Origin: Phytohabitans rumicis
Lineage (GTDB): Bacteria; Actinomycetota; Actinomycetes; Mycobacteriales; Micromonosporaceae
Direction: 5' to 3'
Length of the DNA stretch: 64,000 nucleotides
NCBI RefSeq assembly: GCF_011764445.1
Contig: NZ_BLPG01000001.1
Span: 2,852,001-2,916,000, forward strand
Made by a program: the position numbers and the translations under genes. The notes under the pieces were generated by a model, which had not been told where the DNA came from, made no database searches, and worked only from the letters and a program-made list of their open reading frames with translations. Below are positions 1 to 64,000 of this stretch, piece by piece; the first letter of the stretch is position 1, and every line of letters begins with the position of its first letter.

Positions 1-574
1 TTTCGCGCATCTCGTCGACGGTGTATCCGAGCATGTCCGCGAACGCCTGGTTGACGTCGAGGATGCGACCCTCCATGTCGCCGATGCCGATCCCGATCGC
101 GGCCCCGGCGAAGACCGCCCGGAAGCGGGCCTCGCTCGCGCGCAGCGCCTGCTCGATCTGGTTGCGGGCGTCCCACACCGCACGCCCGATCCGCTCCTGC
201 TGCGCGAACGTGCGGTCGCGCAACGCCCTGGCGTAGCCGGCGGCCAGCGCCGCCTCCAGGGCCACGACCCGGTCCGCGAGCTTGCCGTGGGCAAGACCGT
301 CAGGCGCAAGGTGTACGACGAAGTCGCGCCCGAACGTCAACAGCGTCTGGTCCAGGAACTCGGGCGCGGTGAAGTGGGCCTCGACCAGGGCACGGCCGAC
401 CGCGTGCGCCGGCTGGACGGTGAACGGCTCGCCGAGCAGCGCCTCCGCCAGTACCAGCGTGTGGTTGTGCAGCATCCGTTCGGTGTCGGCGGGGCTCATC
501 GGCACATAGCCGACCGCCGCCCCGGCGCGCGCCCATATGTGCGCGTACCGCCGCGCTCCCTCCCCGCTGAACAT
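1..574 (-). CDS. PAS-domain signalling protein, 5' part only
   Basis: The gene runs off the left edge; about 191 N-terminal codons are present. The start is ATG at 574, 18 bp after the upstream methyltransferase stop. The first ~140 residues are an unrecognised helical region (begins MFSGEGARRYAHIWARAG). A stretch rich in Q, R and E follows, then the beginning of a PAS sensor domain (FRAVFAGAAIGIGIGDMEG, then LDVNQAFADMLGYT). The missing C-terminus would be an output domain; GGDEF/EAL cyclase-phosphodiesterase modules are common behind this N-terminus in Micromonosporaceae, but that cannot be seen here. Co-directional with the DUF574 gene, so probably co-transcribed. Confidence 0.7.
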   Translation of the reverse strand, partial: MFSGEGARRYAHIWARAGAAVGYVPMSPADTERMLHNHTLVLAEALLGEPFTVQPAHAVGRALVEAHFTAPEFLDQTLLTFGRDFVVHLAPDGLAHGKLADRVVALEAALAAGYARALRDRTFAQQERIGRAVWDARNQIEQALRASEARFRAVFAGAAIGIGIGDMEGRILDVNQAFADMLGYTVDEMRE

Positions 575-592
575 CCCGCCAGTGCCCAAGGG

Positions 593-1402
593 CTACCCGG
601 CCTTGTGCCCGACACCGCCGAAGGCGCCGAACCGCTCCGGATGCTCGTCGACGTCGCCCGGTGTCTCGGGGTGCCACAGCGGCAGGTGCACCAGGCCGGG
701 CTCGACGAGCGCGAAGTCGCCGAAGTAGCCGGCGATCTCGGCGTGCGACCGCAGCGTGATCTCCGTGGCGGTACGCGCCGAGAGCTTCTGCGCGTCCAGC
801 ATCTCCTGCGGCTGGTCCTCGTACGTCGAGTGCGAGATGACCAGGTAGCTGCCCGGCACCGTGGCGTCGCGCAGCGTACGGATGACGTCGCCGGGATGGT
901 CGGCGTCGGGCACGAAGTGCACCACACCGGCCAGCAGTACGGCCACCGGCCGGCTCAGGTCGATGAGCCCGAGCTTGCGGGCCTCGTCCAGGATCAGCTC
1001 CGGCTGCCGCAGGTCGGCCTGGATGGCGTCGGCCCACTCGTTACCGTCCAAAATGGACTTGCTGTGCATCACCGCGACCGGGTCGATGTCGACGTACACG
1101 ACGCGGGCGGTGGGGTTGGCGTCCTGGGCCACCTCGTGCACGTTGCCCACGGTGGGGATGCCGGAGCCGATGTCGAGGTACTGGTCGATGCCCTCGGCGG
1201 CGAGGTATCGCACCGCGCGGCGCAGGAACGCCCGCCCGGCCCGCATGGTGTCGGCCAGGTTCGGCGTCATGCTCGCGATCTGCTCGGCCAACTGCCGGTC
1301 GATCTCGAAGTTGTGCGCCCCGCCGAGGAAGTAGTCGTACACGCGAGCCGCGCTGGGGCGACTCATGTCAATATCGGTCGGTACATCGCGTGGTAGTTCC
1401 AT
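593..1402 (-). CDS. SAM-dependent methyltransferase, DUF574 family
   Basis: Predicted 269-aa S-adenosylmethionine-dependent methyltransferase of the actinobacterial DUF574 (PF04672) family. Visible features are the family opening (SRPSAARVYDYFLGGAHNF, residues ~14-32), the SAM-binding glycine loop YLDIGSGIPT (~75-84), the acidic end of the next strand (VVYVDIDPVAV) and the late strand VAVLLAGVVHFVPD. I chose the ATG at 1402 (MELPRDV) because it places the family opening near the N-terminus; the frame stays open further upstream without a better start. Substrate unknown. The PAS-domain gene follows 18 bp downstream. Confidence 0.85.
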   Translation of the reverse strand: MELPRDVPTDIDMSRPSAARVYDYFLGGAHNFEIDRQLAEQIASMTPNLADTMRAGRAFLRRAVRYLAAEGIDQYLDIGSGIPTVGNVHEVAQDANPTARVVYVDIDPVAVMHSKSILDGNEWADAIQADLRQPELILDEARKLGLIDLSRPVAVLLAGVVHFVPDADHPGDVIRTLRDATVPGSYLVISHSTYEDQPQEMLDAQKLSARTATEITLRSHAEIAGYFGDFALVEPGLVHLPLWHPETPGDVDEHPERFGAFGGVGHKAG

Positions 1403-1457
1403 CGTCCGCCCTAGAGGGTCGCGTCCCACGTGAACCAAGCTCGCGATCACCCTACCG

Positions 1458-2625
<1,168 letters not shown>

Positions 2626-2629
<4 letters not shown>

Positions 2630-3417
2630 GAATAACTCCCTACAGTGGACTCTCGCTTGGCCGCTTGGATCTGCGCGTAGACGTGCGCTCGCAGCTCGGT
2701 GAATCTGGTGTTGGACCGCGTCGTCAACTGGTCGCGCTCGTCGGGCAGGTCGATCTCGAGCTCCTCGCGAATGACCGTGGGCGAGGACGACAGGACGATC
2801 ACCCGCTGTCCTAAGTAGACCGCCTCGTCGATGTCGTGGGTGACGAAGAGGGTGGTGACGCCCAGCCGGCGCCACAGCTTGCGGATCAGGTCTTCCAGGT
2901 CCGCGCGGGTCTGGGCGTCGACCGCCGCGAACGGCTCGTCCATCAGGAGCACCAGCGGCTCGTACGCCAACGCGCGCGCGATGGCCACCCGCTGCTGCAT
3001 GCCGCCGGACAGCTGCCAGGGGTAGGCCGCATCGGCGTCGGCGAGCCCGACCTCGGTGAGCGCGCGCCCGACCAGTTCGCGGCGTTGGCCCTTGGACAAG
3101 CGCTTCTGGCGCAACGGAAGCTCCACGTTGTCCCACACGCTCATCCACGGAAACAGGCTCCGGCCGTACTCCTGGAAGACCACGGCCATGTCCGGCGGCG
3201 GCCCGGTGACCTGCTTGTCGCGCAGCCGCACCTCGCCGGCGGTCGGCGTGAGCAGCCCGGCCATGCACTTGAGCAGCGTCGTCTTGCCGCAGCCGGACGG
3301 GCCGACCAGGCATACGAAGTCGCCGTCGTCGATGCCGAAGGTCAGGCTGCGCACCGCCTCGACCGAGCGCTGGCGACCCTCGTACACCTTTTTCAGCCCA
3401 TGGACCTCAAGCAGCAT
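2626..3417 (-). CDS. ABC importer ATPase, nitrate/sulfonate/taurine type
   Basis: 263-aa cytoplasmic ATPase of an SsuB/TauB-like importer. Walker A GPSGCGKTT is at residues 39-47, the Q-loop is in VVFQEYGRSLFPW, the signature LSGGMQQ is at ~136-142, Walker B VLLMDEP at ~156-162, and the H-loop in FVTHDIDEA. It lies 9 bp after the upstream permease and overlaps pcaF by 4 bp. The family is named for sulfonates, but here it shares an operon with pcaF and faces the pca genes across a PcaR-type operator, so uptake of an aromatic acid (protocatechuate, hydroxybenzoate or phthalate) is the more likely job. That is inference from context. Confidence 0.85.
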
Positions 3418-3426
3418 CGAATCTCC

Positions 3427-4206
3427 TCAGCGGGTGCCGCGCTGCGCGCGGCGCTGGCCGTGATACCAGGCCAGCGCCCGGCCTTCCACCAGTCGAAACA
3501 GGACGGACAGGATGAGACCGAGCAGGCCGAGCAGCAGGATGCCGCTCCACATGTCGGGGATGGCGAAGCCACGCTGGAACTGCACGATGGCGAAGCCCAA
3601 GCCGTTGCTGGCGGCGAACATCTCGCTGATGACCATCAGGATGATGCCGATGGACAGCGCCTGCCGCATGCCGGCCGCGATCTGCGGGCTCGCCGAGCGC
3701 AGCACCAGGTGGCGCAGCCGCGCACCGCCGGAGATGCCGTACGACCGGCACGTGTCCGCGAGGACGCCGTCGACGGCTCGCACACCCTCGACCGTGTTGA
3801 GCAGGATCGGCCACACGCAGCCCGCCGCGATGACCACAACCTTCATCGTGTCACCGATGCCCGCGAAAAGCATGATGACCGGCACCAGGACCGGCGGCGG
3901 GATGGCTCGGAAGAACTCCAGGACCGGCTCCAGCACCGCGCGCACCCGCCGGTTGCCGCCGACGACGACGCCCAGCGACACCCCCACGAGTACGGCGACC
4001 GCGTACCCCGCGGCGAGCCGGAGCACGCTCGGGAGTACGTCGGTGCGCAGCCGCTCGCCGGTCCACACCTCGCCGAACGTGCGCAGGATCTCGCGCAGCG
4101 GCGGCCAGTAGAAGTTTTCGCTGCCGGCGGAGGCGAACCACCACGCGGCGAAGAGCAGGGCGGGCAGCGCGATCGCGAGCACGATCTTCTTCAGTACGTC
4201 GATCAC
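3427..4206 (-). CDS. ABC importer permease (SsuC/TauC-like) 1
   Basis: 259-aa inner-membrane permease with about six hydrophobic segments, beginning LKKIVLAIALPALLFAAWW. It carries the binding-protein-dependent EAA-like loop (CRSYGISGGARLRHLVLRSA) that contacts the ATPase. The GTG start at 4206 overlaps the TGA of the preceding permease gene (GTGA), so I preferred it over upstream in-frame codons. With the second permease it would form the heterodimeric channel of the importer encoded by 2626-5940. Confidence 0.83.
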   Translation of the reverse strand: MIDVLKKIVLAIALPALLFAAWWFASAGSENFYWPPLREILRTFGEVWTGERLRTDVLPSVLRLAAGYAVAVLVGVSLGVVVGGNRRVRAVLEPVLEFFRAIPPPVLVPVIMLFAGIGDTMKVVVIAAGCVWPILLNTVEGVRAVDGVLADTCRSYGISGGARLRHLVLRSASPQIAAGMRQALSIGIILMVISEMFAASNGLGFAIVQFQRGFAIPDMWSGILLLGLLGLILSVLFRLVEGRALAWYHGQRRAQRGTR

Positions 4207-4985
4207 ACGATCACCTCGCCGCGGACCGACTGGTGCCAGGACAGCAGGCTCCGCTCGACCGCGCGGGCGGCGAAGTTGATCGTGACGCCGAGCAGGCCGG
4301 TGACCACGATCAGGGCGTACATGCTCGGCACCGCGTTGGAGGTCTGCGCGACCGCGATCCGGTTGCCGAGGCCGGGCGCGCCGATGACCAGCTCGGCCGT
4401 GATCGCCAGCACCAGGGCCACCGCGGCGGCGAGGCGCACGCCGGTCATCACGTACGGCAGGGCGGTGGGCCACATGACGTACCGGACGCGGGCCCACACC
4501 CCGAGGCCGTAGCTGCGAGCGGTCTCGTCCGCGACCGGGTCCACGTCCTGTACGCCGTAGAGCACCTGGATGAGCACCTGCCAGAACGAGGCGTACACGA
4601 CGAGCAGGAGGGAGGACTGGATCTCCGTGCCGTACAACAGGACGGCGAGCGGGATGAGCGCGACGGACGGGATCGGCCGGAGGAACTCGATGGTCGATGC
4701 CGTCAGCGCCCGCAGCGCCGGCACCGAGCCGATGACGAACCCGGCGACGATGCCGGCGGCCACCGCGATGGCGAGCCCGATCGCCCAGGCGACGAACGTG
4801 TCCCACAGCGCGGCCCAGAAGGCGCCGTCGGTCACCTCGTCGGCCAGCGCCGTCGCGATCCGGCTGGTCGGCGGCAGGAAGTCCGCGGAGACCAGACCGG
4901 TGTGCGGCAGCACCTCGACGAGCACCAGCAGGCCGGTGAGCCCGGAAAGACCGAGCATCACCGGCATCGCCTTACCAGGATTCAC
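4203..4985 (-). CDS. ABC importer permease (SsuC/TauC-like) 2
   Basis: 260-aa integral membrane permease, about six segments, with the coupling loop ARSYGLGVWARVRYVMWPTA and FLRPIPSVALIPLAVLLYG typical of taurine/nitrate-type permeases. The GTG start at 4985 overlaps the stop of the substrate-binding-protein gene (GTGA), the third such overlap in this operon. Partner of the permease at 3427-4206. Confidence 0.83.
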   Translation of the reverse strand: MNPGKAMPVMLGLSGLTGLLVLVEVLPHTGLVSADFLPPTSRIATALADEVTDGAFWAALWDTFVAWAIGLAIAVAAGIVAGFVIGSVPALRALTASTIEFLRPIPSVALIPLAVLLYGTEIQSSLLLVVYASFWQVLIQVLYGVQDVDPVADETARSYGLGVWARVRYVMWPTALPYVMTGVRLAAAVALVLAITAELVIGAPGLGNRIAVAQTSNAVPSMYALIVVTGLLGVTINFAARAVERSLLSWHQSVRGEVIV

Positions 4986-5940
4986 GGCAGCAGCTGGGTG
5001 AGGTCGGGGGTCTTCTCGAAGATGCCGTCGCCCTCGCCGAGCGTCCGCAGCGTTTCGATCGACGCCTTGTTGATCTCGGTCGGCCACACCGGCAGCGTCA
5101 GGCCGTCGATCACCTTCTGGTCGATCTTCGTGTACGTCGTGAGCACCTTCCGCACCTCGTCCGGGTGCCCGTTGGCGTACGTCAGCGACTCGTTCATCGC
5201 CTCGGTGAAGCGCTTGACGAGGTCGGGGTTCTCGGCGATGAGCTTCTTGGCGGTGAAGTACACCGCCACGGTGAGGTTGGGCGCGACGTCGGCGTACACC
5301 CAGGAGATCGGCCGGCCGCCCGCGGCCTTGATCGCCGAGAGTGTCGGCTCGACCGCGAACGCCGCGTCGATCTGACCGGCGGCGAGCGCGGCGGGCATCT
5401 GCGGGAAGCCCATCTCGACGAAGTTGACGCCCGCCGGGTCGCCACCCGCCTTGCGCACCGCCTCGCGGATCACGGTGTCGCCGATGTTCTTGAGCGTGTT
5501 GACCGCGACCTTCTTGCCGACCAGGTCCTTGGCCGACTGGATCGTGCTGTCGCCCTTGACCGCGACCGCGCCGAAGTCCGCACCCGACTTGCCGGTGGAG
5601 GCCACGCCGTTGGCGACCACCTTGATCGGCACGTCCTTGCTCTGCGCGATCATCAGCGAGGTCACGTTGCTGAAGCCGAACTGGAACTGGCCGCTGAGCA
5701 CACCGGGGACGATGGCCGCGCCGCCCTGGCCGGCCTCCATCGTCAACTCGATGCCGCGGCTGGCGAAGAAGCCCTTCTCCTTGCCGAGGTAGATCGGTGC
5801 GACGTCGACGATCGGGATGATCCCGACCGTGACCTTGGTGCTGCCTTCGTTGGCGGGCGCCTGGGGGAGTCGGACGACCCGCACGCCGCCGCGAGCAACA
5901 GCGTGGACGCGGCGACAGACGTGACGAAGGACCTGCGCAT
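4982..5940 (-). CDS. ABC substrate-binding lipoprotein (SsuA/THI5-like), frameshifted
   Basis: Periplasmic-type binding lipoprotein of the importer, first gene of the operon. The ATG at 5940 follows GGAGG closely and encodes a lipoprotein signal peptide (MRRSFVTSVAASTLLLAAAC, lipobox LAAAC). The mature NMT1/THI5-like domain (VTVGIIPIVDVAPIYLGKEK, then GFASRGIELTMEAGQGGAAI-like segments, then VGKKVAVNTLKNIGD) is in a different frame. The join lies in a run of five G on the plus strand at 5863-5867; one extra base restores CGSSDSP-QAPANEG. The long frame could otherwise start upstream at 6013 but would lack a signal peptide. Likely ligand: an aromatic carboxylate, by context only. Confidence 0.8.
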
Positions 5941-5969
5941 GGGACCTCCGAACGGTGTGTGCGTAATAC

Positions 5970-5992
5970 GAACGATAGTTCTCATGAAGAAC
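5970..5992. promoter_or_regulatory. PcaR operator A (transporter-pcaF side)
   Basis: The plus strand reads GAAC-N4-GTTC-N7-GAAC, i.e. one palindrome plus an extra direct half-site. It sits 30-52 bp upstream of the binding-protein ATG. Three ~10-bp half-sites are the known layout for IclR-family PcaU/PobR operators, and an IclR gene ends the neighbouring operon. Assignment to PcaR is inference. Confidence 0.6.
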
Positions 5993-6054
5993 GTAGGGGG
6001 TGACCTCACTCACGTCAACCGGCTCGTTGACAGTGATCCGGGCGCCGCCGTAGC

Positions 6055-6077
6055 GTTCGGATAGCGAACTACGGTTC
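6055..6077. promoter_or_regulatory. PcaR operator B (pcaI side)
   Basis: Reads GTTC-N7-GAAC-N4-GTTC on the plus strand, the exact mirror of operator A with identical spacers. It lies 23-45 bp upstream of the pcaI ATG, so each divergent operon has its own site in the same orientation relative to its gene. The RBS GGAAGG follows before the ATG at 6100. Confidence 0.6.
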
Positions 6078-6099
6078 TACCAGCGCACAGGAAGGCAAT

Positions 6100-6909
6100 A
6101 TGGGGGACATAACCTCGCTGCGTGAGGCGATCGCCGATCTGGTGTACGACGGCGCGACCGTGGCACTGGAGGGCTTCACGCACCTGATCCCGGTGGCCGC
6201 CGGCCACGAGATCATCCGGCAGGGCCGGCGCGACCTCACGCTCGTCCGGATGACCCCCGACATCGTGTACGACCAGATGATCGGCGCCGAGTGCGCCCGC
6301 AAGTTGGTCTTCTCCTGGGCCGGCAACCCCGGCGTGGGCTCGCTGCACCGGTTCCGTGACGCGGTGCAGAACGGTTGGCCCCGGCCGCTGGAGATCGAGG
6401 AGCACAGCCACGCCGGCATGGCCAACCGGTACGTCGCCGGCGCTTCCGGGCTGCCGTTCGCGGTGCTGCGCGGGTACGTCGGCACCGACCTGGTCGAGCA
6501 GACCGCGACGATCAAGCCGATCACCTGCCCGTTCACCGGCGAGGTGCTGACCGCCGTGCCGGCCCTCAACCCGGACGTCGGCATCGTCCACGCGCAGCGC
6601 GCCGACCGGGCCGGCAACGTGCAGATGTGGGGCATCACCGGCGTACACAAGGAGGTCGTGCTCGCCTCCCGGCGGTCGCTCGTGACCGTCGAGGAGATCG
6701 TCGACGAGCTCGACCCGCGCCCCGGCGCGGTGATCCTGCCGGGCTGGGCCATCACGTACGTCGCCGAGGTGCCCGGCGGCGCCCACCCGTCGTACGCGAT
6801 GGGGTACAGCGAGCGGGACAACGACTACTACCAGGCGTGGGACGCGATCAGCCGGGACCGTTCGGCGTTCACGGAATGGTTGTCCTCGCACATCGGGATT
6901 ACGGCATGA
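6100..6909 (+). CDS. pcaI: 3-oxoadipate CoA-transferase subunit A
   Basis: 269-aa alpha subunit of the succinyl-CoA:3-oxoadipate CoA-transferase, which activates beta-ketoadipate for thiolysis by PcaF. Family I CoA-transferase features include VYDGATVALEGFTHLIPVAAGHE near the N-terminus and PALNPDVGIVHAQRADRAGNVQMWG around residues 150-175. First gene of the rightward pca operon, with RBS GGAAGG. Its stop overlaps the pcaJ start (ATGA). Confidence 0.9.
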   Translation: MGDITSLREAIADLVYDGATVALEGFTHLIPVAAGHEIIRQGRRDLTLVRMTPDIVYDQMIGAECARKLVFSWAGNPGVGSLHRFRDAVQNGWPRPLEIEEHSHAGMANRYVAGASGLPFAVLRGYVGTDLVEQTATIKPITCPFTGEVLTAVPALNPDVGIVHAQRADRAGNVQMWGITGVHKEVVLASRRSLVTVEEIVDELDPRPGAVILPGWAITYVAEVPGGAHPSYAMGYSERDNDYYQAWDAISRDRSAFTEWLSSHIGITA

Positions 6910-7663
6910 GCTGGACCGCGGACGAGATGATGACCGTCGCCGCCGCCCGGGCGCTGCGCGACGGGGCGCGCTGTTTCGTGGGCATCGGGCGGCCGAGCAC
7001 CGCGGCCAACCTGGCCCGCCGTACGCACGCGCCCAACCTGGTGCTGATCTACGAGTCCGGCACGATCGGCGCCAAGCCGGACACGCTCCCGCTGTCCATC
7101 GGCGACGGCGTGCTCGCCGAGACGGCCGACGCGGTGGTGCCCGTGCCGGAGATCTTCAACTACTGGCTCCAGCCCGGCCGCATCGACGTCGGCTTCCTCG
7201 GCGCCGCGCAGATCGACCGGTACGGCAACATCAACACCACCGTGATCGGCGACGACTACCGCGACCCCCGGGTACGGCTGCCCGGGGCGGGCGGCGCCCC
7301 CGAGATCGCCGCCTCCTGCCGCGAGGTGATCGTGATCGTCAAGCAGAGCCCGCGGGCGTTCGTCGAGCGGGTCGACTTCGTCACCTCGGTCGGCTACGGC
7401 AGCGGCCCCGGCGACCGGGCCAAGCTCGGGCTGACCGGGCGCGGGCCGGTGCTGGTCATCACCGACCTCGGCGTGCTGGAGCCCGACCCGGAGACCGCCG
7501 AGCTGACGCTCACCCAGGTACACCCGGGGTTGATCCAGACCAGGCGCGCGCCGCGACCGGCTGGAAGCTGGCGGTCGCGCCGAACCTGCGCACCACGCCG
7601 TCACCCACGTCGGGCGAACTGGCAGCGCTCCGGGCCCTCGACGGTGTAAAGGAGGAGGCATGA
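6906..7663 (+). CDS. pcaJ: 3-oxoadipate CoA-transferase subunit B, apparent frameshift
   Basis: Beta subunit (252 aa when repaired) partnering PcaI. It contains LIYESGTIGA, whose Glu is the expected CoA-thioester-forming residue, and GYGSGPGDRAKLGLTGRGP. After LTQVHPG the frame breaks at the G run 7526-7529. Adding one base gives a sensible end (VDPDQARAATGWKLAVAPN, continuing to ALRALDGVKEEA) that stops at 7663 with the ATGA overlap typical of this operon. The unrepaired frame ends at 7649 with arginine-rich nonsense. Most likely a sequencing deletion. Confidence 0.85.
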
Positions 7664-8370
7664 CCCTCGTCGTACCCGGCTACCAGCGCGACGACGCCGG
7701 CGCGCACCCGCCGCTGCTCTCGCCCGGCTACAAGTCCACCGTGCTGCGCGCCCCCAGCCAGGCCCCCATCCTGCTGCCGCACACGCTGACCGAGGTGACC
7801 GGCCCGCTGCTCGGCGAGGGCCGGGTCACCGCCGCCGACGCCGACCTGACCAAGAACGCCGGCGGCGAGGCGCAGGGCCAGCGGATCATCCTGCACGGCC
7901 AGGTGCGCGACAGCGACGGCCGGCCGGTGCCGCACACGCTCGTCGAGGTCTGGCAGGCCAACGCGGCCGGCCGGTACCTGCACAAGCTGGACCAGCACGA
8001 CACGCCGCTGGATCCGCACTTCGTCGGGGTGGGCCGGGCGATGACCGACTCGATGGGGCGGTACCGGTTCGTGACCATCAAGCCGGGCGCATACCCGTGG
8101 CGCAACCACTTCAACGCCTGGCGGCCGGCGCACGTCCACTTCTCCCTCTTCGGGCGGTCGTTCACCCAGCGCCTGGTCACCCAGATGTACTTCCCCGACG
8201 ACCCGCTCTTCCCGTACGACCCGGTGTTCAACTCCGTGCCCGAGGACGCGCGGCACCGGCTCATCTCCCGCTTCGACCTCTCCGCGACGGTCGAGGAGTG
8301 GGCGCTGGGCTTCGAGTTCGACATCGTCCTTCGTGGACGCGGGGCCACCCCGATGGAGGAGCAGTCATGA
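7660..8370 (+). CDS. pcaH: protocatechuate 3,4-dioxygenase beta subunit
   Basis: 236-aa beta subunit of the intradiol dioxygenase that opens protocatechuate to 3-carboxy-cis,cis-muconate. The non-haem Fe(III) site is readable: Tyr in AAGRYLHK, Tyr in GAYPWRN, and the His pair in RPAHVHFS. The family N-terminal SPGYKSTVLRAPSQ is present. RBS GGAGGAGG precedes the ATG. It overlaps pcaG by 4 bp, as expected for subunits made in equal amounts. Confidence 0.93.
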   Translation: MTLVVPGYQRDDAGAHPPLLSPGYKSTVLRAPSQAPILLPHTLTEVTGPLLGEGRVTAADADLTKNAGGEAQGQRIILHGQVRDSDGRPVPHTLVEVWQANAAGRYLHKLDQHDTPLDPHFVGVGRAMTDSMGRYRFVTIKPGAYPWRNHFNAWRPAHVHFSLFGRSFTQRLVTQMYFPDDPLFPYDPVFNSVPEDARHRLISRFDLSATVEEWALGFEFDIVLRGRGATPMEEQS

Positions 8371-8909
8371 GCCACACTCCATCGCAGACGGTCGGGCCGT
8401 ACCTGTCGATCGGGCTGCCCTGGCCGGACGGGCCCTTCGTGGTCGAGGCGGACGCACCAAGCGCGTTCCTGTTGCACGGCATCGTCACCGACGGCACCGG
8501 CGCGCCGGTCCCGGACGCGCTGATCGAGACCTGGCAGGCCGACCCCGACGGCCGCTTCGACCATCCCGACGACCCGCGCGGCGCCGCCAAGGGATTCCGC
8601 GGGTTCGGCCGCTGCCCGACCGACGACAGTGGACGGTACGAGATCCGCACCCAGAAGCCCGGTCCCGTGCCCGGCCCCGACGGCCCCCAGGCCCCACACA
8701 TCGACGTCTCCGTCTTCGCCCGCGGCCTCCTACACCGCGTAGTCACCCGCATCTACTTCCCCAACGAGCCGGCAAACGCAACCGACCCCGTCCTCCTGAC
8801 CGTCCCGCCGGACCGCCGCGAAACGCTCATCGCCGCACCCGCCCCCGACGGCTACCGCTTCGACATCCGCCTACAGGGCACCGATGAAACCGTCTTCTTC
8901 GCCATCTGA
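8367..8909 (+). CDS. pcaG: protocatechuate 3,4-dioxygenase alpha subunit
   Basis: 180-aa alpha subunit that pairs with PcaH. It begins with the family opening SQTVGPYLSIGLPW and has IETWQADPDGRF and APHIDVSVFARGLLHRVVTR; like other alpha subunits it lacks the complete iron ligand set. The length is slightly short of the usual ~200 aa but both ends look complete. The start ATG at 8367 overlaps the pcaH stop, and the 3' end overlaps the start of pcaB by 26 bp. Confidence 0.92.
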   Translation: MSHTPSQTVGPYLSIGLPWPDGPFVVEADAPSAFLLHGIVTDGTGAPVPDALIETWQADPDGRFDHPDDPRGAAKGFRGFGRCPTDDSGRYEIRTQKPGPVPGPDGPQAPHIDVSVFARGLLHRVVTRIYFPNEPANATDPVLLTVPPDRRETLIAAPAPDGYRFDIRLQGTDETVFFAI

Positions 8910-10260
8910 CGGTCGCCCCCAAGATCCCGGTGATCAGGGAGCGGCTCTGGTGGCGCGCCGCGACCCGCCCGAGGCGTTCCCTGATCATCCGGGACTGTTC
9001 GACGGCGTGCTGGCCGCTGGGCCGGTGCGGGCGGCCGTAGGGGACGGGAGTTGGCTGCGGGCGATGCTCGACGCGGAGGTGGCACTCGCGCGAGCGAGCG
9101 GGGCGCCGCCGGCCGTCGTTGAGGAGATCGACTCCGGGTGCCGCACGTTTGCCGGGAGTGCGCTGAGCGCCGGCGCAGCCGGCGCGGGCAATCCGGTCAT
9201 TCCCCTGGTACGCGAGCTGCGCGCCGCGGTCTCCCCCGCCGCGGCGCGGTACGTGCACCGCGGCGCCACCAGCCAGGACATCCTCGACACCGCCGCGATG
9301 CTGGTCGCCCGGGAGGCGCTCGGGCTGATCCTGATCGACCTGTCCGCGGCGGCGGACGCGGCGGCCGACCTCGCCGAGGCGCACCGGGACACCCCGCTGG
9401 CCGCCCGCACGCTGCTGCAGCAGGCCCTGCCTACCACGTTCGGGCTCGTCGCCGCCGGCTGGCTGACCGCGCTCGACGAGGCCGCCGGGCGGCTCGCCGA
9501 GGTGCGCGACGACCGGCTCGCCGTCCAGCTGGGCGGCGCCGCGGGCACCCTCTCCGCGCTCGATCTGTCTACTGTGGAGCGGTTCGCGGCCGAGCTGGGG
9601 TTGGCCGAGCCGGTGCTGCCCTGGCACACCGACCGCACCCGGATCGCCGACCTGGCCGGCGCGCTGGGCACCGCCGCCGGCGCGGTCGCGAAGGTGGCCC
9701 GCGACGTCGTCCTCTACGCCCAGACCGAGGTCGGCGAGCTGGCCGAGGGCAAGCCGGGCGGGTCTTCCACCTTGCCGCACAAGCAGAACCCGGTCGCCGC
9801 CATCTCCGCCGCCGCCTGCGCGGCGCAGGCCCCCGGCCTGGTGGCCACGCTCCTCGCCACGATGGCGCACGAGCATCAGCGGGCCGCCGGGGCCTGGCAC
9901 GCCGAGTGGCAGCCGCTCACCGCCCTGCTGCGGAGCACCGGCTCGGCCGTGCACTGGCTGGCCACCTGCCTGCCCGCGCTGCGGGTCGACGCGCGCCGGA
10001 TGCGCGCCAACCTGGACGCCACCGGCGGGGCGTTGCTCGCCGAACGGATCAGCGGCGCGCTCGCCCCCAAGGTCGGGGCGACCGAGGCGCACGACCTGGT
10101 ACGCGCCGCCGTCGCGAGCGGCCGGCCGCTGAGCGAGGCGTTCGCGGCGCACTTCCAGCCGGCGGAGCTGGCCGACCTGCTCGACCCGGCGTCGTACCTG
10201 GGCCACGCCGGTGAACTGACTGACCGGGCAGTCCGCCGGCACCGGGAGCGCAAACCATGA
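8884..10260 (+). CDS. pcaB: 3-carboxy-cis,cis-muconate cycloisomerase
   Basis: Lyase/fumarase-superfamily cycloisomerase that lactonises 3-carboxymuconate. It carries the signature GSSTLPHKQNP (~residues 296-306) and HRGATSQDILDTAA (~120). The start ATG at 8884 lies inside pcaG and gives MKPSSSPSDG. Residues ~11-37 are encoded by a palindromic hairpin repeat (8924-8994), after which the family start GLFDGVLAAGPVRAAV resumes. The repeat adds about 27 residues in frame, so the 458-aa product is longer at its N-terminus than I would expect. The stop overlaps the pcaD start (ATGA). Confidence 0.9.
   Translation: MKPSSSPSDGRPQDPGDQGAALVARRDPPEAFPDHPGLFDGVLAAGPVRAAVGDGSWLRAMLDAEVALARASGAPPAVVEEIDSGCRTFAGSALSAGAAGAGNPVIPLVRELRAAVSPAAARYVHRGATSQDILDTAAMLVAREALGLILIDLSAAADAAADLAEAHRDTPLAARTLLQQALPTTFGLVAAGWLTALDEAAGRLAEVRDDRLAVQLGGAAGTLSALDLSTVERFAAELGLAEPVLPWHTDRTRIADLAGALGTAAGAVAKVARDVVLYAQTEVGELAEGKPGGSSTLPHKQNPVAAISAAACAAQAPGLVATLLATMAHEHQRAAGAWHAEWQPLTALLRSTGSAVHWLATCLPALRVDARRMRANLDATGGALLAERISGALAPKVGATEAHDLVRAAVASGRPLSEAFAAHFQPAELADLLDPASYLGHAGELTDRAVRRHRERKP
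8924..8994. repeat. TGATCA-ended hairpin inside the 5' end of pcaB
   Basis: Inverted repeat with arms TCCCGG-TGATCAGGGA (8924-8940) and TCCCTGATCA-t-CCGGGA (8978-8994). Same ends as the intergenic hairpins at 41748 and 48359. Its length keeps the pcaB frame open. See findings. Confidence 0.6.
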
Positions 10261-11015
10261 CGCCTTACTACACTGTGGACGGTCCGGACGACGCGCCGGT
10301 GCTGGTGCTGGGCAACTCGCTGGGCGCCACGCTGCACATGTGGGACCCGCAGCTGCCCCGGCTAGCCGAGCGATTCCGGGTCGTACGCTTCGACACCCGC
10401 GGGCACGGCCGCTCTCCGGTGCCCGCCGGCCCGTACGACATCGGCGACCTGGGCCGCGACGTGCTCGCGCTGCTCGACGCGCTGGGCGTGGCGCGGGCCC
10501 ACTTCTGCGGGCTGTCCCTGGGCGGCATGGTCGGCATGTGGCTGGGCGCGCACGCTCCCGACCGCGTCGACCGGCTCGTGCTGTGCTGCACCTCGGCCCG
10601 CCCCGGCCCGCCGGAAGCCTGGGCGCAGCGGGCCAGCACCGTGCGCGCGGACGGCCTCGAATCGATCGCCGACGTGCTGGTGAGCCGGTGGGTGACCGCG
10701 CCGTACGCCGCCCGCCACCCGGACCGCCTCGCCACGCTGCGGGCGATGATCGCCGGCACGCCCGCCGAGGGGTACGCCTCCTGCTGCGGCGTCCTCGAAC
10801 GGCTCGACCTCACCGCCGACCTGCCCGCCATCCGCGCCGCCACCCTGGTCGTACACGGCGAAGACGACCCGGCCATCCCGCCCGCGCACAGCGCGGCGAT
10901 CGCGGCGGCGATCCCGGGCGCCCGGCTGGCGCTCGTCCCGGCGGCCGCCCATCTGGCCAATGTGGAGCAGGTGGAGACCGTCACCAATCTGATCATGGAG
11001 CATCTCGATGGCTGA
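10257..11015 (+). CDS. pcaD: 3-oxoadipate enol-lactonase
   Basis: 252-aa alpha/beta-hydrolase that hydrolyses beta-ketoadipate enol-lactone to beta-ketoadipate. It has the nucleophile elbow GLSLGGM (~85-91), the oxyanion region LGNSLGATLHMW, the acid in VVHGEDDPAIPP and the catalytic His in AAAHLANVEQ. It is a separate protein, not fused to the decarboxylase as in the PcaL of some actinomycetes. It overlaps pcaB by 4 bp and pcaC by 8 bp. Confidence 0.92.
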   Translation: MTPYYTVDGPDDAPVLVLGNSLGATLHMWDPQLPRLAERFRVVRFDTRGHGRSPVPAGPYDIGDLGRDVLALLDALGVARAHFCGLSLGGMVGMWLGAHAPDRVDRLVLCCTSARPGPPEAWAQRASTVRADGLESIADVLVSRWVTAPYAARHPDRLATLRAMIAGTPAEGYASCCGVLERLDLTADLPAIRAATLVVHGEDDPAIPPAHSAAIAAAIPGARLALVPAAAHLANVEQVETVTNLIMEHLDG

Positions 11016-11385
11016 CCCGACGTACCAGAAGGGCATGGCCGTGCGCCGCGAGGTGCTCGGCGACGCGCACGTCGACCGCGCCATCGCCAACACCACCGAG
11101 CTGACCGCGCCGTTCCAGGACTTCATCACCCGGTACGCCTGGGGCGCGGTGTGGGGGCGCGACGAGCTCGACCGGCGTACCCGCAGCTGCATCACGCTCG
11201 CGGTGCTGGCCGCCCTTCGGTGTGAGGACGAGCTGGCCATGCATGTGCGGGCGGCCCGCCGAAACGGCCTGAGTCCTGCCGAGATCGGCGAGGTGCTGTT
11301 GCACACGGCCGTCTACGCTGGTGTGCCGGCGGCGAACAGTGCCCTGGCGGTGGCGCAGCGGGTGCTCGCGGAGGAGAGTCCATGA
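11008..11385 (+). CDS. pcaC: 4-carboxymuconolactone decarboxylase
   Basis: 125-aa all-helical decarboxylase of the CMD/AhpD-like superfamily, of normal length. It removes CO2 from carboxymuconolactone to form the enol-lactone used by PcaD. Family features are RRTRSCITLAVLAAL and EDELAMHVRAARRNGLSPAE with the conserved Glu and His. Its start lies 8 bp inside pcaD, and its stop overlaps the pcaR ATG. Confidence 0.92.
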   Translation: MADPTYQKGMAVRREVLGDAHVDRAIANTTELTAPFQDFITRYAWGAVWGRDELDRRTRSCITLAVLAALRCEDELAMHVRAARRNGLSPAEIGEVLLHTAVYAGVPAANSALAVAQRVLAEESP

Positions 11386-12182
11386 CTGACGTGGGGCGCG
11401 AGGCCCACTTCGTACAGTCGCTGGAACGCGGCCTCGCCGTCATCCGCGCCTTCGATGCCCACCACCCCGAGCTGACGCTCAGCGAGGTGGCCCGGATCTG
11501 CGACCTCACCCGGGCCGCCGCCCGGCGCTTCCTGCTCACGCTCACCGACCTCGGCTACGTACGCACCGACGGGCGCCTGTTCAGCCTGACGCCGCGGGTG
11601 CTGGAGCTGGGCTACGCGTTCCTGTCCAGCCTGTCGCTGCCGGACGTGGCCGAGCCGCACCTGGAACGGCTGGTCGCGCAGGTGCACGAGTCGTCCTCGG
11701 TCTGCGTGCTCGACGGCGACGACGTGGTGTACGTCGCCCGCGTGCCCACCTCGCGGATCATGACGGTGGCCATCAACGTCGGCACCCGCTTCCCCGCGTA
11801 CGCGACGTCGATGGGGCGGGTCCTGCTGGCCGGGATGGCCGACGAGGACCTGGCGGCGTACCTCGACCGGGTGAAACTGACCCGGCTGACCGCGCGCACA
11901 GTCAGCAACGTCACCGCGCTGCGCACCGAGCTACGCAAGGTACGCGCCCAGGGGTACGCGATCGTGGACCAGGAGCTCGAAGAGGGGCTGCGGTCGGTGG
12001 CCGCCCCGATCCGCGACCGCACCGGCGCGGTCGTGGGCGCCGCCAACGTCTCCGTGCACGCGAGCCGCCACTCGGTCGAGTCGATCCGCCGCGAGCTGCT
12101 GCCGCTGCTGATGGCCACGGTGGCGAAGATCGATGCCGACCTGCGGATCGCCAGCCCGCAGCGCGCCGCCCGCCGAGCGTGA
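11382..12182 (+). CDS. pcaR: IclR-family regulator of the pca genes
   Basis: 266-aa IclR-family transcription factor (PcaR/PcaU/PobR group). The N-terminal winged helix-turn-helix is SEVARICDLTRAAARRFLLT (~residues 30-50), and the C-terminal effector domain contains YATSMGRVLLAG and GYAIVDQELEEGLRSVAAPI. It is the last gene of the pca operon (ATGA overlap with pcaC), so it is made with the enzymes. It probably binds the two three-half-site operators at 5970 and 6055 in response to protocatechuate or beta-ketoadipate. Its last codons (AARRA-stop) fall within the left 33-bp direct repeat of the adjoining island. Confidence 0.9.
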   Translation: MTDVGREAHFVQSLERGLAVIRAFDAHHPELTLSEVARICDLTRAAARRFLLTLTDLGYVRTDGRLFSLTPRVLELGYAFLSSLSLPDVAEPHLERLVAQVHESSSVCVLDGDDVVYVARVPTSRIMTVAINVGTRFPAYATSMGRVLLAGMADEDLAAYLDRVKLTRLTARTVSNVTALRTELRKVRAQGYAIVDQELEEGLRSVAAPIRDRTGAVVGAANVSVHASRHSVESIRRELLPLLMATVAKIDADLRIASPQRAARRA

Positions 12183-12198
12183 ACCTAAGTAAGCGCTC
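12166..12198. repeat. 33-bp direct repeat, left copy (attL-like)
   Basis: Perfectly repeated at 16744-16776 (starts CCGCCCGCCGAGCG, ends AAGTAAGCGCTC). This copy covers the last codons and stop of pcaR. Placement at a gene's 3' end, with low-GC DNA between the copies, is what site-specific integration leaves behind. Confidence 0.75.
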
Positions 12199-12210
12199 GG
12201 TGTCTTAGGT
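12183..12210. promoter_or_regulatory. inverted repeat after pcaR, possible terminator or att arm site
   Basis: ACCTAAG (12183-12189) pairs with CTTAGGT (12204-12210) across 14 bases. It lies between the convergent ends of pcaR and the IMPase-like gene and straddles the edge of the direct repeat. It could end transcription from both sides or belong to the recombination site. The arms are only 7 bp, so this is weak. Confidence 0.3.
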
Positions 12211-12212
12211 CG

Positions 12213-13049
12213 CTAGGCGAGCAGGGTCAACAACTCCTGGTGCAGGGACCGGTTGGCTGCCGCCACCACCGTCTGCCGTCGTACCTCGGCGTTGGCAAGG
12301 CCGCCCACAATCATCTGGAAGTCGATGTCGGCCCCCTCACCGTCCGTCACAACCCCACCAGCTCGCCGTACCAACTCATAGGCAAGCGCCTCATATGACG
12401 GTTGACCAATCGTCGAATCGACGAAGCCGTCGATCTCGCCAACCGCCAGCCGCACGGCCACAATTGCCCCATCAATCGTTGCTACCTGCCCAGCTCTTCT
12501 GAACAGCCGCATAGGGGTCTCCGCTCGTCGCTTCTGCTTGAGGAGGGAGATGACAAGAAACGCATCATCGACGCTACTTGCGGACGAGCGCCGCGCCGGC
12601 CCAGTGGCACCCTCGAAGCCGAGGTGAGTCACACTTGTCGGTGTCTGCTGGTCAGCCCAGACCACGCGCGGGATCTGAAGATCCGCGATCGCGCCCGCAA
12701 CGAAGACACCGGCCAACGTGTATTCATATACCGCGACCGCGGACTCCCTGACACCTCGGAAGGTGAGCGAGGTATTGCAGTAGGGGTCGCAGATCAGAAA
12801 ACGTGGTTCGCTTCCCAGCCTGACCAGACCGCTCTCCTCGGAGTAGACCAAGCCCGCGTACCCTGCCGACTTCAGAGTGCCAAAGAGCACGTCCTCCGCC
12901 ACCCTGTCGATCTCATGTGCCAGGTGCCCGCCGCCCTTGTCCAGGACAACCGCGCCAAGAGAAGGCAGGCTGCGCACGTCCACCAGCAATGGGCGCACCG
13001 ATTCGGCTATCTTTTCTGCGATATCGAACACGAGGCTGGTCAACGCCAT
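12213..13049 (-). CDS. inositol-monophosphatase-like protein with divergent metal motif
   Basis: 278 aa, last gene of the island operon. The fold-level pattern of the IMPase/FBPase/CysQ superfamily is recognisable: KGGGHLAHEIDRVAEDVLFG, then YSEESG (metal-binding Glu region), then ICDPYCNTSLTFRGV where the family has DPIDGTxNF, and late VGEIDGFVDSTIGQPSYEALAYELVRRAGGVVTD. The second metal motif has lost its usual Asp-Gly, so activity is uncertain. It could be a divergent sugar phosphatase or a binding protein. Starts 15 bp after the kinase stop; an ATG in another frame at 13054 has the RBS GGAGGATC, which also serves 13049. Confidence 0.6.
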   Translation of the reverse strand: MALTSLVFDIAEKIAESVRPLLVDVRSLPSLGAVVLDKGGGHLAHEIDRVAEDVLFGTLKSAGYAGLVYSEESGLVRLGSEPRFLICDPYCNTSLTFRGVRESAVAVYEYTLAGVFVAGAIADLQIPRVVWADQQTPTSVTHLGFEGATGPARRSSASSVDDAFLVISLLKQKRRAETPMRLFRRAGQVATIDGAIVAVRLAVGEIDGFVDSTIGQPSYEALAYELVRRAGGVVTDGEGADIDFQMIVGGLANAEVRRQTVVAAANRSLHQELLTLLA

Positions 13050-13064
13050 GCCATGATCCTCCCG

Positions 13065-14074
13065 TTAAGGCTTCTCACTACGCAGACGATTCACATCGTT
13101 GACGTCCGGGAGTTGGTCCGTCGATATGGTCAACGCCGCGACGGCACACGCGAACTCGACGCTGTCGTACAGATCCAGCTCAAGAGTGTTCGCAGTCACA
13201 AATCCCGCGTTGAAGCTGTCGCCAGCGCCGACTGTATTCCGGACCCGGACGTCGTAGGCATTCATGGTTACCTGGCGATCAGGTGTAAAAGCGAATGCTC
13301 CTGCGGACCCGTCCTTGACGACGACAACCTGTTCTTCGACCATCAGCCCCGGCTGGAATGCCCTTACCGCTGCTTCGACATCATCCGCGCCCCACAATGC
13401 CAAGAACTCGCCGCGACTTGGCAGATAGATGTCTGAGAACCTAGCCAAGGACCTCATACTGGCCAGGCTGCCGCTTGATACATCTCCAGGGACCCGCCCA
13501 TGGTCCAGGATAACCTTTACCCCCGCGCCTGCAGCGGCTTCACCACCGAAAGTAGATCCTCGAGAAGGCCCGGGAGCTTAAAGCCGCCACCAAGGTAGAC
13601 GTAGGAAATCTTGCTCTCGTGCTCTTCGACAATGCCTGCCAACTCCGCGCCGGTTAAGGCATCGCTTGCCGTGCCGGCCACGGCCATGACAGAGGCACCA
13701 CTGGGTGCCACGAAATTAATACCGACGTCAGTTACCGCCGACGTATCAACTTTTAGAGCAAGTCCGACATCGGCGTCTCGCAGCATGCCAGAAAGTAAAT
13801 CACCAAAGGCGTCGGTGCCGATCTTTCCGGCAAGGATGGTGGATAATCCCAGCCGTCGACCGAAACGGGCGAAGTTGACCGCCGAGCCTCCCGGGACGAC
13901 CTCGTAATCCCGACCAATCGTTTCAACCTCAATCGGGAGCCCGTCCTCGCACGGGAACGCAAGGCAATTCACATCCACATAGATGGGCCCGATACACAGC
14001 ACACCACTCACGGCCAGGACCTGCTCCCGCACGAAGGCATGCCGGCAGCGTACCACCGAACCGAACGCCCTCAA
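13065..14074 (-). CDS. PfkB-family sugar kinase, apparent 1-bp frameshift
   Basis: Carbohydrate kinase of the PfkB/ribokinase family. The N-terminal half (SGVLCIGPIYVDVN, then VPGGSAVNFARFGRRLG, the first family motif) ends falsely at 13517. The C-terminal half has VKVILDHG, LPSRGEFLALW and the catalytic anion-hole motif NTVGAGDSFNAGF. One missing base near 13543-13547 separates them; adding it gives LLSVGEAAAGAGVKVILDHG. The outer start is TTG 14074, overlapping the GlmS stop (TTGA); GTG 14011 (VSGVLCIG) is a good alternative. Substrate unknown, but its place between GlmS and a phosphatase-like protein suggests a sugar or amino-sugar phosphate. Confidence 0.7.
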
Positions 14075-15912
14075 CGCACCGTGACGGATTTCGCGAGGTG
14101 CCGCGGGCGATCTATCTCGCGACCAAGATCAAGCGCACAGTAGTACGCGAACAGTTGACCAACAACGAGTTGGACGACGAGGTCAGTGACCTCCTCGTCA
14201 ACGTATGGCAGCGAAACGTACTCAGCGAAGTTCTTCCGATCCTCCGAATCAATCTCGCCTGGCCCAAACCCAATCACGGGCCCGCCTCGCGCAGCGATTT
14301 CGCTAACGCTGGCCAATGTCGCCATATGCATACCCGGGCTGGCCAGCCGAGAAGGAACCAAGGCAATGGTATGGAACTCAGGGTCAATGAGCGAAATTGT
14401 CCCATGCTTGAAGAAGCCGGCCGCCATCCCCTCCGCGTGCCGATAGGTGGCTTCCTTGAACTTGAGGGCTGACTCCATCGCAGCAGGGTACAGAAGACCA
14501 CGGCCGATGAAGAACCAGTTCCTCACCTGGCTGCGGCGTTGAGCGACCTCTCGGATCGCGGCGCTTGTATTGCCAACAACAGTCCGCAGCACGTCGGGCA
14601 AGTGAGCCAGTGACTCCAAGAGCGCCGAATATCGACCGGAGGAGAGCGTTCCGTCCCGTAGTCCAGCTTCCATGGCGAGTCTGGCCAGAATAACCGCCTG
14701 GCTGACTATCGACTTGGTGGAGAGCACGCTGATTTCCGGACCAGAGCGTTGTTGAAGGCGATATGCAGCGAGGCGCTCAAGCGTTGAGTTGGGCACGTTG
14801 CTGACCGATATCACAGTTCCGCCAGATCCAATGACCCAACGACACGCCTCAAGCGTATCGAAGGTCTCACCCGATTGAGATATCGCGACAACCGTGTCGG
14901 TCGGATCCACCTTGCAGAAGTTCTCCATCTCGTCCGAGACCAACGCCATCGCCGGGAGCCCGGACAGTCGGGTGATTAAAAATTGCCCGATCTGAGCCAG
15001 GTAGAAACCGCTGCCGGCGCCGATGAGGAGCAACGGTCTGGCCGGCGCCCGCGGCAAGGCGTTGCGCAGGCTCTCATCGGAGATTTGAAGTGCCGCCTTC
15101 GCGGCCGTCGGCGTCTCATGGATCTCTTTGATCATGAAGTGCTCAAAACTACCTCGGCCGGATCCTCTCACCGAGTCGATCACCGTTGTCTTCGCGCGCC
15201 TTGTCGGCACAGGCGAGCCGTCGGCGCCCACTCGAAAGACGTCCGCTCGGTCAGCCTGCAGTCGAGCTACGTCTCCGTCCTCTAAGAAGGTCATACCGTC
15301 AGTCTCAGGGTCCACCACTGCGACCGGGTCTGAGGCGAGAAGGGTCTGCCCATCATGCTTGCAGAGGACTAGTGGACTCTTGTGCTTTGCCGCATAGATC
15401 GCTCCGGGATCGGCCGAACAGAGAATGCCGAGCGCATACTCTCCGGTAATCCGGGCGCAGGTCCAGCATATGGCCTGGAGCAGCGTAGCACCTTTCTGCA
15501 TGTAATTGGCGATAAGATGCGCAGCGACCTCGCTATCCGTTTCTGATCGGAGGCAAACTCCGCCGGCTTCCAGTTCCCGTCTGATCTCCAAGTGATTGTG
15601 GATCACGCCGTTGTGGACGGTAGCAATCGTGCCGTCATACGAGAGATGCGGATGGGCGTTGACTCGGGAGGGCACGCCGTGCGTCGCCCACCGCGTATGC
15701 CCGATCGCTACCTGCATCGCGGACAGCGAACTAAATTGGCCTCGCTGCACGGCTTCGGTGACCGATCCGACGTCCTTCTCGACAACAATGGAGCCGGCAA
15801 CCAGTCCCGCAATACCGAATGAGTCGTAGCCGCGGTACTCGATCATCGTAAGCCGATGAACGATGGACTGCACAATGTCTCGCCGGGAGGCGACCCCTAC
15901 AATCCCACACAT
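14071..15912 (-). CDS. glmS: glutamine--fructose-6-phosphate aminotransferase (isomerising), extra copy
   Basis: 613 aa, full length for GlmS, which converts fructose-6-phosphate and glutamine to glucosamine-6-phosphate. The N-terminal glutaminase is intact: Cys2 nucleophile in MCGIVG, then HTRWATHG and SETDSEVAAHLI. The two SIS isomerase domains start near residue 270 (ISQSGETFDTLEA, FIGRGLLYPAAMESALKFKE, HAEGMAAGFFKHG). It ends in the family C-terminus RPRHLAKSVTV. ATG at 15912 has GGGGAG upstream. An island-borne copy is probably a dedicated amino-sugar enzyme and not the housekeeping one, which would normally be elsewhere. Substrate change cannot be excluded. Confidence 0.88.
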   Translation of the reverse strand: MCGIVGVASRRDIVQSIVHRLTMIEYRGYDSFGIAGLVAGSIVVEKDVGSVTEAVQRGQFSSLSAMQVAIGHTRWATHGVPSRVNAHPHLSYDGTIATVHNGVIHNHLEIRRELEAGGVCLRSETDSEVAAHLIANYMQKGATLLQAICWTCARITGEYALGILCSADPGAIYAAKHKSPLVLCKHDGQTLLASDPVAVVDPETDGMTFLEDGDVARLQADRADVFRVGADGSPVPTRRAKTTVIDSVRGSGRGSFEHFMIKEIHETPTAAKAALQISDESLRNALPRAPARPLLLIGAGSGFYLAQIGQFLITRLSGLPAMALVSDEMENFCKVDPTDTVVAISQSGETFDTLEACRWVIGSGGTVISVSNVPNSTLERLAAYRLQQRSGPEISVLSTKSIVSQAVILARLAMEAGLRDGTLSSGRYSALLESLAHLPDVLRTVVGNTSAAIREVAQRRSQVRNWFFIGRGLLYPAAMESALKFKEATYRHAEGMAAGFFKHGTISLIDPEFHTIALVPSRLASPGMHMATLASVSEIAARGGPVIGFGPGEIDSEDRKNFAEYVSLPYVDEEVTDLVVQLVVGQLFAYYCALDLGREIDRPRHLAKSVTVR

Positions 15913-15935
15913 GTCGCTCCCCAGCGTCCAGAAGC

Positions 15936-16526
15936 CTAGCTTCTTTTCGAGAACTTGCCATCGACCCGGAAGGCGAGGACTGCGTCGTCGCTATCAAACA
16001 GGTCGGGGTTCACACGCACTTGGGGCTTCGCTGGAAAGCCAATCGTAATTGGGTATCGTCGCCCGCCCGCCCGCTTCCGCCAGGTCCGCACGAGAGTCCC
16101 CGACAGGAGCCGCACCGGCAGGAGGAACTGTTTGCCACGAATTGTGATCTGGTGGTTGCAGTAAGGCGCTATCTGGTAGATCGTGCGCAGCACAACATCG
16201 CCATACAGATTAAGGAAGGCCACTTTTCCGACCTGGCGAGATTGAATCAGTACGGCCACGAGGTCGAGATGTGCACACCAAGCGTTGACCGCTGCGGTCT
16301 CCTCCTCGGACCAGGACTGGAAGCTGTCTCGCTCCAGGTTGTAAATAACTGTTCTGTGTTTCCGAAACTCTGGCGTCTCGAACTGCTGCGCAATCCGGAG
16401 GAATGCGTCCGTTGACCCCCACCGCCGCTGTAAACGAACGGCGAGAGCTGCCGCTATGGCCGAGCTGAAACCCGCTAAAGCCGCCGCGACGGCAACAGCG
16501 ACCGTCGCGAAGTCGTTGGCTGACAC
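15936..16526 (-). CDS. membrane-anchored protein, DUF4760-like
   Basis: About 196 aa from GTG 16526 (VSANDFATVAVA), which has an AGAGG-type RBS; the frame stays open upstream to 16610 without support. One N-terminal membrane segment (~residues 5-30, rich in Ala and Val) is followed by a soluble helical region (FLRIAQQFETPEFRKHRTVI, then AVNAWCAHLDLVAVLIQS) that resembles the DUF4760 pattern, and a basic C-terminus. First gene of the island operon, 23 bp before glmS. Function unknown; the resemblance is by eye only. Confidence 0.55.
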   Translation of the reverse strand: MSANDFATVAVAVAAALAGFSSAIAAALAVRLQRRWGSTDAFLRIAQQFETPEFRKHRTVIYNLERDSFQSWSEEETAAVNAWCAHLDLVAVLIQSRQVGKVAFLNLYGDVVLRTIYQIAPYCNHQITIRGKQFLLPVRLLSGTLVRTWRKRAGGRRYPITIGFPAKPQVRVNPDLFDSDDAVLAFRVDGKFSKRS

Positions 16527-16743
16527 ACCGGCCTCTATCCGTTGAAATCGATGCGGTCCCGTGTACGGCTCGGTCTTGGCGCATCGCCCCCAGCCCAGCT
16601 GGAGCGGCACAAGTATCGCTGTTTCAATCGACGAAGTTAATGGGAGGAGTAGACATGTCGTGGATCCGACTGTGCCCTTGTGCCGTGCGCACGGGCCTGC
16701 GTCGCCTTCAAGATCGCGTACCGCCCCCGGCAGGAGGTCGCGC

Positions 16744-16776
16744 CCGCCCGCCGAGCGTGAACCTAAGTAAGCGCTC
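16744..16776. repeat. 33-bp direct repeat, right copy (attR-like)
   Basis: Identical to 12166-12198. The 440-bp gap 16527-16966 also holds the presumed promoter of the island operon and the hairpin at 16922-16957. A short open stretch from ATG 16654 (after GGGAGGAG) has no recognisable homology, and I see no gene in this gap. Confidence 0.75.
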
Positions 16777-16921
16777 AGCCGTACCCGCTACATGAATACG
16801 CCACCTGGCGGAAGTACGTACGAGCCCGCGCCCGCAGGATAGGAGTCATGCAGAGCCCGAAGATTCCCGGCCGCTGTACTGCCAAAGGGCTGCGGCGGCA
16901 GGCGACAGGACTCCGCGCTGA

Positions 16922-16957
16922 TCAGGGAGTAACTCCGGTCGCGTAGTTACTCCCTGA
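16922..16957. terminator. perfect hairpin after the DrrAB-type operon
   Basis: Arms TCAGGGAGTAACT (16922-16934) and AGTTACTCCCTGA (16945-16957), a 13-bp perfect stem with a 10-base loop, 9 bp beyond the permease stop. No U-tract is obvious, as is usual in this GC-rich group. Member of the TGATCA hairpin family. Confidence 0.6.
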
Positions 16958-16966
16958 CCTTAGCTT

Positions 16967-17770
16967 CTACTTGGCTAGGCGGCTCAGCAGAGCGCTCGCG
17001 ACGGCGATCGCGAGCGCGGCGGACCCGACCAGCACCCCGTAGTCCAGCCACAGCCGGGCCGGCGCGCCGATCAGCAGGCCGCGCAGCGCCTCCACCTGGT
17101 AGCTGAGCGGGTTGACGTGGTTGATCACCTGGAGCCAGCCCGGCATCAGCGACACCGGGTAGAGCGCGTTGGACGCGAAGAAGAGCGGCATCATGATCGC
17201 CTGGCCGATGCCCATCATCCGGTCCCGCGACAGCACCAGGCCGGCGATGATGATCGACAGGCAGCAGAAGAACGCCGAGCCGAGCAGCACGATCACGACC
17301 ACGCCGGCGAGCTTCAGCGGATTCCAGGTCAGCCCCACGCCGAGGAGCGTGGACAGCACGAGCACGACCACCACCTGGCTCAGCGCCCGCATGCCCGCCG
17401 CGAACGCCTTACCCGTGACCAGCGCGGCCCGCGGCGTCGGCGTCACCATCAGCTTGGCCAGGACCCCCGCGTCCCGATCCCAGATGATCTGGATGCCGTA
17501 GAAGATCGAGATGAAAAGCGCCGACTGGGCGATGACGCCCGGGGTCAGATAGTCCAGGTACGGCACGTCCCCGGTCGGGATCGCCCGGATCTTGGTGAAC
17601 GTCACGCCGAACACCAGCAGCCACAGTGCCGGCTGCACCGCCCGGAAGAGCAGTTCGGTCCGGTCACGCCGCATCTTCTGCAGCTCGACCAGGCACATGG
17701 CGGCGACCCGCCGGGCCACCAATCCCAGGTCAACCGAGGCGCGAGGCAGTGCGTCGAGTCTGGCGGACAT
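16967..17770 (-). CDS. ABC-2 type exporter permease (DrrB-like)
   Basis: 267-aa ABC-2 permease with six predicted membrane segments. The soluble N-terminus (VELQKMRRDRTELLFRAVQP) leads into the first segment (ALWLLVFGVTF). The ABC-2 pattern DRDAGVLAKLMVTPTPR follows, and the late loop MPGWLQVINHVNPLSYQVEALRG is typical. It overlaps the ATPase gene by 41 bp. Likely exports a drug or lipid; the substrate is not predictable. Third gene of the marR operon. Confidence 0.87.
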   Translation of the reverse strand: MSARLDALPRASVDLGLVARRVAAMCLVELQKMRRDRTELLFRAVQPALWLLVFGVTFTKIRAIPTGDVPYLDYLTPGVIAQSALFISIFYGIQIIWDRDAGVLAKLMVTPTPRAALVTGKAFAAGMRALSQVVVVLVLSTLLGVGLTWNPLKLAGVVVIVLLGSAFFCCLSIIIAGLVLSRDRMMGIGQAIMMPLFFASNALYPVSLMPGWLQVINHVNPLSYQVEALRGLLIGAPARLWLDYGVLVGSAALAIAVASALLSRLAK

Positions 17771-18527
17771 TGCGGAATCCCTTCGTCTCGTCGTCCCAGT
17801 CGCCCTCGGCGTACGCCCGGAAGACGTCGTCGAGGCTTCCTCCCCCGATGCTTTCGATCAGGTCCGCCGGGGTGCCCACGACGCCGATCCGGCCCCGATG
17901 CATGAGCGCGACCCGATCGCACGAGTGCTCGGCCTCGTCCATGTAGTGGGTCGTGACCAGCACCGTCATGCCCGTCTCCCGGCGCACCTGGGTGATCCGC
18001 TCCCACACCCCGGCCCGCGCCACCGGATCCAGCCCGATCGTCGGCTCGTCCAAAATCAACAGCTGCGGCGAGCTGACCAGGGCCTGCGCCAGCTCCAACC
18101 GGCGGATCATGCCACCGGAGTACGTGCTGGCCTGGCGCTGCGCCGCCTCGGTGAGCCCCATCGCCGCGATCGCCTCGTCCACCCGGGCGACCCGCTCCCG
18201 GCGCGGCACGTCGTACAGCCGGGCGAACAGGCTCACGTTTTCCCGCCCAGTCAGCGCACCGTCGGCGGACAGCAACTGCGGGACGTACCCGATCAGCCGG
18301 CGCACCGCCATCTTCCGCCGCCCCACGTCGAGCCCGAAGACCGACACGGTGTCCCGCGGCACCGGGAGCAGCGTGGTGACCGCCCGGATCGTGGTCGTCT
18401 TTCCCGCGCCGTTCGGGCCGAGCAGGCCGAAGATCTCCCCCGGCGCCACGTCGAGGTCGATGCCGTCCACCGCCACCGTCTCCCCGAACACGTACCGCAG
18501 CCCGCGCACGCTCACCGCAGCCGTCAT
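17730..18527 (-). CDS. ABC exporter ATPase (DrrA-like)
   Basis: 265-aa ATPase of a daunorubicin-type exporter. Walker A GPNGAGKTTT (~37-46), Q-loop in IGYVPQLLSADGALTGREN, signature TYSGGMIRRLELA, Walker B LLILDEPTIGLDP, H-loop VLVTTHYMDEAE, and the C-terminal GGSLDDVFRAY of the family. It starts within the marR stop (ATGA overlap) and overlaps the permease by 41 bp. Confidence 0.9.
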   Translation of the reverse strand: MTAAVSVRGLRYVFGETVAVDGIDLDVAPGEIFGLLGPNGAGKTTTIRAVTTLLPVPRDTVSVFGLDVGRRKMAVRRLIGYVPQLLSADGALTGRENVSLFARLYDVPRRERVARVDEAIAAMGLTEAAQRQASTYSGGMIRRLELAQALVSSPQLLILDEPTIGLDPVARAGVWERITQVRRETGMTVLVTTHYMDEAEHSCDRVALMHRGRIGVVGTPADLIESIGGGSLDDVFRAYAEGDWDDETKGFRNVRQTRRTASRLG

Positions 18528-18967
18528 GTCCGCTCCTCTCGCAACTCCTCAAGCAGCCGCCGCAACGCCGGAAGCGCGCCCGCGACCGCCTCTTGATCCG
18601 CGGCAGCCAGCCGCTCCAGCGCCCGCCCCACCAACTCGGCCCGCGCGGTGCGCCAGCCGGCGAGCTTGGCCTGCCCGGCCGGGGTCAGGAACAGCCGCGC
18701 CGCCCGCCGGTCCGCCCGGTCGGTCTCCCGGGCCAGCAGGCCAGCATCCACGAGTACGTTGACCAGCCCGCTCACCGAGTTGTCGGCGAGATGCAGTACG
18801 CGCGCCGCGGCCGCGATCCCGATACCCGGCTCCTCCTCGACCACGAGCAGCAACTCCACCTGCGCCGTACCGAGCCGAGGCGACGCCGACCGGCTCAGCC
18901 GACGCCGTACCACCCGCCGCAACCCGGCCGTGACTCGCATCAACTCACCAGCGAGTTCCCTATCCAC
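18524..18967 (-). CDS. MarR-family transcriptional regulator
   Basis: 147 aa from GTG 18967 (VDRELAGELMRV), with GGAGGA immediately upstream; ATG 18940 (MRVTAGLRR) is the alternative. Winged helix region GIAAAARVLHLADNSVSGLVNVL with the wing ARETDRADRRAARLFLTPAG. First gene of an operon with the exporter (4-bp overlap with the ATPase), so it probably represses itself and the exporter through the palindrome just upstream. Confidence 0.85.
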   Translation of the reverse strand: MDRELAGELMRVTAGLRRVVRRRLSRSASPRLGTAQVELLLVVEEEPGIGIAAAARVLHLADNSVSGLVNVLVDAGLLARETDRADRRAARLFLTPAGQAKLAGWRTARAELVGRALERLAAADQEAVAGALPALRRLLEELREERT

Positions 18968-18974
18968 TCCTCCA

Positions 18975-18999
18975 AAATACCTCGCACCCCGAGGTATTT
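18975..18999. promoter_or_regulatory. MarR operator palindrome
   Basis: Perfect 10-bp arms AAATACCTCG / CGAGGTATTT with a 5-base centre, 8 bp upstream of the marR GTG. A palindrome of this size at an autoregulated MarR gene is the expected operator. Binding itself is inferred. Confidence 0.6.
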
Positions 19000-19047
19000 C
19001 CCCCTCCCCTGCGCCCCTTCCCCGTCGATCAAGCCCATCCCTCGCCC

Positions 19048-19130
19048 GTCGATCAAGGGCATATGGCCGTGCTTTGATCTCCGATCCACGACCTTTTGCC
19101 CTTGATCGACGCGGAAATCCTTGATCGACG
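19048..19130 (+). repeat. 82-bp GATCAAGGGC hairpin element, copy 1
   Basis: A 24-bp arm (19048-19071), 15-base loop CTTTGATCTCCGATC, complementary arm (19087-19110) with a few mismatches, then a tail ending CCTTGATCGACG. Three more copies lie at 19300, 30355 and 52130. Sits in the gene-free stretch 18968-19424, which otherwise holds only the MarR operator, this repeat pair and GC-rich filler. Confidence 0.75.
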
Positions 19131-19299
19131 GAGGGCTCGGCGGACATGCGCGGTGCTCCTCGGCGGGCTACGTCGGGGTGGGCGCCGGCATGCGGCGCCC
19201 GCGCGTAGCGCCCGCACACGCCGTGGGTGACCCGCGAGTAGGGGGCTCCTTTTAGGACTCAACCCCGCCCACGCGCCCCACGCCCTACCCCGCTCCCGC

Positions 19300-19380
19300 C
19301 GATCAAGGACTTCGACGTCGATCAAGGGCAAACGGTCGTGGTTTGGAGATCAAAGCACGACCATATGCCCTTGATCGACG
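19300..19380 (-). repeat. 82-bp GATCAAGGGC hairpin element, copy 2 (inverted)
   Basis: Same element in the opposite direction: tail CGATCAAGGACTTCGAC first, then arm 19317-19340, loop, and arm 19356-19379 (2 mismatches between arms). Confidence 0.75.
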
Positions 19381-19424
19381 AGGAAAGCCGCGCCCGAGCG
19401 GCGCCGAGCCGAGCCGCGGGTGGG

Positions 19425-19979
19425 CTAGGGGAGGGCGGGTTCGGGGTCTGGGGTTGGGGCTGGGGTTGACGCGGGGCCGGGGGTGGAGGTGGACGCGCTC
19501 AGGCGTTCGTAGAGCATGCCCGCCTGGTGCGCGAGCGCGCCCACCACCGCCGGCACCACCGGCAGGATCCAGTCGGCCACCACGCCGCGGTGGGGCAGAT
19601 TCAGGATGAGTACGGCCGCTGCCGCCCCGCCGAACCCGTGGGCGAGGGCACGCCATACCGCCTTGCCGGTGTGTCCCACCGCGGCCCGCCGCGCGGCCTT
19701 GTCGCCCAGGTCGGGAAAGCCGGCCAGGGCCCGCGCGTCGCGGCGGCCGAAGTTGAGTCCGGCGGCCACGGCCGTGGCGGACGCGCCCACCACGGTGGCC
19801 ACCAGGACGTTCCGCGTGAAGAGCATCAGCAACCCGAACACGGCGAGGCCGATGCCGAGCGCCACGCCGGCGCGGATCCACTCCTTCTTGTCACCTGGAT
19901 ACCAGTAGTACTTCGTGGTTCCCTCGGACACCTGCTTGACGATCCGCCCCATCGCGGTGCTCACCCCCGTAACCTGCAT
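19425..19979 (-). CDS. hypothetical membrane protein
   Basis: 184 aa, not recognised. The basic N-terminus (GTTKYYWYPGDKKEWIRAG) precedes a first pair of membrane segments (~37-72), a basic loop (LNFGRRDARALAGFPDLGDK), a second pair (~115-155), and a Pro/Thr/Ser-rich tail repeating PAPTP-like units. ATG 19979 is used; MGRIVKQVSEG at residue 10 is an alternative start. Isolated between repeats and the GNAT gene. Codon use looks native. Confidence 0.65.
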   Translation of the reverse strand: MQVTGVSTAMGRIVKQVSEGTTKYYWYPGDKKEWIRAGVALGIGLAVFGLLMLFTRNVLVATVVGASATAVAAGLNFGRRDARALAGFPDLGDKAARRAAVGHTGKAVWRALAHGFGGAAAAVLILNLPHRGVVADWILPVVPAVVGALAHQAGMLYERLSASTSTPGPASTPAPTPDPEPALP

Positions 19980-20083
19980 CGCGATCAGCCGTTACAGAGC
20001 GTAGGCAGGCGTAACCAAAGAGTGACGACCGCTTGCTGAAAATGCCTGTCATTCTCCCGAATACTGGGCGGTAATCAGCCCAC

Positions 20084-20922
20084 TCAGAACAGGACGGTCG
20101 CGAACTCGCCGGCCGGGCGGAAGCCGCAGCGGGCGTACACGTGGCGGGCCCGCTCGTTGTGGCCGTTGACGTACAGGCTGACGGTCGGTGCGACCCGGCG
20201 CAGCGCGTCGCGCACCACGGCCGCCATCGCCGAGGCCGCCATCCCCGGCCGCGCCAGTGCGGCGCCACCCATACCCCTTGGACCTGCGCGGTGTGCCGGG
20301 TGACGACCGCCAACTCGGCCTTGAAGACCACTTCGCCGCCGGCGACCCGCGCGTACGCCCGCCGCCCGCGCACCAGCTCCATCACCCGCCGCCGGTAGCC
20401 GCGGCCACCGTCGTCGGTCAGCGGCGACACTCCGACCTCCTCGGTGTACATCGCCACCGCCGCCGGGTAGAGCAGGTCGATCTCGTCGGGCCGGACCAGG
20501 CGCACGCCGGGGTCGGCCGCCACGGCCGGCGGCGCGCTCGCGACCAGCAATGGCTGGTGCGGCCGTACGTCCCGCGCCGGCCCCCAATACCGCCCGAGGT
20601 GCTCCCACAATCCGAGTACGGCGTCCGCCCGGCCCACGATCGACGAGCACCCGCGGTCTTCGGACAGGATCAGCTCGGCGAACGCGGAGACGGCGGCCGG
20701 CGAGGCGAGCACCGGCGTGAGGTGGCCACCGAACCAGCAGAGCGCCTCCAGGTGCCGGCGCGACCCATACCCGTAGATCCGCCCGTCGGATCGCCACCAG
20801 GACAGGCCGTGCGCGGTCACGCGCTCCGCCACTTGGGCACCGCCGAACGGATCGAGGTCGAGGAGTCTCTCGACCGCACCGCGCTCGGCCTCACCGAGCT
20901 GCCGCACGGGCACCGTCAGCAC
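20084..20922 (-). CDS. DUF4081-type GNAT acetyltransferase, apparent frameshift
   Basis: About 280 aa when repaired. The N-terminal DUF4081-like half contains HLTPVLASPAAVSAFAELIL and RYWGPARDVRPHQPLLV. The C-terminal GNAT domain contains VQGVWVAPHWRGRG (acetyl-CoA loop), then, after the break, MAASAMAAVVRDALRRVAP, LYVNGHNERARHVYARCGF and the stop at 20084. One base is missing in the C run 20243-20246; restoring it gives GRG-MAAS. The unrepaired frame runs to 19891 with no GNAT sequence. Homologues (Rv2867c-like) usually sit beside ispG; here ispG is 13 kb away. Confidence 0.8.
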
Positions 20923-20939
20923 GTGTACCAGCCTAATAG

Positions 20940-21971
20940 TTACGCAGTGGCCCTCACCACAAGCTCGGTGGGGAGGATGACCGCCGCCGGTGGCTCGCCG
21001 GACAGGTGGCCGAGCAGGAGCCGGACCATCTCGCCGCTGATCCGGCCGAACGGCTGCCGGATGGTCGTCAGCGGAGGCGTCGAGGCGGCCGCGACCTTGG
21101 AGTCGTCGAAGCCGCCGATCGCGACGTCGTCGGGCACCCGCTTGCCGGCCCGGGCCAGGGCGGCGATCGCGCCCACCGCCATCAGGTCGGAGCAGACGAA
21201 CACCGCGTCCAGGTCCGGCACCTGGCGCAGCAGCTTTTCCATCGCGACCTCGCCGGACGCCTGGGTGTAGTCGCCGCTGACCACCAGGCGCGGGTCCGCG
21301 TCCCCGAGTACGTCGTAGTAGCCGGCGAGCCGGTCGACGCCGCCCGAGGTGTCCAGCGGCCCGGTGATCGTGGCGATCGTCCGGTGCCCGCGCGAGCGCA
21401 GGTAGCTCACCATCTGCCGGGCGCCGTCCCGGTCGTCGGCCGCCACGTACGAGATCTCGCGCTCGTGCCCGAGCGGCCGCCCGCAGGTCACCACCGGCAG
21501 GCCGCGGTCCTTGAGCTCCTGCAGCAGTGAGCTGCCGGCGTGGTCGGAGACGAGCAGGGCGCCGTCGACGTGACCGGCGGTGACGTACCGGCCGATCCGC
21601 TCCCGGTCCTCCTGGGTGCCGGCGACGGTGAGCAGGAGCGTGATGTCGTGCTCGCCGAGCGCCCGGGTGCAGCCGCGCAGCAGCACGTTGAAGTTGGGGT
21701 CCTCGAAGAGGCGGTCCTGCGGCTCGGAGAGGATGAAGGCCACCGAGTCGGACCGCTGGGTGACCAGGCTGCGGGCGTGCTGGTTGACGACGTACCCGGT
21801 CTTGCGGATGGCCCGCTGGACGGCCTCGAAGGCGGGGCCGCTGACGTTGTGGCCGCCGTTGAGCGCGCGCGACACCGTGCCGCGCGACACTCCGGCGACG
21901 GCCGCGACGTCATCCATCGTCGGCCGGCCGGCCTGGGGTCGCGGCCGTTGCGGCCGGGGCTGGGTCACCAC
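20940..21971 (-). CDS. LacI-family repressor of the galactan cluster
   Basis: 343 aa. The N-terminal LacI helix-turn-helix and hinge (MDDVAAVAGVSRGTVSRALN, ~19-38) are followed by a periplasmic-binding-like sensor domain (FILSEPQDRLFEDPNF, VAIGGFDDSKVAAASTPPLT). It lies downstream of the permease genes with 15 bp between, probably co-transcribed. The likely target is the palindrome CTGTGAGCGCTCACAG found at 25095 and 27324, with variants at 25196 and 27268. Effector probably a galacto-oligosaccharide (inference). Confidence 0.88.
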   Translation of the reverse strand: MVTQPRPQRPRPQAGRPTMDDVAAVAGVSRGTVSRALNGGHNVSGPAFEAVQRAIRKTGYVVNQHARSLVTQRSDSVAFILSEPQDRLFEDPNFNVLLRGCTRALGEHDITLLLTVAGTQEDRERIGRYVTAGHVDGALLVSDHAGSSLLQELKDRGLPVVTCGRPLGHEREISYVAADDRDGARQMVSYLRSRGHRTIATITGPLDTSGGVDRLAGYYDVLGDADPRLVVSGDYTQASGEVAMEKLLRQVPDLDAVFVCSDLMAVGAIAALARAGKRVPDDVAIGGFDDSKVAAASTPPLTTIRQPFGRISGEMVRLLLGHLSGEPPAAVILPTELVVRATA

Positions 21972-21986
21972 GAGACCTATTCTCCG

Positions 21987-22832
21987 TCAGGTCTTCACCG
22001 AGCCGGAGAGCAGGTCAACCCGCCAATACCGTTGCAACGCGAGGAAGACCGCCACGAGCGGGATCATCGACAGCAGCGCGCCGGTGATCACCAGGCTGTA
22101 GAGCGCGGGGGTGGTGTTTCCCCGGTTGAGCAGCGTGTAGAGGCCCAGCGTGACCGGGAACTTGTTGTCGTCCGCCAGCATGATGAACGGCAACAGAAAA
22201 TTGTTCCAGATCGCCACGAACTGGACGAGAAACACCGTGATGATGCCGGGCACCATCATGGGCAGCGCCACGGTGCGGAAGGTCCGGAACTCGCCCGCCC
22301 CGTCGACCCGCGCCGCCTCGATCACGCTGTCCGGCACGGCCGCGGCGGCGTAGATGCGCGCCAGGTAGATGCCGTACGGGCTGACGATGCTCGGCAGCAG
22401 CACCGACCAGTACGTATCGGTGAGCCCGACCTTGGCCAGCAGCAGATACTGCGGGATGGCGAGCACGATGCCGGGCACCAGCACGCCGGCCAGCAGCACG
22501 TTGAAGATGACCGAGCGCCCGGCGAACCGGTACTTGGCCAGCGTGTACCCGCTCAGCCCGGACAGCCCGGCCGACAGCGCCGCGCCGACACCGGCGTACA
22601 GGGCGGTGTTGAGCATCCAGCGCCAGTAGATCCCGTCGCTGTAGCTGGACAGCTCGGAGACGTTGTCGAAGAACGACCCGCTCGGCGCGAACGTGAACGA
22701 GGTGAACAGCGTCGAGCCGGCCTTCGTCGAGGCGGCGACCACCCACGCCACCGGCAGCAGGCAGTAGACCGCGCCGATCAGCAGCACGGCCGTGGGCAGG
22801 ATGGCCAGCCGCGGCCTGCGTGCTTCCGCCAT
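21987..22832 (-). CDS. sugar ABC permease, MalG/GanQ-type
   Basis: 281-aa permease of the carbohydrate uptake (CUT1) type. Six membrane segments, starting LAILPTAVLLIGAVYCLLP, with the coupling loop EAARVDGAGEFRTFRTVALPMM and a C-terminal ending KT. The ATG at 22832 overlaps the stop of the partner permease by one base (TGATG). No ATPase gene is present nearby; such systems usually share an MsiK-type ATPase encoded elsewhere. Confidence 0.87.
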   Translation of the reverse strand: MAEARRPRLAILPTAVLLIGAVYCLLPVAWVVAASTKAGSTLFTSFTFAPSGSFFDNVSELSSYSDGIYWRWMLNTALYAGVGAALSAGLSGLSGYTLAKYRFAGRSVIFNVLLAGVLVPGIVLAIPQYLLLAKVGLTDTYWSVLLPSIVSPYGIYLARIYAAAAVPDSVIEAARVDGAGEFRTFRTVALPMMVPGIITVFLVQFVAIWNNFLLPFIMLADDNKFPVTLGLYTLLNRGNTTPALYSLVITGALLSMIPLVAVFLALQRYWRVDLLSGSVKT

Positions 22833-23752
22833 CAGCGCTCCTCCCCGAAGGCCCGGCGCTGCACGAAGCGCAGGAACCCGAACGACAGCACCAGCGTGAA
22901 GAGGGCCAGCAGGATGGAGGTGGCCGCGGCGGCGTACAGGTCGTCGGCGGCGAACGCGTCCCGGTAGACCTTCATCAGCGGCGTCCAGGTGGACGTGATG
23001 TTCGTGGTCAGCGACCTGATCGTCATCGGCTCGCTGAAGACCTGCACCGTCACGATCATCGAGAAGACCGTGGTCATCACGATCGCCGGGATGAGTAGCG
23101 GGATCTTGATGCGGAGCGCGATCTGCAGCTCGGAGCAGCCGTCGATCCGCGCCGACTCGTAGATCTCCGGCGAGATCGCGCGCAGCGAGGTGTACAGGAT
23201 GATCATGTTGAAGCCGACGCCGCCCCAGATCGCGATGTTGACGATCGAGAAGAACACCGAGCCGGTGCTCAGCAGGTTGGGCTCGGGCAGCCCCAGCTTG
23301 GCCAGGACGTAGTTGAGCGGGCTCATCGCGGGCAGGTAGAGGAAGCCCCACAACATGCTCGCGATCACCGCCGGCACCGCGTACGGCAGGAAGATCGAGA
23401 TCCGGGAGAAGCGGCGCAGCGCGACCCGCGGTCGGTCCAGGAGCAGCGCGAAGAGCAGCGCCAGCCCCAGCATGATGGGCAGGAGCAGCGCCCCGTACGC
23501 CAGCACCCGCAGCCCGCCCGACCACAGCTCCGAGTCGGTGATCGCGCGCCGGTAGTTGTCCAGCCCGGCGAAGACCTCGGTGCGCGCGCCCTTGCCCAGC
23601 CCGAGGCCCTTGACCTGCACCTTCCGCAGGCTCAGCCAGGCCGTGTACCCGACCGGCAGCAGGATGAACAGGGTGAACAGGAGCACCGCCGGGGCGAGGA
23701 AGGCGTACGGCGCCGCCGTACGCCTCCCCCGACGAACCGTTCTGACCATCAT
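22832..23752 (-). CDS. sugar ABC permease, MalF/GanP-type
   Basis: 306-aa CUT1 permease. The first segment is PYAFLAPAVLLFTLFILLPV, and the coupling loop ESARIDGCSELQIALRIKIPL is present. It starts at ATG 23752, overlapping the last base of the binding-protein stop, and hands over to the second permease by TGATG. Forms the channel for the binding protein at 23752-25059. Confidence 0.88.
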   Translation of the reverse strand: MMVRTVRRGRRTAAPYAFLAPAVLLFTLFILLPVGYTAWLSLRKVQVKGLGLGKGARTEVFAGLDNYRRAITDSELWSGGLRVLAYGALLLPIMLGLALLFALLLDRPRVALRRFSRISIFLPYAVPAVIASMLWGFLYLPAMSPLNYVLAKLGLPEPNLLSTGSVFFSIVNIAIWGGVGFNMIILYTSLRAISPEIYESARIDGCSELQIALRIKIPLLIPAIVMTTVFSMIVTVQVFSEPMTIRSLTTNITSTWTPLMKVYRDAFAADDLYAAAATSILLALFTLVLSFGFLRFVQRRAFGEER

Positions 23753-25059
23753 TAGCCCGAGACCTTGAAGCCGTTCTTCTGCATGTCGGCCACGGTCGCC
23801 GACTGCATCTCGTCGACGGCCGCGCCGAACGACGACTTCTGTGTGATCGCCTTGCCGAACGCGTCTTGGTAGACCTGGTACGTCACGTTGACGTTCGGTC
23901 CCCAGGTGACCCCGGCGGCGCCCTTCGCGATCGCTGCGGCTTCGGTGTAGAAGTTCGGCTGGTTGGGGAAGAACGCCGGCGGCTGGGTCAGCGCGGGCCC
24001 GGACTGGGCGTCACTCGCGGCCGGGTAGATGGCGCTCTCCTTGACCAGCAGCGCGGTCGCGGTCGGGTCGGTGTTCATCCAGGTGGCGAACTTGGCGGCC
24101 GCTGCCACGTTCTTCGACTTGGCGGCCACGCCGGTGGACGAGCCGCCCCAGTTGCCGGTCTTGCTCTCCCCGGCGGTCCACTGTGGCAGCGGCGCCATCG
24201 CCCACTTGCCCTTGGTCTTGGGCGCGTTGCCCTCCAGCACGCCCGGGCCCCAGATGGCGCTCGGCCAGGCCAGCAGCGTGCCGTCGTTGAGCGCCTTGTT
24301 CCACTCGGGCGTGTACATCGGCTGGTCGTCGATCGCGCCCTCCTGGACGAGGCCGCCCCAGTAGTCGGCGACCTTCTTGGTGGCCGCGTCGTTGACCGTC
24401 ACCTTCCAGGCTTCGCCGTCGACGCCCCACCAGGCCGCGCCGGCCTGCTGGGCGAGCCCGGCGAACCAGCCCGGGTCCTTGGCCGAGAACGTCGTCAGGT
24501 ACTGCTTCTTGGTCTTGGTACGCAGCGTGCGGGCCGCCTGCGCGAACTCGTCCCAGGTCTTCGGGACGGTCAGGCCGAACTGCTGGAAGAGGTCGGTGCG
24601 GTAGTAGAGCATCATCGGGCCGGCGTCCTGCGGGATGCCGTACACCGCGTCGGTGCCGAGGGTGACCTGCTGCCAGACGCCCTCGGCGAACTTGCTTTTC
24701 GCGTCGCCGGCCTCCTTGGCCAGGTCGGCGAGCACGTCGTTGCTGACCAGGGTCGGCAGCGACTGGTACTCGACCTGCGCCAGGTCCGGCGGGTTGCCGG
24801 CCTTGTTCGCGGTGAGCAGCTTGGTGACGATGTCGCCGCCGCCGGCCTGCCGGCTCAGCGTGACGTGGATGTCCGGGTTATCCGCGTTCCACTTGTCGAT
24901 GACCTTCTCGATGTTGGGCGCCCAGGCCCAGAAGCTCAGCTCGACCTTGCCGCCGGAAGTGCCCTGGTCCGATCCGGAGTCGGAGTCGGAACCGCATGCG
25001 GCGACGAGGCTGACGCCGAGGGCTATCGCCACGACCTTCGCAGCCAGCGAACGTGTCAT
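23752..25059 (-). CDS. sugar ABC substrate-binding lipoprotein
   Basis: 435 aa. Lipoprotein signal peptide MTRSLAAKVVAIALGVSLVA with lipobox VAAC (Cys22), a Ser/Asp/Gly linker, then a family-1 extracellular solute-binding domain (FWAWAPNIEKVIDKWNADNP, DLAQVEYQSLPTLV, YGIPQDAGPMMLYYRTDLFQ). First gene of the leftward operon SBP-permease-permease-LacI. Given the galactanase and beta-galactosidase genes opposite, the ligand is probably beta-1,4-galacto-oligosaccharides. Confidence 0.9.
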   Translation of the reverse strand: MTRSLAAKVVAIALGVSLVAACGSDSDSGSDQGTSGGKVELSFWAWAPNIEKVIDKWNADNPDIHVTLSRQAGGGDIVTKLLTANKAGNPPDLAQVEYQSLPTLVSNDVLADLAKEAGDAKSKFAEGVWQQVTLGTDAVYGIPQDAGPMMLYYRTDLFQQFGLTVPKTWDEFAQAARTLRTKTKKQYLTTFSAKDPGWFAGLAQQAGAAWWGVDGEAWKVTVNDAATKKVADYWGGLVQEGAIDDQPMYTPEWNKALNDGTLLAWPSAIWGPGVLEGNAPKTKGKWAMAPLPQWTAGESKTGNWGGSSTGVAAKSKNVAAAAKFATWMNTDPTATALLVKESAIYPAASDAQSGPALTQPPAFFPNQPNFYTEAAAIAKGAAGVTWGPNVNVTYQVYQDAFGKAITQKSSFGAAVDEMQSATVADMQKNGFKVSG

Positions 25060-25094
25060 CTCAGCCTCTCATGGGGGTAATCAGCCAGAAACAA

Positions 25095-25110
25095 CTGTGA
25101 GCGCTCACAG
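25095..25110. promoter_or_regulatory. LacI operator O1
   Basis: Perfect 16-bp palindrome CTGTGAGCGCTCACAG, 35 bp upstream of the binding-protein ATG (25059) and 115 bp upstream of the beta-galactosidase ATG. It can serve the divergent promoters. The central CG and overall form are typical of LacI-family sites. Confidence 0.8.
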
Positions 25111-25195
25111 TCTTGGCTCCCTCGGGGCCTGTGTCAATAGCCACAACTGGGTCTGACATTGCAGCTAGAACGTGTGCAATCATGCGGGAAGGTCA

Positions 25196-25211
25196 CTGGG
25201 AGCGCGTACAG
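25196..25211. promoter_or_regulatory. degenerate LacI operator before the GH42 gene
   Basis: CTGGGAGCGCGTACAG, 13 of 16 matches to the O1 palindrome, 13 bp upstream of the GH42 ATG. Possibly an auxiliary site; weaker evidence than the others. Confidence 0.4.
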
Positions 25212-25224
25212 TTTTGGAGCCCGC

Positions 25225-27258
25225 ATGTCCCTGACGTCCCACGTTCCGGCAGCCACCACCGCGCCGGCCGGCCCGCTGCCCCGGCTCACCCGGATGGCGT
25301 ACGGCGGCGACTACAACCCCGAGCAGTGGCCGGAGGAGGTCTGGCACGAGGACGTGGCGCTGATGCGCGAGGCCGGGGTCAACCTGGTCAGCGTCGGCAT
25401 CTTCACCTGGGCACTGCTGGAGCCGGCCGAGGGCCGCTACGACTTCGGGTGGCTGGACCGCGTACTCGAGCTGCTGCACGAGGGCGGCATCGCGGTCGAC
25501 CTCGCGACGCCGACCGCCGCGCCACCGGCGTGGTTTTCCCGCCGCCATGCGGAGTCGCGGCTGGTCAACCGGGACGGCGCGATCCTCGGCGGTGGCGCGC
25601 GGCAGTCGTTCTGCCCCAGCTCGCCGGCGTACGCGGACGCCGCGGCCCGGATCACCGAGCAGCTCGCCCGCCGCTACGCCGGCCACCCGGCGCTCGTGCT
25701 CTGGCACTCACACAACGAGTACGGCGGCGCGAACGCCCTGTGCTACTGCCCCGCCTCGGCGGAGGCGTTCCGGGAGTGGCTGCGCGGCCGGTACGGCTCG
25801 GTCGCGGCGCTGAACGAGGCGTGGGGCACCACGTTCTGGGGCCAGCGGTACGGCGACTGGGGCGAGATCGAGCCGCCCATCGCCGCGCCCACCGCGGTCA
25901 ACCCGGCGCAGCAGTTGGACTTCCTGCGCTTCTCCTCCGACGCGCACCTGGCCAACTACCGGCGCGAGCGGGACATCCTGCACCGCTGGTCCCCCGGCAT
26001 CCCGGTGACCACGAACTTCCAGATCGCCAACTGCAAGACCATCGACTACTGGCGCTGGGCGTCCGAAGTGGACGTCGTCTCCAACGACCACTACCTGCAA
26101 CCGGAGAACCCGAACAACCACATCGAGCTGGCCATGTGCGCCGACCTGACCCGGGGCGTGGCCGGCGGCCGGCCCTGGCTGCTGATGGAGCACTCAACCA
26201 GCGCGGTCAACTGGAAGCCGCGCAACATCGCCAAGCGCCCCGGCGAGATGCGCCGCAACAGCCTCGCCCACGTGGCCCGGGGCAGCGAGGCGACGCTCTT
26301 CTTCCAGTGGCGGGCCTCCCGCTTCGGCGCGGAGAAGTTTCACTCCGCGATGGTGCCGCAGGGCGGCACGGGCACCCGGATCTGGCGCGAGGTGGTCGAG
26401 CTGGGCGCGGATCTGTCCAGGTTGGACGAGGTACGCGGGACGCGGGTCGCCGCCGAGGTGGCGGTGCTCTGGGACTGGGAGTCCTGGTGGGCGCTGGAGC
26501 TGGACTGGCGGCCATCGGCGGACCTGTCCTACCTGGACCGCATGTCGGCGTACTACGAGGCGCTGTGGCGCGACCACCTGACCGTCGACTTCGTGCATCC
26601 CACGGGGGCCCTGGAGGGCTACCCGCTCGTGGTGGTGCCGAGCCTCTACCTCACCAGCCCGGCGGCCGCCGCCAACCTCACCCGGTACGTCGAGGGCGGC
26701 GGGACCGTCGTCATCTCGTACTTCTCCGGGATCGTGGACGCCACCGACACGCTGCATCCGGGCGCGTTCCCGGGTGCGCTGCGCGACCTGCTCGGCGTGG
26801 CGGTGGAGGAGTTCCTGCCGCTGCCGGCCGGGTCGTCCGTACGGCTGAGTGACGGGTCAACGGCCGACGTGTGGACCGAAGACGTGGTGTTGCAGGGCGC
26901 CACCGCCGAGCTGTCCTACGTGGACGGGCCGGCGGCGGGGCGGCCGGCGGTGACCCGGCACGCGGTCGGCGCCGGCTCCGCCTGGTACGTGTCCACCCGC
27001 CCCGACGCGGCCGGCCTGGCGGGCGTGCTGCGCCGCGCGTACGCCGACGCGGGCGTGACCCCGCCGGACGGCGTACCCGACGGGGTGGAGCTGGTACGCC
27101 GGGAGGGCGGGTCGGCGTCGTACCTGATCGCGATCAACCACACCGACCACGACGGCGCGGTGCCGGCGTCCGGGGTGGAACTGCTCACCGGCGAGCCCTG
27201 CACCGGCACCCTCGTGGTACCCGCCGGCACGGTCCGGGTGGTGCGCCACACCCCTTGA
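25225..27258 (+). CDS. GH42 beta-galactosidase
   Basis: 677-aa glycoside hydrolase family 42 enzyme with no signal peptide, so intracellular. The GH42 opening (MAYGGDYNPEQWPEEVWHED) and its TIM barrel carry the acid/base Glu in WHSHNEYGG (~residue 161) and the nucleophile Glu in LLMEHSTSAVNWK (~320). The trimerisation domain (WDWESWWALELDWRPSADL onwards) and the short C-terminal domain follow. I chose ATG 25225 (MSLTSHV) because TTGGAGC precedes it; the frame opens earlier at 25159. It would hydrolyse galacto-oligosaccharides from galactan (GanA role in Bacillus). Confidence 0.93.
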   Translation: MSLTSHVPAATTAPAGPLPRLTRMAYGGDYNPEQWPEEVWHEDVALMREAGVNLVSVGIFTWALLEPAEGRYDFGWLDRVLELLHEGGIAVDLATPTAAPPAWFSRRHAESRLVNRDGAILGGGARQSFCPSSPAYADAAARITEQLARRYAGHPALVLWHSHNEYGGANALCYCPASAEAFREWLRGRYGSVAALNEAWGTTFWGQRYGDWGEIEPPIAAPTAVNPAQQLDFLRFSSDAHLANYRRERDILHRWSPGIPVTTNFQIANCKTIDYWRWASEVDVVSNDHYLQPENPNNHIELAMCADLTRGVAGGRPWLLMEHSTSAVNWKPRNIAKRPGEMRRNSLAHVARGSEATLFFQWRASRFGAEKFHSAMVPQGGTGTRIWREVVELGADLSRLDEVRGTRVAAEVAVLWDWESWWALELDWRPSADLSYLDRMSAYYEALWRDHLTVDFVHPTGALEGYPLVVVPSLYLTSPAAAANLTRYVEGGGTVVISYFSGIVDATDTLHPGAFPGALRDLLGVAVEEFLPLPAGSSVRLSDGSTADVWTEDVVLQGATAELSYVDGPAAGRPAVTRHAVGAGSAWYVSTRPDAAGLAGVLRRAYADAGVTPPDGVPDGVELVRREGGSASYLIAINHTDHDGAVPASGVELLTGEPCTGTLVVPAGTVRVVRHTP

Positions 27259-27267
27259 CAGTCATCT

Positions 27268-27283
27268 CTGTAAGCGCTCACAG
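27268..27283. promoter_or_regulatory. LacI operator O2
   Basis: CTGTAAGCGCTCACAG, one base off the perfect palindrome, 83 bp upstream of the first endo-galactanase gene. Confidence 0.7.
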
Positions 27284-27323
27284 TATGTCGTCAGTGTTAC
27301 GCAGATAACACCACGTCAATGCA

Positions 27324-27339
27324 CTGTGAGCGCTCACAG
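27324..27339. promoter_or_regulatory. LacI operator O3 overlapping an RBS
   Basis: Perfect CTGTGAGCGCTCACAG. Its last bases run into AGGAGG, the RBS of the GH53 gene at 27351. It is 56 bp (centre to centre) from O2, so looping or cooperative binding is possible. Confidence 0.8.
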
Positions 27340-27350
27340 GAGGCTGGCAA

Positions 27351-28837
27351 ATGAGGACGTTCCGGCTGGTCGCGGTCGGGGTGGCCGCGGCCCTGATATC
27401 CACTGTCCCACCCGGCGCCGCGCACGCCGGTGCCACGGTAGGCAACCCCGGCTTCGAAGACGGCCTGACCGGCTGGACCGCGCGCGGCACGGCCAGCATC
27501 GAGGCCGGCGGGCACGCGGGTGCGTCCCGGCTCACCACGTCCGGCGCGGCCGGCGCTAGCCAGCGGATCTCCGCCCTCGCCAAGGGGCCGTACACGCTGC
27601 GGACCTGGGTGCGTGGCGCCGGGCCGGCCACCGTCGAGCTCGACTGCGGGCGGTCCACCGAGCGCGTGGACGTGCCGCGCACCGGCCCGGACTGGTGGGT
27701 GCAGGTCGCGGTGAGCGCGTGGTCCGGATCCGGCCGCTGCACGATCCGGCTGGGGTCGGCTGCGGGCGCCTGGGCCCACTTCGACGACGTCACGCTGGCG
27801 GCGGGCGGGACCGCCCCGGTCCAGATCAAGGGCGCGGACATCTCGCACCTGACGAAGAACGAGGCGTACGGCGCGGTCTACCGGGACCGCTCCGGCCGGC
27901 CCGGCGACGCGGTGCGGATCCTGCGGTCGAACGGCGTCAACTACGCGCGCCTCAAGGTGTGGGTCAACCCCGCCGACGGCTTCAACAGCAAGGCGACGGT
28001 GCTCGCCATGGCCAAGCGGGTCAAGGCGCAGCGCATGCGGCTGCTGATCGACTTCCACTACTCGGACGCCTGGGCCGACCCGGGCAAGCAGATCAAGCCG
28101 GCGGCGTGGGCTTCCTTGGGGTTCGAGGACCTCAAGCAGGCGCTCTACGACCACACGTACGACGTACTCGCCGGGCTGCGCGCGCAGGGCACGCCGGCCG
28201 ATATGGCCCAGGTCGGCAACGAGATCAACGGTGGTCTCCTGTGGCCGGACGGGCGCTGGGACAACTGGGACGGCATGGCGGCGCTCCTGACCGCGGGCAG
28301 CACGGCCGTCAAGGCCGCGTCACCGTCCACAAAGGTCGTGCTGCACCTGGCCGAGGGCGCCAACAACGGCGGGCACCGCTGGTGGTTCGACAACGCCGTC
28401 TCCCGGGGCGTGCCGTTCGACGTCATCGGGGTGTCGCACTACGTCTACTGGCACGGCCCACTCGGCGCGTTGCAGTACAACCTCTTCGACCTGTCCGCCC
28501 GGTACGGCAAGCCGATCGCCCTCGTGGAGACCGCGTACGGCTTCACCCTGGAGCAGGACGACCACGAGACCAACATCTTCAACGCCTCGCTGGAGGCGGC
28601 CGCCGGCTACCCGGCCACCCCGCAGGGGCAGACCGAGGCGCTGCGGGACATGTTCAACGTCGTCGCCGCCGTGCCGAACACGCTCGGCGTCTTCTACTGG
28701 GAGCCCACCTGGACCGCGGTGACCGGCGCCGGCTGGGACCCGGCCGATCCCTCCTCGGGGACGGTTGGGAAAACCAGGCCCTGTTCGACTACTCCGGCCG
28801 GGCGCTGCCCGCGCTCAAGGTGTTCGGGAGGTTCTGA
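27351..28837 (+). CDS. secreted GH53 endo-beta-1,4-galactanase 1, apparent frameshift
   Basis: About 495 aa when repaired. A Sec signal peptide (MRTFRLVAVGVAAALISTVP, cleavage near AHA-G) is followed by an N-terminal carbohydrate-binding beta-sandwich (NPGFEDGLTGWTARG to WAHFDDVTLAAG). The GH53 barrel then starts IKGADISHLTKNEAYGAVYR, with the acid/base Glu in VGNEINGGLLWPDG and the nucleophile Glu in ALVETAYGFT. One base is missing at about 28757-28762: DPSSG should continue NGWENQALFDYSG, which does follow in another frame to the stop at 28837. Next to a near-duplicate gene. It would cut galactan outside the cell. Confidence 0.88.
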
Positions 28838-30336
28838 TGCGACGTTTCCTCGTGCCCCTCGTCGCGGCGCTGCTGCTGATTCAGGCGGTGCCGGCCGGCG
28901 CGGCGTCCACATTGACCAACACCGGGTTCGAGTCGGGCCTGGCCGGGTGGACCGGAAACGGCTACACCGAGTCCGGTGGGCGCTCCGGCAACCGCCTCAC
29001 CCACTGGGCGTCCGGCGCCTACCTGTGGGAGACGTACCAGACGCTGACCGGGCTCGCCAACGGGTCGTACACGGCCCGGGTCTGGGTCCGGTCGGGCGGT
29101 GGCCAGAAGGCGGCGTACCTGGCGCTGAAGAACTGCGGCGGCGCCGAGCAGCGGGCGAACGTGCCGGCCAGCGACGCCTGGACGCAGATCTCGGTGACCA
29201 CCACCGTCTCCAATGGACAGTGCACGGTGAGCCTCTTCTCCGACGCCAATGCGGGTAACTGGGCGAGCTTTGACGATGTGAGTTTCTCTACCAGTGGGAG
29301 TGGCAGCACCATCCAGATCCGCGGCGTCGACATCTCCACGCTGAAGAAGAGCGAGGACCGGGGCGGCGTCTACCGGGACAGCGCCGGCACCCAGCGCGAC
29401 GCCCTGGCGATCGTCCGGTCGAGCGGCGCCAACTACGGCCGGCTCAAGGTGTGGGTCAACCCCGCCGACGGCTACAACAACAAGGCCCGGGTGCTCACCA
29501 TGGCCAGCCGCATCAAGGGTCAGGGCATGAAGCTGCTCGTCGACTTCCACTACTCCGACTCGTGGGCCGACCCCGGCAAGCAGAACAAGCCGGCTGCCTG
29601 GGCGTCCCTGTCGTTCACCGCGCTGCGCCAGGCCGTCTACGACCACACGTACGACGTACTGAACGCGCTGAAGGCACAGGGCACCACGGCCGACATGGTC
29701 CAGGTGGGCAACGAGATCAACGACGGCATGCTGTGGCCGGACGGGCGCTCGTCCAACTGGGCCAACCTGGCTTCGCTGCTGACCGCCGGCAGCAACGCGG
29801 TCAAGGCGGTCTCGTCGTCGACCCAGGTGATGCTGCACCTGGCCGAGGGCGGCAACAACAGCCAGCACCGGTGGTGGTTCGACCAGGCCACGAGCCGGGG
29901 CGTGCCGTTCGACGTGATCGGGGTGTCGCACTACCTCTACTGGCACGGGTCGGCGGCGAGCCTGCAGGCCAACATCAACGACCTGGCCTCCCGGTACGGC
30001 AAGCCGATCGTGGTCGCCGAGACGGCGTACGGCTTCACCCTGGCCCAGGAGGACGGCGAGCCGAACATCTTCAACTCGTCGCTGCAATCGGCCGGCGGCT
30101 ACCCGGCCACCGCGCAGGGCCAGGCCGACGCGCTGCGCGCCATCTTCAACGTGGTCAAGGCGGTCCCGAACGGCCGCGGCCTGGGCGTCTTCTACTGGGA
30201 ACCCACCTGGACCGCGGTAACCGGCAACGGCTGGGACCCCACCAACCCAAGCTCCGGCAACGGCTGGGAGAACCAGGCCCTCTTCGACTACGCCGACAGG
30301 GCCCTGCCCGGACTGGCGGTGCTCGGCACCGCGTAA
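28837..30336 (+). CDS. secreted GH53 endo-beta-1,4-galactanase 2
   Basis: 499 aa, intact. Signal peptide MRRFLVPLVAALLLIQAVPA, N-terminal carbohydrate-binding domain (NTGFESGLAGWTGNG to WASFDDVSFST), a Ser/Gly linker, then the GH53 barrel with VGNEINDGMLWPDG (acid/base) and VAETAYGFT (nucleophile). The barrel is highly similar to the gene upstream, while the binding domain has diverged, so the two arose by tandem duplication. The ATG overlaps the preceding stop by one base (TGATG). Confidence 0.92.
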   Translation: MRRFLVPLVAALLLIQAVPAGAASTLTNTGFESGLAGWTGNGYTESGGRSGNRLTHWASGAYLWETYQTLTGLANGSYTARVWVRSGGGQKAAYLALKNCGGAEQRANVPASDAWTQISVTTTVSNGQCTVSLFSDANAGNWASFDDVSFSTSGSGSTIQIRGVDISTLKKSEDRGGVYRDSAGTQRDALAIVRSSGANYGRLKVWVNPADGYNNKARVLTMASRIKGQGMKLLVDFHYSDSWADPGKQNKPAAWASLSFTALRQAVYDHTYDVLNALKAQGTTADMVQVGNEINDGMLWPDGRSSNWANLASLLTAGSNAVKAVSSSTQVMLHLAEGGNNSQHRWWFDQATSRGVPFDVIGVSHYLYWHGSAASLQANINDLASRYGKPIVVAETAYGFTLAQEDGEPNIFNSSLQSAGGYPATAQGQADALRAIFNVVKAVPNGRGLGVFYWEPTWTAVTGNGWDPTNPSSGNGWENQALFDYADRALPGLAVLGTA

Positions 30337-30818
30337 CGGCGGCCCCTCTCCTCACCGATCAAGGGCATACGGTCGTGGTTCGATCTCTGATCCGCGACCG
30401 TATGCCCTTGATCCACGCGAAGGTCCTTGATCGGCACGTCCCAGTCGATCAACGTAGCGATCACTGTCCACAGCACGGCCGGATCGTTCAGGACGACCGA
30501 GAATCGACCGTCCGCGCGGGCCGGCTCGGCACCCGTCACGTCGGCGAGGATCATCGCAACGACGGCATAGTCCTCATCGTCGGCCGGGTGCAGGGACAGC
30601 CGTGACCCGCCGCCGATAAGACTGAGCGCCAGGTCGAGGCGATCCCGCATGCCAGCCGAGTAAGTCCGTACTGGCCGGTCGGCGATCTCCCCGAGGCCGA
30701 GGGCGATGAGCAGGCACGCCGCGCGCATCCGCGCCTCCAGGGCGGGCAGGCGCAGGCGGCGCCCCGCGAGCAGCAGGTGCTCCAGACCGGTCAGTTGAAC
30801 GTCGAATCCGTCACCCAT
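30288..30818 (-). pseudogene. DrrA-like ABC ATPase remnant
   Basis: 176-codon open frame that keeps scattered parts of a DrrA-type ATPase: the helical domain (GLEHLLLAGRRLRLPALEAR), the signature TYSAGMRDRLDLALSLIG, and a C-terminal DUF4162-like piece (DADG-like then RFSVVLNDPAVLWTVIATL). Walker A, Walker B and the D/H-loops are missing, so it cannot hydrolyse ATP. The last ~45 codons are hairpin-repeat and intergenic sequence. Probably a decayed exporter once controlled by the divergent PadR gene. Confidence 0.55.
30355..30434 (+). repeat. 82-bp GATCAAGGGC hairpin element, copy 3
   Basis: Arm from 30355, loop GTTCGATCTCTGATC (30378-30392), complementary arm, then tail ACGCGAAGGTCCTTGATCGG. 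It lies just after the GH53 stop and runs into the 3' end of the ABC ATPase remnant on the other strand, replacing its natural end. Confidence 0.72.
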
Positions 30819-30848
30819 GTCACACTCCCCTTGTCGGCGATAGGTTAC

Positions 30849-30858
30849 CGATATATCG
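30849..30858. promoter_or_regulatory. palindrome upstream of padR
   Basis: CGATATATCG, a perfect AT-centred 10-bp palindrome in an otherwise GC-rich stretch, 36 bp upstream of the padR start. PadR regulators often bind ATAT-containing dyads near their own promoter. Could equally be part of the -10 region. Confidence 0.35.
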
Positions 30859-30894
30859 TCGACACATCAACGACAGAACGACAGGAGTTAGAAA

Positions 30895-31461
30895 ATGGGA
30901 TTCCGCAGACAGTTCGACCACCTCCATGAGGCCCGCCAGCGTGGCTTCGGCTTCGGTCCCCCGTTCGGGGGCCCCTGGGGTGGTCACGGACACGGACACG
31001 GCCGTCGTGGCCGCGGTCCGGGCGGTCGCCGGCAAAACGTGCGGGCCGCGGTGCTCGCCCTGCTGGCCGAGCGCCCCATGCACGGCTACGAGATGATCCG
31101 TGAGCTGGAGAGCCGCACCGGCGGCATCTGGCGCCCGAGCCCCGGCTCCATCTACCCGACGCTGCAGCTGCTCGAGGACGAGGGCCTGATCGTCGCGGAG
31201 ACCGGCGAGGGCCGCAAGCGGTTCGCGCTCACCGAGGCCGGCCGCGAGGAGGCCACCCGGGCCGCCGAGGCCCCGCCGTGGAACGAGTTCGCCGACGACA
31301 CCGTGTCGCAGGCGCAGGACTTCCGGGACGCCGCGTTCGGCATCATGAACGCGCTGCGCCAGGTGGGCTTCAACGGCACCGACGAGCAGCGGACCCGCGC
31401 GCTGGAGGTCCTGACCGAAACCAAGCGCAAGCTGTACGCCATCCTCGCCGAGTCGGAGTGA
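30895..31461 (+). CDS. PadR-family transcriptional regulator
   Basis: 188 aa. An N-terminal Gly/His-rich stretch (FGGPWGGHGHGHGRRGRG) precedes the PadR winged helix (VRAAVLALLAERPMHGYEMI, then WRPSPGSIYPTLQLLEDEGL, ~50-100). A helical C-terminal dimerisation region follows. The His-Gly tract could bind metal, but many actinobacterial PadR proteins have such tails. RBS CAGGAG precedes the ATG. Divergent from an ABC ATPase remnant, its likely former target. Confidence 0.87.
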   Translation: MGFRRQFDHLHEARQRGFGFGPPFGGPWGGHGHGHGRRGRGPGGRRQNVRAAVLALLAERPMHGYEMIRELESRTGGIWRPSPGSIYPTLQLLEDEGLIVAETGEGRKRFALTEAGREEATRAAEAPPWNEFADDTVSQAQDFRDAAFGIMNALRQVGFNGTDEQRTRALEVLTETKRKLYAILAESE

Positions 31462-31520
31462 CTCCGAGCGGACGGCTGTCCCGGTTGCCCCGGGGCAGCC
31501 GTCCAGGGTAGACACACCTG

Positions 31521-33592
31521 GTGCGCCGCACCGCCGTCATTTCCAGCACAGTGCTCTGTGCGGCGCTTCTCGGTGTGGCGACAAACGTCGGATCGGCACA
31601 GCTGCCGACGGATTGGGCGCCGTACCTCTGGCTCGCCTGGCCGACGGCGGCGGTCCTCGCCGCCGTGCTCATCATCGCGGAGCTGCGCCGCGAACACCCG
31701 GAGGCCGCGGCTGGCGGGCCCGCCGCGTTCTACCGGCGCACGCTGCTGCAGCGGGTCGAGCTGTACTGGGTGCGTAACGTCCTGGACCGCTCCGTCTACC
31801 ACGAGGCCCGCATCGAGCTGGGCCTGACCGCTCAGGTCACCGGCGATCACCCGTGGGACATCGTCGTACGCGGCGCGGACGGCGCGGCCCGCCCGGTCCC
31901 CGCCGGCACGCCGATCGGATCCGTGTTCGGTGACCTCAACCAGAGCCTGCTCGTGCTCGGCCACCCGGGGCGGGCAAGACCACGACGCTGCTGGAGCTGC
32001 TCCGGACGCTCATCGCGTCGGCGCGGGCGGACGGCGACGAGCCGATCCCGGTCGTGCTCAACCTCTCGTCCTGGGCGATCCAGCGGGAGTCATTGGGTGA
32101 CTGGCTGACCCGCGAGGTCGCCACCCGGTACGAGATCCCCATCCGCCACGTGCGCGACTGGATCGCCAGCGACCAGCTGATCCCCCTGCTCGACGGCCTC
32201 GACGAGGTCACCGCCGAGCACCGCGCGGCCTGCGTCAAGGCGATCAACGACTTTCGCGCCCAGCACGGCTCGGTGCCCATCGCGATCTGCTGCCGGTCCG
32301 AGGAGTACGCCGAGCTGAGCCAGCACCTGCGCGTCTACGGCACGGTGACGATCCTGCCGCTGTCCCGGGCGCAGGTGGACAGGTTCCTTGACCGCGCCGG
32401 AGCCGGCGTCGCCGGGGTCCGCGCGGCACTCACCGCCGACCCCACGCTGTGGGAGATGGTCGAGTCCCCGCTGATGCTCAGCATCATGGCGCTCGCCTTC
32501 CGGGACAGCCCGCCGGAGCCGTCCGACCCCGGCGAGCTGGCGGACGAGCGGCGCCAGCAGATCTTCCGGGCGTATGTGCGGACCATGCTCCGGCACCGCC
32601 GCAGCGCCCGGTACTCCCCCGAGGAGACCACGCGGTACCTCACGACGCTGGCCGAGCATCTCCAGGATCAGTCGCAGACCGTCTTCACCCTCGACCTCAT
32701 CAACCCGCGCTGGCTGCCCATGCGCGGGTGGCGAGGGCACAGATGGCTGGCGTCGATCAACGGGGTTCTGTGGGGAGCGTTCGGGGCTGCCGCGCTGGCC
32801 GCCATCGCCGCCCTCGCGTACGGCTGGCGCGGGGCGTTCCTGGGTGCGGTGGCCGGCGCTGGCTTCGGCTTGCCGGCCACCCGCCGGATCGACTCCTGGC
32901 GGTCGACGAAGCAGCAGGAGTGGGCCAACCAAGGCAACGACAGAACGCACACCGCCGGGGACTGGCTCTTCGCCACGCTGCTTCCCATAGTCATCCCCGA
33001 GTTTTGGCGTCCGCTGGGGATGGCCCTCGCCGGCGGAGTCGCGTCCGGACTCGTCCTCGGCTGGTCCGCCGGCGTCTCGACGGTGCTCGCCTACGGCCTG
33101 GCCACCCTCGTGGCGCTCTACCTCGGGGCGGCGCTCGCCTACACGTACGCCTTTGTGTCCGAAAAAGCCACGCAGCGTGAATCGCGTGGCGAGGTGCCCA
33201 GCCCTCGGGTGCGCGCGGCGCTCCGCCCGGGAATCATCGCGGCCGGAGCAGCCGGCGTGCTGGTGGGCGTTGGGACGGCCCTGATCGTGGCTGGACCGCT
33301 GACCCTCGTGGAGGGACGGCGATTCGGCCTGGTCGCCGGGGCGGGAGCCGCGCTCTACGCTTTATCCACCGTCGGCGTATACGGCGCGCTCGAGCAGGCC
33401 CTACTGCGGACGTGGCTGCACAAGGCCGGCCGGTTTCCCAAGCCCGGCCGGCCGTTCTTGGACCACGCCGTGCAGTGTCTCTTCCTCCGGCCCGTCGGCG
33501 GCGGCTACATCTTCGTGCACCGCGAGCTGCTGGAGTACTTCGCGGAACTCAGTGCACCGTCACCTGCGGGCCGCCGCCGACCAGGTCCCTGA
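31521..33592 (+). CDS. membrane-anchored NACHT NTPase, apparent frameshift in the P-loop
   Basis: About 690 aa when repaired. Two N-terminal membrane segments (residues ~5-50) are followed by a linker and a NACHT-type STAND NTPase: P-loop [12 protein letters not shown], Walker [12 protein letters not shown] and a CRSEEY sensor region. The C-terminal half has about six membrane segments and ends in [11 protein letters not shown], a known NACHT tail pattern. One G is missing at 31967-31970, exactly in the P-loop, splitting the gene. Start GTG 31521. The 3' end overlaps ispG (opposite strand) by 44 bp. NACHT proteins in bacteria include phage-defence ATPases; that role here is untested inference. 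Confidence 0.75.
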
Positions 33593-34724
33593 GCTCCTCG
33601 GGCAGCTCGGCGCCCATCTCGTCGGCCAGGCGGAGGGCCTCTTCGATCAGGGTCTCCACGATCTGCGACTCGGGGACGGTCTTGACGACCTGGCCCTTGA
33701 CGAAGATCTGGCCCTTGCCGTTGCCGGACGCCACGCCCAGGTCGGCCTCGCGGGCCTCGCCGGGCCCGTTGACGACGCAGCCCATCACCGCGACCCGCAG
33801 CGGCACCGGCAGGCCCTCCAGGCCCGCGGTCACCTGCTCGGCCAGCGTGTAGACGTCGACCTGCGCGCGCCCGCACGAGGGGCACGAGACGATCTCCAGG
33901 CCGCGCTCGCGCAGCCCGAGCGACTCCAGGATCGCGTTGCCGACCTTGATCTCCTCGACCGGCGGCGCCGACAGGGAGACCCGGATGGTGTCGCCGATGC
34001 CCTCGGCGAGCAGCGCACCGAACGCCACCGCCGACTTCACCGTGCCCTGGAACGCCGGACCCGCCTCGGTCACGCCGAGGTGCAGCGGATAGTCGCACTG
34101 CTCGGCGAGCTGGCGGTACGCCCGGATCATGACGACCGGGTCGTTGTGCTTCACCGAGATCTTGATGTCGCGGAAGCCGTGCTCCTCGAAGAGCGAGCAC
34201 TCCCACAGGGCCGACTCGACCAGCGCCTCCGCGGTGGCCTTGCCGTACTTGGCGAGCAGCCGCTTGTCGAGCGAGCCGGCGTTGACGCCGATCCGGATCG
34301 GCACATTGGCGTCCGCGGCCGCGCGGGCGATCTCCGCCACCTTGTCGTCGAACGCCTTGATGTTGCCGGGGTTGACGCGTACCGCCGCGCAGCCCGCGTC
34401 GATGGCGGCGAAGACGTACTTCGGCTGGAAGTGGATGTCGGCGATGACGGGAATCTGCGACTTCTTGGCGATGGCCGGCAAGGCGAGTACGTCGTCCTGC
34501 GACGGCACCGCCACCCGCACGATCTGGCAGCCGGACGCGGTCAGCTCGGCGATCTGCTGGAGCGTCGCGTTGACGTCGGCGGTCAGCGTGGTGGTCATCG
34601 ACTGCACCGACACCGGCGCGCCACCGCCCACCGGCACCGAACCGACCATGATCTGCCGAGACTTACGGCGCGCCGCCAGGGGTGGCGGGGGCACCGCGGG
34701 CATGCCCAACGAAACGGCGGTCAC
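33549..34724 (-). CDS. ispG: 4-hydroxy-3-methylbut-2-enyl-diphosphate synthase
   Basis: 391-aa Fe-S enzyme of the MEP isoprenoid pathway that reduces MEcPP to HMBPP. The TIM-barrel N-terminus has [20 protein letters not shown], and the cluster ligands are in CPSCGR (281-286) and CVVNGPGE (from 316). Downstream of rip1 and dxr in the conserved actinobacterial order, 14 bp after rip1. The 3' end overlaps the convergent NACHT gene. Confidence 0.96.
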
Positions 34725-34738
34725 GGGTCAGATCACCT

Positions 34739-36013
34739 CTAGAACGGCAGCTGGATCGGGTTAACGATATCCGCGGCGACGGTCAACAACGTGAACCCGC
34801 CGAAGATGAGGATCACCACATAGGTGACCGGCATGAGCTTGAAGTAGTCCACCCGGCCCGGGTCGGGCTTGCCCAGCCGGGCGTACACCCAGGATCGGGC
34901 CCGCTCGAACCAGGCGATCGCGATGTGCCCGCCGTCCAGCGGCAGCAGCGGCAGCAGGTTGAAGATGCCGATGAAGAAGTTCAGCGCGGCCAGCAGCAGG
35001 ATGAACGACGGCCACTCGCCGCGGTCGAAGAGCTCCCCGCCGATCCGGCTGGCGCCCACCACGCTGATCGGCGTCTCCGGGTCGCGCTCGTCGCCGGTCA
35101 GGGCCGCCCAGAGCGCGGGAATCTTCTCCGGGAAGCGCTTCAGCGCCTCGAACGTGCCCTCGAACATGAAGACCGTCTGGTCGGCCGCCTCGCCGATGCC
35201 GTCGATCGGGCCGGCCGCGGACTTCGGGATCACCGGCGTGATGCCGAGCATGCCAACCTTTTCCAGGTCGGCCGGCGTGACGTCCTCGACCGTCTTGTCG
35301 GGGTCGCGGGCCACCTCCTGCTTTACCCGCTCCGCGACGGGCAGCGTCACCGACTTGGTCTCGCTGGCGCCGTTCCGGTCATATGTGACGGAGATCTCTT
35401 TGCCGCCGGACGCCCGTACCACCGCGGTCATCGCGTCCCAGCCCACGACGGCCTGGCCGTTCAGCGCGGTGATGGTGTCGCCGGGCTGCAGGCCGAGCTT
35501 GACGGCGGCGCTGTCCGGGTCGACGCCCTTCTCGCAGGTCCGCTCCCGCTGGGTGGCCGGGTCGACGCCCCACTGGAGCTCGACGCACGGCGACACGGCC
35601 GCGATCGTGACCGGCTGGCTCTGCAGCTTGGACTCGTCGTTGAGCGGGACGAAGGAGAACAGCCCCCACAGGATCAGGATGCCCAGCGCGAAGTGGGTGA
35701 TCGAGCCGGCGCTCATCACGACCGTGCGCTTCCACACCGGGAAACGCCACATCGCGCGCGGCTCGTCCTCGGGCGCGACGTCGTCGTCCTGCGGCGTCAT
35801 CCCGACGATCTTCACGAACGCGCCGGCCGGCACCGCCTTCAGGCCGTACTCGGTCTCTTTGCGCTTGAACGAAAAGATCGTCGGCCCGAAGCCCACGAAG
35901 AAGCGGGTGACCTTCATCCCGAACATCCGGGCCGTACCCATATGTCCGGCCTCGTGTAAGGCGACGGAGATGAATATCCCCAGCGCGAACAGGAGGATAC
36001 CGAAGATCTCCAT
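34739..36013 (-). CDS. rip1: site-2 intramembrane zinc protease (Rip1/RseP-like)
   Basis: 424-aa M50 protease that cuts anti-sigma factors and other membrane substrates within the bilayer. HEAGH zinc motif at residues 20-24 in the first membrane segment, a PDZ region (VKLGLQPGDTITALNGQAVV), and the third-ligand motif NLLPLLPLDGGH in a C-terminal segment. ATG 36013 has AGGAGCTTG upstream and overlaps the dxr stop by one base (TGATG). Same place as Rv2869c between dxr and ispG. Confidence 0.93.
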   Translation of the reverse strand: MEIFGILLFALGIFISVALHEAGHMGTARMFGMKVTRFFVGFGPTIFSFKRKETEYGLKAVPAGAFVKIVGMTPQDDDVAPEDEPRAMWRFPVWKRTVVMSAGSITHFALGILILWGLFSFVPLNDESKLQSQPVTIAAVSPCVELQWGVDPATQRERTCEKGVDPDSAAVKLGLQPGDTITALNGQAVVGWDAMTAVVRASGGKEISVTYDRNGASETKSVTLPVAERVKQEVARDPDKTVEDVTPADLEKVGMLGITPVIPKSAAGPIDGIGEAADQTVFMFEGTFEALKRFPEKIPALWAALTGDERDPETPISVVGASRIGGELFDRGEWPSFILLLAALNFFIGIFNLLPLLPLDGGHIAIAWFERARSWVYARLGKPDPGRVDYFKLMPVTYVVILIFGGFTLLTVAADIVNPIQLPF

Positions 36014-37206
36014 CAAGCTCCTTTGCCAATGATCTCCTGAGCGTGTGCCCGCGCCCAGGTCTCCGCGGAAAGCACGTCCTCGACGGTACCCGGTGGCGGG
36101 AAGTCGGGAGCGTCCTCCAGCACCCGTTCGAGGGTGTCCACGATGCCCAGGAACGGCAGCCGCCCGGCCACGAACGCCGCCACGCACTCCTCGTTCGCCG
36201 CGTTGAAGATCGCCGGCCGGGAGCACCCCGCCGCACCGGCCTCCTTGGCCAGCCGCACCGCGGGGAACGCCTCGACGTCCAGCGGGGCGAACTCCCACGT
36301 GTGCGCGCGCGTCCAGTCCAGGGCCGGCGCCGCGTCCGCCACCCGGTCGGGCCAGCCCAGCGCCAGCGCGATCGGCAGTCGCATGTCGGGCGGGCTGGCC
36401 TGGGCGAGCGTCGACCCGTCCACGAACTCCACCATCGAGTGGATCACCGACTGCGGGTGGACCATGACCTCGATCGCGTCGTACCCGATGTCGAAGAGCT
36501 CGTGCGCCTCGATCACTTCGAGCGCCTTGTTGACCATGGTGGCGGTGTTGATGGTGACGACCGGCCCCATGTTCCACGTCGGATGGGCCAGCGCGTCCGC
36601 CGGCGTCACATCGGTGAGCTCCGCGCGGCGCCGGCCGCGGAACGCTCCCCCGCTCGCCGTCAGCACCAACCGCCGCACCTCGGCCGCCGCGCCGCCGCGC
36701 AGGCACTGCGCCAGCGCCGAATGCTCCGAATCGACCGGCACGATCTGCCCCGGCCGCGTCACCGCGGCCTTGACCAGCGGGCCGCCGGCCACGAGCGACT
36801 CCTTGTTGGCCAACGCGAGGGTACGCCCAGCGCGTAGAGCGGCGAGCGTTGGCGCGAGCCCGAGCGAGCCGACGACCCCGTTGAGCACGACGTCACCGGG
36901 CCACTGCGCCAACTCGGTCATGGCGTGCGGCCCGGCCAGGATCTTGGGGATGCGGAAGTCGCCGGTCGCGTACCCCCGCCGGGACGCCTCGGCGTAGAAC
37001 GCGAGCTGGAGATCCTGCGCCACGGACGCCTTGGCGACGCCGACCGCCTCGACGCCCAATTCGAGCGCCTGCGCCGCGAGCACCTCGACGTTGCCCCCGC
37101 CCGCCCCCACGGCGACCACCCGAAACCCTTCGGGGTTACGCCGCACGATATCGATGGCCTGCGTCCCGATGGACCCGGTAGACCCCAGCAACACAATCTC
37201 CCGCAC
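36013..37206 (-). CDS. dxr: 1-deoxy-D-xylulose 5-phosphate reductoisomerase
   Basis: 397-aa MEP-pathway enzyme that converts DXP to MEP with NADPH. NADPH loop [17 protein letters not shown] at the N-terminus; [12 protein letters not shown] and [12 protein letters not shown] mark the metal and substrate site; [21 protein letters not shown] follows. I chose GTG 37206 because GGGGGAG lies 9 bases upstream; ATG 37236 in frame is possible. The start is 27 bp from the MMPL stop, with a hairpin between. Confidence 0.95.
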
Positions 37207-37230
37207 GGGGTCATTCTCCCCCGTGCGGGA

Positions 37231-37284
37231 GATCATGGGTTGCGCAGCAGGGAGGGCTCCTTTTCTGCCGCAGAGCCCATGATC
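37231..37284. repeat. GATCATGGG hairpin between the MMPL and dxr genes
   Basis: Ends GATCATGGG (37231-37239) and CCCATGATC (37276-37284) with partly complementary inner parts. It encodes the last codons of the MMPL gene, whose TGA stop is in the left arm. Member of the GATC-ended hairpin family. Confidence 0.5.
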
Positions 37285-39395
37285 GCCGGCTCGTTGATGC
37301 CGTAGCGGCGGTACAGCCGCGCTAGGGGGGCGGGGGACCACCAGTTCCAGCGGCCCAGGAGGCGCATCGTGGCGGGGACCAGCAGGGCGCGGACCAGGGT
37401 GGCGTCGACCACGATGGCGACGATCATGCCGATGCCGATCAGCTTGATGAACACGATGCCGCCGGTCGCGAACCCGGCCACCACGATGATCAGCAGCAGC
37501 GCCGCCGCCGTGATGATCCGCCCGGTGTGCTGCAACCCGTGCGCCACCGAGGCGGTGTTGTCGCCGGTGCGGTCCCACTCCTCGCGTACCCGGGACAGCA
37601 GGAAGACCTCGTAGTCGGTGGCGAGTCCGAAGAGGACGGCCAGCATGAGGATCGGGTTGCTCGGCTCGATGAAGCCGGTCGACGTGAAGCCGAGCGGGCC
37701 GCTCAGGTGGCCGTCCTGGAAGACCCACACGACCACGCCGAACGACGCGCCGATGGAGACCAGGTTCATCAGCACCGCCTTGATCGGCAGCAGCACCGAG
37801 CCGAACGCCAAGAAGAGCAGCACCAGCGTGGCCGACGCCATGATCAGTGCCATCCAGGGCAGCCGCGAGCCGAGGCTGTGCAACAGGTCCAGGTCGGCGG
37901 CCGTACGCCCACCGACGAGCACCTGTGCCCCGGCCGGTTCGGGCAGGTCGCGGATCGCCCGCACCGCGTCCTGGGCCACCTCGCCGGTCGGCTCCCCGGC
38001 GTACGTCACGGACAGCAGCGTGGACTCGCCCCGGTTGGCGGTGGCCTGGACGCCGGTCACGCCGGGCACCCGCCCGACCGCGGCGGCGAAGCCTTGCGTC
38101 TCGGCGGTGGGCGCCCCCGACACCAGCACCTCGATCGGCCCCACCGGGCTGCCCGGGAAGTCCGCCGCGAGCTTGTCGGCGACCACCCGCGGCTCGGCGC
38201 CCGCGGGCAGCACCCGCTCGTCGAAGCCGCCGAAGCTCATCCGCAGCGCCGGAGCCGCGAAGAGGGCGAGGATCGCGACGACGCCGACGACGTACAGCCA
38301 GGGGCGGCGCATCACGCTGTGCGCCAGGCGCGCCCAAGCCGACCCGGACCGCCCGGACCGGCGGCGCCACGGCACCGGGATACGCAGCGCGTTGATCCGG
38401 GGGCCGAGCACGGCCAGGATCGCCGGCAGCACGGTCAGCGCGCCGAGCATCGCGATCAGCACCGCGGCCACCCCGCCGATGCCCAGCGACGACAGGAACA
38501 CCGGCGGGAAGATCAGCAGGCTCGCGAGCGCCAGCGCGATGGTGAACCCGGAGACCATGACGGTACGGCCCGCCGTCATCATCGTGCGCTGGATCGCGGC
38601 CGGGGTGTCGTGCCCGGCGGCCAACTCCTCGCGGAAGCGGCTCACCACGAAGAGCGCGTAGTCGATCGCCATGCCCAGCCCGATCAGTGTGATCACGTTG
38701 ATCGCGAAGACCGAGACGTCGGTGACCGCGCTGATCAGGCGGACGGCGATGAACGCGCCGAGGATCGCCAGCCCGCCGACGAGCAGCGGCATGCCGGCCG
38801 CGACCAGGCCGCCGAAGATGACGATCAGCAGCACGAGGAGCACCGGCATGGAGAGTGTCTCGGCGCGTACCAGGTCCTGCTCGGTCTGGTGGTTGGCCTC
38901 GTACGCGAACGGGACGTAACCGCCGGCCTCAGTGGTCACGCCGGGGGCGTCGAGCGCCGGCCGCAGCTCCTCGTACGCCTCGGTCTTCTCGTCCGGCTCG
39001 GTGCCCCGCAACTGCACGACGGCGTACGTCGAGTGCCGGTCCCCGGACACCAGGGCGGGCGATTGGGTGTCGTACCAGCTCGTCACGCTGGCCACCTCGG
39101 GACGCTGGCGCAGGGCGGCCAGGGTTGTCGTGACCGGGTCGCGGAACGCCGGCTGGTCCACGGTCGCCGCAGGGCTGGAGTACAGGACGAGGACGTCGGT
39201 GTCCTGGCTGCCCAGCTCGGCGGTGATCCGCTCCCGGGCCCGGCTGGACTCGCTCGCCGGGTCGTCGAAGCCGCCGCCGCTGAGCGTGCCGAACACGCCC
39301 GCGCCCCAGGTGGCCCCCACGACCACCAGCGCGGCGGCGGCCGCGAGCACGACCCACCGCAGGCGCACGACCGTCTTTCCCCACCACGCGAACAT
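37233..39395 (-). CDS. MMPL-family RND transporter
   Basis: 720 aa, about 12 membrane segments in two RND-type halves. The first starts [19 protein letters not shown] and has the long external loop before [15 protein letters not shown]. The conserved [19 protein letters not shown] and the second-half [20 protein letters not shown] are the paired proton-relay helices. Likely exports a lipid or drug. Divergent from a TetR gene whose operator lies in the shared promoter. Confidence 0.92.
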
Positions 39396-39432
39396 GAGGC
39401 CCCCGGTAACCTGTCTTACAGTCGGTTAGGCG

Positions 39433-39449
39433 AGTGAACACCGTTTACT
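39433..39449. promoter_or_regulatory. putative TetR operator
   Basis: AGTGAACA-c-CGTTTACT, 6 of 8 arm positions complementary, midway between the divergent MMPL and tetR starts. A second weak dyad TAACC/GGTTA spans 39407-39428. Either could bind the adjacent TetR protein. Confidence 0.45.
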
Positions 39450-39489
39450 ATGCAATCGGCGTTCTCGCGCGTCAAGGGAGTTCGCGGCG

Positions 39490-40191
39490 ATGACCACCAC
39501 ATCACCCACCCGCCGGGAGCGGTTGCGCTCGGCGACCGTCGCCGAGATCAAGGACGGTGCCCGCCGCATGCTCGCGGCCGGCGGCCCACAGGCGATCTCA
39601 CTGCGCGCCATCGCCCGCGACATGGGCATGACGGCGCCGGCCATCTACCGGTACTTCCCCAGCCTGGACGCGCTGATCCTGGCGCTGGCCGAGGACCTGC
39701 TGCACGAGGTGGCGGACACGGTCGCGGCGGCGACCGCGGCGGCCGGCGACTCCCCCGGCGACCAACTGGCCGCGATGGCCCGGGCGTTCCGGCGGTGGTC
39801 GGTCGCCCATCCCGTGGAGTTCGCCCTGATCTTCGGAAACCCGGGCGTGGCGGACCTCGCCCCGGACTACGGGCCGGACCATCCCGGCGCCTGCCTCGGC
39901 CGGCCGTACCTGGACGCCCTGCTCGGGCTCTGGCAGCAGGCGCCGTGGCCGACGCCGCCGCGCGAGGACATGCTGGTCCGGCTCGGCCCGCACCTGGGCC
40001 CGCTCCGGGAGAGCCACGGCGACCCGCCGATCGAGGTCGCGTACACGTTCCTGTCCGGCTGGACGCGGCTGTACGGGCTGGTCGCGATGGAGATCTTCAA
40101 CCAGCTCCGGTGGGCGATCACCAGCCCGGAGGCGCTCTTCGAGACCGAGATCCAGATGTTCCTCATCCAGCTTGGCGTCACCGCCGACTAG
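39490..40191 (+). CDS. TetR-family regulator of the MMPL transporter
   Basis: 233 aa. N-terminal TetR helix-turn-helix (AISLRAIARDMGMTAPAIYRYF, ~35-56) followed by a TetR C-terminal domain with WSVAHPVEFALIFGNPG, which resembles the WHG-type fold. Divergent from the transporter, hence probably its repressor. Confidence 0.9.
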   Translation: MTTTSPTRRERLRSATVAEIKDGARRMLAAGGPQAISLRAIARDMGMTAPAIYRYFPSLDALILALAEDLLHEVADTVAAATAAAGDSPGDQLAAMARAFRRWSVAHPVEFALIFGNPGVADLAPDYGPDHPGACLGRPYLDALLGLWQQAPWPTPPREDMLVRLGPHLGPLRESHGDPPIEVAYTFLSGWTRLYGLVAMEIFNQLRWAITSPEALFETEIQMFLIQLGVTAD

Positions 40192-40201
40192 CCTCGGGCC
40201 T

Positions 40202-41752
40202 ATGGTGCCTGAACGCGCGGATGTCGTGATCATTGGAGCCGGCCACAACGGCCTCGTCTCGGCGGTGCTGCTCGCCCGCGCCGGCCTCGACGTCGTCGTC
40301 CTGGAGGCGGCGGACGTCCTCGGCGGGGCCGCCCGCACCGAACGGCCGTTCCCGCGCGTGCCGGGGCTCGGCCACTCGACCGGGTCGTACCTGCTCGGGC
40401 TGATGCCCCCGGAGTTGCTCAAGACCCTCGACGTGGACATCCCGGTGCTGCGCCGGGACCCGCACTACTTCTTGCCGACGCGCGGCGACGCGTACCTCCT
40501 GTTCGGCACCGACCGCGAGGCCACCCGGGCGCAGATGACGCGCTTCTTCTCCCCCGCCGACGTGGCCGCCGACGACGCCATGCAGGCCGAACTGGGCGCG
40601 CTGCGCGACGACCTCGGGCCCGCGTGGCTGGCCGAACCGCTGCCGGTCGAGGAGACCGCCGCCCGCTACATCCGGCCGGCGCTCCAGCAGACGTTCGTCG
40701 ACCTGGTCCGCGGGTCGGTGGCCGACTACCTGGCCCGCTTCGACTTCCGGTCCGACCTGCTCGTCTCGATGTACGCGGTCACCGACGGCCTCTCCGGGCT
40801 CAACGCCGGCCCCGACGACCCGGGCACCGGCCACAACTTCCTGGTGCACAACATGTGCCGGCTGCCCGGCGCGGACGGCACCTGGATGATCGCCAAGGGC
40901 GGCATGGGCACCGTCTCCCGGACCTTCGCCGACGCCGCCCGCGCCGCCGGGGCTCAACTCTTCACGGGTACGGCGGTCAGCGCGGTCACCCTCCAGGGCG
41001 GTGCGGCGGCCGGCGTGGTGCTCGCCGACGGTCGTGAGGTGCGCGCCAACGTCGTCCTGGCCGCGTGTGACCCGTACCGGCTGATGGAGCTGATGCCCGA
41101 CGGCGCGCTGCCGGCGGAACTGACCGCGCGCCTCGCGGCGGTCCGCCGCCCCGGCACCACCCTCAAGGTCAACCTGGCGCTCTCCGGCCTGCCCCGCTTC
41201 TCGTGCCTGCCGCCGGACGCGCCGAGCCCGTTCGGGGCGACGATCCACCTGCTCCCCGACTCCGGGTCGCCGATGGCCGCCCTCCGTGCGATGTGGACGG
41301 ACGTCGTCGAGGGGCGGCTGCCGGACGAGCCGACCATCGAGTGGTACCTGCACACCACGGTCGACCCGTCGCTGCAGGACGCCGCGGGGCACCACTCGTC
41401 GGCGCTGTTCGTGCAGTCGGTACCGGCCACAATGGACGAGGCCGCCGTGCCGTCCTACGTGGAGCGCCTGCTCGCGATCTGCGACTCGTACGCCCCCGGC
41501 ACGTCGGCGCTGGTCGCGGACGTATTTGCGCTGACCCCGGCCGGCATCGAGTCGCACTTCGGCATCACCGGCGGCCACATCCACCACGTCGACAACACGG
41601 TCAGCTTCACCGATCGCATGCCATACGCGGTGGGCGTAGACGGCGTCTACGCCGGCAGCGCCGGCTGCTTCCCGGCCGGCAGCGTCATCGGCGCCGCAGG
41701 CCACAACGCCGCCCAACGCATCCTCCGCGACCTCTCCCGCTCTCCCCGTTGA
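40202..41752 (+). CDS. FAD-dependent phytoene-desaturase-like oxidoreductase
   Basis: 516 aa, COG1233/PYROXD2-like. The N-terminal dinucleotide-binding motif VVIIGAGHNGLVSAVLLARAG continues to LEAADVLGGAARTE, and the C-terminal FAD motif is GVYAGSAGCFPAGSVIGAAGHN. ATG 40202 is 10 bp after tetR and matches the family start; an earlier in-frame ATG at 40172 overlaps tetR. The TGA stop lies in the left arm of a hairpin. Substrate unknown. Confidence 0.87.
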   Translation: MVPERADVVIIGAGHNGLVSAVLLARAGLDVVVLEAADVLGGAARTERPFPRVPGLGHSTGSYLLGLMPPELLKTLDVDIPVLRRDPHYFLPTRGDAYLLFGTDREATRAQMTRFFSPADVAADDAMQAELGALRDDLGPAWLAEPLPVEETAARYIRPALQQTFVDLVRGSVADYLARFDFRSDLLVSMYAVTDGLSGLNAGPDDPGTGHNFLVHNMCRLPGADGTWMIAKGGMGTVSRTFADAARAAGAQLFTGTAVSAVTLQGGAAAGVVLADGREVRANVVLAACDPYRLMELMPDGALPAELTARLAAVRRPGTTLKVNLALSGLPRFSCLPPDAPSPFGATIHLLPDSGSPMAALRAMWTDVVEGRLPDEPTIEWYLHTTVDPSLQDAAGHHSSALFVQSVPATMDEAAVPSYVERLLAICDSYAPGTSALVADVFALTPAGIESHFGITGGHIHHVDNTVSFTDRMPYAVGVDGVYAGSAGCFPAGSVIGAAGHNAAQRILRDLSRSPR

Positions 41753-41808
41753 TCAGGGAGTAACTCGGGCGTTTTGCGGCGTGCCGAGTGAGCAGATCCC
41801 TGATCAAC
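41748..41808. terminator. hairpin supplying both stop codons of convergent genes
   Basis: 12-bp perfect arms GTTGATCAGGGA (41748-41759) and TCCCTGATCAAC (41797-41808) around a 37-base loop. The oxidoreductase TGA (41750-41752) and the protease TGA (41804-41806, minus strand) are the same bases of each arm. Probable bidirectional terminator. Confidence 0.65.
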
Positions 41809-42919
41809 AGGGTGGGAGGGCTTCGCCGACGTAGAGGAGGCGGTTCGGGGTGCCTTCCAACGGGTTGGGGACCAGGTCGGGGGTGGCCGCGTTCAGCAGC
41901 GCTGTCGCGACGGCGGCCGGCAGGGCCGCGGGGTTGGCTTCCAGGTAGAGGGCCGCCGCGCCGGCCACGTGCGGAGCCGCCATCGACGTACCGGTGAGCG
42001 TCTGGACCGCGTCGTCGGCCGCGCCCCAGGCCGACGTGATGGCGACGCCGGGCGCGAAGACGTCGACGCACGTGCCGACGTTCGCCCACTGTGGTCGGTT
42101 GTCGGTGCGGTCGGTCGCCGACACGGTGAGCGCCTCGGCGAGCCGGGCCGGTGACTGGTCGCACGCGTCGAGCGGCTGGCCGCCGGAGCCGTTGCCGGCC
42201 GAGACCGCGTAGGTGATCCCGCCCGCGATGGAGCGCCGCAGGCCGTCCTCCAGCGCCGGGTCGGGGCCGCCGCCGAGGCTCATGTTGGCGACGGCGGGAT
42301 ACACCGCGTTGGCGGTCACCCAGTCGACGCCGGCGAGCACGGTCTCGGTGGTGCCGCTGCCGGCGCAGTCCAGCACCCGTACGGCGACCACCTGGGCCTG
42401 CTTGGCCACGCCGTGCGCGGTGCCGGCGATCGTGCCGGCCACGTGGGTGCCGTGCCCGTGGCAGTCGTCGGCCGCGCCGCCGTCGATCGCGTCGTACCCG
42501 CTGGTCGCCCGGCCGCCGAAGTCGGCGTGGGTCGTGCGCACGCCGGTGTCGATCACGTACGCGTGCACGCTGGCCGCCCCGTTCGGGTACGTGTACGACG
42601 CGTCGAGCGGGAGCGCGCGCTGGTCCACCCGGTCCAGTCCCCAGGACGGCGGGTCGGTCTGCGTGTCGGTGGTCCGGTGCACGACGCTGCGCTGGACGTA
42701 CGCCACCCGCGGGTCGTGCAGGATCGCGCCGGCCTGGGCCTCGGTCAGGCTCGCCGAGAAGCCGTGCAGCGCGTGGCGGTACGTCTGCCGGACGGCGACT
42801 CCATGGCGATCCGCGACCGCGGACGCCTGTTCCGCGTCGGTGGTGACGACGATGTAGACGTCCCGGGCCGGGGGCAGTGCGACCACCAGTCCGGCCAGGA
42901 GCACGACGATACCGAGCAC
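41804..42919 (-). CDS. subtilisin-like serine protease (S8)
   Basis: 371 aa with an N-terminal signal or anchor (LGIVVLLAGLVVALPPARD) and an I9-type propeptide (YIVVTTDAEQASAVADRHG to VAYVQRSV). The S8 catalytic triad is in VIDTGVRTTH (Asp), GHGTHVAGT (His) and GTSMAAPHVAG (Ser), and the oxyanion Asn region is SAGNGSGG. Start GTG 42919. Secreted; no sorting or membrane tail at the C-terminus. Confidence 0.93.
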   Translation of the reverse strand: MLGIVVLLAGLVVALPPARDVYIVVTTDAEQASAVADRHGVAVRQTYRHALHGFSASLTEAQAGAILHDPRVAYVQRSVVHRTTDTQTDPPSWGLDRVDQRALPLDASYTYPNGAASVHAYVIDTGVRTTHADFGGRATSGYDAIDGGAADDCHGHGTHVAGTIAGTAHGVAKQAQVVAVRVLDCAGSGTTETVLAGVDWVTANAVYPAVANMSLGGGPDPALEDGLRRSIAGGITYAVSAGNGSGGQPLDACDQSPARLAEALTVSATDRTDNRPQWANVGTCVDVFAPGVAITSAWGAADDAVQTLTGTSMAAPHVAGAAALYLEANPAALPAAVATALLNAATPDLVPNPLEGTPNRLLYVGEALPPC

Positions 42920-42959
42920 ACCCGAACTATATGTCCTATTTGTCCAGGCGACGCGGACA

Positions 42960-44510
42960 TCAGGTGGCTGACCGGTGCGCGCGGATCTGGTGCCCGACGC
43001 TCGTCAGGCACCGGCCGCTGGCCAGGTCGAACTTCCAGCCGTGCAGCTGGCACGTGAGCTGGTTGCCCTCGACGATGCCGAAGCGGGTCAGGTCGGCCTT
43101 CAGGTGCGGGCAGCGCCGCTGCACCACCCAGTCGCCCAGCTTGACGTCTTCCTTGTCGGCGTTCTTCTGGTGCTCGTCGTACCAGCCCTCGGTGTACTGG
43201 AGGCGCTCCTCGGACAGGCACTTGAAGAACGAGTACACGAACTCGTTGTACTGGCCGATGCGGGCCGCGGAGAACCGGCAGGACAGGAAGAGCGAGTTGA
43301 CCCAGTCGACCTCGCCGATGTGCAGCAGGTGCTCCACGAGCGCCCGCTCGGTGCGGAAGCGGTAGCGGACCTTCTCGTCGCCGTACGGCCGGACCTGCTT
43401 GCCGGGGAAGTCCACCACGATCGACTCGACCGACTCGCCGTCGTAGCCGACCAGGTCGATCCGGACCGGGCCGCCCACGCCCGTCGCCATGTAGATCGAC
43501 TCCTCGAGGAGCGGCTCGATGCGCGCCTTCATCTCCTTGAGCACGTCGATCTCCGGGTGCCGCCAGGTCAGCTTGGCCGCCTCGATCACCGGCCGCTTGC
43601 GCTCCTGGTACTCCCGCAGGTGCTGCTCCTTGTTGGCGAAGAACTCCGCCACGTCGGGCACCGGGTGAGTGGTCTCGCAGCCGCCAGCGGTGAGCTCGGA
43701 CACGCTGCCCGGGAGCAGTACCACGGCGTTGCTGCCGCCGACCTTGCCGTACTCCTCCATGAAGACCTGCTGGTCGGGGAAGATGTTGCCCTCATCGCCG
43801 AAGATGTCGTTGAACTGCCACAGCTCGTCGTCGAGGAAGCAGGGCGGCCCGGCGATCGGGAAGACGTACGACGCCTTCAGGTCGTCGATGTAGCGGAACG
43901 TCCGGTCGAACTGGCGGTCGCGCTTCTGCTTGCCGAACGCGGTCTTCGCGGCCTGCGGGAGCTCGTAGACCATCGGGTACCAGATCGCACCGGAGAACTG
44001 CAGCATGTGCGCGTGCACGTGGCCCAGCTTGGTGAAGATCTCCAGGTCGGTGGGGCGGGCGTCGTTCTGGTTGAGCAGCCGTACGCCGTCGTACTCCACC
44101 CACAGCGAGGAGTCGCCGATCGGCCCGTCCGTGGGGCTGGTCAGCGCCTGGATCATGATGTTGAGCCCGCCGTCGAGCTCGACCACCTCGTTGGTCTTCG
44201 TCGCGATGAAGCTGGTGAAGCCCAGGTCGCGAAGCTGGTCCTCCAACTCGCTGGTCGGATACTCCGGCAGCAGCACGGTCGCCTTCTTGGACACGAAGCG
44301 CTTGAGCTGCTCGGCGTCGAAGTGGTCCCGGTGCAGATGGGAGACGTACAGGTAGTCGACCTGGCCCAGGTGATCCCAGTCGAGCTGCGAGTTGTCCGGG
44401 AAGGGAAACCACGAGGCGAAGTACGCCGGGTTGACCCAGGGGTCACAGAGGATGCTGCCCGCCGGGGTGTCGATCCGCATGCTCGCGTGACCCGTACCGG
44501 TTACTCGCAC
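42960..44510 (-). CDS. metallo-beta-lactamase-fold protein with C-terminal Rieske domain
   Basis: 516 aa. The N-terminal MBL/UlaG-like domain has SHLHRDHFD (HxHxDH-type metal site, ~58-66) and GHVHAHMLQ. The C-terminus is a Rieske [2Fe-2S] domain: CPHLKADLT and, 18 residues on, CQLHGWKFDLASGRCL. The pairing recalls CMP-N-acetylneuraminate hydroxylase, where the two domains occur in the opposite order. Likely an iron-dependent oxygenase or hydrolase of unknown substrate. Not in an operon with a visible pathway gene. Confidence 0.85.
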   Translation of the reverse strand: MRVTGTGHASMRIDTPAGSILCDPWVNPAYFASWFPFPDNSQLDWDHLGQVDYLYVSHLHRDHFDAEQLKRFVSKKATVLLPEYPTSELEDQLRDLGFTSFIATKTNEVVELDGGLNIMIQALTSPTDGPIGDSSLWVEYDGVRLLNQNDARPTDLEIFTKLGHVHAHMLQFSGAIWYPMVYELPQAAKTAFGKQKRDRQFDRTFRYIDDLKASYVFPIAGPPCFLDDELWQFNDIFGDEGNIFPDQQVFMEEYGKVGGSNAVVLLPGSVSELTAGGCETTHPVPDVAEFFANKEQHLREYQERKRPVIEAAKLTWRHPEIDVLKEMKARIEPLLEESIYMATGVGGPVRIDLVGYDGESVESIVVDFPGKQVRPYGDEKVRYRFRTERALVEHLLHIGEVDWVNSLFLSCRFSAARIGQYNEFVYSFFKCLSEERLQYTEGWYDEHQKNADKEDVKLGDWVVQRRCPHLKADLTRFGIVEGNQLTCQLHGWKFDLASGRCLTSVGHQIRAHRSAT

Positions 44511-44620
44511 GGCGCTTCTCCCTCAAGGTCCGACTTCCCAGTAGACGCTACCGGGACCACCCAACAGTCACCGCAATGGGGCGTGACAGACTGGCAGACA
44601 CATCGAGGGAAGGACCAAAA

Positions 44621-44842
44621 GTGGCGGGAAGCGAGCCGGTGACCTCACCTGACCAGCGCAAGCCGGGCAGCCGCAAGGCGGCGCGGATCGGCGCGGTCGT
44701 CACCATCCTGGCGCTGCTGTCCATGCTGATCGGTAACCACACCGGCCGGATCGAGGACATCTTCCTCCTGGTCGTCGCGGGCGGCCTGGCCCTGATCCTC
44801 GTGGGCGACGTCGTGCTGCGCCGCAACGGCCTGCGCTCCTAG
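44621..44842 (+). CDS. small two-TM membrane protein, DUF2631-like
   Basis: 73 aa from GTG 44621, chosen for the upstream GAAGGACC; ATG 44576 extends the same frame. A charged N-terminus is followed by two membrane segments (GAVVTILALLSMLIGN and FLLVVAGGLALILVGDVV) and RRNGLRS at the end. The order GNHxGxxEDIxL then VGDxxLRRNGLR is the DUF2631 pattern of actinobacteria. Function unknown. Confidence 0.7.
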   Translation: MAGSEPVTSPDQRKPGSRKAARIGAVVTILALLSMLIGNHTGRIEDIFLLVVAGGLALILVGDVVLRRNGLRS

Positions 44843-44900
44843 GCCCTAAGACAGCACGTCGCCGGCCACCCGCGAGGGATGGCCGGCGACGAACGCGCCG

Positions 44901-46039
44901 TCACTGGCGGCGCAGAAGATCCGTGACCTCTTTCAGAGCCGCGTCGACCTCGGCCTCGAAGTAACCGCCGGGCACCAGCCCAAACTGGGCGCCCTCCAGC
45001 TCGTTGGGGTTCATCGGCATCGGCCCGCGGCCCGTCATGCCCGCCAGGATGCCCTCGAAGAGGCGGTCGACCTGGACCGGGTCGTAGCCGCTGCCGAACC
45101 GGCGCACCTGGAACGTGCGGCGCATCTGGTCGATGCGCTGCAGCTCCGGCGGCAGCCCGCTCATGCCCGGCGGCGGGCCACCCATCGGCGGGCCGCCCAT
45201 CGGGCCACCCCCACCCATCCGGATCTCGGCGGTCATGTCGGCCTTGCCGTGCCGCCCCGGCTCGGCGAACCCGTCGAAGCGCTCCTCCGCGCCACCGTAG
45301 CGATCGTCCGGCGGCCCGCCGAAGCGATCCCGGTCGTCACGCGGCGGGCCACCGAAGCGGTCGCGGTCGTCACGCGGTGGGCCGCCGAAGCGGTCGTCCT
45401 GCTGGCCGCCGAACCGGTCCGGCGGAGCGCCGTAGCCACCCGCCGGCGCGCCGAAGCTGCCCGTGCTCTGCGCGTCGTAGCCACCCCGCGTGGGCGGGCT
45501 GTCGTACCCGTTGCCGTAGCCGCCCTGGTCGTCGTACCGCCCGTACGGGTCACGCGGCGGCCCGGCCTGCGCGGGCATCGGGCGCTGCGGCATCGGCGGT
45601 CCGGCCGGCGGCATGGACCGGTCGTCGCGCAGCGGCGGGCCGATGCGCTCCGTCATCGGGCCATTGCCCATCCGGTCGGGCGGCCCCATGCGATCCGGTG
45701 GGCCCATCCGGTCGGGCGGCCCCATCCGGTCCGGGGACCGAGGCGGTCGGGCGGGCCCATGCGGTCGCCGCGATCGCCGCGGCCGCCGTACCCGCCGCGC
45801 TCCTCCAGCTCGGCGAGCTGCCGCTCGACCCGGTCGAGGTGCAGGTCGACCTGCCACTCGTCGTAACCGCCGAAGCGGACCCGGAAGACGACGTCGTGGA
45901 CCTCCTGTGAGGCCACCGGCGAACCGACGGGATCCCCGGCCAGGGTGGCCTCGACCCGGTCGAGGAAGGTGTCCACCTCGTCGACCTTGTAACCCCGACG
46001 GAGAGCCCGACGTCGGAATCGCTGACCCTGACTAGCCAC
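44901..46039 (-). CDS. DivIVA-domain protein with Pro/Gly/Asp-rich repeats, apparent frameshift
   Basis: About 379 aa when repaired. Three DivIVA-like motifs: RRGYKVDEVDTFLDRV and FGGYDEWQVDLHLDRV near the N-terminus, and SGYDPVQVDRLFEGIL near the C-terminus. Between them is a low-complexity region of MGPPDR repeats (four or more) and DRFGGPPRDD repeats. The frame breaks in the G run 45733-45736 inside the MGPPDR repeats; one added base joins the two parts. A repeat array could also vary in length, but a single-base change is what the sequence shows. Likely a polar-growth or septum-site scaffold. Confidence 0.75.
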
Positions 46040-46045
46040 CTAATG

Positions 46046-47197
46046 TCACCTTCCGTCCGCGCTGCCGGTCTCGCTGGCGGCCAACTGCCCGCATGCGCCG
46101 TCGATCTCCCGACCACGAGTGTCACGCACTGTGGTCGAAACGCCGGCCTCGCGCAACCGCCGGACGAACTCCCGCTCGACCGGCTTCGGGCTGGCGTCCC
46201 AGCGGCTGCCCGGGGTCGGGTTGAGCGGGATGAGATTCACGTGGGCCAGCCGCCCGGCCAGCAGCCGACCCAGCAGGTCGGCTCGCCACGGCTGGTCGTT
46301 CACGTCCCTGATCATTGCGTATTCGATGGACACGCGGCGTCCCGTGCGGGAGGCGTAGTCCCACGCGGCGTCCAGCACCTCAGCGACCTTCCAGCGTTGG
46401 TTGACGGGCACGAGTTCGTCGCGCAGCTCATCATCGGGCGCGTGCAACGACAGCGCAAGGGTTACAGAGAGTTCCTCTGCAGCCAAGCGCCGCATTGCCG
46501 GCACCAAGCCGACGGTGGAGATGGTTATGTGCCGCTGGGAGAGCCCCAGTCCTTCCGGTGCCGGCGCGCACAGTCGCCGTACCGCGTCGATCACCCGGGT
46601 GTAGTTGGCCAGCGGCTCGCCCATGCCCATGAACACGACGTGGGACAGCCGCGGCGGAGAGCCGGCCACCACGCCCGAGGCGGCCACACCGGCGAGATAG
46701 ACGGCCTGGTCGACGATCTCGGCGGTGGACAGGTTGCGGGTGAGCCCGGCCTGGCCGGTGGCGCAGAACGGGCAGGCCATGCCGCACCCGGCCTGGCTGG
46801 AGATGCAGACGGTGACCCGGTCGGGATAGCCCATCAGCACGCTCTCCACGAGCGCGCCGTCGTGCAGCCGCCACAGTGCCTTGCGGGTGGCGCCATCGTC
46901 GCAGGCCAGCTCCCGCACCGCGGTGAGCAGGTCCGGCATCAGCGACTCGGCCAGCCGGGCGCGGGTGGCGGCGGGCAGGTCGGTCATCTGCGCCGGGTCG
47001 CGCACCAACCGGCCGAAATAGTGCGTGGAGAGCTGCCGGGCCCGGAACGCCGGCTCGCCCAGCTCGGCCACCAGCGCCTGCCGGCCGGCCAGATCGAGGT
47101 CGGCGAGGTGGCGCGGGGCATAGCGGGACGGCCCCGGGCGGCACCGGGACCGAGCGGCAGTACGGGCAGGCTCGTCATAGCCCGTCCAGTCTCCCAT
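46046..47197 (-). CDS. rlmN: 23S rRNA/tRNA adenine-C2 methyltransferase
   Basis: 383-aa radical-SAM methyltransferase for 23S rRNA A2503 and tRNA A37. The 4Fe-4S motif [23 protein letters not shown] and the resolving-Cys region GACGQL are present. The frame is open to ATG 47197, but the natural N-terminus ([20 protein letters not shown] from ATG 47178) is in another frame and joins at [11 protein letters not shown] if one C is added in 47115-47118. The first ~27 residues as read are therefore probably wrong. Confidence 0.92.
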
Positions 47198-47225
47198 GCG
47201 CCCGCATCCGGCGCGGGTGCCCCGG

Positions 47226-48251
47226 TCACGTGAAGAGCGCCAGGAGGAGGTATGCGGTCGGCAGGGCGAAAAGGATCGAATCCAGCCGATCCATCAGGCC
47301 GCCGTGCCCGGGGAGCAGGTTGCTCATGTCCTTGATCCCCAGATCGCGCTTGAGCATCGACTCGGCCAGGTCGCCGAGCACCGAGACGACCGACAGCGCG
47401 AGCCCGAAGACCGCGCCCCACCACGGCTCGACGTCGAGCAGGAGATAGAGCAGCAGCGCGCTCCCCACGGCGGTGGCCACGAGCGAGCCGGCCAGCCCTT
47501 CCCAGGACTTCTTGGGGCTGATCGTGGGCGCCATCGGGTGCTTGCCGAAGAACACGCCGGCCGCGTACCCGCCGGTGTCGGACAGCACCACGGCGGCGAG
47601 CGTGACGATCACGCGGACGGCGCCGTCGTCCTCCGACGCGAGCAGCGCGGCGAACCCGCCCAGGAACGGCACGTACACCGCGATGAGGGTGGCCGCCGTC
47701 ATGTCCCGCTGGTAGCCCGCCGGCCCGTCGGCGAGCCGCCACACCATGGTGGCCAGCACGGTCACGAGCAGGCCGAGGCAGAGCGCGTCCGGGCCCGCGT
47801 ACCAGGCAAGGCCCACCATCAGCAGGCCGCCGGCGGTGAGCGGCGTGACCGGCGGCCGCGCGCCGGTCGTGCGGACCGCGCGCGTCATCTCCCAGATCGC
47901 GACGCCGAGCGCCACCGCGATCACGCCGAGGAACGCCGGGAGCCACACGAACAGCGACGCGATGACCACCGCGCCCAGCGTCACGCCGACGCCGATGGCC
48001 GCCGGCAGGTTGCGGCCGGCGCGGCCGGTGGCGCGGCGCCGCCCGGGGCCGGGGCGCTTCGGCCGCTCGGGCTCGGACTCCACCGGCGGGTCGGGCTCGC
48101 GGCGCACCTGCGGCCACGCCGCGGTGTCGGCCTCGGCAGCCTGGTACGTCAGGTCGCCCGACCCCGTGTACGGCTCGTCCGCGTGCCCGTTGTGCCCTTC
48201 GTCCAGCTCGCGGTGGGGCGTCCGGTTGCCGTAGGGGTCGATGTACGACAT
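47226..48251 (-). CDS. cdsA: phosphatidate cytidylyltransferase
   Basis: 341-aa membrane enzyme making CDP-diacylglycerol for phospholipid synthesis. A long charged cytoplasmic N-terminus (~80 residues, [11 protein letters not shown] to [11 protein letters not shown]) precedes about eight membrane segments. The CdsA signature [11 protein letters not shown]-x5[12 protein letters not shown] is near the C-terminus, with [15 protein letters not shown] before it. Between frr and rlmN as in other actinobacteria. Confidence 0.94.
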
Positions 48252-48358
48252 CAGACCTGACGAACCCCCTCGGCGTGATCGTGTTGCCCGTCTTTGTGCT
48301 GCCGCGCCTCGTTGGCCGGCCCGGACGGGTTCAGCCGAGCGTACTGCACGCCCCCTTC

Positions 48359-48412
48359 GTGATCAGGGCGTCCCTCAAGTCGTCGTAGCGACTTCAGGGA
48401 CGCCCTGATCAC
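48359..48412. terminator. 24-bp-arm hairpin between frr and cdsA
   Basis: Arms 48359-48382 and 48389-48412 pair with one mismatch around a 6-base loop; the ends are GTGATCAGGGCG / CGCCCTGATCAC. It lies 19 bp beyond the frr stop in the 179-bp frr-cdsA gap, and is a strong candidate terminator. Confidence 0.65.
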
Positions 48413-48430
48413 GGGAACGTGGGTGGGTGC

Positions 48431-48987
48431 TCAGAACTCGAGCAGCTCGGTTTCCTTGTGCTTGACGAGCTCGTCGACGTGGGCCACGTACTTGTGCGTG
48501 AGGTCGTCCAGGTCCTTCTCGGCGCGGCGCACCTCGTCCTCGCCGGCCTCGCCGTCCTTGACGATCCGGTCCAGCTCCTCCTTGGCCTTGCGCCGCACGT
48601 TGCGGATCGCGACCTTGGATTCCTCGCCCTTGTGGCGGGCCACCTTGATCATGTCGCGGCGACGCTCTTCGGTCATCTGCGGCAGCAGGATCCGGAGCTG
48701 GTTGCCCTCGTTGTTGGGGTTGACACCGAGGTCGGAGTCGCGGATCGCCTTTTCCATCGCCTTGAGCTGCGAAGCGTCGTACGGCTTGATGATCGCCATC
48801 CGTGGCTCGGGGGTGCCCACGGAGGCCATCTGGGTCAGGGGGTGGGGCTGCCGTAGTAGTCAATGATGATCTTGGAGAACATCGCCGCGTTGGCTCGCCC
48901 GGTGCGGATCGCGGCGAACTCCTCCTTGGCGTGCTCGATCGCCCGATCCATTCGTTCCTCGGCATCGAGGAGGGTGTCGTCGATCAC
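48431..48987 (-). CDS. frr: ribosome recycling factor, apparent frameshift
   Basis: 185 aa when repaired, the standard length. N-terminus from GTG 48987 ([43 protein letters not shown]), then a false stop. The rest follows in another frame ([40 protein letters not shown], ending [10 protein letters not shown]). The break is in the G run 48838-48842 on the plus strand. frr is essential and normally single-copy, so a real frameshift would be lethal: this is the best evidence that the many frameshifts here are sequencing errors. Confidence 0.9.
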
Positions 48988-49021
48988 CTGCCCCGTCGCC
49001 TCCCTTCTAGCTCACTCTGCT

Positions 49022-49792
49022 CTAGTTGGCAGTGATCAAGGTGCCGATGCGCTCGCCGCCCACGGCCTTGACGATCGTGTCCTCGCCCTCGGCGCCGAAG
49101 ACCAGCATCGGAAGCCCGTTGTCCCGGCACAGGCTGAACGCGGCGGCGTCGGCCACCCGCAGACCCCGGCGCAGCGTCTCGTCGAACGTGATGGTGTCGA
49201 GCTTGACCGCGGTCGGGTCGGTACGGGGGTCGGCCGTGTAGACGCCGTCCACGCCGTTCTTGCTCATCAGCACCACGTCGGCGCGGATCTCCAGGGCCCG
49301 CTGAGCGGCGACGGTGTCGGTCGAGAAGTACGGCATGCCGGCGCCGGCCCCGAAGATCACTACCCGGCCCTTTTCCAGGTGCCGGATCGCGCGCAGCGGG
49401 ATGTACGGCTCGGCGACCTGAGCCATGTGGATCGCGGTCTGCACGCGCGTCGGGATGCCCTCCTTCTCTAGGAAGTCCTGCAGCGCGAGGCAGTTCATCA
49501 CGGTGCCCAGCATGCCCATGTAGTCCGCGCGGGCCCGGTCCATGCCGCGCTTCTGCAGCTCGGCGCCGCGGAAGAAGTTGCCCCCGCCGACCACCACGGA
49601 GACCTGGATGTCGCGGCGTACCACGGTCGCGATCTGCCGGGCCACGGCCTGGACCACGTCGGGGTCGACCCCGACCTCCCCGCCGCCGAACACCTCGCCG
49701 GAGAGCTTCAGCACCACCCTGCGCGCGCGGCCGGGTGGCGGCGCGGTCGGATCGTCCATCGTCGCATCCTCTTCCGCAACCGCCCGCGTCAT
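49022..49792 (-). CDS. pyrH: UMP kinase
   Basis: 256-aa amino-acid-kinase-fold enzyme phosphorylating [18 protein letters not shown] at the N-terminus, [22 protein letters not shown]-equivalent [19 protein letters not shown], and the UMP loop [10 protein letters not shown] chose ATG 49792 (MTRAVAEED); ATG 49759 (MDDPTAP) is the other candidate. Upstream of frr, as in the conserved cluster. Confidence 0.94.
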
Positions 49793-49899
49793 CCCGTCCG
49801 CCCTTCGTACGGTGCCTGCTTGCCGTTCACAATATGTGACGAGGAGGCCGCGGTGTCTGTCACGTACACCGGCGGCCTCCTCGGCTGTCGTCCTGGCTA

Positions 49900-50062
49900 G
49901 GGGGTGTCTGGTGGATCTTGTGGGTGCGAGGCGAGGTCCAGGCGGCGTCCGGTGGTGCCGGGCGGAAGGTCGCATACCGGTGTTGTATGCGGCCTTTCGA
50001 TCGGTGCCGCCGGTCGTCGTCTGGGCCCGCCGCAGCCCCACAAAGATCCGCCAGACACCCCC
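49900..50062. mobile_element. MITE-like inverted-repeat element between tsf and pyrH
   Basis: A 163-bp imperfect palindrome with ends GGGGGTGTCTGG and CCAGACACCCCC. The ends extend inward with gaps (GGATCTT next to GTGGG on both sides), and the centre is itself a hairpin (AAGGTCGCATAC / GTATGCGGCCTT). Flanks are CTA and TTA. No coding capacity. The layout matches a non-autonomous element moved by a transposase in trans. Confidence 0.6.
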
Positions 50063-50893
50063 TTAGACCTGGCCGACCTCGTAGCGCAGGAAGCGGGTCA
50101 CCTCGATGCCCGCCTCGGCGAGCACCTGCTTGACCGACTTCTTGTTGTCGGCGACCGACGCCTGCTCCAGCAGGACGTAGTCCTTGAAGAAGGCGTTGAC
50201 CCGACCATCGACGATCTTGGACAGGGCGGCCTCGGGCTTGCCCTCCTCGCGGGCGGTCTGCTCGGCGATGCGGCGCTCGGACTCCACAACGTCGGCCGGC
50301 ACCTCATCGCGGACCAGGTACTTCGGGCGCATCGCGGCGATCTGCATCGCCACGCCGCGCGCGTCCGCGTCGCCCGCCTCGTCGGACTTGCCGGCGTACT
50401 CCACCAGCACGCCCACGGCCGGCGGCAGGTCCTGGCTCTTGCGGTGCAGGTAGACGGCGACCGTGCCGTCGAGCGTGCCGAAGCGGTTGACCACGAGCTT
50501 TTCGCCGATCTTGGCAGACAGCTCCTGGACCGCGTCGGCGACCGTACGACCGTCGGCCAGCGTGGAGCCGAGCAGCCCTTCGGCGTTCGCGACCTTCGCC
50601 TGCTCGCCGTGCTCGACGAGCCGCTGGGCCAGCGCGACGAAGTCCTCGTTCTTCGCGACGAAGTCGGTCTCGCAGTTCAGCTCGAGCAGCGCCTTGCCGG
50701 AGTGCGCGACCAGGCCGTTGGCGGCGGTGCGCCCGGCCCGCTTGCCGACGTCCTTGGCACCCTTGACGCGCAGGACCTCGACAGCCTTGTCGAAGTCGCC
50801 CTCGGCCTCGTCGAGCGCCTTCTTGGCGTCCATCATGCCGGCGCCGGTGAGGTCGCGGAGCTTCTTGACGTCCGCGGCGGTGAAGTTGGCCAT
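50063..50893 (-). CDS. tsf: translation elongation factor Ts
   Basis: 276-aa nucleotide-exchange factor for EF-Tu. It begins with the conserved [19 protein letters not shown], then [26 protein letters not shown], and ends [10 protein letters not shown]. The TAA stop abuts the MITE-like element. Co-directional with rpsB, 42 bp downstream. Confidence 0.97.
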
Positions 50894-50935
50894 GACTCTC
50901 TCTTTGTGTCGGTTTGGGTCTGCTGGGGTGGGCGA

Positions 50936-51835
50936 TTACTCGGCGGCGGCCGGCTCGGGCGCGGGCGCGGGCGCATCTGCCACGGGCGCAGGCGCAGGCG
51001 CAGCGGGCGCGGGCGCAGCCGCAGCGGGCTCGTCCGCCTTCTTCTCCGTGTCCTCGAGCAGCTCGCGCTCCCACTCGGGCAGCGGCTCGTCGGCGCCGAC
51101 CACGCCGGGCTCGGGCTTCTCCTCGGCGCCGCTGCGGGTGGCGCGGCCGGAGCGGGCGATCAGGCCGTCGGCGACGGCGGTCGCGACCACCTTGGTCAGC
51201 AGCTCGGCCGAGCGGATCGCGTCGTCGTTGCCCGGGATCGGGAAGTCGACCTCGTCCGGGTCGCAGTTGGTGTCGAGCACCGCGATGACCGGAATGCCCA
51301 GCTTGCGGGCCTCGTCGACGGCGATGTGCTCCTTCTTGGTGTCGACCACCCAGATCGCCGCGGGCACCTTCTGCATGTCACGCAGGCCGCCCAGCGTACG
51401 GCTCAGCTTGTCCTTCTCCCGGGACAGCTGCAGGGTCTCCTTCTTGGTGTACCCCTGCGCGGTGCCGGTGAGGTCGAGCGACTCCAGCTCCTTCATCCGC
51501 TGCAGCCGCTTGTAGACCGTCTGGAAGTTGGTGAGCATGCCGCCCAGCCAGCGGTGGTTGACGTACGGCTGGCCCACCCGGGTCGCCTGCTCGGCGATCG
51601 CCTCCTGGGCCTGCTTCTTCGTGCCGACGAACAGGATGCTGCCGCCCTCGGCGACAGTGTTGCGGATGAAGTCGTACGCCTTCTCGATGTAGTCGAGCGT
51701 CTGGCGCAGGTCGATGATGTAGATACCGTTGCGCTCGGTGAAGATGAAGCGCTTCATCTTCGGGTTCCAGCGGCGCGTCTGGTGCCCGAAGTGGACACCG
51801 CTCTCCAGCAGCTGGCGCATGGTCACTACGGCCAT
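50936..51835 (-). CDS. rpsB: 30S ribosomal protein S2
   Basis: 299 aa. Core S2 from [20 protein letters not shown] through [16 protein letters not shown] and [20 protein letters not shown]. After about residue 250 there is an Ala/Pro/Glu-rich tail of ~45 residues ([10 protein letters not shown]-type), an actinobacterial extension of low complexity. First gene of the rpsB-tsf operon; its promoter lies in 51836-52100. Confidence 0.97.
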
Positions 51836-52129
51836 GGTGGGGTGCTCCTCGTTTGTCCCTGGTTGTCACGCCCGACCGGTCGGTCAGGCGTCCTGGCGCC
51901 TGATCGCCGGCCAGAGTGGACCCGATCAAGATCGGGACCAGGGGACCGTCGCCCCATTGGCAGAGCCGTGGGGAGGGCGCGCGAGGTCGACCACCGAAAG
52001 GCGGTCGCCAGTTGCCCAGTGTACGCCCCTCCTCCCCCGCCCTCCGCCTCCCCCGCCCTCCGCCTCCCCCTCACCCGCGCCGCCCGCGCTCCCCCGCCCG
52101 CGCCGCCCGCGCTCCCCGCGCCTCTCCTC

Positions 52130-52212
52130 GTCGATCAAGGGCAAACGGTCGTGCTTTGATCTCCGATCCACGACCGTTTGCCCTTGATCGACGCGAAAGT
52201 CCTTGATCGACG
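52130..52212 (+). repeat. 82-bp GATCAAGGGC hairpin element, copy 4 (perfect arms)
   Basis: 24-bp arms 52130-52153 and 52169-52192 are perfectly complementary; loop CTTTGATCTCCGATC; tail GCGAAAGTCCTTGATCGACG. It sits in the 450-bp gap 51836-52285, which also contains the rpsB promoter region and a C-rich low-complexity stretch (52020-52125) with no gene. Confidence 0.8.
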
Positions 52213-52285
52213 GGGCGGCTCAGGGCCGTGGGGCCTCGGGGCGGTGAGCGGACGCGCTAGGGCGGGGGCGGGCGCGCGGCGGAGG

Positions 52286-53146
52286 CTAGGCCGCTAGGGC
52301 GGCGGCGACGAGGAGTACCAGGGACACCGTGAGGTACGCCGTGGGTGGCCGGAGCCACGCCTGTACGCCCCCGCCCGCCTCGCTCGGCAACCGGTTCGCG
52401 CCGGTGACCAGCGCGTACAGCCCCACCGCCAGCATCGGCAGGCCGACCACCAGGAACGTCCCTGCCACCACCCCGGACGGCACCACCGGCCCGCCGACGG
52501 CAGCGTCGGCGAGGACCCGGATCGCGGGGATCTCGAAGAGCAGCGCGAGCACCCCGAAGAGGATGGCCGTCGCCGGCCTGCGCGTCCGGTAGACGCCGTC
52601 ACCCACCGGCGCGACCGGGGCCGGCGGGCGGCGCAGCGCTGACCGGTCGAGGGGTTCGGCGTGGAACCGCTGCGGCTCCGGGCCGGGCGGCGGGTCGGCC
52701 GGGCGCGGGGACACGGACGCGACCTGGCCGGTCGGCTCTTCGATCGGGCGGGTGTGGTCGGGGGCGGACACCGGCGGCGGACCAAAGGCCGCAGCCGGTC
52801 CACCAAAGGCCGCCTCTGCCGGCTGCGCGCCGACGACCGGCTCCCCGGGCGCTCCCGCGAAGGTGGGCGACCCCGCGAACGCGGGTGATCCGCCGAAGGC
52901 GGGCGACCCCCCGAAAGCCGGTGCACCGCCGGAGGCCGGAGCGCCGTACGCCGGAGCGCCGTACGCCGGAGCGCCGTACGCCGGTGCCCCGTACGCCTGC
53001 CCGGCGAGGGGGTCGGGCTCCAACTCGTCGCCGCTTCCGCGCGGCCCTGGGAGCCGGTAGCCCTCCCACTCCGGCTCGGCGTAACCGCGGTCACCGCCGT
53101 ACCAGCCGCGCTGGCCGTCGTCCGGGTAGTTCCGTTGTGGGTCCAC
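52286..53146 (-). CDS. hypothetical membrane protein with Pro/Ala/Gly repeats
   Basis: About 286 aa from GTG 53146 ([10 protein letters not shown]); no clear RBS, and the frame is open further upstream. The long cytoplasmic N-terminus has four YGAPA repeats and several AFGGSP repeats, then a proline-rich stretch. The C-terminal ~110 residues hold three or four membrane segments ([55 protein letters not shown]). Not recognised; function unknown. Confidence 0.65.
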
Positions 53147-53210
53147 GGCCGCACCGTATGCGACCAGCGGATTTCCCGCCACCTCCCGCCAGCAGGGACG
53201 GCAACCCGCA

Positions 53211-53268
53211 GTGATCATGAGGTTAGCGTCGGAGAGAGCGTTTGCCCCGACGCTAACTTCATGATCAC
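53211..53268. repeat. GTGATCATGA hairpin between divergent genes
   Basis: 21-bp arms (53211-53231 and 53248-53268) with one mismatch and a 16-base loop; ends GTGATCATGA / TCATGATCAC. Here the flanking genes diverge, so a simple terminator role is not obvious. Confidence 0.6.
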
Positions 53269-53270
53269 CG

Positions 53271-54527
53271 ATGAGTGCGGGTGCCATTGTGATCGTGATC
53301 GCTGCGGCGCTGGCCGGCGAAGCGGCACGATCGCGACATGAGCACCCCACGAAAGCGCGCCGCCGGCGCGTCACGCTTCCGCGGGGACCCCGCTTGACGG
53401 CCGCGGAGGCGCTGGCGCTGGCGCGGATGTTCCGGCACTTCGGTAGCAAGGAGTTTCGCGGACACTCCGAGCGCTACGAGTACCTGTCCGGCGTGATCGC
53501 CGACCGGCCGGAGCTCGCCGCGCCGCTGCTGGCCGCCCCGCCCGGCCAGCGCCTCGCGATCCTCTACTTCGCCGCCGTCCAGTACCTCCTGCGCACCGCG
53601 GCTCCCGAGCACCCGCTCACCGCGTACCTCCCGACGCTCGGCGGCTCGCGTGGCGTGGACGGCGAGCTGCCGGCGGCGCTGGCGGACCTCGTGGCCGCGC
53701 ACGGCGACGCGCTGACCGCGCTGTGCGCGACCAGGACGACCCAGACGAACGAGGCGCGGCGGGCCGCGCTGCTGCGGCCCGGCTTCGGCCGGGCCACCGA
53801 GCTGCTCGGCCGGCCTCTCGGCCTGGTCGAGTTGGGCACCAGCGCCGGGCTCCTGCTGCTGAGCGACCGGTACGCCTGCGAGTATCGCCGCGGCGCCCGG
53901 GTGGAGACCTACGGGCCGGCGGGCGCGCTGACCGTCACGTGTGAGGTGCGCGGCGAGCGGTGGCCGGAGCCCGCCGCGACCGCCCTGACGATCGCGGACC
54001 GGGTCGGCATCGACCTGGCACCGATCGACCCCACCGATCCGCGCGCCACGGACTGGCTGCGCGCCTGCGTCTGGCCGGAGCAGACCGACCGGCTGGCCCG
54101 GCTCGACGCGGCGCTCGCCGAGGTGGCGAGCGTCCGGCCGCGGCTGCTGACCGGCGACATGGTGGACACGCTCCCCATCGTACTGTCCACTCTGGACGAT
54201 GATGTGGTGCCGTGCGTCTTCTCCTCCAACGCCGTGACGTATCTGTCCAGTCAGGACCAACGCCGCCTCGTCGCGACGCTGGCCGAGGCCGGCGCCCGGC
54301 GGGACCTCGCCATGGTCCTCAACGAGGCGTCACAGTGCGGCGCGGAGCTCTTCACCGGCCAGCGACCGGTGCAGGCGGGGCCGCGCGGGGTGCTGGCCGT
54401 CGGGCTGCTCACGCTGGTCATGTGGCGCGGCGGCCGGGCGTCCGTCGAGGTCCTGGCCCGGACCGGCCCGCACGGCCAGTGGCTGGAGTGGACCCCTCAG
54501 GAGTACGTCTACGCGCCGCGCTTATAG
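53271..54527 (+). CDS. DUF2332 family protein
   Basis: Up to 418 aa. The DUF2332 core runs from [17 protein letters not shown] through [21 protein letters not shown] (a SAM-type glycine-rich loop, hence a possible methyltransferase fold) to [17 protein letters not shown]. The first ~40 residues from ATG 53271 ([10 protein letters not shown]) look non-native and lack an RBS. ATG 53338 in another frame reads [16 protein letters not shown] and would join the core if one G were added in 53382-53385, so a lost base is likely. Function unknown. Confidence 0.75.
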
Positions 54528-54551
54528 CACAGCGACAGCATGATTGTCCGG

Positions 54552-54579
54552 CTGTCCACAGGGCACCCGGTTATCCACA
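54552..54579 (+). promoter_or_regulatory. paired DnaA boxes
   Basis: CTGTCCACA (54552-54560), 10 bases, then a perfect TTATCCACA (54571-54579), in the yraN upstream region. A mirror-image pair with the same spacing lies at 60722-60749. Confidence 0.45.
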
Positions 54580-54632
54580 TGTCGATCATGAAGGGCTTCC
54601 CTCGCGAACGGCGTGTGCCCACCCTCGACCCC

Positions 54633-54992
54633 ATGACGACGGCGACATTGGCGGTCGGCGCGTACGGTGAGCGGCTGGCCGTGGCGCACCTGATCGACGC
54701 GGGGATGCGGATCGTCGCGCGCAACTGGCGGTGCTCCGACGGCGAGATCGACATCATCGCCTGGGACGGCGACGACCTCGTCTTCTGCGAGGTGAAGACC
54801 AGACGCAGGCTGACGTTCGGGCCACCCGCCGAGGCGGTGAGCGTGGCGAAGGCCAGGCGGTTGCGCCGGCTGGCCCTGCTGTGGCTGACGCGGCACGACG
54901 TGCACCCGCGTGAGCTCCGTTTCGACGTCGTGTCGGTGCTGCCGCAACGGCGGGGCGCGGCGCGCGTCGAGCACCTGCGCGGAGCCTTCTGA
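54633..54992 (+). CDS. YraN/UPF0102 family endonuclease-like protein
   Basis: 119 aa from ATG 54633 (MTTATLAVGAYGERLAVAHL), the usual family start; the frame opens at 54540. The restriction-endonuclease-like core is ARNWRCSDGEIDIIAWDGDD (Glu and Asp) then LVFCEVKTRR (E-x-K). Homologues sit next to comM and dprA in many bacteria; the cellular role is unsettled. It overlaps comM by one base. Confidence 0.88.
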   Translation: MTTATLAVGAYGERLAVAHLIDAGMRIVARNWRCSDGEIDIIAWDGDDLVFCEVKTRRRLTFGPPAEAVSVAKARRLRRLALLWLTRHDVHPRELRFDVVSVLPQRRGAARVEHLRGAF

Positions 54993-56512
54993 TGTCGTAC
55001 GCGAAGGTGCTGTCCGTCGGGCTCGTCGGGGTGACCGGCCACCTCGTCGAGGTCGAGGCCGACCTCTCGCCGGGCCTGCCGGCGCTCGTGCTGTCCGGGC
55101 TGCCCGACACCGCTCTCCACGAGGCGCGCGACCGCGTGCGGGCCGCGATCACCAACTCCGGGCAGCGGTGGCCCGGCCAGCGCATCACGGTCAACCTGCT
55201 GCCCGCCACGCTGCGCAAGACCGGGTCGGCCTTCGACCTCGCCATCGCCACCGTGTTGCTGGGCGGGGCGGGTGAGCTGGCGCTGGCCGCGTTCGACGGC
55301 GTGGCCCTCCTCGGTGAGTTGGGGCTCGACGGCACCGTGCGTCCGGTGCGCGGGGCGCTGCCGATGGTCGCCGCGGCCGCCCGTGCCGGGATCACCCGCG
55401 TCGTGGTGCCGTTCGGCAACGCGGAGGAGGCGGCCGTGGTGCCCGGCATCGAGGTCAAGGCCGTCGACACGCTGCACCGGCTAGTGGCGTACGTGCGGGA
55501 CGGCGAGGAGCTGCTCGACCCGCCGGCACCCCGGGCGGAAGCCCCGCCGGACGGGCCCGATCTCGCCGACGTGGCGGGGCAGGCGTTGGGGCGGCGGGCG
55601 ATCGAGGTGGCCGCGGCGGGCGGGCACCACATCGCGCTGCTGGGCCCACCGGGCGCCGGCAAAACGATGCTGGCCGAGCGGCTGCCGTCGATCCTGCCCG
55701 AGCTCGACGACGAGGCCGCGCTGGAGGTGACCGCGCTGCACTCGATCGCCGGCGTGCTGCCGCCGGGCGGGCGGTTGCTGCGCCGACCGCCCTTCCAGGC
55801 GCCGCACCACACCGCCACGGTCCAGTCGCTGGTCGGCGGCGGGTCGGGGTTGGCCCGGCCGGGCGCCCTTTCGCTGGCTCATCGGGGCGTGCTCTTCCTG
55901 GACGAGGCCGCCGAGTTCACCGGCCGCTCGCTCGACGCGCTGCGCCAGCCGCTGGAAATGGGCCGGGTGCTCCTGCGCCGGGCGAATGGTGGCACCGAAT
56001 ACCCGGCCCGCGTCCAACTGGTCCTGGCGGCCAATCCTTGCCCGTGCGCGAAGCCGGCCGGCGATGCCTTCTGCGAGTGCAGCCCGCAGGTGCGCCGGCG
56101 CTACCTCGGCCGGTTGTCCGGCCCGCTGCTGGACCGGATCGACGTGCAGGTCACGCTTACCCCGCTCGGCGCGGCGGAGCTGATGGCGGTCGGTACGCCC
56201 GGCGAGCCGTCCGCCGTGGTGGCCGACCGGGTGGCCAAGGCCAGAGCGGCCGCCGTGGCGCGCTGGTCCGCCCGCGGCTGGCGGGCGAACGCCGAGGCCC
56301 CCGGCCCGGCGCTGCGCGAGCAGCCGTGGCGGTTGCCGGCGTCCGACACCCTCGCCCTGCGCCAGCGCCTCGACCACGGGTCGCTGTCGGCCCGCGGGTT
56401 CGACCGGATCGTCCGCATGGCGTGGACCATCGCCGACCTCGACGGCCGCCACCGCCCCGACAAGGAAGACATCGCCGAGGCGACCCAACTCCGGACGGGA
56501 GTGAGCCCGTGA
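54992..56512 (+). CDS. comM: ComM/YifB-type Mg-chelatase-like AAA+ protein
   Basis: 506 aa. N-terminal ChlI/Lon-like domain (SVGLVGVTGHLVEVEADLSP), then AAA+ motor with Walker A LLGPPGAGKTM (~215), APHHTATVQSLVGGG, Walker B GVLFLDEAAEF, and a cysteine-rich zinc-like segment (CPCAKPAGDAFCECSP). In transformable bacteria ComM is a branch-migration helicase for natural transformation. Lies between yraN and dprA, the common order. Confidence 0.93.
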   Translation: MSYAKVLSVGLVGVTGHLVEVEADLSPGLPALVLSGLPDTALHEARDRVRAAITNSGQRWPGQRITVNLLPATLRKTGSAFDLAIATVLLGGAGELALAAFDGVALLGELGLDGTVRPVRGALPMVAAAARAGITRVVVPFGNAEEAAVVPGIEVKAVDTLHRLVAYVRDGEELLDPPAPRAEAPPDGPDLADVAGQALGRRAIEVAAAGGHHIALLGPPGAGKTMLAERLPSILPELDDEAALEVTALHSIAGVLPPGGRLLRRPPFQAPHHTATVQSLVGGGSGLARPGALSLAHRGVLFLDEAAEFTGRSLDALRQPLEMGRVLLRRANGGTEYPARVQLVLAANPCPCAKPAGDAFCECSPQVRRRYLGRLSGPLLDRIDVQVTLTPLGAAELMAVGTPGEPSAVVADRVAKARAAAVARWSARGWRANAEAPGPALREQPWRLPASDTLALRQRLDHGSLSARGFDRIVRMAWTIADLDGRHRPDKEDIAEATQLRTGVSP

Positions 56513-56517
56513 GCGCG

Positions 56518-56760
56518 CGCAGCGGCGCCGCGACGCCTTCGCGGCGGCGCCACCAACCTCGACCAACACCGGACATTGCCGCCGTCGCGAAGGCGTCGCT
56601 TTGGGGCGCCGCTGCGCGCGCGAACCAGGAGGCAGCGTGCGCACGCAGCGGCGCCGCGACGCCTTCGCGGCGGCGCCACGAACCTCGACCAACACCGAAC
56701 ATCGCCGCCGTCGCGAAGGCGTCGCCTTGGGGCGGCGCTGCGCGCGCGAACCAGGAGGCG
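56518..56760. repeat. 126-bp tandem repeat between comM and dprA
   Basis: About 1.95 copies (56518-56643 and 56644-56760) with few differences. Each unit is an inverted repeat (CGCAGCGGCGCC to GGCGCCGCTGCG type arms, CGACGCCTTCGCG to CGCGAAGGCGTCG inside) and ends in AACCAGGAGG, so the dprA RBS is duplicated. Open in the dprA frame but unlike DprA protein. Confidence 0.75.
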
Positions 56761-56762
56761 CC

Positions 56763-58004
56763 GTGAGCACGCGCCACGACCACGTCCGGTTGGCCCGCAT
56801 CGCGCTGCACTGGCTGGTGGAGCCCGGCAACGAGACGGTGCACCGGATGGTCAACGCCAACGGTCCGATCCGCGCCTTGGAGCGCCTGGTCGAGGGAGAC
56901 GCCCTCGACGGCGAGTTGCGCGGCGCGGTCGCCGCCCGCATGCAGACCGGCAACCCGCACGAGATCGCCGAGGCGGCGATCGCCCGCGCCGAGCGGCTGG
57001 GTGCCCGCATCGTGGTGCCCGAGGACGGGGAGTGGCCGCAGCCCGTACGGGACCTGACGCGGCTGCTGGGGCGCACCGCGGACAGCCGGGTCGACCGCGA
57101 CCTCGCGCCGCCGCTGTGCCTCTGGGTGCGCGGCGCCCCGCCCCTGGACGAGGCGCTCGACCGCTCGGTCGCGGTGGTCGGCGCGCGGGCGGCCACGAGC
57201 TATGGCGAGCATGTGGCGACGACGTTGGCGTACCAGCTCGCCGAGCGGGAGTGGACCATCGTGTCCGGCGGGGCGTACGGCATCGACGCGGCCGCCCACC
57301 GCGGCGCGCTGTCGGCCGGCGGGCTGACAGTGGCGGTGCTCGCCTGTGGCGTCGATCGTCCGTATCCGGCGGGCAACACCGCGCTCTTCGACCGGATCGC
57401 CGAGTCGGGGCTGCTCATCAGCGAGTGGCCGCCGGGCTCCGATCCTTTGCGCCACCGCTTCCTGATCCGCAACCGGGTGATCGCCGCGGCGACCCGCGGG
57501 ACGGTGGTCGTCGAGGCGTCGGCGCGCAGCGGCGCAAGCCAGACGCTGCGGCGGGCGCGGGCGCTGGGCCGCCGGCCGATGGTGGTGCCCGGCCCGGTGA
57601 CCTCGGCGATGTCGGTCGGGTGCCACGAGATGCTGCGCGACCACCCGGAGGTGCGCCTGGTGACCGGCATCGACCACGTGCTGGAGGAGATCGGCCCCAT
57701 CGGCGAGCTGGCGCCGCGGCCGCGCGGGGTGGAGCGCCCGCATGACGTCCTGGACGCCGAGTCCGCCCTGGTGCTGGAGTCGGTGCCCCGGCGTGGAGCC
57801 GCCGGCCTCGACGAGTTGGCCGCGCGCGCCGGCATCGACGTGCGTACGACGATGCGCAAGCTGACCCTGCTGGAGAGCCTCGGCTTCCTCACCCGCCGGG
57901 AGGGCGGGTACGCGCTGGCGACAAAGGCGCGCGCGACCAGCAAGACAGCCACCAAGACGGCCAAGGGAGCCAAGGCGGCGAGGTCGAGCGGCGCGGCGCC
58001 TTGA
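56763..58004 (+). CDS. dprA: DNA-processing protein DprA
   Basis: 413 aa from GTG 56763 (VSTRHDHVRLARIALHWLVE) behind AGGAGGCGCC; the frame extends back to 56601 through the tandem repeat. The Rossmann-like core has VAVVGARAATSYGEH, IVSGGAYGIDAAAHRGAL, LACGVDRPYPAGNTALF and VVVEASARSGASQT. The C-terminal winged helix (LDELAARAGIDVRTTMRKLT) is followed by a Lys/Ala/Thr-rich basic tail. Loads RecA on incoming single-stranded DNA in competent bacteria. Confidence 0.94.
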   Translation: MSTRHDHVRLARIALHWLVEPGNETVHRMVNANGPIRALERLVEGDALDGELRGAVAARMQTGNPHEIAEAAIARAERLGARIVVPEDGEWPQPVRDLTRLLGRTADSRVDRDLAPPLCLWVRGAPPLDEALDRSVAVVGARAATSYGEHVATTLAYQLAEREWTIVSGGAYGIDAAAHRGALSAGGLTVAVLACGVDRPYPAGNTALFDRIAESGLLISEWPPGSDPLRHRFLIRNRVIAAATRGTVVVEASARSGASQTLRRARALGRRPMVVPGPVTSAMSVGCHEMLRDHPEVRLVTGIDHVLEEIGPIGELAPRPRGVERPHDVLDAESALVLESVPRRGAAGLDELAARAGIDVRTTMRKLTLLESLGFLTRREGGYALATKARATSKTATKTAKGAKAARSSGAAP

Positions 58005-58037
58005 CATCCGGCCGCCCCGGCCCGGACGGTCGGGGAT

Positions 58038-58979
58038 GTGAAGCGCAAGAGCGTCAGCATCCGGGCGATCCACGAAGGGCTGCCGGAGCCGATGCGCGAC
58101 GCGGTCGACGACTTCGCGCGCCACCTCGCCAGCGTGGAAAACCGCTCGGTCCACACCGTCCGGGCATACGTCGGGGATGTGGTGTCGCTGCTCGACCACG
58201 CGGCTCTCATGGGCTGCGGAGCGCCCGGTGACCTCGACATCGCCGTGTTGCGGAGCTGGCTGGCGAAGCTGCGCACGCTCGGCGCGGCCCGTACGTCGTT
58301 GGCGCGCCGGGCGGCCTCGGCACGCACGTTCAGCGCGTGGGCGCATCGGGGCGAGTTGCTCGCGGTCGACGTGGGTGCTCAGCTCGCCAGCCCTAAGGCG
58401 CACCGGGACCTGCCCACCGTGTTGCGCGCCGAGCAGGCCGAGGCGCTGGTGCAGGCACCCGGCGACGAGGCTTCCCCGGTGCTGCTGCGCGACCGGGTCG
58501 TGCTGGAGTTGCTCTACGCCACCGGCATCCGGGTCAGCGAGCTGTGCGGCCTGGACGTGGCCGACGTCGACCGCGGGCGGCGGGTGGTCCGGGTGTTCGG
58601 CAAGGGCGGCAAGGAGCGATCCGTCCCTTATGGACTTCCGGCGGAGGAGGCGCTCGACGGCTGGCTGCGGCTGGGCCGGGGCGCGCTCACGGGCCCGGAC
58701 AGCGGCGACGCGCTGCTGCTGGGCGCGCGCGGCGGCCGGCTCCAGGCGACGATCGCGCGCCGGGTGGTGAGCGGGTACGCCCGCGCGGCCGGCCTGCCCC
58801 ACGTCAGCCCGCACGGGCTGCGCCACTCCGCCGCCACCCACCTGCTCGAAGGCGGTGCCGACCTGCGCGCGGTGCAGGAGTTGCTGGGCCACGCGAGCCT
58901 GTCCTCCACGCAGATCTACACGCACGTCTCCGTGGAGCGTCTCCGGGCCGCGTACCGCCAGGCACACCCCCGCGCGTAG
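58038..58979 (+). CDS. xerC: XerC-like tyrosine recombinase
   Basis: 313 aa from GTG 58038. N-terminal SAM-like core-binding domain (FARHLASVENRSVHTVRAYV) and a catalytic domain with all key residues: Arg in GIRVSELCGL, Lys in GKGGKERSVP, HGLRH, the His in LLGHASLSSTQ and the nucleophile Tyr in TQIYTHV. Size, completeness and position after dprA fit the housekeeping chromosome-dimer resolvase rather than a phage integrase. It is not near the 33-bp repeat island. Confidence 0.9.
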   Translation: MKRKSVSIRAIHEGLPEPMRDAVDDFARHLASVENRSVHTVRAYVGDVVSLLDHAALMGCGAPGDLDIAVLRSWLAKLRTLGAARTSLARRAASARTFSAWAHRGELLAVDVGAQLASPKAHRDLPTVLRAEQAEALVQAPGDEASPVLLRDRVVLELLYATGIRVSELCGLDVADVDRGRRVVRVFGKGGKERSVPYGLPAEEALDGWLRLGRGALTGPDSGDALLLGARGGRLQATIARRVVSGYARAAGLPHVSPHGLRHSAATHLLEGGADLRAVQELLGHASLSSTQIYTHVSVERLRAAYRQAHPRA

Positions 58980-58990
58980 CCTCCCACCAC

Positions 58991-60223
58991 ATGGCACTCA
59001 TCGAAGGCGTCGAGGTCTCCTGGGACCGGCGGCACGAGTGCTTTTCCCTCGACCCGGCCGTGAGCTACCTCAACCACGGTGCGCGCGGCGCCGTGCCCGT
59101 CGCCGCGCAGCGGGCCCTGCAGCGGCTGCGCGACGAGGCCGAGGCCAACCCGATCCGGTTCTTTCGCGACCTGCCCGAGCGGATCGCCCACACCCGCCGG
59201 CACCTCGCCGCCTTCCTGGGTGCCGATCCGGACGGCGCCGCGCTGGTCGGCAACACCACCGCGGGCGCGGCCATCGTGTTGCAGTCGCTGGGCCTGCGCC
59301 CCGGCGACGAGGTCCTGCTGACCGACCACCGGTACGGCGCGGTCGCGTTCACCGCCGAGCGGGAGGGCCGGCGCACCGGGGCGTCCACGCGCACGGTTGA
59401 CGTGCCGCTCGACGCCACCGACGACGAGGTCACCGCGCGGGTGGCGGACGCGCTGCGCCCGGGGCGTACGAGGCTGCTGGTCGTGGACCACATCGCGTCG
59501 GCGACGGCCCGGCTGTTTCCGGTGGAGCAGGTCGCCGCGGTGGCCCGGGCGGCCGGGGTGCCCGTGCTGGTCGACGGTGCCCACGTGCCGGGGATGCTGC
59601 CGGTACGCGTCGACGCGATCGGCGCCGACTTCTGGGTGGGCAACCTGCACAAGTGGGCGTACGCGCCGCGCGGCACCGCCCTGCTCAGTGTCGCGCCGCG
59701 GTGGCGGGACCGGATCGACCCGCTGGCCGTCTCGTGGGAGCAGGATGCCGGGTTCCCGGCCCGGGTGGAGTGGCAGGGCACGCTGGACTACACGCCGTGG
59801 CTGGCCGCGCCGACCGGGCTCTTCGCGCTGCGGACGCTCGGCGTGGACCGGGTGCGTGAGCACAACGCGGGGCTGGCCGCGTACGGGCAGCGGGTGGTCG
59901 GGGCCGCGCTCGGCGTGGCGCCCGGCGACCTGCCCGGCCCGGGCGGGGCCCTGCCGGCTGGCGTCGCCATGCGGATCGTGCCGCTGCCGGCCGGCGTGGC
60001 CGCCACCGTCCCGGATGCGGAGGCGCTGGAGGTGCGCATCGCCGACGAGGTGGGCGCGATGGTCGCCGTCATGGCCTGGGACGGCCGGGGTTGGCTGCGC
60101 CTGTGCGGGCAGGTCTACAACCGCCGGGAGGAGTACGACCGCCTGGCCGAGCGCCTGCCCGCGCTGCTGAGCGGCAACAGTCGCACCCGGCCCAATCCCA
60201 GCAGCGCCAGCGGATCCAGGTAG
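58991..60223 (+). CDS. class V aminotransferase (isopenicillin-N-epimerase/Csd-like)
   Basis: 410-aa PLP enzyme. N-terminus SYLNHGARGAVPVAAQRAL and NPIRFFRDLPERI are typical of the epimerase-like branch. LVDGAHVPGM carries the PLP-contacting Asp/His, and the PLP Lys is in GNLHKWAYAPRG (~residue 222). ATG 58991, 11 bp after xerC. The last ~20 residues (SGNSRTRPNPSSASGSR) are encoded by sequence antisense to the M23 gene and may be a read-through of a lost stop. Confidence 0.87.
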   Translation: MALIEGVEVSWDRRHECFSLDPAVSYLNHGARGAVPVAAQRALQRLRDEAEANPIRFFRDLPERIAHTRRHLAAFLGADPDGAALVGNTTAGAAIVLQSLGLRPGDEVLLTDHRYGAVAFTAEREGRRTGASTRTVDVPLDATDDEVTARVADALRPGRTRLLVVDHIASATARLFPVEQVAAVARAAGVPVLVDGAHVPGMLPVRVDAIGADFWVGNLHKWAYAPRGTALLSVAPRWRDRIDPLAVSWEQDAGFPARVEWQGTLDYTPWLAAPTGLFALRTLGVDRVREHNAGLAAYGQRVVGAALGVAPGDLPGPGGALPAGVAMRIVPLPAGVAATVPDAEALEVRIADEVGAMVAVMAWDGRGWLRLCGQVYNRREEYDRLAERLPALLSGNSRTRPNPSSASGSR

Positions 60224-60668
60224 GCGTCGCCGCGGCGCAGGCCCCAGTGCAGGCACGCCGCCTCGGGACAGCCCGGGTGGCCGGCCGTGAGCAGGCCGAT
60301 CTGGTCGCCCACGGCTACCCGGTCACCGGTCCGCACGGTGGGCTCGACCGGCTCGTACGTGGTGCGGAGACCGTTCGGGTGCGCCACGCTGACGACGCCC
60401 CGGCCGGCCACCGTGCCGGCGAAGTGCACGACGCCCGTGCCGGCGGCCCGGACCGGGGCTCCCGCCGGGGCCGCCAGGTCGACGCCGCGATGCCCCGGCA
60501 GCCACGGCGCCGGGGCGGGTCGAAGCGCCGCACCACCCGCGGCACCCCGTCCAGCGGCCACCGGAAGGAAGCCGCCGGCGCGGTGGGGAGAGACCGCGCA
60601 GAAAGGACTGGGGGCGCGGCGGGAGCACCCACCAGCAACAGCGACATCAGGAGCACCACCGCATGCAT
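60115..60668 (-). CDS. secreted M23 peptidase (LytM-like), apparent frameshift
   Basis: About 184 aa when repaired. ATG 60668 gives a signal peptide (MHAVVLLMSLLLVGAPAAP), then FRWPLDGVPRVVRRFDPP. The frame breaks in the G run 60512-60515, and the zinc peptidase continues as APWLPGHRGVDLAAPAGAPV (HxxxD ligands), GVVSVAHPNGLRTTYEPVEP and LHWGLRRGDAYLDPLALLG (last ligand His). It probably trims peptidoglycan or activates amidases. The 3' end overlaps the convergent aminotransferase by 109 bp. Confidence 0.8.
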
Positions 60669-60721
60669 GGCCGGTAGCCTCCGCGTACCCGGGAAAGAGC
60701 GCAACCATCGACCAGCCGGCC

Positions 60722-60749
60722 TGTGGACAGCGGACCCCGCTGTGGATAA
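60722..60749 (-). promoter_or_regulatory. paired DnaA boxes, mirror copy
   Basis: TGTGGACAG (60722-60730) and TGTGGATAA (60741-60749), i.e. on the minus strand TTATCCACA-N10-CTGTCCACA. Located between the M23 and DUF2469 genes. Confidence 0.45.
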
Positions 60750-60788
60750 CGCCCGGAATGCTTGTCGATCTGCTATGTGCGGGCGGCG

Positions 60789-61112
60789 TCAGCCGCCGAA
60801 ACCACTCTCCGCCGGAAGGGAGATATCGGGCTTTTCTAACTCTTCGACGTTGACGTCCTTGAAGGTCATCACTCGAACGTTTTTGACGAATCGGGCGGGG
60901 CGGTACATATCCCACACCCAGGCGTCGTGCATCTCGACCTCGAAGTAGACCTCTCCATCGGAGTTGCGCACGTGGAGGTCGACCTGATTGGCGAGGTAGA
61001 AGCGGCGCTCGGTCTCGACCACGTAGGAAAATTGGCGGACGATGTCGCGGTACTCCCGGTAGAGCTGCAGCTCCATCTCGGTCTCGTACTTCTCGAGATC
61101 TTCTGCGCTCAT
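60789..61112 (-). CDS. DUF2469 family protein
   Basis: 107 aa from ATG 61112 (MSAEDLEKYETEMELQLYRE), a short conserved actinobacterial protein (Rv2901c-like). It is acidic at the N-terminus with RQFSYVVETERRFYLANQVD and YFEVEMHDAWVWDMYRPARF. Always near rnhB and lepB; function unknown. It is in the same frame as rnhB with no stop between them (see rnhB). Confidence 0.9.
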   Translation of the reverse strand: MSAEDLEKYETEMELQLYREYRDIVRQFSYVVETERRFYLANQVDLHVRNSDGEVYFEVEMHDAWVWDMYRPARFVKNVRVMTFKDVNVEELEKPDISLPAESGFGG

Positions 61113-61895
61113 CGCACTCCGCCTTCCATGGCCACATCTTCCCCACTGGCAGCGGCAGCCGCGCCCCCTCAGCCAACGCCACGCCGACGGTACCCCCTGC
61201 GGGATGAGCTGCGCCACCGGACGGCGAGCGCGCGGCGGCCGGGAGTCGCGACCCGACGCGGAGGCCACGTTGACGTACGAAAAGCGATGCTCCAGACACG
61301 GACCGTGGCTACGGAGCGCCGCGCTGTGCTCGGGCGTGACGTAACCCTTGTGTTCGTCGAAGCCGTACTCCGGGTAGCGCTCGTGCAGCTCCACCATGAT
61401 CCGGTCTCGGGTCACCTTGGCGAGCACGCTCGCCGCGGCAACGCAGGCGGCCACCTGGTCGCCCTTCCAGACGGCGAGGCCGGGCACGCCCAGCCCGTCG
61501 ACGCCGAACCCGTCGGTCAGGATGTAGTCCGGCCGGGTGGTCAGCGCCGCCAGGGCGCGGCGCATCGCCGCGAGGTTGCACACGTGCAGGCCGCGCGCGT
61601 CGACCTCGGCCGCCGGGATCACCACCACGGCGTACGCCAGGGCGCGCGCGACGACCTCGGCGTACACCCGCTCGCGGGCGGCCGGGGTGAGCAGCTTGGA
61701 GTCGGTCAGCTCGTCGACCTCGCCGCGCCGGCCCTCGGGCAGCACGGCGGCGGCGGCCACCAGCGGGCCGGCGCAGGCGCCCCGGCCGGCCTCGTCGGCA
61801 CCGGCCACGATCCGGAACCCGCGCCGCTGCAGCGCCCGTTCGAGGGCGTAGATGCCACCCTCCCGGCGTACGACGGTACGCGGCGGGGTCAGCAC
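61113..61895 (-). CDS. rnhB: ribonuclease HII, 3' end unclear
   Basis: RNase HII removes RNA from RNA-DNA hybrids. Catalytic DEDD set: IVAGADEAGRGACAGP (Asp, Glu), then TDGFGVDGL (Asp) and KVTRDRIMVEL (Asp). Start GTG 61895 overlaps the Nudix stop. After FSYVNVASASGRDSRP the frame continues without a stop straight into DUF2469; the tail is arginine-rich and unnatural, while another frame after the G run near 61193 looks more protein-like. A lost base is likely, so I end the feature arbitrarily before the DUF2469 ATG. Confidence 0.82.
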
Positions 61896-62350
61896 GTCTC
61901 CACCTCCAGCACCCGGCGCAGCAGGCCGGCCAGGTCGTCCGGATAGATCTTCTCCGTGGTCGACTCCAGGTCGGCCACCTCCCACCACCGGTGGCCGTCG
62001 ATCGAGTCGCGCTCCATCTCGTCGAACCCGCCGGTGTCGACCTCCCACGCCGGCACCCGCACGAGGAAGAACTCCTGATGTTGCCGGTACAGCTGGCCGT
62101 CGAACGGGTACACGGTGACCTCGTCCCAGACCGGCGCGCCGAGCTCGTCCGGGGTCAGCCGCAGGCCGGTCTCCTCCGCCAGCTCGCGGGCCGCTCCCAC
62201 CGCGTACGCCTCGTCGCCGTCCAGCCCTCCGCCGGGGGTGAACCAGTAGCGGTGGTCGGGCCGGGCCGGGTCGAATCCCCGAAACATCAACACGCGATCG
62301 TCACCGTCGACGAGCAGCACCCGGGCCGCCCGGCGGGGGATAGCGTCCAC
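61889..62350 (-). CDS. Nudix hydrolase
   Basis: 153 aa. Nudix box GGLDGDEAYAVGAARELAEE-TGL (G-x5-E-x7-REL-x-EE-x-GL) after the FTPGG lead-in at residue ~38. N-terminal MDAIPRRAARVLLVDGDDRV is typical of the group near lepB in actinobacteria. Its stop overlaps the rnhB start by 7 bp. Substrate not predictable. Confidence 0.9.
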   Translation of the reverse strand: MDAIPRRAARVLLVDGDDRVLMFRGFDPARPDHRYWFTPGGGLDGDEAYAVGAARELAEETGLRLTPDELGAPVWDEVTVYPFDGQLYRQHQEFFLVRVPAWEVDTGGFDEMERDSIDGHRWWEVADLESTTEKIYPDDLAGLLRRVLEVETC

Positions 62351-62373
62351 GGCCCCAGCCTAAGGCGTCGCGG

Positions 62374-63012
62374 TCAGCCGCCGGCGGACGGGATCGAGTC
62401 GAACGGATCCGGCACCGACAGCCACTTGGCCCGGCCAACCGGCCAGAACACCACGAACGCCCGGCCGATCACGGCGTCTTCGGGGATCGTGGCGATGTTG
62501 AGGTCGCGGGTGCGCTCGTAGTGCTCCAGCGAGTCGCCGGACGCGGACCGGTGGTCGCCCATCATCCACAGCCGACCCTCGGGCACCGTGATGTCGAACG
62601 ACTCGTCGGCCGCCAGGTCGGTGGTGCCGCCCTCGGAGAAGATGTACGGCTCGTCGAGCGACTGCCCGTTGATCATCAGGCGCTGCTCGGCGTCGCAGCA
62701 GACGATGCGGTCGCCGCCGACGCCGATGACCCGCTTGATGAAGTCTTCGCCGTCGGGGTTGCTGCGCCAGTCCTTCGGCGCCTCGAACACCACGATCTCG
62801 CCGCGCTTCGGCGACCGGAAGTCGTAGACCAGCTTGTTGACGAGCACCCGGTCGTAGATGTCGAGGGTGTGCTCCATCGACGGCGACGGGATGTAGAACG
62901 TCTGCAGGACGAAGGCGCGCACCAGCACGGCCACCAGGATGGCCACGCCCAGCAGGATGGGCAGCTCGCGCCAGAACGAACTGCGGCGCTTGTCGGTCTG
63001 CTCGTCAATCAC
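62374..63012 (-). CDS. lepB: type I signal peptidase, second copy
   Basis: 212 aa from GTG 63012, overlapping the stop of the first copy (GTGA). One N-terminal membrane anchor (LPILLGVAILVAVLVRAFVL), catalytic Ser in IPSPSMEHTL (~residue 45), catalytic Lys in EDFIKRVIGVGGD, and the box E region LWMMGDHRSASGDS. Cleaves Sec and Tat signal peptides. Two adjacent paralogues differ in the loop between the catalytic Ser and Lys. Confidence 0.94.
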   Translation of the reverse strand: MIDEQTDKRRSSFWRELPILLGVAILVAVLVRAFVLQTFYIPSPSMEHTLDIYDRVLVNKLVYDFRSPKRGEIVVFEAPKDWRSNPDGEDFIKRVIGVGGDRIVCCDAEQRLMINGQSLDEPYIFSEGGTTDLAADESFDITVPEGRLWMMGDHRSASGDSLEHYERTRDLNIATIPEDAVIGRAFVVFWPVGRAKWLSVPDPFDSIPSAGG

Positions 63013-63881
63013 GGACGGAGCCTACGACGCAGACCTGAGAATGGGCGTCGGGAACGCGCGGAGAACGCCAAAGACCCCACGATCGGCAGGATCACCACGA
63101 TGTCGCCCTGCACGGGCGGGCGCACCGGCGTGGCCGGCATCGCCACCGCCTGCGGCACGCCGTCGAATGTCGACGGTGTGCCGAGCCCATTCCACCGGTC
63201 GTAGGGCCAGACAATGACGAACGCCCGGCCGATCACGTTGTCGATCGGCACCTGACCCTGGCACCGCGAGTCCTGCGACACGAGCCGATGGTCGCCCATC
63301 ACCCAGAGGTTGCCCGGGGCCACGGTGATCTCGGCGAACTGCCGCGACCGGCACTCGCGCGGGTTGGCCGGCAGGTCGGGATCGGAGTTCTCCAGCACGT
63401 ACGGCTCGTCGAGCGACTTGCCGTTGACCTGCACCCGGCCCTGCTCGTCGCAGCACTTCACCTTGTCGCCGGGGACGCCGATGACCCGCTTGATGAAGTC
63501 TTTCTCCCCGGGCCGGCTCACCCCGACCAGGTCGCCGACCGTGCGGCCGAGCTTGGCCATGAAGCCCAGCTCGGGCTCCTGAAACTCGGGCGTCCAGTTC
63601 GGCGGGCCGCGGAACACCACGACCTCGCCCCGCTGCGGATCCCGGACGTCATAAACGATCTTGTTGACGAGGACCCGGTCGCCGATGAGCAGCGTGTCCT
63701 CCATGGACCCTGACGGGATGAAGAACGCCTGGAGCAGGAACGTGCGGATCAGCACCGCCAGGCAGAACGCGACGATGAGCAGCAGCGGGAGCTCCTGCCA
63801 CAGTGGCATCTGCTTGCGGATGCCACTGGGCCTGGCCCGCCGCGGCGACCGAAAAGGGTCGAGGTCGTCCTCCGGCTGCAC
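63009..63881 (-). CDS. lepB: type I signal peptidase, first copy
   Basis: 290 aa from GTG 63881. Cytoplasmic N-terminus, anchor (ELPLLLIVAFCLAVLIRTFL), Ser in FIPSGSMEDTLL (~59), Lys in EKDFIKRVIGVPGD, LWVMGDHRLVSQDSR, and a C-terminal second membrane segment (VQGDIVVILPIVGSLAF). The frame is open upstream to the window edge with no better start codon, so the true start is unsure. The remaining 63882-64000 holds no gene I can support. Confidence 0.92.
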   Translation of the reverse strand: MQPEDDLDPFRSPRRARPSGIRKQMPLWQELPLLLIVAFCLAVLIRTFLLQAFFIPSGSMEDTLLIGDRVLVNKIVYDVRDPQRGEVVVFRGPPNWTPEFQEPELGFMAKLGRTVGDLVGVSRPGEKDFIKRVIGVPGDKVKCCDEQGRVQVNGKSLDEPYVLENSDPDLPANPRECRSRQFAEITVAPGNLWVMGDHRLVSQDSRCQGQVPIDNVIGRAFVIVWPYDRWNGLGTPSTFDGVPQAVAMPATPVRPPVQGDIVVILPIVGSLAFSARSRRPFSGLRRRLRP

Positions 63882-64000
63882 GTCGCGCGTCCCCCGGGCC
63901 CGGGATACAGCACTACCGCCCGCTGTGCTTCCTCCCCGAAAGCTTTGCGAGCGGTAGTTCTGGGGTGTCGCTGCGCCCTGGCGTGGACCGCGGACGAAGC

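Follow-up and report, generated by a model that had tools for sequence, protein, structure and literature searches.

Downstream of the regulatory gene pcaR in Phytohabitans rumicis, a compact operon of foreign composition is enclosed between two exact copies of a 33-bp direct repeat. The feature lies in a window of 64,000 nucleotides, which is the whole stretch of DNA that was analyzed, and comparison with relatives shows that this islet is a real acquired insertion. It is probably an ordinary genomic islet without a mobility gene of its own. As to the manner of its arrival, the reading favored here, albeit tentatively, is that a recombinase, acting in trans or since lost, integrated the islet at an att-like site. 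According to this reading, a horizontally acquired, integrase-less operon would have been inserted once in the lineage, at a point flanked by the pcaR end and a transporter-gene remnant, and the 33-bp repeats would represent the attL and attR of site-specific (tyrosine-type) integration. The recombinase would be encoded elsewhere or have been lost; thus, the islet would be movable in trans at most. Should the repeats be active as att sites, this species would have a landing site at the pcaR end, and the small islet could help to find the recombinase of that site. If they are instead a duplication left by break repair, the locus provides a clean natural case of an actinomycete capturing a foreign operon through end joining. 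On both readings, the islet constitutes a well-bounded case and not a new kind of element. The features discussed below are collected in Table 1.

Table 1. Features of the islet, its borders, and related loci (positions refer to the window unless a locus is named).
Feature	Position	Strand	Remarks
pcaR (PcaR/PcaU/PobR-type IclR regulator), intact	11382..12182	+	TIGR02431, 341.8 bits (cut-off 284.75); stop within left repeat copy
Left 33-bp direct-repeat copy	12166..12198		Carries final codons and stop of pcaR
Foldable region where the pcaR and IMPase-like genes converge	12166..12222		z -2.68 (+), -3.49 (-), for a stretch picked after the inverted repeat had been noticed
Imperfect dyad, 11-6-11 spacing	12173..12200		Pairing at 8 of 11 positions, all of the outer 7 included; possible recombinase core site
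Islet interior	12199..16743		4,545 bp, GC 0.60
Inositol-monophosphatase (IMPase)-like protein	12213..13049	-	PF00459, 27.7 bits (cut-off 27)
PfkB-type sugar kinase	13065..14074	-	Two reading frames, 13517-14074 and 13065-13457
GlmS paralog (glutamine--fructose-6-phosphate transaminase, isomerizing)	14071..15912	-	TIGR01135, 530.6 bits (cut-off 418.05)
First operon gene, 224 aa, weakly DUF4760-like	15936..16610	-	PF15956, E 0.0026, 18.4 bits (cut-off 25)
Right margin ahead of first gene	16611..16743		Presumed from its position to be the promoter region of the operon
Right 33-bp direct-repeat copy	16744..16776
Landmark TGAATACGCCACCTGGCGGA, MFS gene tail remnant	16793..16812	+	16 bases beyond the right repeat
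8xMP / deoxyribosyltransferase-like gene pair	L040 3717-4812 (G002); L042 5011-6053 (G003)		Absent from the window and from G005
IMPase-like relatives with DPYCNT	L039 10939-11772 (G033); L051 7038-7871 (Micromonospora maritima)

Composition and Extent of the Islet

The interior has a mean GC of 0.60 versus 0.712 for the rest of the window, where other stretches of 4,545 bp range from 0.687 to 0.758. In 300-bp windows, values of about 0.56–0.63 were obtained wholly inside the islet, compared with about 0.63–0.79 outside. The low interior GC to which a sequence-only reading of the window had drawn attention is therefore real, whereas the size of the contrast had been overstated. The difference is marked at third codon positions, with a GC3 of 0.67–0.73 in the cargo genes against 0.93–0.95 in pcaR and the two downstream ABC genes, and the shift in composition lies near both repeat copies. 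From first start to last stop, a single minus-strand operon makes up 96.8% of the interior, with 14 bp after the last stop codon and 133 bp ahead of the first gene. A whole operon filling the interior in this way is less expected of a random fragment, which argues for integration at an att-like site, and the anatomy fits the earlier suggestion of a pared-down cargo cassette. When the 80-bp inner ends were compared, no matching terminal inverted repeats were found (matches of at most 6 bp).

The pcaR Locus in Related Genomes

All six genomes of the genus, including that of P. rumicis, carry pcaR at 85% identity or above. In four of the five same-genus relatives (G001, G002, G003, and G005), the 3' end of pcaR is free of the cargo; in the fifth (G004), the contig stops about 150 bases past pcaR, so the insertion point is unreadable. 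The landmark sequence TGAATACGCCACCTGGCGGA occurs once in each of five of the six genomes, downstream of pcaR (at most 2 mismatches). Since relatives lack the cargo and the landmark follows pcaR in five of the six genomes, the insertion is real. Together with the foreign composition, the cargo-free ends bear out the earlier proposal of an integrated insertion.

The distance from the end of the pcaR match to the landmark is about 41 bases in G005, 81 in G003, 409 in G002, 2,064 in G001, and 4,613 here. In G001, the gap is filled by a TetR-type gene and an MFS gene (L043 6095-8215), and the landmark is the tail of this MFS gene. Of the MFS gene tail, G002 retains a clear remnant of 75 residues and G003 one of 17, whereas those in P. 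rumicis (12 residues, E 0.007) and G005 (11 residues, E 0.052) are weak. As the relatives other than G001 keep only such remnants, the locus seems to decay repeatedly, and the comparison of landmark and remnants therefore indicates that the islet entered a short interval separating pcaR from a decayed gene. Past the right repeat, the sequence aligns with those of G002, G003, and G005, while G001 was misaligned on account of the longer interval from its pcaR to the landmark.

The flux past pcaR, with TetR and MFS genes in G001 and MFS tail remnants elsewhere, would also suit vertical inheritance of the operon followed by loss in the relatives, with repeats unrelated to the operon. This explanation is nevertheless disfavored and appears exceedingly remote, given the strongly foreign composition, the lack of the cargo in all four readable same-genus loci, and the presence of exact repeats at both composition borders.

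Two further observations concern the DNA beyond the landmark. In two relatives, it holds a gene pair encoding an 8xMP-family membrane protein and a protein weakly resembling nucleoside 2-deoxyribosyltransferases (below cut-off), a pairing that looks like a conserved two-gene unit. In P. rumicis, a very stable hairpin at 16910-16970 (z -5.35), just beyond the end of the ABC permease gene, is a likely terminator.

The Direct Repeats

The sequence-only reading had described a perfect 33-bp direct repeat whose left copy restores the end of pcaR, and it likened the two copies to att sites. Each of these observations was reproduced, and the att interpretation remains plausible. The copies are identical (12166-12198 versus 16744-16776), and the likeness reaches about 37 of 38 bp if one gap is allowed in a run of C; the left copy supplies the last codons and stop of a pcaR that is intact as judged by TIGR02431. 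At up to 3 mismatches, the 20-mer core GTGAACCTAAGTAAGCGCTC has only two sites in the 10.7-Mb genome, both of which are the repeat copies. Among 30 copies of the window generated by a first-order Markov model, the longest exact direct repeat ranged from 16 to 20 bp; thus, the 33-bp repeat is beyond chance. It ranks third in the real window, after a 36-bp repeat with copies 126 bp apart and a 35-bp repeat with copies 15 bp apart. A separate palindromic interspersed repeat of about 65 bp, with ends CGTCGATCAAGGGC and GCCCTTGATCGACG, is present in three copies (19047-19111, 19316-19380, and 52129-52193) and is possibly a REP-like family of this genome.

Several features of the repeat argue for integration at an att-like site. 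It is exact and restricted to two copies in the genome, it encloses DNA of foreign GC and GC3 that four relatives lack at their pcaR ends, and it contains the end and stop of pcaR, just as att sites at gene ends hold the end of the target gene. In addition, an 11-6-11 dyad spans most of the repeat, with 7 of 11 positions pairing at the right copy. Perfect 7-bp inverted repeats with a spacing of 6–20 bp are frequent in the window (226 in all, or 0.21 per 60 bp); the dyad therefore lends the att reading little weight. The foldable region at the left border may be a two-way terminator, and folding is weaker around the right repeat (z -1.60). A small plus-strand frame (16654-16776) with, by eye, a good ribosome-binding site enters the right repeat; an overlapping frame (16561-16770) gave no Pfam match.

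Other features of the repeat weigh against site-specific integration. Whereas att sites in genes usually fall in conserved sequence, the 33-bp sequence is unconserved in the genus, the longest exact word in common with the five relatives' loci being 10–12 bp. Of the earlier expectation that relatives would show an empty pcaR end with one repeat copy, the empty end was therefore found in four of five, and the repeat was not, with at most 12 bp in common. The repeat core does not recur elsewhere in the genome, and viral contigs contain no exact match to an 18-bp core. A search of plasmids with the left repeat region (E <= 1) returned short pieces in 83 records; five of these pieces are at 99% identity or more, and no record covers 80% of the query.

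Because the 33-bp site is unconserved in the genus, a target duplication is a serious rival. Foreign DNA may have been joined into a staggered break, with fill-in of the overhangs duplicating about 33–38 bp of the target; the repeats would then be a one-off target duplication and the islet immobile. Such capture by end joining is somewhat unlikely and nonetheless accounts for several results at once: the unconserved site, the failure to find a recombinase, the lack of matching terminal inverted repeats, the detection of the cargo set in this genome only, and the presence of a Ku gene in all six genomes of the genus. Less easily accommodated are the close fit of the islet's ends to the operon and the stagger itself, as 33 nt is long for end-joining repair. 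In Streptomyces ambofaciens, an actinomycete that likewise has Ku, break repair has yielded single inserts of 30 bp to 18.8 kb, accompanied by fill-in synthesis and, like the islet, without mobility genes or terminal inverted repeats (PMC5869714). Unlike the islet, the inserts covered in the available part of that report are of endogenous origin, and neither a long target duplication nor, specifically, a 33-bp direct duplication is described there.

The Search for a Recombinase

Integration at an att-like site calls attention to recombinase genes. In the host genome, the tyrosine recombinase family accounts for 22 matches, one of which falls below the cut-off, and the large serine recombinase family for 8. 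Inside the islet, neither a recombinase nor a transposase was detected by Pfam and NCBIfam among the operon genes or by Pfam among 8 further open reading frames, in agreement with the earlier remark that no integrase lies within. Thus, both the transposase and the terminal inverted repeats of a transposon are lacking. The only recombinase in the window is a tyrosine recombinase at 58038-58979 in an ordinary neighborhood; it is presumably XerC-like, and the adjoining gene looks like dprA. No tRNA was found in the window, which excludes a tRNA as the integration target.

The search was extended to other pcaR loci by tblastn with 45 translated fragments of host recombinase loci, on both strands where open. 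Such queries detect recombinases resembling those of the host and miss unlike ones. They recover the window's own recombinase (58419-58937), a partly circular control, as one query derives from it. A pcaR match at E <= 1e-100 is present in 96 of 200 genomes of the family, and the flanks examined comprised 20 of these in addition to the own genus. None of the 20 flanks, drawn from six other genera of the family and comprising 3.9 to 10.5 kb each from the 3' side of pcaR (partly pcaR itself), yielded a recombinase with these queries, and none was accepted near pcaR in the four same-genus loci. A weak match in G002, located about 7.5 kb past pcaR (34% across 32 residues, E 6e-5), was judged to be chance since the 382-aa frame around it does not look like a recombinase gene. 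In G002, G003, and G005, Pfam likewise found no recombinase among 8 frames of the interval from pcaR to the ABC genes. The failure to find a recombinase in the islet, in the four same-genus loci, and in the 20 family flanks counts against the att reading.

Comparison With Known Systems

A precedent for att sites without a resident recombinase is offered by cis-mobilizable elements (CIMEs), which, according to the available part of a published account, have lost their integration and transfer genes while keeping attL and attR (PMC5704250). By its anatomy, the islet appears CIME-like, with direct repeats at a gene end, cargo retained, and no integration or transfer genes found. In contrast to a CIME, no ICE or IME remnant was seen in it, and its interior is filled by the operon; no integrase-bearing relative was found at the site, the site is unconserved, and the att activity is putative. 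Islands in dusA, trmE, and yicC resemble the islet in their insertion at a protein-coding gene. As far as the accessible portions of their descriptions go, those islands have integrases or mobilizing plasmids and widely shared target genes, whereas the islet has no integrase that could be found and occupies unconserved sequence. Among the literature matches listed, no title names pcaR as an integration site.

With integron gene cassettes, the islet shares compact cargo and a foldable sequence 3' of the last gene; it differs in having four genes, a probable promoter region of its own, and no recombinase. The attC core is RYYYAAC/GTTRRRY. An integron-like origin was rejected, as no such core was seen by eye in the islet, and a CRISPR-like origin was set aside for want of any supporting motif.

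The Cargo and Its Relatives

The operon begins with the DUF4760-like gene, whose product has, by eye, a hydrophobic N-terminal stretch. The GlmS paralog aligns with 4amv over its full length, with matches to the N-terminal MCGIVG and the C-terminal LAKSVTV, which we take to be catalytic motifs. The change of frame in the PfkB-type gene is either a true mutation or a sequencing error, and the kinase appears broken. In all three aligned IMPase-like proteins, DPYCNT replaces the metal-binding motif DPxDGT, which reads DPLDGT in two solved IMPase sequences. Judging from these families, the cargo probably makes or alters an amino-sugar phosphate: GlmS would yield glucosamine-6-phosphate as a substrate for the kinase and the IMPase-like protein. 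The more elaborate proposal of a minimal one-operon cassette that moves via its 33-bp sites, relies on a recombinase wholly in trans, and encodes an amino-sugar pathway that includes a redesigned IMPase-like enzyme is highly improbable. Two structure models, of poor quality at mean pLDDT values of 41.4 and 50.5, were set aside. A defense system was considered and rejected, as the sole matches from PADLOC were weak (E 0.0024 and 0.061) and were taken as chance; the two matches to RNA families were both far under cut-offs.

As a full set, the cargo occurs only in this genome among those searched. A GlmS paralog at E <= 1e-155 was found in one of 396 genomes of the phylum (its own), and the DUF4760-like protein was matched at E <= 1e-5 in two of 394 genomes of the class, namely its own and G740 at 23% identity. 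Viral contigs held no relative of the cargo. In plasmids, protein searches with the IMPase-like protein, the N-terminal part of PfkB, and the DUF4760-like protein gave nothing, while GlmS matched 658 records, all below 60% identity and at best 39.2% among the matches listed. On the 14-kb Thiothrix plasmid with the best protein match, GlmS adjoins a class III aminotransferase, with no PfkB or IMPase annotated. At the DNA level, short GlmS pieces were found in 11 plasmid records, one at 85% over 4% of the query. In phages, GlmS occurs in 40 records, all below 60% identity, and no IMPase-like protein was found. The possibility that the right margin was copied from other host DNA was also rejected: across 61 genomes, the matches were its own locus, the left repeat, and 46 bp in G764 (judged chance).

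These searches bear on a third route of entry, in which a circular molecule carrying 33–38 bp of the pcaR end was inserted by a single crossover through ordinary homologous recombination. A single crossover yields direct repeats and an intact gene, both of which are observed. Yet 33–38 bp is very short for RecA-type recombination, the circle must bear this strain's own unconserved sequence, and no near relative of the cargo turned up in the plasmid collection or viral contigs, all of which makes this route improbable. Integration at an att-like site remains the favored reading.

Of the cargo, the IMPase-like gene alone gave relatives of useful identity outside this locus, namely in two loci of the Micromonospora type. 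At E <= 1e-20, the protein was matched in two of 397 genomes of the order (its own and G033). As a single-protein query, it found no relative among 142 pattern stretches of genome contigs, and a two-sequence alignment of IMPase-like proteins found one locus among 73 pattern stretches, in Micromonospora maritima (L051). This locus shares 93% identity over 6.4 kb with that of G033 (L039). GlmS, PfkB, and DUF4760-like genes are absent from both L039 and L051 (17.9 kb in L051). In L039, genes nearby the IMPase-like gene include one for a HAD-type phosphatase and one resembling glucosamine-6-phosphate isomerase genes; the occurrence of amino-sugar phosphate enzymes in both settings of this gene suggests what its substrate may be.
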